DNA from: a virus
Length of the DNA stretch: 35,508 nucleotides
Direction: 5' to 3' (one strand)
Virus record (IMG/VR): IMGVR_UViG_3300044844_000380
Coordinates: 1-35,508 of that record
Shown: piece by piece, positions 1 through 35,508 of the stretch
Position numbering within the stretch: position 1 is the first letter of the stretch
Layout: every line of letters starts with the position of its first letter
The notes under the pieces: model-generated
What the model was told of the DNA's origin: nothing
Databases searched by the model: none
Seen by the model: only the letters and a program-made list of their open reading frames with translations
Made by a program: the position numbers and the translations under genes

Positions 1-303
1 GAAACGGGGTTTTATGGCAGCCTGGGAACATGTGGCAGCGCTTACCCTTCTATGTGAGCCCCTTATACAATTGCAGCCCCTGGGCCACTCGCTAGCGCTC
101 GGCAATACCCGCGCCAATCCCCGGCGCCATGGTCCCACCCTGATCAGCTGGCCACCGGCCCCAGGTCAAAACCCACCGACCAGGCAACACACAAAACCCC
201 CACGGCTTGACCAGGGCGCCACCAGCTGCAGCACCGGCCCAGGCAAAAAAGCTGCTACCAGGTAACACACCAGGACCACCGACCCGGCCACCAGGGCGCG
301 CGC

Positions 304-344
304 CGATACCCTACCCCCTAAAGAATCGATACCCTACCCGGTAG
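304..344. repeat. 13-bp direct repeat plus 11-bp palindrome
   Basis: CGATACCCTACCC occurs at 304-316 and again at 327-339, 23 bp apart start to start, which is about two helical turns. The second copy runs into the palindrome CTACCCGGTAG at 334-344. The pair lies about 60-100 bp upstream of the candidate promoter of the first operon, so it could be a protein-binding site. No known operator is recognised. Confidence 0.6.
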
Positions 345-392
345 ACTAAAAAACCCGCGTTTTTACTGTCGCGAATGTGACAGACAGAGGGC

Positions 393-410
393 TTGACAAG
401 ATGCTACATT
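393..410 (+). promoter_or_regulatory. candidate extended -10 promoter of the early operon
   Basis: TGCTACATT at 402-410 has the TGn extension directly before a -10-like hexamer. The plus promoter at 12954-12962 has the closely similar TGTTACATT. A perfect-looking TTGACA (393-398) lies only 6 bases upstream of the hexamer, too close to act as its -35, so an extended -10 promoter is the better reading. The first gene starts about 60 bp downstream. Confidence 0.4.
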
Positions 411-468
411 ATCTCCCAATGCACCAGCCAGGATGCAGACAACAAACCAACACGAAGGGAAACGCAAG

Positions 469-606
469 ATGTACACAGCACAAATCGACGCCCACGGAAA
501 CGTCATTGTTTGCAGAGGGGATGACCAGCGCCGGGGCTATCGCATAGCCTACACCGGCACCTATAACGAGTGTCTTATGTTCAAAGCATTAAGGGGCCAA
601 GCATGA
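469..606 (+). CDS. small hypothetical protein, 45 aa
   Basis: The ATG at 469 follows a good GAAGGGA ribosome-binding site (454-460) and the frame runs to a TGA at 604-606, which overlaps the next ATG as ATGA. The peptide begins MYTAQIDAHGNVIVCRGDD and looks like a compact beta-rich domain. No family is recognised. It is probably the first gene of the early operon, and its coupling to the next gene supports its reality. Confidence 0.65.
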   Translation: MYTAQIDAHGNVIVCRGDDQRRGYRIAYTGTYNECLMFKALRGQA

Positions 607-797
607 GCACACACGAAACCATCATGCGCCAAGCGCGCCGGGAACTTGACGCCGTGCGCCCGGTTAACTACCAGCTCACGCCGGCGGAGTACAAGCGCCG
701 CATTTATTTAATCAACGACGAAAAGAACCAGCTACGCGCGGCCCTGGGCCTGGCAGCAATAACCACCCAACCAACAACCGGAGATTTATTCCAATGA
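603..797 (+). CDS. hypothetical protein, 64 aa
   Basis: The start is taken at 603 because it forms an ATGA overlap with the upstream 45-residue gene. An in-frame start at 570 would overlap that gene by 37 bases. The product is charged and helical (MSTHETIMRQARRELDAV and onward), with a central stretch of arginine, lysine and glutamate. No family is recognised. Its stop overlaps the next ATG by four bases, so it sits between two coupled genes. Confidence 0.7.
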   Translation: MSTHETIMRQARRELDAVRPVNYQLTPAEYKRRIYLINDEKNQLRAALGLAAITTQPTTGDLFQ

Positions 798-1192
798 AAC
801 CCCTATACCTCATCGCATGCAGCGCCGCCAAGCTGGACCGCACCGCACCGGCCGCCGACCTTTACCAGGGCCAGGCATTCAAGCTGGCCAAAGCTGCAGC
901 CACCCGGGCCGGCGCCGACGTCGTCATTCTCAGCGCTTTGCATGGCGCCGTTGACCCAGCGGCCAACCTGGCACCCTATAACAAAACGCTGGCACAAATG
1001 AGCAAGCACCAGCGCGCCGTCTGGGCCGCAATGACCGCGCAGCAGCTGCAGCAGCACAAAGGCCGCCCGGTGGTGATCCTAGCCGGCAAGCACTACGCCG
1101 CCGCCGTTGAAGGCTGGCCCAACGTTTCCCGCCCGCTCACCGGCCAAGGTATCGGCCAGCAGCTGCACACCCTCAAACACTTAAACGCTTAA
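794..1192 (+). CDS. DUF6884-like protein, 132 aa
   Basis: The protein begins LYLIACSAAKLD, followed by VVILSALHGAVDP (about residues 44-56), an APYNKTLAQM motif and a W-rich helix, then VVILAGKHY. This order (ACSxxK, then LSAxHG, then PYxxTL) is what I know from the DUF6884 family of phage and bacterial proteins, whose biochemical role I cannot state. The conserved Cys, Lys and His and the Rossmann-like strands suggest an enzyme. It is translationally coupled to its upstream neighbour. Family assignment is from memory of the motif pattern. Confidence 0.7.
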   Translation: MKPLYLIACSAAKLDRTAPAADLYQGQAFKLAKAAATRAGADVVILSALHGAVDPAANLAPYNKTLAQMSKHQRAVWAAMTAQQLQQHKGRPVVILAGKHYAAAVEGWPNVSRPLTGQGIGQQLHTLKHLNA

Positions 1193-1202
1193 AAGGTCCA
1201 AC

Positions 1203-1391
1203 ATGAGCAAGCTTCAATTTCTTATCGATTTACTCACCCTGGAGGATTTGCGCAAATACCAGGCACAAACCGACAAGCTAATGTGGATTGAAACCACCCT
1301 GCTAGACCCTAACGGATTGAGCCGCCGCCACGCCGAAAAGGTCGAGGCAAAACTATTGGATTTGCTCCAGGCTTACAACCCCACCAACTGA
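1203..1391 (+). CDS. hypothetical protein, 62 aa
   Basis: A start at 1203 is preceded by AAAAGGTCCAAC, one of a family of similar short intergenic ribosome-binding spacers in this operon. The product is acidic and helical with leucine-rich stretches (LQFLIDLLTLEDLRKYQ). No domain is recognised. Length, spacing and direction fit the surrounding small-gene operon. Confidence 0.65.
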   Translation: MSKLQFLIDLLTLEDLRKYQAQTDKLMWIETTLLDPNGLSRRHAEKVEAKLLDLLQAYNPTN

Positions 1392-1401
1392 AAGGCACCC
1401 A

Positions 1402-1518
1402 ATGACACCCGAAGCAATCCGCGATTATTACGACACACACCCAAACTTGACGCTGCAGCAGCTGGCCACCATAACCGGCCACACCGTCGCAGAACTTAAA
1501 AAAATCTTGATGAATTGA
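1402..1518 (+). CDS. very small HTH-like protein, 38 aa
   Basis: An ATG at 1402 after GAAAGGCACCCA opens a 38-codon frame ending TGA at 1516-1518. The segment LTLQQLATITGHTVAELKKI reads like a complete helix-turn-helix with Gly at the turn. Very short HTH-like peptides of this kind are familiar from phage early regions. It may bind DNA or be a regulator fragment; partner and target are unknown. It is supported by its RBS and its exact fit between the flanking genes. Confidence 0.6.
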   Translation: MTPEAIRDYYDTHPNLTLQQLATITGHTVAELKKILMN

Positions 1519-1528
1519 AAGGCCACCA

Positions 1529-1720
1529 ATGACCGCACTCACCACCCCCGACCAAATAGCGCGCTACCGCCTGGCAACACTACGCGCAGCGCTTAAGCTG
1601 GAAATTGCCGGCATGAAACGCCGCGGCCCCAGCGCTTATGCAATCCTTAAAACCGAGGGATTCACCGGCACCCGCGCCGACATCCTGGAGCAAATCAACA
1701 AACAATTGGAGAATCAATAA
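1529..1720 (+). CDS. hypothetical protein, 63 aa
   Basis: The start at 1529 follows GAAAGGCCACCA. The product contains ARYRLATLRAALKLEIAGMK and a GFTGTRADILEQI helix. It resembles a recurring class of small basic phage proteins that I remember only as hypothetical. The final TAA shares one base with the next gene's ATG (TAATG), so the two are coupled. No function can be assigned. Confidence 0.7.
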   Translation: MTALTTPDQIARYRLATLRAALKLEIAGMKRRGPSAYAILKTEGFTGTRADILEQINKQLENQ

Positions 1721-2118
1721 TGGGAAACCGCGCAGTAATTACATTCAGCACCGCCAACAACGCGCCCGCGATATACCTTCATTGGAACGGCGGCCGCGCC
1801 AGCGTAGAGGGTTTTTTAACCGCAGCGCGCCAGCTGGGCCTACGCCATGCCCCAACGGCCCAGGCACAAACCGAAGCGCTGGACCAGCTCGCCGAAATGT
1901 TGGCCCGCTTTTATTTCCGCTGCAATGTTGGAATGACAGTTTATAGGCTGCACTTTGCCGGCAGCGACCGCGACAACGGCGACAACGGAACCTATGTGCT
2001 GGGCCAAGATTTAACCATCCTGGCCCGGCTGCACCACACCCGCGGCGAAGAAATCAACCAGGCAAAGACGGCCGCAATCGTCGAACAGATCACCACCACC
2101 GCCCCCGCATTTAACTAA
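1720..2118 (+). CDS. conserved phage hypothetical protein (MGNRAVI family), 132 aa
   Basis: The protein begins MGNRAVITF, then IYLHWNGGRASVEGFL, followed by a helical middle region and a short beta segment. This N-terminal signature is found in many phage and plasmid small proteins annotated only as hypothetical. The start is fixed by the TAATG junction. The compact mixed alpha/beta pattern and conserved His-Trp-Asn-Gly-Gly could be a binding or catalytic site, but nothing more is supported. Confidence 0.75.
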   Translation: MGNRAVITFSTANNAPAIYLHWNGGRASVEGFLTAARQLGLRHAPTAQAQTEALDQLAEMLARFYFRCNVGMTVYRLHFAGSDRDNGDNGTYVLGQDLTILARLHHTRGEEINQAKTAAIVEQITTTAPAFN

Positions 2119-2132
2119 AAGGAGAATTAATT

Positions 2133-2615
2133 ATGGGATGGACCTCTTACACAATCGACACCGCCGCAACCACCGACGCCGTGCTACGCCGGGAATTCAC
2201 CCAGGCCGGCACCGATGGCAGCCGCTGGGAAATAACCGACACGGCCACCATTGGCGCGACCTGGTACGCAATCAGCAAACGCACCGACCCCACCGGCGCC
2301 GCGCATTATTCCGGCCTGGTATGCCTGACCGAGCGCCGCAAGCAGCGCAACGGCCTGACCGAATTTTTTTACAAAGACATGAGCGAAGACTGCGGCCCCC
2401 ACGCCTACGCATGCCCGGCCCGCATCCTGGACCAGCTCGACCAGCTCGCGCCCAATCCTGGAGGATACGCGGCCGGCTGGCGCCAAGCATGCCGGGACCA
2501 TGCAGCCAACAAGCGCGCCAAGGCCAAGGCCCGCGCCAAGCAGCGCGCCGAAAGCATGGCAAAGATTGAGCGCTTTATTTCCGACCGCTTTTTATCCGTC
2601 AACCTGGGAGCCTAA
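2133..2615 (+). CDS. DUF6927-like protein, 160 aa
   Basis: A strong AAAGGAG (2117-2123) precedes the ATG. The sequence starts MGWTSYTID, then has WEITDTATIGATWYAISKR, FFYKDMSEDCGPHAYACP and a basic helical tail rich in Lys, Arg and Ala. This is the DUF6927 pattern as I remember it: MGW start, aromatic beta strands, and a Met-Ser-Glu-Asp-Cys-Gly-Pro core. The family is common in phages and has no known role. The lysine/arginine-rich C-terminus could bind nucleic acid. Confidence 0.7.
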   Translation: MGWTSYTIDTAATTDAVLRREFTQAGTDGSRWEITDTATIGATWYAISKRTDPTGAAHYSGLVCLTERRKQRNGLTEFFYKDMSEDCGPHAYACPARILDQLDQLAPNPGGYAAGWRQACRDHAANKRAKAKARAKQRAESMAKIERFISDRFLSVNLGA

Positions 2616-2618
2616 AAA

Positions 2619-3314
2619 ATGAATCAATTTCACTTTATCCGCAGCAGCGGGAACCGCAAAACCGGCCCAATCCCGGTTACGTATAGCACGCGCAGCTCAT
2701 GCCCGCCCAGCTGCAGCCACTACGGCGAAGACTGTTACGGCGAAGACTTTTACACCCGCATGACCTGGGACAAGGTCCCGACCCGCGGCCACGATATCGC
2801 AGCACACGCGCGCGCAATCGCCAGCCTACCGCCCGCCCAAGTGTGGCGGATGAACGTCGCCGGGGATTTACCAGGTGAAGGGGAAACAATCGACGCCTAC
2901 CAGCTCGGGGAAATAGTCAAGGCCAACAGGGGCCGCCGCGGGTTCACATACACGCACAAACACCACCCCGACGCGCTGCTATGGATACGACACGCCAACG
3001 CCTGGGGCTTCACAATAAACCTAAGCGCCGACGACGCCGGCCACGCCGACCAGCTGGCCAACACGAACGCCGGCCCGGTCGCTTGCATTGTGCCAACCGA
3101 CACGCCCGAAATCAGTTACACGCCCGAAGGCCGGCAGATTGTGATTTGCCAGGCACAGACCCGCGACGGCGCCACATGCGAGAGCTGCGGAAATTTTAGC
3201 CCCTGGTGTAGCCGGGCCGACCGCGCTTTTATCGTAGGTTTCCGGGCCCATGGCAGCAAAGCAAAACAGACCGACGCCAAGGCGCGCCGGGTTATCCCAA
3301 TTTTGAAAGGTTGA
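2619..3314 (+). CDS. cysteine-rich phage protein (DUF7227-like), 231 aa
   Basis: The N-terminal part carries CPPSCSHYGEDCYGE (a C-x3-C-x5-C cluster near residues 28-38), followed by helical and beta segments including VWRMNVAGDLPGEG and YTHKHH. A second cluster, CESCGNFSPWC, lies near the C-terminus. The layout matches a phage family I remember as DUF7227. The cysteine sets suggest metal binding, but the canonical radical-SAM CxxxCxxC is absent, so I do not call it a radical-SAM enzyme. It starts 3 bases after the previous stop. Confidence 0.65.
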   Translation: MNQFHFIRSSGNRKTGPIPVTYSTRSSCPPSCSHYGEDCYGEDFYTRMTWDKVPTRGHDIAAHARAIASLPPAQVWRMNVAGDLPGEGETIDAYQLGEIVKANRGRRGFTYTHKHHPDALLWIRHANAWGFTINLSADDAGHADQLANTNAGPVACIVPTDTPEISYTPEGRQIVICQAQTRDGATCESCGNFSPWCSRADRAFIVGFRAHGSKAKQTDAKARRVIPILKG

Positions 3315-3316
3315 AC

Positions 3317-3568
3317 ATGTTGAAAAAGATGCGCGCAAAGTACCCAGGCAAATGCAGCTTATCCGGCGCCCGGATAAACCCCGGGGATTTTATTATTTAC
3401 AACACCGACACCCGGACCGCCGAGCTGGAGCCCGACGACGACCGCATGACCTACACGACGGACCGGCCCAGGGTTAGTGACGTTTTTAATTTTAGCGGCC
3501 GGGAATTCTACCGAAACAAAAAGGGCCGGTGCGAAGACGCGCCATGCTGCGGCTGCTGCACCATTTAA
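3317..3568 (+). CDS. small cysteine-ending protein, 83 aa
   Basis: The ATG at 3317 is preferred over a TTG at 3311 because GAAAGG sits 6 bases upstream of it. The product begins MLKKMRAKYPGKCSLSGARI, then has a NPGDFIIYN strand, and ends in DAPCCGCCTI. The pattern C-x-L-S-G-x-x-I-x-x-G-D recalls small zinc-binding or treble-clef-like phage proteins. The C-terminal cysteine run could bind metal. Function is unknown. Confidence 0.7.
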   Translation: MLKKMRAKYPGKCSLSGARINPGDFIIYNTDTRTAELEPDDDRMTYTTDRPRVSDVFNFSGREFYRNKKGRCEDAPCCGCCTI

Positions 3569-3581
3569 CGAAAGGTAAACC

Positions 3582-3716
3582 ATGCACGACCCCATAATTT
3601 TCCCCGAATGCGGCGCCGTAACCGATATCGGCCAACTAATCGGACCACAGACCAATGATTGCCCCGAATGCGGCGCGCAAGCTTTATTTAATGAAACCCA
3701 GGAGCCTAAACAATGA
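3582..3716 (+). CDS. small zinc-ribbon-like peptide, 44 aa
   Basis: An ATG at 3582 behind CGAAAGGTAAACC opens a 44-codon frame whose TGA overlaps the next ATG (ATGA). It contains FPECGAV and CPECGAQ, two knuckle-like motifs as in a zinc ribbon, although the first knuckle has only one cysteine. That suggests a degenerate or atypical metal site. Function is unknown; the coupling and RBS support it as a gene. Confidence 0.6.
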   Translation: MHDPIIFPECGAVTDIGQLIGPQTNDCPECGAQALFNETQEPKQ

Positions 3717-3895
3717 ACCACCCCGAAGCAGACTATATCAACGCCGGCGCGCGCTACCAGCTCGCCAAGACACCGGCCCAAACGATAGCCCAGGCCGGCA
3801 TGCTGCGCCGCATGCTGGAATCGGAGCAGATCGACGACCGCGCCGAGGCCCGGCGCCTGATCGAAACCGGCCGCGCAGAAGCGCGCCAGCGCTAG
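3713..3895 (+). CDS. hypothetical helical protein, 60 aa
   Basis: The start is fixed by ATGA overlap with the zinc-ribbon-like peptide. The product is almost wholly helical and charged (AGMLRRMLESEQIDDRAEARR). No domain is recognised. Its stop codon lies directly beside the GGAGTCCATCCG spacer that leads the following gene. Confidence 0.65.
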   Translation: MNHPEADYINAGARYQLAKTPAQTIAQAGMLRRMLESEQIDDRAEARRLIETGRAEARQR

Positions 3896-3906
3896 GAGTC
3901 CATCCG

Positions 3907-4077
3907 GTGAACAAACCCCACGCCCTCACGCTCGCGCTGGTTTTAGCTATAACCGCGCCTGACAGAAAACGCGCCCGCGACTGTGTCGCTATGGCCGAGC
4001 AACTAGCCCGCGGCATGACGCCCGAGCAGGTAGAAACATGCAAGGCCCAGGCCTTGGAACTAATCGACAACAACTAG
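3907..4077 (+). CDS. small hypothetical protein, GTG start, 56 aa
   Basis: The GTG at 3907 is chosen because it follows the same GGAGTCCATCCG leader as its neighbours. The longer in-frame extension upstream would overlap two genes. The product has a hydrophobic N-terminal stretch (ALTLALVLAIT), then a basic segment and a helix MTPEQVETCKAQALELI. The first stretch could be a weak membrane or signal segment, but it is short. Function is unknown. Confidence 0.6.
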   Translation: MNKPHALTLALVLAITAPDRKRARDCVAMAEQLARGMTPEQVETCKAQALELIDNN

Positions 4078-4088
4078 GAGTTCATCCG

Positions 4089-4265
4089 ATGATCACAAGA
4101 GAAGACAAAATTTTAGCCCTGACTCAAAACGAAATCGATTGGTTTTTGGGTAATGGGGTGGAGCTTAACCTGGTGCAAGAAGTCACAGAATTTTTTGCGA
4201 AAGGAGGTTTCACCACTTGCACCGATGAAGAAATCAACGACCAGTACAACCGGTTAACCGCATAA
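4089..4265 (+). CDS. small acidic hypothetical protein, 58 aa
   Basis: The start at 4089 follows TAGGAGTTCATCCG, with the previous TAG stop embedded in the leader. The product is acidic and mostly helical (EIDWFLGNGVELNLVQEVTEFF) with one cysteine. A small, acidic phage early protein could be an inhibitor or a nucleic-acid mimic, but that is only a guess. No family is recognised. Confidence 0.65.
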   Translation: MITREDKILALTQNEIDWFLGNGVELNLVQEVTEFFAKGGFTTCTDEEINDQYNRLTA

Positions 4266-4278
4266 AGGAGTCCATCCG

Positions 4279-4518
4279 ATGACCGACATACAAGACCGCT
4301 GGACCAAAGCCGCCGCCGAATTATTGGTGGGCCGCCGCATTGTGTCCGTTGATTACATGACCGAAGAGGACGCCAACGAAGTAGATTGGCACCACCGCCC
4401 GCTCATCATTACGCTAGACAATGGTCTGCGTTTTTACCCAAGCCGCGACGACGAAGGCAACGGCGCCGGCTCCCTGTTTACGACCAACCGCAAATTACCA
4501 ACTATTCCATCAATCTAA
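4279..4518 (+). CDS. hypothetical protein, 79 aa
   Basis: The start at 4279 follows AAAGGAGTCCATCCG. The sequence has a short helix, then GRRIVSVDYMTEEDAN and LIITLDNGLRFYPSRDDEGNGAG, a beta-hairpin pattern that recurs in phage proteins of unknown function. The Asp/Glu-rich loop could bind a metal or a basic partner. No reliable domain assignment is possible. Confidence 0.7.
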   Translation: MTDIQDRWTKAAAELLVGRRIVSVDYMTEEDANEVDWHHRPLIITLDNGLRFYPSRDDEGNGAGSLFTTNRKLPTIPSI

Positions 4519-4531
4519 AGGAGAATTTATT

Positions 4532-4909
4532 ATGGGTTTCTTTTCTAAAACATGCGCAAAAACACACCTGCCAATCGTCGCCAACTTGAAGGACATCCCC
4601 AGGCTTAGCGAGGTGGTAGCGCTGCTGCCCAATGGCAAAAAATTTACCGGGTCTTATGACGGATACGGCCGCGTCGCCGGTGTCGGCCTGGTGGAAACCG
4701 CCAGGGGCCGCTTCCAATGGCCCGAGGTGAAGATGGTCCTGGCCGAGTACTACAACGGCGAGGAATATAAAGACCTGGGCCGATCAGGGGATGAGCTGGC
4801 ACAGGGCTGGTTTATGGATGAACTATTCTTGCATCATTGCCTACGCAACGGACCATTTGAGAGTTACGCCGAATACAAAAAGGCGTTCAAGAAATACGCG
4901 AATTGGTAA
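4532..4909 (+). CDS. conserved phage hypothetical protein, 125 aa
   Basis: A strong AAAGGAG precedes the ATG at 4532, so the longer frame opening at 4421 is not used. The N-terminus MGFFSKTCAKTHLPIV matches a family I have seen repeatedly in phages without a function. The middle has VALLPNGKKFTGSYDGYGRV and the C-terminus is helical and aromatic. The Cys-x3-His near the start could bind metal. Confidence 0.7.
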   Translation: MGFFSKTCAKTHLPIVANLKDIPRLSEVVALLPNGKKFTGSYDGYGRVAGVGLVETARGRFQWPEVKMVLAEYYNGEEYKDLGRSGDELAQGWFMDELFLHHCLRNGPFESYAEYKKAFKKYANW

Positions 4910-4920
4910 GAGGTCATCCG

Positions 4921-5016
4921 ATGAAACAAAGTTACGAAACCGCACTCGACATTCTCACGGCCGTGGCTATCGGCGTCGGCTTTGCTGCGCTGCTGGTGGC
5001 CTGGTGGACGTCGTGA
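4921..5016 (+). CDS. 31-residue single-span membrane peptide
   Basis: An ATG at 4921 behind AAGAGGTCATCCG opens a 31-codon frame. After a short polar start it has one hydrophobic segment (ILTAVAIGVGFAALLVAWW), enough for one membrane span, and ends in TS. The stop overlaps the next GTG start (GTGA). It may be a small membrane-active early protein; no family is recognised. Confidence 0.55.
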   Translation: MKQSYETALDILTAVAIGVGFAALLVAWWTS

Positions 5017-5201
5017 AATACTGGGTAACCATCATCCGCGAGCATCAAGTTACGCTGACAATGGAGGCGGCCAGCCGGTTAGATATCATCCGGCTGGTCA
5101 CCGACCTGGCTTTGAAATATGATGCCATGGACGGCAAACAAACTAAGATTGTGAGCATTAATGAAGAAGCGCCCAACACTATTCGCAATATTCCTGCATG
5201 A
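5013..5201 (+). CDS. hypothetical protein, GTG start, 62 aa
   Basis: The GTG at 5013 gives a GTGA overlap with the membrane peptide. The product begins VKYWVTIIREHQVTLTMEAA and continues as a helix-rich domain with LDIIRLVTDLALKYDAM. The longer frame opening at 4791 runs through two other genes and is rejected. No family is recognised. Confidence 0.55.
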   Translation: MKYWVTIIREHQVTLTMEAASRLDIIRLVTDLALKYDAMDGKQTKIVSINEEAPNTIRNIPA

Positions 5202-5361
5202 GGAGGACGGCGTCGTTACTGTGTCGGCCGATTATCTAGGCCTAGGTCAGGCTTCGTTTGACCTGGGCATCGAGATAATGACCGGCATTAAAGAGCTGGA
5301 GCGTGAACACCCGAAACAGTTCACGGTCCGGCCCATTCAGATTTCAGAGTATTACAACTGA
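5161..5361 (+). CDS. hypothetical protein, 66 aa
   Basis: The frame starts at 5161 inside the preceding gene and has no strong ribosome-binding site, so the start is uncertain. The sequence FAIFLHEEDGVVTVSADYLG followed by an IMTGIKELER helix looks like a real folded domain. The last 18 bases overlap the end of the convergent primase-like gene, so two operons meet tail to tail here without a spacer. Confidence 0.55.
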   Translation: MKKRPTLFAIFLHEEDGVVTVSADYLGLGQASFDLGIEIMTGIKELEREHPKQFTVRPIQISEYYN

Positions 5362-6171
5362 CCGGGTCAGGCTTTGGGAAAACTTGAACAACCCGAGCCG
5401 CCGGTGCGTGTCGTTGGCATCCTCTCCCTCGACATCGCTCATCCAATACGGCCAGCCGATTTGCTTGGCCACCCGCTCGCCGGTGCCGCTGGTATCGTTG
5501 TCAGCAATGACCACCCCAGCCGGCAACCTGGCAGCCACCTTCACCATGTTCCCCGCGCTGAAACAAACATGCAATGTGTAGCGACGCTTGAGCTGCGACA
5601 AGGCCAGCCGGATAGACAACGCCGTGGCATACCCCTCGACCAGGATGTGCATCCCTTTGTTGTTGAATATAAATTCAGCTCCGCTCGTGCGCTGGCCGGA
5701 CAGAAACTTCTTCCCGCCAACCTGGTCAATTAACTGTACACCCACTAAGTGTCCATCCGACCGCATCGGAATGACCAACAGTTGCTGACCATTGAACGCC
5801 CATACATTCCCCTGCTCTTCCGGGAAACCTTTCGCTTTCAGATAGTCATGCCTACCGAATTGACATTGGCCCAGGATCCAAGCCGCCTTGCTAGCCGCCT
5901 CCTTCCCCTGCTTTTGTCGCTGCGCTTCGGCATCATTGGCTTGCTTCTGTATGCGCACTACATCAGCCGGTTTCAATTCATCCGCATGCCACACGGCCAC
6001 CTCCGTGCCGGTCGCCCAGTTCTGCACGAACGCATGGGTTCCCATGTACTTGACCGCTCCGTTCCTACTGTTTGGGTGATCATCCGTCGGGTATCGGCGC
6101 CAGTAACCAATCGGTGGAGGGCTATCAATCAGGATGCCATGCAGCTTGCAATAGCTAATCAGGTCAGTCAT
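5344..6171 (-). CDS. TOPRIM-domain primase-like protein, 275 aa
   Basis: The C-terminal half has a TOPRIM fold signature: HILVEGYATALS (catalytic-type Glu at about residue 179) and VVIADNDTSGTGERVAK (the Asp pair at about 224 and 226, giving DxD). The N-terminal part (GYWRRYP, then YMGTHAFVQNWATG) matches the front part of phage and plasmid primases of the TOPRIM/DUF7146 type. No N-terminal zinc ribbon is visible and there is no attached helicase domain. The upstream gene encodes a separate helicase, and the two overlap by ATGA, which suggests a two-subunit primase-helicase. Confidence 0.82.
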   Translation of the reverse strand: MTDLISYCKLHGILIDSPPPIGYWRRYPTDDHPNSRNGAVKYMGTHAFVQNWATGTEVAVWHADELKPADVVRIQKQANDAEAQRQKQGKEAASKAAWILGQCQFGRHDYLKAKGFPEEQGNVWAFNGQQLLVIPMRSDGHLVGVQLIDQVGGKKFLSGQRTSGAEFIFNNKGMHILVEGYATALSIRLALSQLKRRYTLHVCFSAGNMVKVAARLPAGVVIADNDTSGTGERVAKQIGWPYWMSDVEGEDANDTHRRLGLFKFSQSLTRSVVIL

Positions 6172-7637
6172 TTACCCTTCCCTTTCAGGTATGCAATCAG
6201 CCGGCTCTTGACAAACTTATCGAACGCAATATCAGGCGACGCCACCGAATCAGCTAGGCCCCTGGGCCACACCCCAAACTTATCCTTATAGCAATGCGCA
6301 GCGCGGCCGCTCGACCACCCGCGATACTTCACATACCATTGGCACATCGCCCAAAACGCTTGCTTGTTATCCCTGCTGGCCATCCCTTCCAACTCTTCCA
6401 ATACACCAGGAATACTGCTTACCTTGTTCTGACGCTCGCGCACATGGCCGCAATGCAAACAGGTATCAGACCCGCCCGGCCACAGATGCCCGCACGATGG
6501 GCACTTGGATTCTTTCTTCTCGTCTTCTGTCTTTTCTTTCTTGGCCTTTTCTTTTCCATCATCCAGGACATCGACGCCGTTGTGATAGACCGCTTCCCAA
6601 TCCTCCTGGAAGCGTAAGTAGTTCCCACTATGGTCCAGCCAGACAGCAAACTCTTTGTTGTCAGCCCGGCGCATGATGCGGCCCATCTGCTGGATATGCG
6701 ACGATAAAGATTTGCTAAACGGCCTGGCCGACACGCCGATCATTACATCAGGTACATCAAAGCCTTTGGTCAGGATATCCGTGGCAATCAGTCCATGTAT
6801 TTCTGTGTCCGGCCTGGCAAAGTCTTCAATCACATCCCGCTTGAACTGGTCATCATCCCGGTAGCTGACCGATACAAAGTTATAACCCTCGGCTGCAAAC
6901 TGTGCGGCCAGGTCGGCGCCATGCTCGACGCCCGAACAGAACACAATCGTTTTACGAGGACCACCAAAGATTTCATTGGTCTTTCGGATCCACTCCTCGA
7001 CAATGTTCCCGGTAATCTGCATGCCCCGCTTAGATGCCTCGGCCTGGGACCATTCGCCCGCCACCTTCTTGGCGCCGGTCATGTCAATTTCTTTGGCAAT
7101 GAAGACACGTAGAGGCATCAATACCTTCTGCTCTACCAGCTCCCGGGTTGTGATGGTGTTGACGATGTTGTCATAGATATGGGCCAGCCCCTTGGTGAAA
7201 GGCGTGGCCGTCAGCCCGATGACCCGCACCTCCGGATTATTCTTAATGAAATCAACTGTCTGCTGCCGCGTTGTGTGGCACTCGTCCACAATCAAAAGGT
7301 TCAGCCCTGGGAATGAGCCCCTCTTTTCCAGCGTCTGAGCTGAGCAAACCTGGATGTGTTCATACGGCCGATAGCGCCAATGGCCTGACTGCAGTACCCC
7401 GTGCGGGATATGGTATTTTTCTAATCGCTCGCTGGTCTGGTCACACAGAATGATTCGGTCCAGCAGCATGGCTGCCTTGTTACCTTTACCCCTGGTTGCG
7501 TTGAGCAAAGCAATAGCCATTTCTGTCTTGCCCGCTCCGGTCGGTGCATAAAGTATCTGCGCGCGCTTTCCCTCTGCAAACCCCTGGCGTAGCGCTGCCA
7601 GGGTAGCGTCTTGATAATCCCTTAGTTGTAAACTCAT
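6168..7637 (-). CDS. SF2 DEAD/DEAH-type helicase, 489 aa
   Basis: Motif I is APTGAGKT (residues 31-38), motif II DECH (118-121), motif III-like TATP (143-146) and motif VI QQMGRIMRR (from 316). A zinc-finger-like CPSC plus CLHC set lies at about 379-396, followed by a C-terminal extension. This is an ATP-driven nucleic-acid helicase resembling the phage replicative and repair helicases of the DEAD/DEAH superfamily. The start at 7637 is preferred because GGAGA lies 7 bases upstream; a start at 7661 would lie in a hairpin. It is coupled to the TOPRIM gene. Confidence 0.88.
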   Translation of the reverse strand: MSLQLRDYQDATLAALRQGFAEGKRAQILYAPTGAGKTEMAIALLNATRGKGNKAAMLLDRIILCDQTSERLEKYHIPHGVLQSGHWRYRPYEHIQVCSAQTLEKRGSFPGLNLLIVDECHTTRQQTVDFIKNNPEVRVIGLTATPFTKGLAHIYDNIVNTITTRELVEQKVLMPLRVFIAKEIDMTGAKKVAGEWSQAEASKRGMQITGNIVEEWIRKTNEIFGGPRKTIVFCSGVEHGADLAAQFAAEGYNFVSVSYRDDDQFKRDVIEDFARPDTEIHGLIATDILTKGFDVPDVMIGVSARPFSKSLSSHIQQMGRIMRRADNKEFAVWLDHSGNYLRFQEDWEAVYHNGVDVLDDGKEKAKKEKTEDEKKESKCPSCGHLWPGGSDTCLHCGHVRERQNKVSSIPGVLEELEGMASRDNKQAFWAMCQWYVKYRGWSSGRAAHCYKDKFGVWPRGLADSVASPDIAFDKFVKSRLIAYLKGKGK

Positions 7638-7651
7638 TTTGATTCTCCGCT

Positions 7652-7674
7652 GCCGGCACACTATGCCCGCCGGC
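7652..7674 (-). promoter_or_regulatory. hairpin just upstream of helicase RBS
   Basis: GCCGGC at 7652-7657 and GCCGGC at 7669-7674 can pair around an 11-base loop in the gap between the ParB-like stop and the helicase start. No T run follows on the minus strand, so this is not a classic terminator. The ribosome-binding site of the helicase lies just after the hairpin, so it could affect mRNA stability or translation. Confidence 0.45.
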
Positions 7675-7685
7675 TTGGGCCTTGT

Positions 7686-8519
7686 TTATTCGTAGGCTTT
7701 AAGTTGTCTTTGTTGCATGGAAATCTGACGCTTGAGCTGCGCGTTTTCCAACTGGAATTTATCCCGGCTGGATTTAACCGCATTCATTTCTAGTTTCAGA
7801 ATACGAATCTCTTCGCGCAATTGTTTGATCAAATCTTCCGCTGCTTTCTTTTCTTCGGCTGTCGCGTCCATGACTTTGACGGCCAAGCGGTCGGTTAATG
7901 TTTCATTTTGAGCAATCAGCTCGTCTACCATTTCCTGGCGGTGATCTACCGCTGGTGGCTCTGCTTTGGGTGGCTCAACCAGGGGCGCTGCTTTGGCTGG
8001 CTTAGCTGGCTTATCTTTCTTTTCGGGCTTTCGCTTCTCGGCCACATTGCCTTTGGGTGTTATGTATTTGCGCACGGCCGGCGCGCTTTCCCCACGCATC
8101 TTGGCAACGAACGGCGCAGACACGCCAACCTTCCTGGCAATTTCTGCATTGCTCCACTCGCCCCATTCAAAATCTTCTACGAAAATCATAGTGACCTTGC
8201 GCTTGTCGGCGTTGTCCATCGGCTGGCCGTGCAAGTTGTTGGCACTACTACCAAAGAACAGAGCATCCCTGGGGGTGCCTGTTTCTACCTCGCACGGGAA
8301 GGTGGCCATCCCAATCCGTAGGGCTGCGTGATACCGGTGGAATCCATCTGACATCCAGTAATCTGTGCCGTCAAAGAACACCCGCATCGGTGGGAATACT
8401 GACCCGCCTTCCAGGTCCGTAGCGTAGCGCATCACCGCTTCTTCTTTAATTGCTGCGCGCACCTGGGTGCCGCCGTCCAGCCTGATTTGTTTCAGTTCTA
8501 ATTCTTTTCTTTCTAACAT
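7686..8519 (-). CDS. ParB-like domain protein with coiled coil, 277 aa
   Basis: The N-terminal domain has the ParB/sulfiredoxin fold signature, including YWMSDGFHRYHAA (about residues 54-66). It is followed by a helix-turn-helix EWSNAEIARKVGVSAPFVAKM (about 121-141). A Lys/Pro/Ala linker leads to a long C-terminal coiled coil (about 200-277). Phage proteins of this type are linked to DNA binding or DNA processing and some have NTPase or nuclease activity. Here there is no partner ParA gene, so a role in regulation or DNA processing is likelier than partition. Confidence 0.8.
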   Translation of the reverse strand: MLERKELELKQIRLDGGTQVRAAIKEEAVMRYATDLEGGSVFPPMRVFFDGTDYWMSDGFHRYHAALRIGMATFPCEVETGTPRDALFFGSSANNLHGQPMDNADKRKVTMIFVEDFEWGEWSNAEIARKVGVSAPFVAKMRGESAPAVRKYITPKGNVAEKRKPEKKDKPAKPAKAAPLVEPPKAEPPAVDHRQEMVDELIAQNETLTDRLAVKVMDATAEEKKAAEDLIKQLREEIRILKLEMNAVKSSRDKFQLENAQLKRQISMQQRQLKAYE

Positions 8520-8528
8520 GTCGTTCCC

Positions 8529-8774
8529 TTAAAATGGTGCGTCGAAACCTATAAATTCATTGAGCTTTTGTTTGTAATGCCAAGCTTTAGCGGCATCGTC
8601 TGACCCCTCTTTGCGGCCAGCTCTCATGCTGTATTTGATGATGTTACCTTTCAGGTAGCCTATGAATTCTTGGCGGTTAAGCACAGATTCCATGACGGCC
8701 CAGGGCTGGATGCCGATCTTGTGATAGTGGTCGCCACCCACCTGATGCTCATCGGCTGATGCTTTCTCAATCAT
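8529..8774 (-). CDS. DUF3310 protein, 81 aa
   Basis: The motif QVGGDHYHKIGIQPWAVME (about residues 11-29), followed by FIGYLKGNIIKYSMRAGRK and a Lys/His helix, is the DUF3310 signature. The family is common in T7-like and other phages, where some members are annotated as nucleotide-kinase-like; the exact reaction is not established. The length is usual. The gene sits between the ParB-like gene and a set of small genes in the same operon. Confidence 0.85.
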   Translation of the reverse strand: MIEKASADEHQVGGDHYHKIGIQPWAVMESVLNRQEFIGYLKGNIIKYSMRAGRKEGSDDAAKAWHYKQKLNEFIGFDAPF

Positions 8775-8796
8775 TTTCTTGCTCCTATATATTTAA

Positions 8797-9000
8797 TCAT
8801 CGCTTTAAGCTCCGCACGTAAGCAGCAAAGCTGCCCATGGTGTCCTTCTCAAACGCTTTGAAGTTGCTCACCTCCTTCGCCACCTCCTCAAGCGTGTCGT
8901 TCCTAATCTTGTTTGAGATCGGATCAAGTTGTTTTTGAATCATCTGACGCTTGCGCCATCCCAAGGCTTTTTCCCATACGTTTAGTTGTGCTTCGCTCAT
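8797..9000 (-). CDS. small hypothetical protein, 67 aa
   Basis: The start at 9000 (MSEAQLNVWEKALGWRK) is taken because AAAGG lies just upstream. The longer frame from 9051 begins in the middle of the neighbouring gene without an RBS. The product is helical and charged, with a QKQLDPISNKIRND middle and a Phe/Lys-rich end. No family is recognised. It overlaps the next minus gene by 77 bases, unusual even here, so one of the two starts or ends could be misread. Confidence 0.6.
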   Translation of the reverse strand: MSEAQLNVWEKALGWRKRQMIQKQLDPISNKIRNDTLEEVAKEVSNFKAFEKDTMGSFAAYVRSLKR

Positions 9001-9154
9001 TGTTTGCCTTTCTGTATTCCAATACTTCGTTGAGTAAACGTTCCATTTCATCAGCTGCCATCAAATGAAATGGGCTGATCGGTTTGTGGCTTGCCATTGA
9101 GCGCATCATGCCAATGGTTGTTCGTGCAGTTGTTTCACTCAGCTTTGCCATCAT
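8924..9154 (-). CDS. small hypothetical protein, 76 aa
   Basis: The product begins MMAKLSETTARTTIGMM and includes a leucine/glutamate helix FHLMAADEMERLLNEVLEYRK, then a Ser/Thr/Lys-rich tail. It starts inside the end of the upstream gene and its tail overlaps the following gene by 77 bases. The helical core is the more credible part. Function is unknown, and the long overlap lowers confidence in the C-terminal third. Confidence 0.5.
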   Translation of the reverse strand: MMAKLSETTARTTIGMMRSMASHKPISPFHLMAADEMERLLNEVLEYRKANNERSTTKRMGKSLGMAQASDDSKTT

Positions 9155-9389
9155 CTTTTGCCTTCAATTGCAACCTCAATATTCGGTTTTCGTGCAGGGC
9201 GGTTTGCACCATCTGTAGATGCTCTTTATGGCGTGACTCCATCACTTTGACAAGCTTCTGAAAGTCGTTATCCCATGCGCTCATCTTGTCTGACAAAAGC
9301 TTGGCGTGATACCAAACGTATTCGTCGGTAATGCCTTCAACAGCAATGCTTTCTTCAATAACAAATTGTTTTGCTCCTTCGGGGATCAT
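9135..9389 (-). CDS. hypothetical protein, 84 aa
   Basis: The start at 9389 overlaps the upstream stop as ATGA. The product has a short beta start (KQFVIEESIAVEG), then a long helix with DFQKLVKVMESRHKEHLQMV and HENRILRLQLKAKD, likely a coiled coil. No family is recognised. It may form dimers through the helix. Confidence 0.65.
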   Translation of the reverse strand: MIPEGAKQFVIEESIAVEGITDEYVWYHAKLLSDKMSAWDNDFQKLVKVMESRHKEHLQMVQTALHENRILRLQLKAKDDGKAE

Positions 9390-9622
9390 GTGTTTTTCTC
9401 CTTGAGTTTGTTGGAAATCAGGCTTGCGAATTGTTTAAGGCATATCTCATCGCCTAGCATTCCCTCGCCCAGTGGCAGGTCGTAGAACTTTTTGGCAACG
9501 TCGTCATAAACACGCTTGACCCAAGGAATAAGTCCGGCATCAAGAGCAAGTTGGTTTATCTCATCATCCGTCAGACCCCTCCAAGGGCGAACGTATTCTT
9601 GGATGTCATCGTCATCAGTCAT
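9386..9622 (-). CDS. hypothetical protein, 78 aa
   Basis: The start is moved to 9622 (MTDDDDIQEYVRPWRGLTDD) because AAGGGGA lies before it and the codon makes an ATGA overlap with the previous gene. The motif GLTDDEINQLALDAGL followed by FASLISNKL is a pattern I know from small cyanophage and other phage proteins of unknown function. The acidic N-terminus is notable. The role cannot be assigned. Confidence 0.7.
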   Translation of the reverse strand: MTDDDDIQEYVRPWRGLTDDEINQLALDAGLIPWVKRVYDDVAKKFYDLPLGEGMLGDEICLKQFASLISNKLKEKNT

Positions 9623-9897
9623 GCTTGTCCCCTTGCTCGGATGGCGGTAGCAATATCTTGCCAATTTGCATATTGAGGGATGCGATGCGGTGTTGGCTCA
9701 GTCCCGCAAGCCACAACCACCTCATATTCTCCAATAGGCGTTTCAGCAATCTTGGCACACGCCTCACGCTCCTCGGCAACGACCCTCTCAACAAGAGCCA
9801 TTAGGTGTCGGGTGCTTACGTGCCACGACTTGTACTCTCGGTCTTGGTCTATGGCCTCCGCCAACATATAGGTAATTTGTTCTGCGTTGTAAGTCAT
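9619..9897 (-). CDS. hypothetical protein, 92 aa
   Basis: The product contains VVAEEREACAKIAETPIG and ends in IATAIRARG, a combination found in many phage small proteins annotated as hypothetical. Both its start (ATGA at 9894-9897) and its end are coupled to neighbours. The Cys in the ERExCAKIAE helix is typical of that class. No function is known. Confidence 0.7.
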   Translation of the reverse strand: MTYNAEQITYMLAEAIDQDREYKSWHVSTRHLMALVERVVAEEREACAKIAETPIGEYEVVVACGTEPTPHRIPQYANWQDIATAIRARGQA

Positions 9898-10070
9898 TGT
9901 TTCTCCTTGTTAAAGTACCATTTCCATCGTCGCTCTTTGGCAATCCGCAGCAGAGCATGTTTAACGTAATCCCCAACAGATAGCCCCATCTTGCGAATCA
10001 TGTCTACCTCGGTCCTAAGTAATATGATCTTGCCAACTTTGTTTTGGCCCCTGACCTTACGGACTATCAC
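9894..10070 (-). CDS. small basic DNA-binding-like protein, GTG start, 58 aa
   Basis: A GTG at 10070 (GTGA overlap with the alpha-CTD-like gene) opens a frame ending TGA at 9894-9896, again an ATGA overlap. The product is basic ([19 protein letters not shown]) and has a helix [20 protein letters not shown], which could be a ribbon-helix-helix or a related short DNA-binding fold. The gene fills an otherwise unexplained 170-base gap exactly, and the double coupling strongly supports it. Confidence 0.7.
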
Positions 10071-10423
10071 GCCTGCCCCCGCAACTTCAGTCCTCGCTCG
10101 GCCAGCTTCTCTTTAATTTCATTCAGACTTCTGCGGCCTAGATTGGGCGTTTTTAGTAAATCATTCTCGGTGTAGTAAACCAGCTGACCGATTGTGTAAA
10201 TCTCATCCGCCTCCAGACATTTAGAAGCTCTGACACTTAGCCCCAAGGATGCAATCACACCCCCGGTGTTGACATCGCGCAAAGCCCATTGATCAAGGAT
10301 GTGCTGTCTACGATCTACCATTGCCTTTGCAAGGTCATAAACCTCATAAGTTTTCACCAACAAATGCGGTGCAAGACGCAACATTTCTATTGCAAGTTGG
10401 TCAAGTAATTCTTCTTTTTTCAT
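10067..10423 (-). CDS. free-standing RNA polymerase alpha-CTD-like protein, 118 aa
   Basis: Residues about 56-115 align closely with the C-terminal domain of the RNA polymerase alpha subunit. The run SVRASKCL equals E. coli TVRSANCL, with Arg65 at the place of R265. The run [13 protein letters not shown] equals KTPNLGKKSLTEI, keeping the counterparts of N294, G296, S299 and E302, with K298 replaced by Arg. The N268 position is Lys. In alpha these residues contact UP-element DNA and activators. The first about 50 residues are not from alpha and look helical. The protein could bind promoters, recruit or block the host polymerase, or act as a decoy. The domain call is firm; the role is inference. 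Confidence 0.85.
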
Positions 10424-10433
10424 GGTTGTTCCT

Positions 10434-10784
10434 TTAGCTGATCAATGTCCGAATGACATCTTTTAATTTGGAAATCTCTAATGCTTGGTCGTCAAGAATT
10501 TTCATAAGTTCTTTGACCGTGTTTTTGTTTTTAGTTGACTCTGGGAATTCAAAATTTAAAACGTCAGACTGGAGCCCGCGGGCTTGAAGGCTATGTTTTA
10601 AAAATTGAAATAAATTTACACGGCTAGAGTGGTGTGGAATTGCACCTTTTTCCCATCGTGCCAATGTTTGTTGAGAAACGACTGTCTTTGCAAATTTGGC
10701 AAGCTCCGAACAAAATTCTTGCTGAGTAAAACCCAGTGCAAATCTATCGGCACGAAGAGCCTTACCAAAATTTTCTTCGGTCAT
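10434..10784 (-). CDS. XRE-family HTH regulator, 116 aa
   Basis: The N-terminal half holds a Cro/CI-type helix-turn-helix: [20 protein letters not shown], then [16 protein letters not shown], with the usual Gln-Gln and Trp-Glu-Lys-Gly positions. A phenylalanine-rich helix and a C-terminal coiled coil ([19 protein letters not shown]) follow, probably for dimers. Such proteins repress phage promoters. It shares an operon with the alpha-CTD-like protein, and a palindromic site overlaps the operon promoter (11540-11569), so autoregulation is plausible. Confidence 0.8.
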
Positions 10785-11080
10785 GCGTTCTTCTCCTTGA
10801 ATTTCTCTTCAACAAGCACCTTGAAGATGAATGTGTTCAGGTGGTCCGTCGTCCAGTTCGGCATCTGCTTAATGATTGCGTTTGTTTCACTATTGGTCAG
10901 GTTCTTCCAGCGCTTCTTGGCTTTGCGCGGTTTGAACACAGGCACCCTGGGGTCGGCAAAGAATTCAGGCTCATCTTTCCATGCCGCCCAGGTAAACAAC
11001 CAGCGCCACATGAGCTGCTCATTGCGGGCGGTGTACTGGTATAGCGCCATGCGTAAACATACTTCTTTAGCTGGCTTCAT
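10781..11080 (-). CDS. hypothetical aromatic protein, 99 aa
   Basis: The start is coupled to the previous gene and the stop overlaps the XRE gene by four bases. The product is rich in Trp (MWRWLFTWAAWKD, KKRWKNL, MPNWTTDHLN) and in Lys near its C-terminus. The pattern does not match a family I recognise. It may bind protein or nucleic acid through its exposed aromatic and basic residues. Confidence 0.65.
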   Translation of the reverse strand: MKPAKEVCLRMALYQYTARNEQLMWRWLFTWAAWKDEPEFFADPRVPVFKPRKAKKRWKNLTNSETNAIIKQMPNWTTDHLNTFIFKVLVEEKFKEKNA

Positions 11081-11307
11081 TTGTCGCGCTCCTCTAGCAT
11101 GGCATCGGCTGCTTTGTATGCATCTGCTGCCAGCTGGTACACGTTGGGGTGCGCGCCGCCAGCCAACAACGCTTGCATCGCCGTGTTCGCAAAGTAGTCC
11201 CGCAGCGACATGCCGTCGGTGTTAATTGAAAAGCCCAAGATCCGCGACTCATCGTCGACCATGAACCTGGGTGTAGGGAATGCTGCTCCGCCTGTTTTCT
11301 CTCTCAT
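11077..11307 (-). CDS. conserved phage hypothetical protein, 76 aa
   Basis: The sequence has GGAAFPTPRF, a GMSLRDYFANTAMQALLAGG segment and a YKAADAMLEERDK end. This is the typical pattern of a small phage protein that is common across many phages but has no known function. Its start at 11307 overlaps the HTH gene by four bases. Confidence 0.75.
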   Translation of the reverse strand: MREKTGGAAFPTPRFMVDDESRILGFSINTDGMSLRDYFANTAMQALLAGGAHPNVYQLAADAYKAADAMLEERDK

Positions 11308-11486
11308 ATTGATTCCTTTTTGGTTTCGTTTCTGATTGCCCGCCTGACAACTGTTTCTGTTACCCCAAATCTTTCTGCAATTTGTCGGTACGAAAGCCCC
11401 TGTTTACGCAGCACAATCGCTCGTCTTACATCTATTGGTGTCGCCGGCCGGCCCGCGCCAATCCTAGCTCCGCCGTGTTTTGTCAT
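11304..11486 (-). CDS. small HTH DNA-binding protein, 60 aa
   Basis: A glycine/arginine-rich N-terminus (GGARIGAGRP) precedes a resolvase- or terminase-type helix-turn-helix, LRKQGLSYRQIAERFGVTE, and a basic C-terminus. GAGxGRP-type starts are common in phage small-terminase-like and regulatory HTH proteins. It is the first gene of the minus operon, about 26 bases downstream of the -10 box, with a GGAGAGG site before its start. Most likely it is an early regulator. Confidence 0.75.
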   Translation of the reverse strand: MTKHGGARIGAGRPATPIDVRRAIVLRKQGLSYRQIAERFGVTETVVRRAIRNETKKESI

Positions 11487-11512
11487 ACGCCTCTCCTTTA
11501 AACTTGAAATCG

Positions 11513-11541
11513 ACTATACACGTATTCAAGATGGTTTGCAA
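11513..11541 (-). promoter_or_regulatory. sigma70-type promoter of the minus operon
   Basis: On the minus strand TTGCAA (11536-11541) and TATAGT (11513-11518) are separated by 17 bases, close to the ideal spacing. They lie 27 to 55 bp upstream of the first gene's start at 11486, with a GGAGAGG ribosome site in between. The -35 box is overlapped by the first half-site of an inverted-repeat operator. Confidence 0.75.
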
Positions 11542-11569
11542 CAGGTTGTTCCTGTTTATTTATAACAGG
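11540..11569. promoter_or_regulatory. inverted-repeat operator with three AACAGG half-sites
   Basis: AACAGG (11540-11545), CCTGTT (11551-11556) and AACAGG (11564-11569) form two overlapping inverted repeats with spacers of 5 and 7 bases. The centre-to-centre steps of 11 and 13 bp are about one helical turn each. The first half-site overlaps the -35 box of the minus operon. This is a typical place for a phage repressor to bind; the XRE protein at 10434-10784 or the HTH protein at 11304-11486 are candidates. Confidence 0.65.
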
Positions 11570-11628
11570 CAGTACGTATAGCGATAGTAGACCCCCGAGA
11601 CTCCCGACCTGTACCCTTGTGGACAGAT

Positions 11629-11781
11629 ATGTGGAAGTCACCAGCCAGTCGAAACCTGCTGCTCGCGGAACGTCGTATTCAATTGTCGACCGCCCGTGTC
11701 GTGGGCCAGACGCTGATTGTCGGTTTGCTTGGTCGTTTTATGCAGTCGCTACGAAACGCTGCGGCGCCGGGGGTCTATTAA
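11629..11781 (+). CDS. doubtful small open frame, 50 aa
   Basis: An ATG at 11629 opens a 50-codon frame reading MWKSPASRNLLLAERRIQL, then a moderately hydrophobic VVGQTLIVGLLGRFM and a short tail. The ribosome-binding site is weak (TGGACAG) and there is no coupled neighbour. It is included because the codon use looks reasonable and the segment is otherwise unexplained, but it may well be noncoding. Confidence 0.25.
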   Translation: MWKSPASRNLLLAERRIQLSTARVVGQTLIVGLLGRFMQSLRNAAAPGVY

Positions 11782-11858
11782 AGCGCCATCGGTTTCTTGA
11801 GTACGGCCCCGACATTGGCCTATTAGCTAACCCGCTCTGAGGGCTGGGCGCGAGAGGA

Positions 11859-11954
11859 GAGACTGGGACTGCTCACATGTAGCAGTGTTTTTTCAAAACT
11901 TTTCGTCCACTTTAAGGAGCTTGCGGCGCTAACCCGCAACACAACCCCAGTCTC
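11859..11954. ncRNA. multibranched structured element A
   Basis: A 9-bp closing stem, GAGACTGGG (11859-11867) with CCCAGTCTC (11946-11954), encloses three hairpins. These are ACTGCT/AGCAGT (11868-11886), GTTTT/AAAAC (11887-11899) and TTGCGG/CCGCAA (11921-11939) with a 7-base loop. No gene lies here. Its AGCAGTGTT and GGCGCTAACCCG words recur in element C near 12390-12449, on the same strand and in the same order. Strand and function are not shown by the sequence; a small RNA or a protein-binding site are both possible. Confidence 0.5.
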
Positions 11955-11960
11955 AAAAAC

Positions 11961-12050
11961 AAAAAAGCCGTTAATGAAACCCCGGTGAGAGAACACCCCA
12001 GCTTGTGGCTGACGCGCTACCCCAAAGGGGTCGGGATTTCATTAACGGCT
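11961..12050 (-). terminator. elaborated terminator downstream of glutaredoxin (element B)
   Basis: AGCCGTTAATGAAA (11966-11979) pairs perfectly with TTTCATTAACGGCT (12037-12050), and after one mismatch a further 4 bp form. The enclosed stretch holds three short hairpins: GGTG/CACC, CAGC/GCTG and CCCC/GGGG. On the minus strand the stem is followed by a T run (TTTTTTGTTTTT), as in a rho-independent terminator. It lies about 40 bases after the stop of the glutaredoxin gene. The extra internal hairpins are unusual for a simple terminator and suggest an RNA element with added roles. Confidence 0.65.
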
Positions 12051-12091
12051 CTGATTGCATTGGTTCTCACACCTAGCTGGATCAGAATATA

Positions 12092-12364
12092 TCAAATAAT
12101 TGCAGGGCCTGTCAATACCCCTGCAGAATTTTGGGTGATCTGGCATAGCGCCTGGTGTAATCCAGCCAATCCACCGACGCGCTGGTCGTCAATAAATATC
12201 TGTGGCATCTGGCGAACCGATGGCCCGCACTTCTCATAGAAAGCTGTGCGGCCGGCTTCATCATCGAGCATAACTTCTTCGTATGCCATGCCCTTGGCAG
12301 TCAGTAGTTTCTTGGCCGCATCGCACTGTGGGCAAGCTGATTTGGAATAGACAGTTATCTTCAT
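12092..12364 (-). CDS. glutaredoxin-like thiol-disulfide oxidoreductase, 90 aa
   Basis: The redox motif CPQC lies at residues 11-14 after a beta strand (MKITVYSKSA), followed by the cis-Pro region QMPQIFIDD and the VGGLAGL turn, all typical of the glutaredoxin/NrdH fold. It would act as an electron donor, for example to ribonucleotide reductase, although no reductase gene is in the window. The start follows AGGAG at a good distance. It stands alone on its transcript, between the structured element C upstream and terminator B downstream. Confidence 0.85.
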   Translation of the reverse strand: MKITVYSKSACPQCDAAKKLLTAKGMAYEEVMLDDEAGRTAFYEKCGPSVRQMPQIFIDDQRVGGLAGLHQALCQITQNSAGVLTGPAII

Positions 12365-12389
12365 AACAGCTCCTGTAAATTGTTAGTGG

Positions 12390-12497
12390 GCACATGAAGC
12401 AGTGTTGGCGCTAAAACCGAACTAAGGAACAACGCACGGCGCTAACCCGTTTACCACCAACACGTATGGGAACTTGGCTCAATCCCCATGCGTGTTG
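12390..12497. promoter_or_regulatory. structured leader element C upstream of glutaredoxin
   Basis: A long stem, CAACACGTATGGG (12458-12470) with CCCATGCGTGTTG (12485-12497), can form with a single T/G exception. The arm at 12458-12463 can instead pair with GTGTTGG (12402-12408) as part of CCAACAC (12457-12463), so two folds are mutually exclusive. The AGCAGTGTT (12398-12406) and GGCGCTAACCCG (12438-12449) words recur in element A. On the minus strand this lies 26 bases or more before the glutaredoxin start, where a regulated leader would be expected. Confidence 0.5.
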
Positions 12498-12503
12498 CCT
12501 CTG

Positions 12504-12531
12504 AAAAAAGTGGCCCCAGTTACGGAGCCAC
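12504..12531 (-). terminator. rho-independent terminator after the VRR-NUC gene
   Basis: On the minus strand GTGGCTCC (complement of 12524-12531) pairs with GGGGCCAC (complement of 12510-12517) over 8 bp with one G-T wobble and a 6-base loop, followed by six T residues (12504-12509). It lies about 70 bases after the stop of the nuclease gene at 12600 and would end that transcript before the structured leader and the glutaredoxin gene. Confidence 0.7.
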
Positions 12532-12599
12532 AAAACCAATCAAAGGAGAAACCAAAATAACAATCAACAAACCAACCAGCCCTCTGGAATGATTCCATA

Positions 12600-12884
12600 T
12601 TACACACATTTTTTTAAAACTTCAACCGCATCTTCTACAGAATTAACAATAAATAAATTATTTCCTGGCCACTCATCATGGAACTTCTGTTCCGCCGCCG
12701 TCAGATCGCGGGCCGACGCAGCTTTACTGCCATCTTTTATTTCAAATAAAAGCGTGTAGCCGTTGTAATACACCAACAAATCAAACAGGCCGGCGTGATT
12801 AATCGCACGAACATACGCCCCACATTCCCGCAGGAATAGAACTATTTCGTTTTCATTATCGTCGCGCCTGGCAGCTCGTCGCAT
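12600..12884 (-). CDS. VRR-NUC-like PD-(D/E)XK nuclease, 94 aa
   Basis: The start at 12884 (MRRAARRDDNENEIV) is chosen because GAGGA precedes it, rather than the earlier in-frame ATG at 12965 which lies inside the promoter zone. The core reads AINHAGLFDLLVYYNGYTLLFEIK, giving Asp35, then Glu48-x-Lys50 in the second strand, and LTAAEQKFHDEWPG. This is the VRR-NUC/Holliday-junction-resolvase-like layout. It would cleave branched or replicating DNA. It is divergent from the recombination operon, and the two would be co-expressed. Confidence 0.8.
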   Translation of the reverse strand: MRRAARRDDNENEIVLFLRECGAYVRAINHAGLFDLLVYYNGYTLLFEIKDGSKAASARDLTAAEQKFHDEWPGNNLFIVNSVEDAVEVLKKCV

Positions 12885-12909
12885 ACAAAAGTCCTCATGT
12901 TGATTGGCG

Positions 12910-12918
12910 TTTATACCA
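12910..12918 (-). promoter_or_regulatory. extended -10 promoter for the VRR-NUC gene
   Basis: On the minus strand TGGTATAAA (12918 down to 12910) has the TGn extension and a strong -10 hexamer, about 25 bp before the nuclease start. No clear -35 is seen. It is back to back with the plus promoter at 12934-12962. Confidence 0.5.
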
Positions 12919-12933
12919 GATATAAAAAAACTC

Positions 12934-12962
12934 TTGACGTACATGAACCTACCTGTTACATT
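12934..12962 (+). promoter_or_regulatory. sigma70-type promoter of the recombination operon
   Basis: TTGACG (12934-12939) and TACATT (12957-12962) are separated by 17 bases, with TGT directly before the -10 hexamer. The first gene starts at 12994 behind AGGAGA. The -10 word TGTTACATT closely matches that ahead of the first operon (402-410), which suggests the two plus-strand operons are turned on by the same polymerase at about the same time. Confidence 0.7.
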
Positions 12963-12993
12963 CACACACAGAACAACCAGTCAGGAGAAAGCA

Positions 12994-13239
12994 ATGGAAG
13001 AGAAAGCAACCGATCTGATGGACACCGGCTATGGGCTGGCCGCTCATCTTGTCGACTATTCAATGGACAAAGCAGATAACAACGGGATGATTGCATCCCT
13101 GGCCCTAGGTATGGCATACGCATCATTGATGTGTTCCAACCGTATCGATGAACAAAAAGCAATTGACCTGGTGCGCGGCGTCTATGCCCGAGCAGCTCAT
13201 TTTGAATCACTGATAGGAGGCTCGCATGAAACTCACTAA
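12994..13239 (+). CDS. hypothetical protein, 81 aa
   Basis: The start at 12994 follows AGGAGA and the promoter above; the longer frame from 12904 begins upstream of the promoter and is rejected. The product is helical (KATDLMDTGYGLAAHLVDYS, then LALGMAYASLMC) and acidic-to-neutral. No family is recognised. The gene overlaps the next start by 14 bases, so it leads the recombination operon. Confidence 0.65.
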   Translation: MEEKATDLMDTGYGLAAHLVDYSMDKADNNGMIASLALGMAYASLMCSNRIDEQKAIDLVRGVYARAAHFESLIGGSHETH

Positions 13240-14104
13240 CAACTACAACCTACCCGAGACAATTGTCAATGTCCTAAAGCGCCCCACGTATAGCAAAGGC
13301 AAGGCAAACATATCGGCCACCGAACTACTCAATAGCCCCCGCGTTGTGCAGCTCAAGCGTAAACACTGGGATGACATTGAAGAGGACGCAGCCGACATGG
13401 TTTGGTCCCTATTTGGGACTGCCGTTCACGGCGTCCTGGAGCATGGTAAAGACGACCACCATATCGTAGAAGAGCGAATCCATACCGAAGTGGATGGCTG
13501 GAAGATATCAGGCGCCATCGACCTGCAAGAGTTGACCGATGCCGGCACCATTCTGTCTGACTACAAAGTCACCAGCGCCTGGGCCGTGATGAATGAGAAA
13601 CAAGATTGGCATTCACAGTTAAACCTGTACGCCTACCTGGTTGAAAGCGTCAAGAAAAAGCCTGTATGCAAGGCGCAGATTGTCGCTATCGTCCGGGACT
13701 GGTCGCGTAGGGACGCTAAGACCCGCGAGGGTTACCCGCAAGCGCCGATTGTGGTAATAGACATTCCGTTATGGTCATTTGAAGAGCGCGAAGCATATGT
13801 CAAGGCCCGCGTAGCTCTGCACGAAGCAGCGTTCTTTAATGCAGAAATTGGTGGGAGCATTTCCGAATGCACCCCCGAAGAGATGTGGGAAAAACCCACT
13901 ATGTACGCCGTTAAAAAGGACGGCGCAGCCAGGGCCAAGAGCGTTCACAAGACGCTTGAGGAAGCGCAGGCAGCCCTAGAAGTCGCAAAGACCAAGGGTT
14001 ATGGCATCGAGGTGCGCGAAGGCGACCGCACCAGATGCTCTGGATTCTGTCAAATCGCCCAGTACTGTGATCAATACCAAACCTACCTCAAGGAGAAAGA
14101 ATGA
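13226..14104 (+). CDS. PD-(D/E)XK exonuclease (RecB/Cas4-like), 292 aa
   Basis: The core motifs are GTAVHGVLEHG (His68), GAIDL (Asp99), SDYKV (Asp112 and Lys114) and QLNLY (131-135), in the usual order for lambda-exonuclease, RecB and Cas4 type nucleases. Four cysteines (215, 271, 275, 281) near the C-terminus resemble the cluster set of Fe-S nucleases of this superfamily, although Cas4 proteins have one cysteine at the N-terminus. It would resect DNA ends to feed the ERF and SSB proteins encoded downstream. The start follows AGGAGG. Confidence 0.85.
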   Translation: MKLTNNYNLPETIVNVLKRPTYSKGKANISATELLNSPRVVQLKRKHWDDIEEDAADMVWSLFGTAVHGVLEHGKDDHHIVEERIHTEVDGWKISGAIDLQELTDAGTILSDYKVTSAWAVMNEKQDWHSQLNLYAYLVESVKKKPVCKAQIVAIVRDWSRRDAKTREGYPQAPIVVIDIPLWSFEEREAYVKARVALHEAAFFNAEIGGSISECTPEEMWEKPTMYAVKKDGAARAKSVHKTLEEAQAALEVAKTKGYGIEVREGDRTRCSGFCQIAQYCDQYQTYLKEKE

Positions 14105-14604
14105 ATGACGTTCAAAAGGCCGCACTGGACCGGTCAATCAAAACACTCAGCGCACTAGGCTGCACCTTTGCAATCGTAGACGCTGACAAAGAACTACACG
14201 GCAGCCCGCTTACAGTCTTGGATGAGCTTGGCTCTACCTATGCTGTGATCGACGCCGCCGGTGTTCGCCACGGCCTGGTCAGCGCCGTGTTAGAAAAGAT
14301 GGAATGCCAGTACGTCATCACCACTAAAGATGGAATGAAGTACAGCAACACCATTGACAAGACGCCCGACCCAGTGGTTAAACCGCAGCGCGAATTCCCA
14401 TACGGAGACACCCGAGCGTATGTGAAATCCTTTATCGGCACCATGCAGATCGGTGATACAGTCTCCATCCCCGCAGACAAGTACGGCGTCAGCAACATTC
14501 AAAACTCTGTGACGTCCTGGTTTGTCAGCACACACGGCAAGAATGCTTGCACTACTTTTCAAAACAAATCCACCAATTCGGTGGACGTTATGAGGATCGG
14601 ATAA
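14101..14604 (+). CDS. hypothetical protein with three beta-rich repeats, 167 aa
   Basis: The N-terminal half has three similar units of about 21 residues: LGCTFAIVDADKELHG, LGSTYAVIDAAGVRHG and MECQYVITTKDGMKYS, each probably a beta hairpin. The C-terminal half includes YVKSFIGTMQIGDTVSIPADKYGV and a Ser/Asn-rich end. No family is recognised. It is coupled to the nuclease gene by an ATGA overlap and to the next gene by TAATG, so it probably works with the recombination proteins. Confidence 0.7.
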   Translation: MNDVQKAALDRSIKTLSALGCTFAIVDADKELHGSPLTVLDELGSTYAVIDAAGVRHGLVSAVLEKMECQYVITTKDGMKYSNTIDKTPDPVVKPQREFPYGDTRAYVKSFIGTMQIGDTVSIPADKYGVSNIQNSVTSWFVSTHGKNACTTFQNKSTNSVDVMRIG

Positions 14605-14786
14605 TGCTGCAAAAAATTCAAAACCAAATCAAAGAATTCTTTCGTGAAGACCCACCAGTCTGCATCGAAACTGAACTCGAGGCCATTCGCCAACGCAATG
14701 AGCAACGCGTCAAATTAGCGATTGAAAAGCTCGGCGAGAAATGGGTTGGCCACCCTAACCATGCAGTCCAAAAGATTAAATTATGA
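14604..14786 (+). CDS. small helical protein, 60 aa
   Basis: The start at 14604 is fixed by TAATG coupling with the previous stop; the longer frame from 14547 is rejected. The product is a charged helix (IQNQIKEFFRED, then LEAIRQRNEQRVKLAIEKLG). It may form a coiled coil. No family is recognised. Confidence 0.65.
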   Translation: MLQKIQNQIKEFFREDPPVCIETELEAIRQRNEQRVKLAIEKLGEKWVGHPNHAVQKIKL

Positions 14787-15019
14787 AACGCAACACCTCA
14801 GAATCAGCGCCATGCGTGGCGCAAACAGCTTACAAACTAAAGGATGTAACCTATGTCCCGCATTACCGTAACTGCCACCTGTATGTAGGCCCCGGCTACC
14901 CCAAGTTCAACCGGACCACCTACTCCGCAGCCGAGCTAGTGCTTGCGGGCGCAGCATCCGTACACGAAATGTTGTGGAACAGGGCCAATCACGGCATCGT
15001 CAACGAAATCCACCCATAA
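14783..15019 (+). CDS. hypothetical protein, 78 aa
   Basis: The ATG at 14783 overlaps the upstream stop by four bases. The product includes YKLKDVTYVPHYRNCHLYVGPG and then a helix AELVLAGAASVHEMLWNRAN. Tyr, His and Cys residues are frequent in the middle. Family and function are unknown. Confidence 0.65.
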   Translation: MKRNTSESAPCVAQTAYKLKDVTYVPHYRNCHLYVGPGYPKFNRTTYSAAELVLAGAASVHEMLWNRANHGIVNEIHP

Positions 15020-15027
15020 GGAAAACA

Positions 15028-15726
15028 ATGTCAGTTCATAAAAAACTCATGGCCGCCCGGGTCAAGCTTCTGGCCACCGACTTAAAGAAGTCGGGACGGA
15101 ACACGTTTCAAAACTACTCATACTTTGAGCTGGGCGATTTCATCCCCCACATTCAAACCATCTTTAACGATATCGGTCTGTGCGGGGTGGTAACGTTTAA
15201 CAACGAGTATGCCCAGCTGTGCATCACAGACGTAGATGACGGCACGGTCATTGTGATCACCAGTCCAATGGCAGAGGCCGCACTCAAAGGTGCCCAGCCG
15301 ATCCAGCTCATGGGTAGCATACAGACTTATCAACGTCGCTACCTTTGGATGGCAGCGATGGAGCTGACCGAACATGACACGATAGACATGACGCCGGCCC
15401 CAGAGCCAAAGACCAAGCCTGAGCCCAAGCCCGCACCAAAGCCAGCGGAGAAACCTACAACACCCGAAACGATGCAAGGCGCCCCCGACTACTGGTCGCT
15501 TAAAGTGACAGCCAGGCCGGCTGGTGACGACAAGGAATGGTGCGGTTTGGTGGTGGACATGTCACGCATTGGCTTAACCCAGTGCGGCAGCGAAGCAGAT
15601 GTCATGTCCCTCTTCAAGGTAAACCGCAACATCTTTGCACATTTCAAAGTGCTAGATGCCGACCGCTATGAAAAGCTTATGGCGGAATTTAAGAAAACCA
15701 GTGAATCATTTAAGGAAAAAGCATGA
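15028..15726 (+). CDS. ERF-family single-strand annealing protein, 232 aa
   Basis: The start is at 15028 behind AAGGA; an earlier in-frame start at 14974 overlaps the previous gene and is less likely. LKKSGRNTFQNYSYFELGDF, the AALKGAQPIQLMGS segment and TYQRRYLWMAAMEL are the ERF signature. A Pro/Lys-rich linker (about residues 125-150) separates it from a second, smaller domain. ERF proteins anneal complementary single strands during phage recombination, with the SSB and exonuclease in the same operon as partners. Confidence 0.85.
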   Translation: MSVHKKLMAARVKLLATDLKKSGRNTFQNYSYFELGDFIPHIQTIFNDIGLCGVVTFNNEYAQLCITDVDDGTVIVITSPMAEAALKGAQPIQLMGSIQTYQRRYLWMAAMELTEHDTIDMTPAPEPKTKPEPKPAPKPAEKPTTPETMQGAPDYWSLKVTARPAGDDKEWCGLVVDMSRIGLTQCGSEADVMSLFKVNRNIFAHFKVLDADRYEKLMAEFKKTSESFKEKA

Positions 15727-16103
15727 ACTCAATTACAGTAGCCGGCACCCTAGGTAAAGACTCAGAGATGAAAAAAATGCCTAACGGCGATGCCCTGTGC
15801 AATTTCTCCGTAGCAGACGGCCAAGGTAAAGACAAGCCAACTATTTGGTGGAACTGCAGCCTGTACGGCAAGCGCGGAGAATCTTTGTCCCAGTACCTGG
15901 TTAAAGGTCAGGCCGTTACCGTGTCGGGCACCGTGTCTGAACGCGAATGGACTGACAAAGAAGGCAACAAGCGCAAGTCTATGGATGTTCGTGTGGGTGA
16001 TGTAGCCCTGCAAGGCGGCCGCCGCGATGCAGAGCCGCAGCAAGAGCGCCGCGCAGCACCCAAGGCGCAAGCGTATGACGACAGTGGTGATGTGCCTTTC
16101 TGA
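15723..16103 (+). CDS. ssb: single-stranded DNA-binding protein, 126 aa
   Basis: An OB-fold of SSB type is visible: ITVAGTLGKDSEMKKMPNGD, FSVADGQ, then WWNCSLYGKRGE and VSGTVSEREW. The C-terminus is a short linker ending in DDSGDVPF, the usual acidic tip that recruits partner proteins. It is somewhat shorter than most bacterial SSBs, as usual for phage proteins. It overlaps the ERF stop by ATGA, and the two would act together on single strands. Confidence 0.9.
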   Translation: MNSITVAGTLGKDSEMKKMPNGDALCNFSVADGQGKDKPTIWWNCSLYGKRGESLSQYLVKGQAVTVSGTVSEREWTDKEGNKRKSMDVRVGDVALQGGRRDAEPQQERRAAPKAQAYDDSGDVPF

Positions 16104-16105
16104 CC

Positions 16106-16525
16106 ATGAAGACCAACAACTTTGAAGCCGTCAAGATTGCGATGACGCAGAATCGTACCGGCTACGTGTTGACCTTGTCCGTCCACCCCGACGAAGTACC
16201 GGAAGATATTCTGCGTGACTTTGTTGGGGCACGGTACCAGGTGGTCATGGTACGGCTGAATGCGCAAGAAGAACCGATGAACCGCGAGCATGAGTACGCC
16301 CGCGACCTGGTTCGCAGCGCCGGGATGCTGTGCCGCGACCCCCTCTTTCAAAAGTTTCTATGCCAAGCTGGCCAGACCTTTGGCGAAAGCGAAGAAGAAG
16401 CCCGGCAATGGATGCTGGATGAATTCCAGATCGCCTCGCGCGCAGAACTTAAAAACAACCCAGAAGCGGCCAGACAATACATGGCCCTGCAACAGGAATA
16501 CCTAGCATGGAAACAAAGCGCCTAA
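16106..16525 (+). CDS. hypothetical protein, 139 aa
   Basis: It starts 3 bases after the SSB stop without a strong ribosome-binding site of its own, so translation is probably coupled. The product has a beta segment (YVLTLSVHPDEVPEDILRD), then a helical C-terminal half with EYARDLVRSAGMLCRD and EEEARQWMLDEF. No family is recognised. Its position between SSB and the RHH protein suggests a recombination or accessory role. Confidence 0.65.
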   Translation: MKTNNFEAVKIAMTQNRTGYVLTLSVHPDEVPEDILRDFVGARYQVVMVRLNAQEEPMNREHEYARDLVRSAGMLCRDPLFQKFLCQAGQTFGESEEEARQWMLDEFQIASRAELKNNPEAARQYMALQQEYLAWKQSA

Positions 16526-16812
16526 TCCCTTATTCGGTCCACCTGCGGGAGGACATCTACCATCAGCTAAAAGACGCTGCAAAGGGCCGTAAAGCCAGCG
16601 GAATCGTGCGTGACGCCATCACCATGATCATCGAGGGCGACGACGCCTTTAGCGCAGGGTTTAACAAAGGCCTACGCGAAGCTATGAAAGTGGTGCGTGA
16701 TGACGTTTGGGCCAAGAGCCTGTCTGTTCACGGCGAGCTGATGTCAGAAGTTTTATCTGACCAAATCGCTGAGAAGCTTGGAGGCGAAAATGGCAACAAG
16801 AAAAAAGCCTGA
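16507..16812 (+). CDS. ribbon-helix-helix-like DNA-binding protein, 101 aa
   Basis: The N-terminus reads LIPYSVHLREDIYHQLKDAAK, then ASGIVRDAITMIIEG, a strand followed by two helices as in the ribbon-helix-helix fold. A helical C-terminal extension with acidic and basic stretches follows. It could repress a promoter in this operon. The gene starts 19 bases inside the previous one. Confidence 0.65.
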   Translation: METKRLIPYSVHLREDIYHQLKDAAKGRKASGIVRDAITMIIEGDDAFSAGFNKGLREAMKVVRDDVWAKSLSVHGELMSEVLSDQIAEKLGGENGNKKKA

Positions 16813-16996
16813 AGGTATAGCAGCCCTAGCGCCCAAGCCACACAACCCATCCATCCAGGACATCACAATGCTTGACTGGTATGCGATGGCTCTCACGATT
16901 GCCTGGGTTTGCACCGACGAAGATCACGGAGCGGAAGCTGAAAAGATTTTTGACATGGCAGAAGCCTTGATGGCCGAACGGGAGAAACGCCTGTGA
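16790..16996 (+). CDS. hypothetical protein, 68 aa
   Basis: The start at 16790 follows GGAGG with a 5-base gap; an upstream TTG in the same frame is less likely. The product begins with basic residues, then has a helix LDWYAMALTIAWVCTDED and an acidic helical tail. It is acidic overall and contains one cysteine. No family is recognised. It is GTGA-coupled to the HNH-like gene. Confidence 0.65.
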   Translation: MATRKKPEGIAALAPKPHNPSIQDITMLDWYAMALTIAWVCTDEDHGAEAEKIFDMAEALMAEREKRL

Positions 16997-17256
16997 ATAA
17001 CAAGCTGACTGCCAAACACAGGCGCCACCTGGCTTTGGTAAAGGCTTTACCATGTAGCGTATGTGATGCACCAGGCCCCAGCGCTGCGCATCATGTAAAG
17101 CAGAACCAGCAGTACACCGCTGTCGCCCTATGTACCGACTGCCATCAGGGCCCGGTCATGGGATGGCACGGGCAGAAGCGCATGTGGGCCATCAAAAAGA
17201 TGGACGAGCTGGACGCTTTAAACATTACGATAGAACGTTTGCTGGACAACCAATGA
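16993..17256 (+). CDS. HNH-type zinc nuclease-like protein, 87 aa
   Basis: The GTG start overlaps the previous stop. The sequence CSVCDAPGPSAAHHVKQ, then ALCTDCHQGPVMG and a WHGQKRMW helix, shows two CxxC pairs and a His-His, the layout of small HNH or treble-clef nucleases such as those of the DUF968/Ref type. It would bind zinc and may nick or cut DNA in recombination. Assignment to a specific HNH subfamily is not secure. Confidence 0.7.
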   Translation: MNNKLTAKHRRHLALVKALPCSVCDAPGPSAAHHVKQNQQYTAVALCTDCHQGPVMGWHGQKRMWAIKKMDELDALNITIERLLDNQ

Positions 17257-18086
17257 GCCCATACCGCATCACTGAACCAACGTGCATTTCTTTTTCCGGT
17301 GGGCGCACCTCGGCATACATGCTATGGAAAATCCTGGAAGCTCACGACATGAGCCTACCAAGCGAAGCTATAGTTTGTTTTGCTAATACGGGCAAAGAAG
17401 AAGAAGCTACGCTACGGTTCATTGATCGGTGTTCTAAAGAATGGGGCGTCAAGATTCATTGGTTGGAATACACCCACCACGAAGACGTCAAGCAAAGGTT
17501 TAAACAAGTTACGTTTGAAACGGCCAGCCGGGATGGCCAGCCATTCTTTGAGCTTATAGATCAGAACGGCAAACCCTTCCTGCCCAATCCCGTTGCGCGC
17601 ATCTGTACCGTGCGACTCAAGCTTAATGTTATCCATCACTACTTGCTATCCCTGGGATGGGATCACGAAGAGAATCAAGACTGGGTCGGCATTAGGGCAG
17701 ACGAGCTACGCAGGGCGGCAAAGATTCACCGCAGCCGAACACCTTTAGTCGTCGATGGCGTGACCAAAGAAACCGTAGGAAACTTCTGGCGCCAGCATTC
17801 CTTTGACCTAGAGCTGCCCAGCATGAACGGCGTCACCATGCACGGCAACTGCGACCTATGCTTTTTAAAGCCAGCTCAACAAATTTTGAGCCTGATTCGG
17901 GAGAAGCCTGAGCGCGCAAACTGGTGGATTAAGATGGAGCAACACGCCCAATCCAGCGCCCGTAATACTGGCGCCACCTTTAGAAATGACCGGCCAAGCT
18001 ACGCTCAGATGCAGGAATTTGCTTTAAAACAAACAGATTTGTTTGACCCAGACGACGAGGGCATCGCCTGTTTCTGTGGTGATTAG
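17253..18086 (+). CDS. PAPS-reductase-like PP-loop protein, 277 aa
   Basis: The start at 17253 is fixed by ATGA coupling. SFSGGRTS (residues 13-20) is the PP-loop, followed by VCFANTGKEEE, GIRADE (about 146-151) and several cysteines: 118 (ICTVRLK), 200 and 203 (GNCDLC), and 273 and 275 (CFC). Members of the adenosine 5'-phosphosulfate reductase superfamily include DndC-like proteins and many phage enzymes of unknown substrate. It could activate sulfur or thiolate a base, but no DNA phosphorothioation partner genes are visible. It ends the operon. Confidence 0.8.
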   Translation: MSPYRITEPTCISFSGGRTSAYMLWKILEAHDMSLPSEAIVCFANTGKEEEATLRFIDRCSKEWGVKIHWLEYTHHEDVKQRFKQVTFETASRDGQPFFELIDQNGKPFLPNPVARICTVRLKLNVIHHYLLSLGWDHEENQDWVGIRADELRRAAKIHRSRTPLVVDGVTKETVGNFWRQHSFDLELPSMNGVTMHGNCDLCFLKPAQQILSLIREKPERANWWIKMEQHAQSSARNTGATFRNDRPSYAQMQEFALKQTDLFDPDDEGIACFCGD

Positions 18087-18098
18087 TACTACAAAATG

Positions 18099-18125
18099 TA
18101 AAAAGAACCGAAACGTTTTGGTTCT
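18099..18125 (-). terminator. rho-independent terminator of the late virion operon
   Basis: On the minus strand AGAACCAAA (from 18125) pairs with TTTCGGTTCT (to 18104) with a short loop and one wobble, and is followed by TTTTT (18100-18104) and more T-rich sequence. It lies 17 bases after the stop of the 2651-residue protein. On the plus strand there is no T run, so it should stop only the minus transcript, which meets the plus operon here. Confidence 0.75.
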
Positions 18126-18141
18126 CGATACACTTTAGTTC

Positions 18142-21100
18142 TCATTTAAGAGATTTACGTACTGACTCAGCTTGCTCGGCGTACATGCCAATTAGTTCTT
18201 TCAAACGGTCAATTTCTTCACGCTTGTCAGAGCCGGTCAGCCCTTCGTTGGCGTTAACTTCCCGAATCTGTTTACGCACTGCAGCCATCTTCTTGGATGT
18301 CTGGTCGTACAGTTTTGCCAAGGCAATCTTGTCGCCCTTCTCTTCCAGGATTTCCATAACTTTATCCGTTTGATTGGATTCAGCGTAGTGGCGCATGTCA
18401 GCAAAGGCCTGGCTAATCTGACGATTGTTCTCATAGAACGCCGTGGCATAGCGCGACTGGTTAGAAGGTAGAGACTTAATCAATCCCAAGCTGGCGCGGT
18501 CCAACCACTTTGCATCAGGATAATCACCATCATTAAACGGCATAACGGCGTAATGACTGGTAACGGCAGCCGTGCTACCCAGCCAACCAAAGTAGGCCTT
18601 GATTGCGTAGTCCACCTGGACGGGCGACAGCTCACCCTTCTCACCCAGGATAGCAGTCATGCCGCCCAGAGCTATGGCCAGCGGGCTAGTTGTGTCAGCT
18701 GCGCGCTCCTGCTTAGACAGACGCTCCATGCCAGCGCTTTCAATTGGCGAGCCGGTGAAGCTATCTTTGTTGGCATACAGGTCTAGCACTGGTTTGAATA
18801 TCTGCGGCACAGGATTCAAAGCAAACGTATCACCCAGCATGCGCTTGATACTGTCGCCAAACTGTTTGCCTTCTGCTTCCTGGTCAACGATCTGCTCCAG
18901 GACGCGCTCAGCCATGGTTCCAAATGCGCCGATTTCAAACGGCTTTGGTACACGGAATGCGAAATCCATACCTGGCAGCTTGAACCACCAGAAATTATCG
19001 CGGTCCCACTCGTCGCGTTTCTTGTAGTCTTCGTCGTCTTTAAAGATCATGTACAAAGCCATAGACGCACCGGCCACAGCCAATGTGGTGTAGCCAAATG
19101 ATTCAGCTTTCTGCTTGTCTGTCTGCTCAATTGGTTTGCCGGTCACGGTGTTGTACAAAACGCGAGCTGTAGGCGTAACGCCATCACGGCCCAGCTTGTA
19201 CAAACCCTGGATGCGAGCATTCATAAACGGAACCACCTGGGTGACCAACCTAAACGCTGGCCACGAACCCTGCATAGAGAAGTCCAGCAGATCCCTGGCA
19301 GCGAACGATGCCTGGAGGTGCGTTAGCTTACGCTCGCGCATCTGGTTATACAAAGCCATGCGGTTAGCGGCTTCAGATTTATTACCCCACTCCTGATACT
19401 TATCCCAGGCCGCGCTCAGGCCGGCTTTAATCTTCTCTGGCGTGTCCAGAATATGTTCACCTTTAACACCTTGAGCCAGCAAGCGTTTAATCAGCCTAGA
19501 CTGGTCGCCCTCATAAGCCGAGCCAAAGTTAAAGATTGCACCGCCAGCCAAAGCAGAAATATGCGCAGGATTATTTTTATCCGTGGCAGCCCAGCCCTCA
19601 ATCACGTTGGCAAATGGATTGCGTTTTAAATCGCTAACAGCAATTGCCTGGATTGAATCGCGAATCAAGTTGTTTGTCTTGAAAGCGGGGGAAATGGTCA
19701 CGCCGTATTGCAGCAGATTCTTGAAGTCGCGAGCTACATCCAGAAACTTTGACTTGGGGCCCAGGTAGCCAATCGATGTAATGGAATCCAGCAGCATCGG
19801 ATCCAGCACTTCAAAGTAGGCGGGCTGACCGTTCATCATTGTCTTGACGACACCTTTGCCGGCCTCGGTGTATTCGGGGCGTAAAGACCCATCACCCACC
19901 AACTCACCAGATTTGGTAGACACAACCTTGCCGTCTTCCCAAGCCAAGCCAACTTTCAAATTAGGAATGGCAGCGCCCACTTCCATGGCTGCATCAAGCG
20001 TTGCGTTGGATGCCTGATTCTTCATCGACGCAGACAGGATATGACTCCAGTTGCGCAGCGTGTTTTCCATCAGATCGCCAAATGGCTTGTCACTCTGACC
20101 CTTTAGTTCAGCACTAAACTTCTGGCTAGTTAAACCAGACGCCGTGGCCGCATCTTGCAGGTCGCCACTCTCCATTTGTTTATAGAACGGAATGTAGAAC
20201 AGGTCCTGAGAGAAGCGTTCGTATGCCTTTTGATCCATCAGGCCGGCGTTGTAAGCAACATCTAGCACAGATTTATTCAGGGCGTTCATGTCCTTCTGGA
20301 CTTCTTGATACACCTCTAAGCGGGGCCTACCATTGATTTCACCTTGCACCAGCTGATCACGGTCAGCAAGCAGCGGGGCTAGGTTAGGAGAGCGTTTGTC
20401 AATAGGCAGGCGGGACTCACGACCAAGGGCAATCCACATCATGTAGCGGTCTGTCTCAGCACCGACCGGTTTCATCGCTTCAAACAAACCTTTGGTCTTG
20501 CCCTTGATATCCAAGGCGCCGCCGTTGTTGTAGACATGGCCGTGCATCAGTAAGCCTTCTAGCGCGCCGTCCACAGTCTTTGACAGACGGGCCATCATGT
20601 AGGCCTCTTCGCTGTAGTCTTTGATGGTGCGGTACTGGTCAGCAATACCCTGGGCAGCACGGCGCCAGAAGCCATCTTGCAAGCCAGCAATACGGTCAAT
20701 GATTGTCTTGGTCTGGGGGTTAAATACTGCGCCCAGCTTCTCAACATAATCCGCATCAAGGTCAGACAGGGCTTCGCGGTTAATAGGCTCACGCTTCTGT
20801 AGCTTCTGTTGGGCTGCAGCTTTGACGGTTGCTGCAACCTTGGCCGCCGACTCACCAGCTTCTTTGAGCATGAACATTTCCATCTGCGCATCTTGCGAGA
20901 TGATTGGCGGAATCGTCATGTCCTTGGCTTTTTGAGCAACTTCATTAGCCGCTTCTAAATACTTCTTGAACGTTTCGTTAGGCAGGTAGCCGGCATTCTT
21001 TACCTTGGCATAGAACGCACGGAGCGAATCAGCCAGGCGTTTAAAGAATTGCTCAACCACACCTACGGGTTTGTCAGACGTCAGCGCCCAACGGGAAACC

Positions 21101-24100
21101 TGGTCGGCGTACCACTCTTTAAAGTTAAACCAATACGAATCCATGTCGGCGGCCATAGCGCCTTCACTAATGTCCGTGGTTTTTGCCGTTGTCTTGGCGC
21201 GCAAAGAATTGACCAGCTCACGAGCAGTCTTGCCTTTGGTAGACGCCAACCACTTGTCGTATTCAGCTTTGATGGCCGCTTGGGTTTCAGCGGGCGCTTT
21301 GTTAAACACCTCAAACTGGTGCATGTGTCCCATTTCGTGCGCCAGAATTTCTAACATTGATGTAATGCTAGAAGACGGCGTCATGGCAATGTAGTAATCC
21401 CCATTAGGCATCTGGCGCATAGAGCCAGCCGAACGGTAGTCCAGGGCAGCAGAACCAACGGCGCGCCACTGTCCCGTCATGTTGTGTGCATCTACGCGGG
21501 CATCAGGGATTGTTGTGATGTAGATATTGTTAGTGATGCCCAACAACTCTTTCCAGCCTTTGACCACGCCCGCAATTTTAGGCGGCATATTCTTGGAAAA
21601 CGCCAACCCATTTTTGTCAAATTTAATAAATGGATTCTCAGCTTCTGCCTGTGCATCGGCTGTTTCCAAATCTAATTTAACCTGACGCAACTCTTTGGTT
21701 TCGGCTGCTGTTAAACCGTTGGTGCCTTGTTGCGTATCAATATCAAAGTTGTTGCGGGTAAAATCTTTGATAGCCACATAAACCGGATTGCCTGTTCGTT
21801 TGTTCCAACCACGAACCAAAGCCAACGATCCACGCTGCCAGACCACCTGGCCGTTCACGCCTTCGGCTCCAGCATCTACAAAAGCAATCTGCTCTGGCGT
21901 AGCATCCCGCAACATGTACAAGAACTCACCTCGGTCAGAGTACTGGACATTCTTAGCCAGCACGAAACGGCCTATCTGGATAACGTCGTCAGCAGCTATC
22001 ACAGGCTGCTTGGTTGCCCGGTCATAGAAGTAGGAATGACGCAGCGGATCAAAGCTAACCTGTGACCATGCCTTATCTTTCAATAAGCGCTGGACCATTG
22101 CATAGGCTTCTTCAGGTGTAATGTTGACCCAGTTACCTTCCATGGTTTGCTGGGGTGACTTGTTGCCCTGCGGCACAACACTGCCACTTGCGCTAATCTT
22201 GGGCTCAGCCTGGGTGGCCACCTTCATGGCGGCCTTTTGATTGCGGATAGAGAACCGTACGTTCTGTATGCGGGCAGCGCTTGAGTAACTGATGGGTGAT
22301 TTAGGATTATTTTCTGGATGGATAGCAACAACGCTACCTGTCAAACCCTGAGCTTTAGCGCGGCCCAGGGCATTAATATCCATGCGCAAACCAACCGGCG
22401 TACCGTCAGCAATTGGCGCATTCATTTTGGATATCTGGTTAGTCTGCAAAACCAGCTTCATGTCAGATTGAGACATGGGCCGCTCAGGGTTTGGAATTGT
22501 GCCAATAGGCATGTAGAAATCTACATACTCATCAAACTGTTCTTTGGTAATGCGGCCAGCTTGTAGTTCGCGAGCAGCCAACACAACCTGTTCGTTGCGA
22601 TTTTCTTTGAGCGTAAAACCCTCTGGCTTCTTGAGCTTTGGAGGTGCCTTGGGCTTTGCTGGTTCGGCAAAGATATCTCCCTGACCTTGGGCCGCGGCAA
22701 CATCAGCATCACGGTCGCTACCTGTCAGGACAAAGTCAGCAGCGGCTTCGTCGGCTTTAGCTTTCTCTTCCGCAGCGCGCTCGGCAGCTTTCCTGTCCTT
22801 TTCCGCTTTGATTGCAGCATCTTGCTTGGCCACAATCTCTTCAACGGAAGGTTGGGTTAGCGTGAGTTCAGCTCCCGCATCGCTCGGTTCGCCAGTATCC
22901 TGGACGCTATCTTCACGGCCTCGGGCGATGGCTCCTTCGAGGGCTGACTTGAAGGCTTTGTAGTAGGCTTGGACTGATTGGTTTTCTGTTTCATAAAAGA
23001 CCTCTTCTCTCATTGATTCTGTATCGATGCCAAGCTCATCGGCCTGGGCCAGCAGCGCGCGCACTTCAGCCTGGACGTCAGGGTCGGCAGCTTCGTAGCC
23101 GGTGCCGTCAAAGTCAGACATCTCATAACCCAGCTCTTCATCGACGGGGGAATACAGGGATGCCTCTTCTTCTGCTTTGCGGTAATCTTCAAAGCGCTTT
23201 TCTTCGTCGCGCTTGGCCATTTCTTCTATATCTTGTTGGCGATACTGCGGCTTCTTGACGCTTTCCGTAATCATGTTGCGGGCGTCGTTCTGGGTAGCTT
23301 TATCACCCAGGTAGCCGGCTGCTTGAAGCTTGGTGTAAGCCTCTTCCATCGTCATGCCTTTGCCTTCGCCAGCAAACAGGTAACGATTACCAACACGGAC
23401 ATTCTTGTCCATGCCCAGGTCAGACATTTCAGTTTTAACTATGCCGCCTTCGCTGGTGATGTACTCGTGGGCAGACATTGGCGTACCCGTAGCCGACGTC
23501 TTGGCCAGGCCTAAACGTTTAGCTTTAGCTTCATCAGCAGCAATCTGCTTGGGCGTCTTGGGCGCCAGGATGAAACCCTTCCCGTTTTTATTGGGCAACA
23601 CGCGCATTTCAGGATAGTTCTTACGCGCCATATCTGCTGACTTGCGGGTTTTAAACGGTACGCCGCCTTCAGTAACGGGCTGCGGTGCTACCGCCAACTT
23701 ACCCTTGTCATCCAACTCGCGCTTGGCAGATGCGTCGTGGCCAATGTTGTCAGGGTGGTTAAAGTAATCCACCTTTGGTTCTTTAGGCTTAACCACTTTG
23801 GCGGGCGGGGCCAGGCCCAGCTCATCCACTTCAGCCTGGCTAAGTTGTGGATACTCTTCCCGAACTTCAGCAGTCGTTGTTGTTTTGCGCGCCTCTGGGG
23901 ATATCACGGTAAAGACAGGCTTACCATCTGTTGACATCAAGCGAGGCGTCACCACTTCTGGAGGCTGAGCCATTCTGGCTGTAGGATTCTGAATGACTGT
24001 ATATCCATCGCGTTTTAAAGCGTCGTACAGCTTGGCAGCATCTGGTGTTACCGAGTTATCAGAAGTAAATTTCAAGCCGCGGCGCTCAGCTTCTGCCACT

Positions 24101-26097
24101 GCATCTTTATAAAGCTGTATAAATTTACCGGTTCCACCTACGCCACCGTTGTCTACATAAATGGGGTACAGACGGTTGTCTTGCATGCCAAACGTAGCGG
24201 TGCCCGTGGTGCCCTTTTTGTCCATTTGAATTTGGAAAAAGAAACCAGGAACCATTTTGCCGGCATTGGCATCTTCAACTTGCTGCTCTTCAAACTTAGG
24301 TTTTTCAAGCGTTAGCTCTGGCGTAGGCGTAACAACAACAGGCTTTTCTGCTTTTGGCTGGGGCGTCAGGTTGCCCTTCTTGTCCAGCTTTAGCTCATAT
24401 CCCAATTCACCCAATGCTTCACGTTGACGTACGTTATTCATAATCGGGTCACGGCTGTATTCGGTAGCCATGATCCCATTCACGCGAGCTTGAATATCTG
24501 TCGCCGCAGCAGCCTTCTTATCCTGCTCGGCTTTAGCAGCGGCCGCAGCCTGGTCTGCCTGGCGCTGACGGATAGACGCCATTAAATCTTCGTTAGCCGT
24601 AGTCCCAGCCAGGGACTGACGCACCTCATCAGCCCTGCGACCTTCGGCAATCTTCGCCTCTTGAGCTGCACGTTCAGCGGCAATATCTCGGCCTGCTGGC
24701 GGGATAGGGGTAACGACATCATTACCCTTTTTGTCTTGCGTAATCTGGTAGCCCAGCATAGCCAGCTGCTCATCACGACGAATAACATTCAGGGCCGGAT
24801 CGCCGCTGTATGTGGCTTCGGCCGCAGCTTTAGCTTCAGCATCACGCTTGGCTTTGGCTTCTTTCTCTGCCTGGATGCGCACCTCTTCGTCGGCAGCAGC
24901 TTTCTCGTCTGCACGGACGCGAGCGGCCTGCATCAAATCTTCATTACGTGGGGCAGCTTGTTGCTCAAACAAACCAGCAGCGCGTTCTTGTGTAGCACGT
25001 TGTGCGTCCAGCTCATCTTGTCTAGCTTTAGCGGCGGCAGCTTCACGCTCACGGGCCGCACCCATGACATCAGCACCCATGCCCTGACGGCCAGCAGCTT
25101 GCTCCTGGAACATCTCGGCGGGTGTTTTTCCGGTTAGGGAAACAGGCGGTTTGTATGCTTCTGGCTCAGGTTCTGGCGTAACTGTAGGCCTGCGTAAAGC
25201 GCCGGAAGCAGCACCGCCAACACCACCCAAAGCAGCACCGCCAAAGAATGCCTCTTTGTATTCGCGCATAGCCTCTTCGCCCTTGAGGGGTAGGCCTGCT
25301 TGCCAACGTTCACCCATTTGCTCCAGCACTTCGGTAGGGGCTTCTGCCACCACACCAACAGTTGCGCCCGTAGCAGCGCGTACACCAGCACGTTTGGCCA
25401 GCTCAGCTGCAACTTGCTGCCCCAGAATCTTTTCCGGAACTTTGCCAAAACCAAGTATTAATCTATCAGCAAAATATCCAATAGGAGCAGTGGCTGCCGC
25501 AGTTCCAAATGCTTTGCCAGGCTCTAGGGTTTCGCCAGTCCTACCCTCTTCGGCTTGACGGCGCATGAAGTTACCAAACTGCTGCAGGCCATATGTACCA
25601 ATACCAGCCAATGGTCCCACCACGGGAGCAAGTGGTCCCGACACGGCAGCAGCACCAACACCCGCAGCCACAGGTATAGCCATAGATGGGGCGCTTTGTA
25701 ATGCCTGCTCAGTAATGTAGGACGGCAGCTTCTTGGCCGCAGCCATCAGACCTTGCTCTTGATATGCTTTTTCCAGATCAGCAAACGATACACCCTGGGG
25801 TTTGCTTGCTTCTGCTTTAGCCTGTGCGCGAATGTCTTCTGCTTGTTTGCTAGCAGATTCTTTCATTCCCAGGGCTGCTTTAATACCCAACCCAATACCA
25901 GATGCGCTTTCGGGTACGGCTTCAAAGCCACGGACCGCAGCAGCTTTAGCACCACCTAGAAAGGTAGGCTCAGCGGGTATAGGCTCAGCCTGCCCCTGCA
26001 AACTCTTGATGTATGTTGCAAGTTGCGTTGCCGCCTGAACGTCACCTGCCGCATGCGCATTTTGTAGCGCACGGTAAAGAGTCTGCATGTCTGCCAT
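18142..26097 (-). CDS. giant polyvalent internal virion protein, 2651 aa
   Basis: The first about 60 residues are followed by hydrophobic, glycine-rich stretches (about 120-165 and 285-300) that could insert in a membrane. Ala/Lys-rich helical repeats with the pattern NxDLMxxxRxRxxD and LGYxxxxDKKGN follow (about 340-570). Then come a GNAT-like stretch (FTSDNSVTPDAAKLYDALKR), a zincin motif HEMGH (His1587, Glu1588, His1591), and near the C-terminus a membrane-like segment plus an LPD38-type end (WFKLPGMDFAFRVPKPFEIG). This is a polyvalent protein of the kind packed in podovirus-like heads and ejected into the cell. The zincin site may be a protease. Confidence 0.85.
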   Translation of the reverse strand: MADMQTLYRALQNAHAAGDVQAATQLATYIKSLQGQAEPIPAEPTFLGGAKAAAVRGFEAVPESASGIGLGIKAALGMKESASKQAEDIRAQAKAEASKPQGVSFADLEKAYQEQGLMAAAKKLPSYITEQALQSAPSMAIPVAAGVGAAAVSGPLAPVVGPLAGIGTYGLQQFGNFMRRQAEEGRTGETLEPGKAFGTAAATAPIGYFADRLILGFGKVPEKILGQQVAAELAKRAGVRAATGATVGVVAEAPTEVLEQMGERWQAGLPLKGEEAMREYKEAFFGGAALGGVGGAASGALRRPTVTPEPEPEAYKPPVSLTGKTPAEMFQEQAAGRQGMGADVMGAAREREAAAAKARQDELDAQRATQERAAGLFEQQAAPRNEDLMQAARVRADEKAAADEEVRIQAEKEAKAKRDAEAKAAAEATYSGDPALNVIRRDEQLAMLGYQITQDKKGNDVVTPIPPAGRDIAAERAAQEAKIAEGRRADEVRQSLAGTTANEDLMASIRQRQADQAAAAAKAEQDKKAAAATDIQARVNGIMATEYSRDPIMNNVRQREALGELGYELKLDKKGNLTPQPKAEKPVVVTPTPELTLEKPKFEEQQVEDANAGKMVPGFFFQIQMDKKGTTGTATFGMQDNRLYPIYVDNGGVGGTGKFIQLYKDAVAEAERRGLKFTSDNSVTPDAAKLYDALKRDGYTVIQNPTARMAQPPEVVTPRLMSTDGKPVFTVISPEARKTTTTAEVREEYPQLSQAEVDELGLAPPAKVVKPKEPKVDYFNHPDNIGHDASAKRELDDKGKLAVAPQPVTEGGVPFKTRKSADMARKNYPEMRVLPNKNGKGFILAPKTPKQIAADEAKAKRLGLAKTSATGTPMSAHEYITSEGGIVKTEMSDLGMDKNVRVGNRYLFAGEGKGMTMEEAYTKLQAAGYLGDKATQNDARNMITESVKKPQYRQQDIEEMAKRDEEKRFEDYRKAEEEASLYSPVDEELGYEMSDFDGTGYEAADPDVQAEVRALLAQADELGIDTESMREEVFYETENQSVQAYYKAFKSALEGAIARGREDSVQDTGEPSDAGAELTLTQPSVEEIVAKQDAAIKAEKDRKAAERAAEEKAKADEAAADFVLTGSDRDADVAAAQGQGDIFAEPAKPKAPPKLKKPEGFTLKENRNEQVVLAARELQAGRITKEQFDEYVDFYMPIGTIPNPERPMSQSDMKLVLQTNQISKMNAPIADGTPVGLRMDINALGRAKAQGLTGSVVAIHPENNPKSPISYSSAARIQNVRFSIRNQKAAMKVATQAEPKISASGSVVPQGNKSPQQTMEGNWVNITPEEAYAMVQRLLKDKAWSQVSFDPLRHSYFYDRATKQPVIAADDVIQIGRFVLAKNVQYSDRGEFLYMLRDATPEQIAFVDAGAEGVNGQVVWQRGSLALVRGWNKRTGNPVYVAIKDFTRNNFDIDTQQGTNGLTAAETKELRQVKLDLETADAQAEAENPFIKFDKNGLAFSKNMPPKIAGVVKGWKELLGITNNIYITTIPDARVDAHNMTGQWRAVGSAALDYRSAGSMRQMPNGDYYIAMTPSSSITSMLEILAHEMGHMHQFEVFNKAPAETQAAIKAEYDKWLASTKGKTARELVNSLRAKTTAKTTDISEGAMAADMDSYWFNFKEWYADQVSRWALTSDKPVGVVEQFFKRLADSLRAFYAKVKNAGYLPNETFKKYLEAANEVAQKAKDMTIPPIISQDAQMEMFMLKEAGESAAKVAATVKAAAQQKLQKREPINREALSDLDADYVEKLGAVFNPQTKTIIDRIAGLQDGFWRRAAQGIADQYRTIKDYSEEAYMMARLSKTVDGALEGLLMHGHVYNNGGALDIKGKTKGLFEAMKPVGAETDRYMMWIALGRESRLPIDKRSPNLAPLLADRDQLVQGEINGRPRLEVYQEVQKDMNALNKSVLDVAYNAGLMDQKAYERFSQDLFYIPFYKQMESGDLQDAATASGLTSQKFSAELKGQSDKPFGDLMENTLRNWSHILSASMKNQASNATLDAAMEVGAAIPNLKVGLAWEDGKVVSTKSGELVGDGSLRPEYTEAGKGVVKTMMNGQPAYFEVLDPMLLDSITSIGYLGPKSKFLDVARDFKNLLQYGVTISPAFKTNNLIRDSIQAIAVSDLKRNPFANVIEGWAATDKNNPAHISALAGGAIFNFGSAYEGDQSRLIKRLLAQGVKGEHILDTPEKIKAGLSAAWDKYQEWGNKSEAANRMALYNQMRERKLTHLQASFAARDLLDFSMQGSWPAFRLVTQVVPFMNARIQGLYKLGRDGVTPTARVLYNTVTGKPIEQTDKQKAESFGYTTLAVAGASMALYMIFKDDEDYKKRDEWDRDNFWWFKLPGMDFAFRVPKPFEIGAFGTMAERVLEQIVDQEAEGKQFGDSIKRMLGDTFALNPVPQIFKPVLDLYANKDSFTGSPIESAGMERLSKQERAADTTSPLAIALGGMTAILGEKGELSPVQVDYAIKAYFGWLGSTAAVTSHYAVMPFNDGDYPDAKWLDRASLGLIKSLPSNQSRYATAFYENNRQISQAFADMRHYAESNQTDKVMEILEEKGDKIALAKLYDQTSKKMAAVRKQIREVNANEGLTGSDKREEIDRLKELIGMYAEQAESVRKSLK

Positions 26098-26106
26098 AGC
26101 CCAACC

Positions 26107-27867
26107 TTATTTTGCGTATTGATTTACCAAGCTCTCAATGTTTGAAGGCAGGTCAGGCATGATGCCCGCGTTGCGCTCAATCTCTTGCATGATAGCTTTA
26201 GCTGCTGCTTTCTTGGCAGGATCTTTACTGAAATAGTACTGTTGTGCAGCGTTTTTATACGGCTCGCTTTTCTCAACCAGGGCTTGACGCTGCAACGCAA
26301 CCTTGTCCTGGGCTGTGGCGCCCCTGGTTCCGGTCTTGATGCGCTCAATATCTACCAACATTTGCTCGGCAGCCTGGGGGTCTTTAGCTTTCAGCGCGCC
26401 GTACTGGGACAGCAGGCGCTCAGTTTCACCTGGACGGTTGGCAGCTGCAGTTTGAATACGTTGGACCTCTAGTGCATTCAAGTTGCGCTCTTTAGCAATC
26501 TGCATTTGAACGGCATTGCTAGCGGCCTGGTTAGCCAAATTAACGTTGCCCTGCATCTGTGAGCCCAGCACACTGGCGCCAGTAGTAGCTGATGTGTCGC
26601 GCATTCTGGTCAGCACATCGGCAACTTTATTAGCTCCGGCAATACCTTCTGTACGACGGGCAACATCTACCGCGTTACGCAATTCCATCTCTTGTTGTTG
26701 CATCTTCAAATCTTCAGCGCGCTTCTGGGTTTGCATAGCTGTATAAGCTGGAGCCAAACCAGATAAACCTTTGGACTGACCGGCTTGGCCAAACACGCGG
26801 ATCAAATCATCTAAACCGGATGGTCTAGATTTCTCATACAAGTCACGAGCCGCTTGGATTCGTGACTCTTGTTCTTCGCCGCCACGACCTGTCACGCCCA
26901 TGGCTGCTAAGCGCGCTTGGTTTTCTGTCAGTAAAGTTGATTGATCTGGGGCTTTCAAAGCCGTAGCTACAGCGGCGGCCGCGGCTGGGTCACTTAATGC
27001 GGGAATGTTTGGTGTACCTGGTACGCCCACATTTAAAGGCTCTTGCACTGGGCCCATCTGTTGTGTCGCTGGCTTTGCGCCTTGCTGCGCACCAGGTGGG
27101 CGAGGGGGTGCAGGCGGGCGAGGAGGGGCCGCAGCCAGCACATTTGTTGCTTTGGTTTGGCCGTAAGGAATGATCATATCTCCAGCGGCAGGAGCAGCAG
27201 CCATTAATTGCTTAATGCCGCCAACGTCTTTGGCGCCTGTCGCAGGACGATCCGCGCCGGCAGCTGACATTTCTTTTGCATACGCAGCCTCAACAGCAGC
27301 CAAAGCTGATTGTGCTTTTGCCAATGCATCTTGCGCCGCTTGGTAACCTTCTGGGTCATTCTTACGCTGAGCTAAACCATAAGTTCTAACTTTGGCTTGA
27401 GCTTCTTTGGCCGCCTCACGGGCACTATCCACATCACCACCGGAAGTAAAGGCAACAATGCCACCGCCGTCATAGTTAAAACGTACAGGCACGTTGGCCA
27501 GGCCGCCACGGGCCATCATCATTTCTGCGTCTGGTTGCATCTCTGGCTCTGGCGTACCTTCTGGTACAGGACCTGCTGGTGGGCGCTGCCCCATTTGCCC
27601 CATTTGCTGCTGCTGAGCCATACGCTGCTGGGCCATTTGCAAACCCATCAAGCCGGCCTTCTGCTCAATCTGTTCTTTTACACTAGGCTGCGGGCCTTGA
27701 ACACCGCCTTGCATAGCTTTCATTTTCTGCGCACGTTGCAGCTGGGCTTGGATTTCTCCCGTTGCCAACCAAGGTGGAATTAAATCCGGGGCAAATCCAT
27801 CAGCAAACTTTTGTAATTGTGCCGGGCCCATGCCCTTTGCAAGTTCTTGTGCTTTAACGAGATTCAT
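26107..27867 (-). CDS. putative internal virion protein, 586 aa
   Basis: The N-terminal part is Gln/Met-rich (MAQQQQMGQMGQ), followed by MMARGGLANVPVRFNYDGG and GGGIVAFTSGGD, a pattern I know from structural proteins of podovirus-like phages. The middle is Ala/Pro-rich and the last third is helical with Gln- and Ala-rich coiled-coil-like stretches. It shares the MAxGG word with its two upstream neighbours. It sits directly upstream of the giant protein in the late operon, so it is probably a co-packaged internal or tail protein. Confidence 0.7.
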   Translation of the reverse strand: MNLVKAQELAKGMGPAQLQKFADGFAPDLIPPWLATGEIQAQLQRAQKMKAMQGGVQGPQPSVKEQIEQKAGLMGLQMAQQRMAQQQQMGQMGQRPPAGPVPEGTPEPEMQPDAEMMMARGGLANVPVRFNYDGGGIVAFTSGGDVDSAREAAKEAQAKVRTYGLAQRKNDPEGYQAAQDALAKAQSALAAVEAAYAKEMSAAGADRPATGAKDVGGIKQLMAAAPAAGDMIIPYGQTKATNVLAAAPPRPPAPPRPPGAQQGAKPATQQMGPVQEPLNVGVPGTPNIPALSDPAAAAAVATALKAPDQSTLLTENQARLAAMGVTGRGGEEQESRIQAARDLYEKSRPSGLDDLIRVFGQAGQSKGLSGLAPAYTAMQTQKRAEDLKMQQQEMELRNAVDVARRTEGIAGANKVADVLTRMRDTSATTGASVLGSQMQGNVNLANQAASNAVQMQIAKERNLNALEVQRIQTAAANRPGETERLLSQYGALKAKDPQAAEQMLVDIERIKTGTRGATAQDKVALQRQALVEKSEPYKNAAQQYYFSKDPAKKAAAKAIMQEIERNAGIMPDLPSNIESLVNQYAK

Positions 27868-27876
27868 ATTTCACCT

Positions 27877-29895
27877 TCACTTTTTAACGCCAAGGTTGGC
27901 CAGTGTTTTATATAAAGAAGCTAAACCTGCCACATCACTCTGCACTTTTGATATCGCATCCTGATTAACCGCAGTAGTAGAAGCGCCAATTGGCAAGCCT
28001 TCAACCAATTTACGCTGGAACTCAACCATGTTAAATGGATATGCTTGCTGCTGCTCAAACTGAGCCTTGTCTGCTGCAATACCTTGCTGCTCAATATCAC
28101 GCTGGGTTTGACCGGCTGCCATCAGATCGGACAATGATTTCAATCCATAATCAGCGCTGTATTGACGCGATGCTTCGGTTGCTTTCTGCGTATCCAAGCC
28201 GCGGCCTTGCTCGGCATTGAACTGAGCCATAGCTTTGTCGTAAGCGGTGTTATACCCGGTGCCGGTAATGTTGGCCAAGTTTGCGCCCAAAGCGCGCTGG
28301 GTTTCGGCATCCATAATTGCACCGCGTGAACCACCAAACGCGCCAGCTTGCGTCATCTTGGCAGCGTTTTGCTGCTGGGTAATCTGGGACTGGCGACGGG
28401 CCTCATCAATCTGCGGCTGTAAAGCTGCCGTCAGATATGGATTCATGTACTTGTTGGCTTCAGCTGTACCAAACGTTCCGCTTGTAAAAGTTGCAGGTTG
28501 GTATCCACCTGCTGCTACATCGCTGATGCCAGCAAAACCTTGCTGCTGCAAGTTAGAAGCACCGGCCGTGAGCGGTCCACCAAAAACCTGCTGCGGAGCA
28601 TTGGCTAAAGCAGCGCCTTGACCCAAGAAGTTGGTGACGTAATCGCCAGCCCAGGGTGACAAGGTAGAAGTTTTAGATGTATCTAAAGGCACACCACCTG
28701 CAGATGTTGCAGTATTTGCTACCGTGCTTCCTGTAGCGCCATTAAATCCCTTGACCGACCCGCCCGCCGCATAAGCCGCGGCCAAGCCACCAGGCATAAA
28801 CTTGTCAGCGTTAATCTTTTTACCTTGCTTTTCGTTACCAGTCCGTGCCTTACGAATACGGGACATCATCTGATACAGCTTGTCGGCGCCAGCTTCTGAG
28901 TTGCCGTTACCCAAGTGGGACACGACGTCAGCTGGAATTACAAACTCACCGTGGCTTAAAGCCGCGGGTTGTTCACCGTCAATGTTGGCTGGGATTTTGT
29001 CAGCCATACCATCTGTGCCGCCTTTTAAGTATCGGGCGGAAGCAATACCACCAGACGCCATGCCAATTTTATAGTTGGGGTTCATAAGTTGCTCTTGTGT
29101 AGGTATCGCCGCAAGACCGACCGGTGCCGTGGTGCCGGTTGCGCCCGTTGTGGTGCCTGTTGTAGCGCCTGTTGTGGTTGCCGGCGGATTCCACGGCATC
29201 TTCATAGTAGTGTCGTAGGTATTCACCGGTGCCGTATATTTGGGCGCAGCTGCCAAAATACCGGCGGTTTGTGCGGCGGCTGCATTTTGGGCTGCCGTTA
29301 ATGCAGCTGCATCGCCTTGCTTGGCAAATTTAGGATCGGTAAAGTATTGGCGCCCAGCTGCACCAGGACGACGATTGACATCGCTATATGGCACTTGTTC
29401 GCGCACTACGTCCAGCTTAGGTACTGGTACGTTGTACCCACCCTCTTGGTCGCCACCAATAGATTTTGCTGCCGCCAATGCCGTGACTATGCCGGCCCCG
29501 TTGTTAAGCAATGACTGTATAACTTTTGATGCATTGGAGCCTAAATTTTTAGCCGCCCATGCTATGGCGCGGTTGGCCGCAACAGAGTTCCCTTTGGCGT
29601 CAGCGCTTTCGGTATTACTAATTGGATTGCCGCTTTTATCTACCGTAAGAGTAGAGCCGTCATCATATTTATACGTAATGTTACCGGACGCATCTGTGTC
29701 TGCTGTGGCGGTTTTAGTCGTCACATCGGTTTTAAACCATTCGCTGGTATCACCTAGTGGCGACGAATAGGAGTCATATGTGATATTGCCTGGAGTCGGC
29801 ATGAAGTACTCATATGGGTCGTATGAAGACACACTTTCGTCGGTTTCAGTACCGTCGTCATACCAGTTTCCGAGTTCATCTTGTGTTAAAGCCAT
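27877..29895 (-). CDS. putative virion structural protein, 672 aa
   Basis: It begins MALTQDELGNWYDDGTE and has low-complexity Thr/Gly segments (TTTGATTGTTTGATGTT), KIGMASGGIASARYLKGGTD, then LSHGEFVIPADVVSHLGNGN, a stretch seen in many phage structural proteins. The C-terminal third reads MNPYLTAALQPQIDEARRQ with AGAFGGSRGAIMDAE and long Gln/Ala helices. That pattern is typical of podovirus-like phages, where the proteins are part of the tail or internal core. Exact position in the virion is unknown. Confidence 0.7.
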   Translation of the reverse strand: MALTQDELGNWYDDGTETDESVSSYDPYEYFMPTPGNITYDSYSSPLGDTSEWFKTDVTTKTATADTDASGNITYKYDDGSTLTVDKSGNPISNTESADAKGNSVAANRAIAWAAKNLGSNASKVIQSLLNNGAGIVTALAAAKSIGGDQEGGYNVPVPKLDVVREQVPYSDVNRRPGAAGRQYFTDPKFAKQGDAAALTAAQNAAAAQTAGILAAAPKYTAPVNTYDTTMKMPWNPPATTTGATTGTTTGATGTTAPVGLAAIPTQEQLMNPNYKIGMASGGIASARYLKGGTDGMADKIPANIDGEQPAALSHGEFVIPADVVSHLGNGNSEAGADKLYQMMSRIRKARTGNEKQGKKINADKFMPGGLAAAYAAGGSVKGFNGATGSTVANTATSAGGVPLDTSKTSTLSPWAGDYVTNFLGQGAALANAPQQVFGGPLTAGASNLQQQGFAGISDVAAGGYQPATFTSGTFGTAEANKYMNPYLTAALQPQIDEARRQSQITQQQNAAKMTQAGAFGGSRGAIMDAETQRALGANLANITGTGYNTAYDKAMAQFNAEQGRGLDTQKATEASRQYSADYGLKSLSDLMAAGQTQRDIEQQGIAADKAQFEQQQAYPFNMVEFQRKLVEGLPIGASTTAVNQDAISKVQSDVAGLASLYKTLANLGVKK

Positions 29896-29904
29896 CTTGA
29901 GTCC

Positions 29905-32900
29905 TTAGCGTAGTAGTTTTAGCAGATCGTCTACCGTCATCTGCTCCGCCAGCAGGTCATCAAGGTGCCCGCCGGTAGCCATTTTAGTCTTATCCTTCGA
30001 TTTCTTGTCATCTTTTTTTGGAGGCTCTTCTGCTAAAAGCTCCTGCAAAGTTGCCAACAAATTAAAGCTATCCATGCCCCCCGCATAAATGGGGTCTGTT
30101 TTTTCACCGGGGTCGGCAATCCCACTAACGGGCATGGTTGTTATTACTTCGGTGGGTATTTTTTTGCATACCCCGTCAATGCGCACATAACCTGGTTGGC
30201 AGATGGGAACGCACACGCCATTGACTTTTTCAAATCCTGGCTGGCACTCGGTGGTTTTAGGAATAGGTACGCACTTACCTTCGGCATTCCGCACCTGACC
30301 AACTGGGCATTCTTTTTCTGCTTTTTCACACACGCCGGTTTCTAAGTTGCGGATGTAGCCTTCTTTACAAACCGGCACACAGGTGCCGTTAACTTTTTCA
30401 TAGCCAGTTTCGCATTTGCCATCATCGTCAGGAACGCACAAACCCGTAGCATCTTTATGAAAACCGACAGCGCACTCGTCAGTTTCAATAGGCACACACT
30501 TCTTTAGTTCTTCGTCGTAAACCTGACCGGTTGGGCATTTCTTGTCTATGATTGTGACGACCGGGATACATTGACCTGTAGCTTCATCACGCGAATACCC
30601 TTCTTTGCAGACGGGTACGCAAACGCCGTTAACTTTTTCATATCCGGTTTCGCACTCGTCAGTCGTAATAGGCACACATTTTTTTAAGTCTTCGTCATAC
30701 ACTTGACCGGGGGGACATTTTTTATCCACAACCGTAACTACCGGAATACATTTACCTGTAGCCTCATCGCGCTCAAAACCTTCTGGGCATGAATCATCTA
30801 AAATCGGTACGCACTTCTTTAGTTCTTCGTCGTAAACTTGACCGGGCGGGCACTTCTTATCCACAATCGTAACGACTGGAATACACTTGCCTGTTAATTC
30901 ATCGCGCTCATAACCTGTTGGGCATGAGTCATCTGCAATAGGTACGCATTTCTTTAAGTCTTCGTCGTACACAGACCCGGTCGGGCATTTCTTATCTACA
31001 ACCGTGACGGTACCAAGATCGGTAGTTCCATCGCCACCCGTAGTTGTGTCGGTTATGGTTGTAGGTAAAACACACTGGCCGGTTACAGGATCGCGCACCT
31101 TGCCGTCTTTGCATGCTTCTACCAATACAGTTGGGATGCCGTCATTTCCATCGCCACCCGTAACTACGTCATTTCCAGTACCCCCAGTAATTACATCATT
31201 ACCAGTGCCACCAGTAACGGTAACCGTATCATCTAACGCGTTGATCATGTCCAGGATGTCCTGGTTGCTAAGACCGCTATCCGCAAGTTGCGTAGTGTTT
31301 GTAATACCAATAGTGGCCAAGAAGTCGGCAAACTCATCGGCGGTTCGGGTTGTATCTAATTGGTCAAGTGTGCCAAGAGAATTATTAAATAAAGCTGCAT
31401 CAGCCTGGATGTTTGCGTCGCCCGTTAGATTGGTTACGGCCGCGTCAGGTTTAAACCATGCGTTAGCGGTAATGTCGTAGTAGGACCCAGCCGGCTTGTC
31501 ATCTGATTCCGAGATGGAAAGCAACGTGTAGCCCAGAGGTGCTTTAACACTAGATGCATTAGAGCTTTCCGCATACGTAGGAACGCCGCCCACATCTGTT
31601 CTAAAAACGCCATCGCCAGTCGAGGCAAGTTGTAATCCTGTAGGCAGGCCAGAAATATCGGTGCTTGTGGTAGTTGTGTCGCCGCCCGTGTCATCGCCGG
31701 TGCGACCACTGGTGGTTAAACTATTGAGCAACCTCATGTCTCGTCTAAAGTCAGCTAAACCTTGAACGCCACCGGTTTGGTAAGCGTTTAACTCCCCGGG
31801 TTGTAGCTCCGCCAAGTCTTCGTCAGACAAAGTGGTAATGTTTGCGCCAGTTGTAGAACCCGTAGTAGCCCCAGCTGTAGAGCCTGAAATACTATTGGAA
31901 AGATTCACGGCTTCGCCAAGTGCCCTGGTGTCTCCGTTCTGAATGCGCGTAATTAAACCTAAAGCCCGACCCGCCAACACTGTGTCGCTACTGCCGGCAA
32001 GCGTGCCTAAGCTTGTCAGAACACCAGCGGTATTACCCGAGCTGGCAGCCGATGCTAATTGGGCTGCAGTCATGGCATCTTTGGCGGTAAACCCACCAAC
32101 ATTCACATTACCCAAACCTAATAAGTTTTGTACGTCTGTATTGCCAGCCAGCGCTGTGATTGCCCCCAGACCATTCCCAGCATCTACCGCCTGTCCTACA
32201 CGCAACGCCGTATTAACGTTTTGCATTCCAGGAACTAATCCCGTTGCGCCAATAGCCGCTTGCGTCCAATTACCAGTTCTAGCCGCATCAGCAACATTGA
32301 TTGCAGCAAGAATTTGTCCGGCACCAGGGATAAAAGACAAGCCAATTTTTAACAGGTCTAGGTCGCTAAAGGTGTTATTTTGGCGACGATCTAACACCGC
32401 TCCGTCATCTTTGCGAATGAAATCAATGTACCCTGGAATGCTTGAAGTCTGCCAGCTGGCATACTCCTGGGGTAACTGGGCGATCTGTGTCTCAATATCA
32501 TCGCCTTCAACAACCATCTGACCGGCTTGTCCAGTTAATCCCGAATTAGTTATGTTGTCAGCAGGTGGGGTGGTTGTGGTAACCGGATACCCATTGGAAT
32601 CAATAATGTTGCCGCCAGGCGTTCTAAACGTGCCATTACCCAAATCTACAAGCTTCGGTTCATAGATTGTCGTTTGTGTAACAGGGGGCTGTCCGTCACC
32701 AATAGTTTTAAATAAATCGGTTTCTGTCGTTGGCGTATTGATAATATTATCTGTAAACGTCTGGGCATCTGTGTTTGTAGTTGACGTTGTGGGGGTGGTT
32801 GCCCCTACGTATGTGTTGTAGTAGTTAGTGACGTCTGGCTCAGCAATAGAAAAACGGTTAGCAAGCATCCCTGCCAAACCTGCGTTGGCTTCCAGGCCGC

Positions 32901-32991
32901 CAATAGACTTTACAGCCGCAGCAACATCTTCAGCCGTAGCATCTGGGTTTTGGGAAAACCACCAGTCAACTTGTTCTTGTGTTAGTGCCAT
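29905..32991 (-). CDS. virion-associated protein with RTX-like and cysteine-rich repeats, 1028 aa
   Basis: The N-terminus MALTQEQVDWWFSQNPDAT shares its first residues with the downstream neighbour. After Gly/Thr/Ala-rich beta-type sequence, residues about 590-618 carry GGTGNDVITGGTGNDVVTGG, a short RTX-like calcium-binding nonapeptide run. From about 625 to 947 a long array of repeats follows, each with a pair such as CPPGQVYDEELKKCVPI and CPEGFERDEATGKCIPVV. The end carries KMATGGHLDDLL. The array would be rigid and disulfide-linked outside the cell, so a host-contact or tail-tip role is plausible. No known family is matched as a whole. Confidence 0.7.
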   Translation of the reverse strand: MALTQEQVDWWFSQNPDATAEDVAAAVKSIGGLEANAGLAGMLANRFSIAEPDVTNYYNTYVGATTPTTSTTNTDAQTFTDNIINTPTTETDLFKTIGDGQPPVTQTTIYEPKLVDLGNGTFRTPGGNIIDSNGYPVTTTTPPADNITNSGLTGQAGQMVVEGDDIETQIAQLPQEYASWQTSSIPGYIDFIRKDDGAVLDRRQNNTFSDLDLLKIGLSFIPGAGQILAAINVADAARTGNWTQAAIGATGLVPGMQNVNTALRVGQAVDAGNGLGAITALAGNTDVQNLLGLGNVNVGGFTAKDAMTAAQLASAASSGNTAGVLTSLGTLAGSSDTVLAGRALGLITRIQNGDTRALGEAVNLSNSISGSTAGATTGSTTGANITTLSDEDLAELQPGELNAYQTGGVQGLADFRRDMRLLNSLTTSGRTGDDTGGDTTTTSTDISGLPTGLQLASTGDGVFRTDVGGVPTYAESSNASSVKAPLGYTLLSISESDDKPAGSYYDITANAWFKPDAAVTNLTGDANIQADAALFNNSLGTLDQLDTTRTADEFADFLATIGITNTTQLADSGLSNQDILDMINALDDTVTVTGGTGNDVITGGTGNDVVTGGDGNDGIPTVLVEACKDGKVRDPVTGQCVLPTTITDTTTGGDGTTDLGTVTVVDKKCPTGSVYDEDLKKCVPIADDSCPTGYERDELTGKCIPVVTIVDKKCPPGQVYDEELKKCVPILDDSCPEGFERDEATGKCIPVVTVVDKKCPPGQVYDEDLKKCVPITTDECETGYEKVNGVCVPVCKEGYSRDEATGQCIPVVTIIDKKCPTGQVYDEELKKCVPIETDECAVGFHKDATGLCVPDDDGKCETGYEKVNGTCVPVCKEGYIRNLETGVCEKAEKECPVGQVRNAEGKCVPIPKTTECQPGFEKVNGVCVPICQPGYVRIDGVCKKIPTEVITTMPVSGIADPGEKTDPIYAGGMDSFNLLATLQELLAEEPPKKDDKKSKDKTKMATGGHLDDLLAEQMTVDDLLKLLR

Positions 32992-32999
32992 TTAAAACC

Positions 33000-33671
33000 T
33001 TACGGGGGCGTTGGGCGTGGGTCAGGTAACTTAGCAATAAAGTTAACTGCCATTACTACGGAAGCTGCGGCTGGATACGGGGCAGAGGCTGGAATAGACT
33101 CTAGCGTTACATTTGTATTATCTGCGGCCCACTGCATCTCAATGTATTCATTAGCCGCCAAGTCAATGTTGAAGTTCCAAGACACGTTCATGTGGTTGTC
33201 TGAACCTTCAACGGTATATTTATGAGCAGAATAACCAATCGTAACGTTGTTTCGCTTGATCCAAATCTGCACATCTTTGGCTGAAGCGTTTGAGCTTTTT
33301 AACTGGGCCGACAGTTGGAAGTTGTAAACCCCACCCACAGCCACCTCAATTTTAGAAGTGCTGGCAGTCTGTAGGGCTACGTTGTTGTTTAGGTATGTCT
33401 GGTTAAATGTAATGGGGTAGCCCGTGTCCACCGCCGCCAACGTTTGGTCTACTGTGCTGAAGAATAGCCCATTAGGGTTGTTAATTAAACTAGGATCAAT
33501 TGAGCCAGAGGTCATCAACTGCGTGGTTAACGCATCAATCCTGTTGAAGTACAGACGCAAGATGTTTAGCATCTGGTCAAAATATATACGGTTGTACTCT
33601 TCCGGAGGTAGCGGCAAGTTAGGTGCGGCTACCTTATTAAGCTCAAAATCCGACGTAATGATGTAGGTCAT
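33000..33671 (-). CDS. putative virion protein with C1q/TNF-like beta domain, 223 aa
   Basis: The N-terminal third is helical (EYNRIYFDQMLNILRLYFNRID). The rest is beta-rich with GVYNFQLSAQLKSSNASAKD, VQIWIKRNNVTIGYS, FNIDLAANEYIEMQWAADN and TLESIPA, a jelly-roll order resembling C1q/TNF-like heads of phage fibres. It may trimerise as part of a tail fibre or decoration protein. It overlaps the upstream tail gene by ATGA, so the two are co-translated. Confidence 0.65.
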   Translation of the reverse strand: MTYIITSDFELNKVAAPNLPLPPEEYNRIYFDQMLNILRLYFNRIDALTTQLMTSGSIDPSLINNPNGLFFSTVDQTLAAVDTGYPITFNQTYLNNNVALQTASTSKIEVAVGGVYNFQLSAQLKSSNASAKDVQIWIKRNNVTIGYSAHKYTVEGSDNHMNVSWNFNIDLAANEYIEMQWAADNTNVTLESIPASAPYPAAASVVMAVNFIAKLPDPRPTPP

Positions 33672-35508
33672 CGTCTGCCGTCCGGTCTGATGTCAATACG
33701 GGTAGCACCCAACTGCCACGTTGTTCCAAGGTTTGTAGAACTTACCTTCAAGATAAGCTGACGACCACGAACCCGTGTATTGATCTGGCCTGTAAAGCCT
33801 TCAGTCACCGTGTACTGAGCGCCGGTCTGTTTGGTGACATTGCCTGTTACCGCCGTGCCAGTTCCAGAGCCTGAGTTTTGCAAAGGATAGAGCGTGTAAA
33901 CAACTTGCGGCGTAGGAGAGGCATCTGATCCTGAGAATGTTAAGTCAGGCAACATACGATATACAAATCCAAATCTGTCTCCGTCATCAATGTCAAACTC
34001 AGAAGAGGATATGTAAGCTTCAATACCTGCTGGCGTACCTGTCTCGTTATTGTCTAAGCCAAACTCTTGATCAACCAAGTTGTAATTGTACGTAGCGGCA
34101 ATAGGGAAATCCCTTAGACCGGAGTCAAGCCAAGCTGTGCGCTCCATCGTGCCGTAGTACCAGATTTTTTCAAGGTAGTTGTACACCACATAACGATTAG
34201 CAATCAAGCTGCCAGCCGCGCAATAGAACCACCAGATTTCGTTGAAACCCTCGTTGGTACTGGCAAAAACTTGCTGGTTTTGTTGAAGGTTAATGTCCTG
34301 ATATACATACCTGCGGAGGTCGCATGGCAGTGTTTGTAAGCGCCCATCGTACAGATAGAACTTATCCACGCCCATCCAGTACACCACGCCAGAAGCTTGA
34401 GTTGCTGCGTTCTGACCAAGGATAGAGATGTTATCTCCCATCAACTGACTTGACCAAACCACTGGCGGGCCAATGTATTGGAGAGAATAGATGGCAGAAT
34501 CAGTCCACACCAAAATCTCTTGACGGGTCTGAACGGCAGTCACAATGCTAGAGCCGTGCGATAAAGTAACACTACCAGCCTGATTGGTTGCAGAAGGTGT
34601 CCAATTAACCACAGACTCCTGATCCGACCAGCGAATCAACATAGGATTTTGCGTGGTAGAGCCGTAGTCATTACAGCCAAACGCAAACACAAAACGGCTG
34701 ATGTCAGATACAAAGACAAAGTTCTGAACGATTGGGCAGTCTGATGCGCCCGACAGACTTACGATATCTACACCGTTAGGCATGATGTAGTGATCGCCAG
34801 ACTGCGTTCCTGTCGTAGTAATAGCCGCTCCGCCAACAGTAGCCGCTAAGTTAAAAGTATTGCCACTAGAGTTAATGACGTAGTAGATGGTTCCGGGAGA
34901 CAAGCCAGTCGGTAACGCAGCAGGATACCCACTGTTTGTAAGAATGACTGGAGAGCCATTAGGCAAATTAAAAACGGCAGTAACCACCGCAGGAGAAGCT
35001 ATGGTGACTGTAACCAAAGACGGGGCTACACCATAACCAGCATCCCAGTAGTAGATTGGGCCACCACGGTAGGCATAAACCAAGTCTTCACCAAAGTTGT
35101 TCTGGCTCCATAGACGCAAAGCAGATGTAGATGTGCCACCAAATCCCCAAGTGCCTGCACCCCATGTACCAGCACCCCAACCGGCTAGTGGGATTTCGTA
35201 TGCGTCACCTGTGTTAATTTGATAGATAGCATTAACAGTCGTTCCTCCGCCAGCCGCCACAGTAGAAGTAGCCGCAGTGGTTGCAGTAATTGTGTAGGTA
35301 TTAGCATCTACATAAGTAATAGAATACTCACCGTTTAAATCAAGGCCACCTACGGGAGCTACGTTGCTAAACGTTACAAAGTCACCTGTGATTGCACCGT
35401 GGGATGCGTCTGTAACAGTAACTAAAGTAAGCAGGTTAGTTGTGGCAAACGGGTTATTTAGGATAGCTCCTGCCCGAATAGGCGTAATATCGTTGTACTC
35501 GCCACCCA
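33668..35508 (-). CDS. tail structural protein, partial (runs off the right edge)
   Basis: The frame is open to the window edge: upstream of a GTG at 35260 it continues with EYNDITPIRAGAILNNPFA, TVTDASHGAITGDFVTFSNV and VDANTYTIT, so the true start is outside the window. Inside, GWGAGTWGAGTWGFGG, LWSQNNFGEDLVYAYRGG, IRWSDQESVVNWTP, LVWTDSAIYSLQYIGPP and FNEIWWFY are hallmarks of a large podovirus-like tail protein. It is probably a tail tube or nozzle part built of beta propeller-like sheets. About 613 codons are visible. Confidence 0.8.
   Translation of the reverse strand, partial: GGEYNDITPIRAGAILNNPFATTNLLTLVTVTDASHGAITGDFVTFSNVAPVGGLDLNGEYSITYVDANTYTITATTAATSTVAAGGGTTVNAIYQINTGDAYEIPLAGWGAGTWGAGTWGFGGTSTSALRLWSQNNFGEDLVYAYRGGPIYYWDAGYGVAPSLVTVTIASPAVVTAVFNLPNGSPVILTNSGYPAALPTGLSPGTIYYVINSSGNTFNLAATVGGAAITTTGTQSGDHYIMPNGVDIVSLSGASDCPIVQNFVFVSDISRFVFAFGCNDYGSTTQNPMLIRWSDQESVVNWTPSATNQAGSVTLSHGSSIVTAVQTRQEILVWTDSAIYSLQYIGPPVVWSSQLMGDNISILGQNAATQASGVVYWMGVDKFYLYDGRLQTLPCDLRRYVYQDINLQQNQQVFASTNEGFNEIWWFYCAAGSLIANRYVVYNYLEKIWYYGTMERTAWLDSGLRDFPIAATYNYNLVDQEFGLDNNETGTPAGIEAYISSSEFDIDDGDRFGFVYRMLPDLTFSGSDASPTPQVVYTLYPLQNSGSGTGTAVTGNVTKQTGAQYTVTEGFTGQINTRVRGRQLILKVSSTNLGTTWQLGATRIDIRPDGRR

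Follow-up and report, generated by a model that had tools for sequence, protein, structure and literature searches.

The locus and its variable slot

The window, that is the whole 35,508-base stretch of the virus record submitted to analysis, encodes a primase-like protein, a helicase, an exonuclease, an Erf protein and a virion structural protein. A 42,480-base relative, with ~99% identity across most of the common region, adds the small and large terminase subunits and a portal; the window is a tailed-phage genome. Other contents include a 2651-aa polyvalent protein with an LPD38 domain (18142-26097) and a phosphoadenosine phosphosulfate reductase-like gene (17130-18086; phrog_424, E 1.3e-47), while a phage protein search with a 586-aa protein of the structural region and an Rfam search of the window both returned no match. 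The open reading frame of principal concern encodes a 118-aa protein and lies in a cluster of small minus-strand genes, the coordinates of which are collected in Table 1.

Table 1. Features of the alpha-CTD gene cluster and its surroundings, in window positions
Feature	Position	Strand	Basis or remark
Variable accessory slot	8775..10780	.	2.0 kb here; harbours the alpha-CTD gene in 9/20 contigs
58-aa gene	9894..10070	-	start overlaps stop of alpha-CTD gene; no known family
Alpha-CTD protein gene	10067..10423	-	ORF, ATG start, 118 aa; Pfam match, relatives
Alpha C-terminal domain, DNA-binding helix-hairpin-helix type (residues 57-115)	10079..10255	-	Pfam, PDB search, model superposition
Two-helix N-terminal domain, LRDYFA/phrog_2201 kind (residues 1-50)	10274..10423	-	profile-profile comparison, modelled helices
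Shine-Dalgarno-like AAAGGA	10430..10435	-	6 nt 5' of alpha-CTD gene ATG; from sequence
XRE-type regulator	10434..10784	-	directly upstream of alpha-CTD gene; Pfam
99-aa gene (u99)	10781..11080	-	no known family; edge of variable slot
Plain LRDYFA-domain protein	11077..11307	-	phrog_2201, E 2.7e-16
60-aa HTH protein (HTH60)	11304..11486	-	first gene of cluster
Sigma-70-type promoter-like site TTGCAA-17-TATAGT	11513..11541	-	5' of the cluster's first gene; consensus match only
Palindrome AACAGG-5-CCTGTT	11540..11556	.	overlaps -35 element; candidate regulator site

A chance reading frame could be excluded because of the E-values reported below, the near-identical copies of the 118-aa protein (90-100% identity, on five other contigs), the existence of remoter relatives, and dN/dS values below 1. 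Comparison with L005 gave ratios of 0.24 and 0.37 for the N- and C-terminal halves respectively, and comparison with L111 gave 0.79 and 0.57; ratios stayed below 1 in both halves for pairs with usable values, those with saturated or zero dS being excluded, and both halves of the protein were shown to be under purifying selection.

Twenty contigs, the window included, were gathered on the strength of common flanks, with HTH60 or the LRDYFA gene and u99 at one end and DUF3310 at the opposite end; among relatives the slot bounded by these two flanks, u99 and DUF3310, measures 377 to 2506 bp. The alpha-CTD gene was present in nine (the window, L002-L006 and L111-L113), and was absent from the remaining 11 (L182, L183, L185, L188, L190 and L193-L198) when the CTD profile was run against six-frame translations of the 19 other loci. 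As searching for alpha-CTDs supplied the nine carriers, whereas the LRDYFA gene as query supplied the 11 non-carriers, these counts speak to optionality, not to frequency. Because it is missing in 11 of the 20 gathered contigs, the gene is optional cargo and not core takeover machinery, and the initial annotation's description of it as a strong candidate for a polymerase-redirecting system claims more than these data support. That annotation had also placed it in one operon with an XRE and an HTH regulator; in the window the XRE regulator is the next gene upstream, but this link is not conserved, the XRE gene occurring in only four of the nine alpha-CTD-bearing contigs (the window and L002-L004). 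The 58-aa gene accompanied the alpha-CTD gene in 9/9 carriers and in 0/11 non-carriers of the phage group, counts that cover only three alpha-CTD types and hence few independent events.

The scan that located the promoter-like site ahead of HTH60 returned four sites of this type, as against 2.1 expected by chance, and a stronger one, with 11/12 matches, lies at 12115-12086 on the minus strand. The palindrome is present as a single copy in the window, scores also as a terminator-like stem on the plus strand, and was identical in 11 aligned distinct sequences including that of the window, as was most of the surrounding 170 bp conserved. Relative to the predicted start, its centre would fall at about -42 of the predicted cluster promoter and an A/T run at about -59 to -49.

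The two halves of the 118-aa protein

Within RNA polymerase it is the alpha-CTD that reads upstream promoter DNA and contacts activators. Residues 57-109 of the 118-aa protein matched the Pfam profile of this domain (PF03118, RNA_pol_A_CTD) with an E-value of 1.1e-20, scoring 73.5 bits where the cut-off is 23.8. A sequence search of the PDB at E <= 0.01 returned 50 distinct sequences, every one an RNA polymerase chain and all of them alpha by name except 1i6v_A, which is named just 'DNA-directed RNA polymerase'; the match to 1coo had an E-value of 2.7e-14. An AlphaFold2 model built from an alignment of 32 sequences (mean pLDDT 81, pTM 0.52) placed N-terminal helices at residues 3-17 and 19-51 and recovered the helix-hairpin-helix-type fold in the C-terminal half, which superposed on the E. 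coli alpha-CTD 1lb2_E with an rmsd of 0.8 over 60 columns and on 8y5l_A2 with a Z of 13.3 and an rmsd of 0.9 Å over 62 residues. Profile and fold alike confirmed the initial proposal that the C-terminal ~60 residues constitute an alpha-CTD. The further claim that this domain closely matches that of the host held as regards the domain itself, but the best bacterial identities found were 63.8% over 58 residues to a Comamonas alpha-CTD and 65.4% over 52 residues to L038 and L039, and the alphas compared may not be the host's.

As had been claimed, the rest of alpha is absent: no match to the alpha N-terminal assembly domain was found in the 118 aa, and the best RpoA model (NF003513), for which the cut-off is 302 bits, gave 79.2. 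Since it has no such domain, the protein cannot replace alpha in the polymerase. Relative to RpoA (PF03118; E. coli RpoA 249-329, PDB 1LB2 and 1COO), it shares the profile, the fold and most DNA contacts of the C-terminal domain, and differs in lacking the alpha N-terminal domain, in carrying a new N-terminal domain, in a shortened tail that ends at the counterpart of alpha residue 318, and in changes to N268 and several partner-facing residues. With E. coli alpha numbering obtained by adding 200, R265, N294, G296, S299 and E302, all five of which had been listed initially, were duly present as R65, N94, G96, S99 and E102. At the eight positions that we take to be the alpha-CTD's DNA contacts, R265, C269, N294, G296, S299 and E302 are identical, K298 is replaced by R and N268 by K, a score of six identical, one conservative and one changed. 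Elsewhere, E261 is changed to G and K271 to E, and T285 and E286 are retained.

The first 50 residues had been described as unrelated, which is correct in respect of alpha; they do, however, belong to a family of phage domains. First-pass Pfam and PHROG searches with the N-terminal half gave no match, and it was comparison by hhalign of the N-terminal family alignment with that of a short phage helical domain, characterised by the motif 'LRDYFA...AY..ADAML.AR' (phrog_2201), that returned a probability of 95.2% and a score of 40.7, the best of 60 column shuffles reaching 18.0 and the reversed alignment 7.4. The LRDYFA-family profile matched 35 of 93 alpha-CTD loci at E < 1e-3, the 93 including the best 80 of 130 confirmed matches. 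Against the local LRDYFA profile the 118-aa protein's own sequence (identical in loci L016-L018) gave an E-value of 0.64, and two family members searched against PHROGs gave phrog_2201 at E 0.066 and phrog_20565 at E 0.036 respectively; because single sequences match so weakly, the LRDYFA link rests on family comparison. By that comparison the N-terminal half is a divergent member of the LRDYFA/phrog_2201 domain family, a plain form of which is encoded three genes upstream. The plain phrog_2201 proteins examined are short, are without an alpha-CTD and mostly start with a GGPAFP-like stretch. On these assignments the small phage protein is an RNA polymerase alpha-CTD joined to a short helical domain of a type frequent among phages.

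The same two domains occur in three orders, the alpha-CTD lying behind the LRDYFA domain in the family of the 118-aa protein, between both LRDYFA helices in L161 and L162 (the same protein in two different metagenomes) and in front of the LRDYFA domain in L177; the phrog_2201 matches of the latter two fusions had E-values of 5e-16 and 8.2e-16. The CTD of L161 is nearest to Comamonas RpoA (79% identity) and is flanked by stretches similar to the alpha linker, features suggestive of a recent alpha-CTD capture distinct from that of the 118-aa protein's family. An independent origin could not be taken as proven, a tree of ~60 columns not rejecting a single clade with the family of the 118-aa protein (p-AU 0.227). 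In the model of L161 the helices of the LRDYFA halves were fairly confident and the inserted CTD was not (mean pLDDT 60, from an alignment without CTD rows). A further candidate, phrog_30599 as an Arc plus LRDYFA fusion, was set aside as merely suggestive, its halves matching mostly different proteins in genomes.

Alpha-CTD proteins in other phages and in bacterial genomes

A scan of viral contigs with the CTD alignment matched 180 stretches, of which 130 were confirmed and the best 80 of these 130 used. Profile searches for other free-standing phage alpha-CTDs yielded in all at least 93 loci, four of which run off the contig end, corresponding to 71 distinct proteins of 66-281 aa, with no alpha-sized protein among those 71 in the matches listed. 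The N-terminal domain of the 118-aa protein was recognised at E < 1e-3 in at least 58 loci (41 distinct proteins). Four loci (L028:2428-3195, L031:2470-3195, L037:2389-3231 and L164:2482-3186) each encode a single chain in which sigma-70 region 4 is combined with an alpha-CTD, the two domains exceeding their Pfam cut-offs, and such chains could possibly act as one-piece readers of the -35 and UP elements. L165 resembles these fusions, with no Pfam sigma match at E <= 0.01; L170 carries an Arc-type domain fused to an alpha-CTD just above the Pfam cut-off, and L032 has paired CxxC motifs ahead of its CTD. The alpha-CTDs of L164, L165 and L026 also matched phrog_1660, 'PmgS-like head morphogenesis', weakly (E 0.00095 to 0.015), which suggests that PmgS contains an alpha-CTD-like stretch.

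Among the INPHARED records examined, the only cultured phages with a solo alpha-CTD were Bacillus phage vB_BmeM-Goe8 (two records) and Microbacterium phage Mazun. Their proteins, Goe8 'RNA polymerase subunit alpha' (QDP42789.1) and Mazun gp26 'DNA binding protein' (141 aa), likewise carry a free C-terminal alpha-CTD, with other N-terminal parts and with 42.6% and 40.0% identity respectively to the 118-aa protein across the CTD alone. The 22 matching INPHARED records could not all be accepted as phage evidence: seven labelled as phage carry bacterial rpoA itself and were rejected as contamination (MT836419, MT837142, MT839913, MT835508, MT837710, OR844994 and MT839982), six encoding full-length RpoA of 314-324 aa and one a product of 208 aa that ends at the record end. 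Four further matches are annotated RpoA, and a second search with the relative L133 gave an extra match in a Ruegeria phage.

In UniProt, proteins of uncultured Caudovirales phages already bear the name 'RNA polymerase, alpha subunit, C-terminal', so that the free phage alpha-CTD is a kind known by name. These are small, like the 118-aa protein (111-204 aa among the matches listed), and the set is known here by names and fold matches; one example, A0A6J5MNY7 (128 aa), aligned over 128 columns with an E-value of 1.1e-8. Among the matches listed from the open-licence literature there was no title or abstract opening on the subject of free-standing phage alpha-CTDs; with the terms searched, no alpha-CTD passage was found in PMC7824862, which deals with jumbo phages, nor alpha-CTD residue names in PMC4495994.

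A genome scan for full-length relatives yielded 73 loci, none of them matching residues 1-36. Of its 76 match rows, 67 fell in alpha-size frames, three in short frames that end at a contig edge, and six represented three Planctomycetota-type alphas with two CTDs each. The alpha subunits of L106, L107 and L109, from Planctomycetota/Phycisphaerae genomes, are 432-496 aa long and carry a tandem CTD pair. In 398 genomes of one phylum an alpha-CTD match was detected in 385 and more than one match in 21; ten extra matches in this sample were open frames of 87-204 aa. The N-terminal domain of the 118-aa protein was not seen by eye in nine such proteins (eight of the ten and one longer frame), one of the eight, L273, resembling a fragment of alpha. 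The bacterial contigs L268 (two genes) and L269 encode solo alpha-CTD proteins and also contain an Arc-type gene, and these genes are probably prophage or element cargo.

Conserved surfaces and candidate functions

The surfaces of the domain were compared using 29 distinct CTDs of the 118-aa protein's family (mean identity 0.654) and 65 distinct bacterial RpoA CTDs out of 105, after removal of duplicates and of any row containing two or more gaps (mean identity 0.72); an RpoA subset matched to the phage diversity (0.657) served for the entropies. As the sequences in both sets are related, the counts are not independent. The grouping of residues into DNA, sigma and activator sides follows the alpha-CTD literature.

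On the DNA side, R265, N294, G296, S299 and E302 were found in 29/29 family CTDs, K/R298 in 29/29 and C269 in 28/29, all seven positions being invariant in 65/65 RpoA CTDs, and mean entropy was 0.33 as against 0.0 in matched RpoA. The exception was N268, present in 65/65 RpoA CTDs and in only 11/29 of the family, where it is changed to R (8), H (7), K (2) or S (1). In a wider set of 65 distinct phage CTD stretches, R265, G296 and E302 were found in all 65, N294 in 64, K/R298 in 62 and S299 in 60. Pfam match, model and residue counts together sustain the initial view of a free-standing alpha-CTD with its DNA-contact surface largely kept, although the N268 change may mean that UP-element reading is altered or lost.

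It is with this change in most family members that one alternative begins, namely that the protein binds nucleic acids as a general module and has no function at promoters, serving for example DNA protection, replication, packaging or counter-defence, for which an alpha origin would be only history. PMC12839542 describes an alpha-CTD-like domain in the BREX protein PglW, so the fold does not of itself imply a promoter role; the weak phrog_1660 matches of other phages' alpha-CTDs and the location of the gene in a variable accessory slot with small genes of no known family point the same way. Against this, the family shares with true alpha the invariance of its remaining DNA contacts, and transcription-type domains accompany the alpha-CTD in some fusions from other phages; the proposal is judged rather unlikely.

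On the sigma side, acid 259 was E/D in 64/65 RpoA CTDs as against 7/29 of the family, and acid 261 in 65/65 as against 15/29, with a mean entropy of 1.58 compared with 1.0 in matched RpoA; position 258 showed the opposite trend, being acidic in 27/29 family CTDs and in 26/65 of RpoA. These counts bear upon the suggestion, made initially, that a free alpha-CTD might recruit polymerase; recruitment in the manner normal for alpha next to sigma is weakened by the losses at 259 and 261, though position 258 is an exception. In its fuller form this alternative has the N-terminal domain binding polymerase or another phage regulator while the complex is tethered to phage promoters by the alpha-CTD. Precedent exists for phage action on host alpha-CTD: according to PMC2988021, which confirms R265 as an alpha-CTD residue, T4 Alt and ModA modify Arg265 of host alpha, and according to PMC7552054 the Rac protein of the phiKMV group leads to removal of the alpha-CTD by cleavage of alpha. 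On those accounts the common target process is alpha-CTD use at promoters, but these proteins modify host alpha or cause its cleavage, whereas the 118-aa protein itself carries an alpha-CTD. The fusions with sigma-70 region 4 and the A/T run of the predicted cluster promoter would also suit a recruiter, as would the failure to find a phage RNA polymerase (PF00940) in the window or five related contigs, a search in which no control matched and which therefore carries little weight. Given the poorly conserved sigma face, a gene absent from more than half of the gathered contigs and an XRE neighbour that is not conserved, recruitment is considered unlikely.

The activator side was altered without being more variable (mean entropy 1.21 as against 1.25 in matched RpoA), and the 273 side was similar in both sets (1.0 and 1.1 respectively). 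Position 288 was E/D/Q in 65/65 RpoA CTDs and R in 15/29 of the family; position 286 was E in 62/65 and 19/29 respectively; and position 315, G in 57/65 RpoA CTDs, was R/K in 28/29 of the family. The earlier idea that the protein titrates activators is mildly weakened by the changes at 288 and 315, but not by variability as such. A decoy of this kind, sequestering host activators or blocking sigma region 4 and so reducing host transcription, would be consistent with the retained fold, with T285 and E286 in the 118-aa protein and with an activator side no more variable than that of RpoA; the altered residues at 259, 261, 288 and 315, the invariance of most DNA contacts and the truncated tail make it distinctly improbable.

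In summary of these counts and entropies, the family has a relaxed sigma side, an altered but not more variable activator side, and a DNA side kept bar N268. Of 29 phage CTD stretches outside the family, 26 have N268, 18 an acid at 259, 16 an acid at 261 and 21 an acid at 288, so that partner-residue loss is a trait of the 118-aa protein's family and not of all phage alpha-CTDs.

A protein that retains most of its DNA face, has a relaxed sigma face and lacks the assembly domain is most economically read as a DNA-binding accessory regulator that reuses the alpha-CTD, probably at A/T-rich upstream promoter DNA, an interpretation that we hold at a little under even confidence. It draws on the domain make-up, predicted fold, residue conservation, purifying selection and accessory status established above, and is supported by the joining of the alpha-CTD to the LRDYFA domain in three orders and of alpha-CTDs elsewhere to DNA-binding parts (sigma-70 region 4, Arc-type); DNA binding, early timing, target sites and an effect on transcription are what we infer. 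The N268 change, an activator side no more variable than RpoA's and the use of the fold in PglW weigh against it. The C-terminal half would be an alpha-CTD derived from proteobacterial rpoA and retained as a minor-groove binder of A/T-rich DNA, and the LRDYFA-type helical hairpin probably provides protein-protein contact or self-association. Early in infection such a protein would most likely sit on UP-element-like sequences that precede promoters of the host or the phage, where it would compete with, or help, the host's own alpha-CTD.

More broadly, it is a tentative proposition, with the balance of belief against it, that repeated domestication in phages has made the alpha-CTD a plug-in domain for DNA binding, attached to LRDYFA on either side or within it and also to sigma region 4, to Arc and to parts resembling a zinc ribbon. 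A family that keeps most of a DNA-reading surface while its sigma-facing residues drift amounts to a natural separation-of-function experiment, and the alpha-CTD fusion offers a handle on the role of the LRDYFA phage domain. If the plug-in reading is true, these proteins would form a class of transcription regulators in phages that has gone unstudied, and would provide the first functional link for the LRDYFA family, placing it next to promoter DNA or RNA polymerase.
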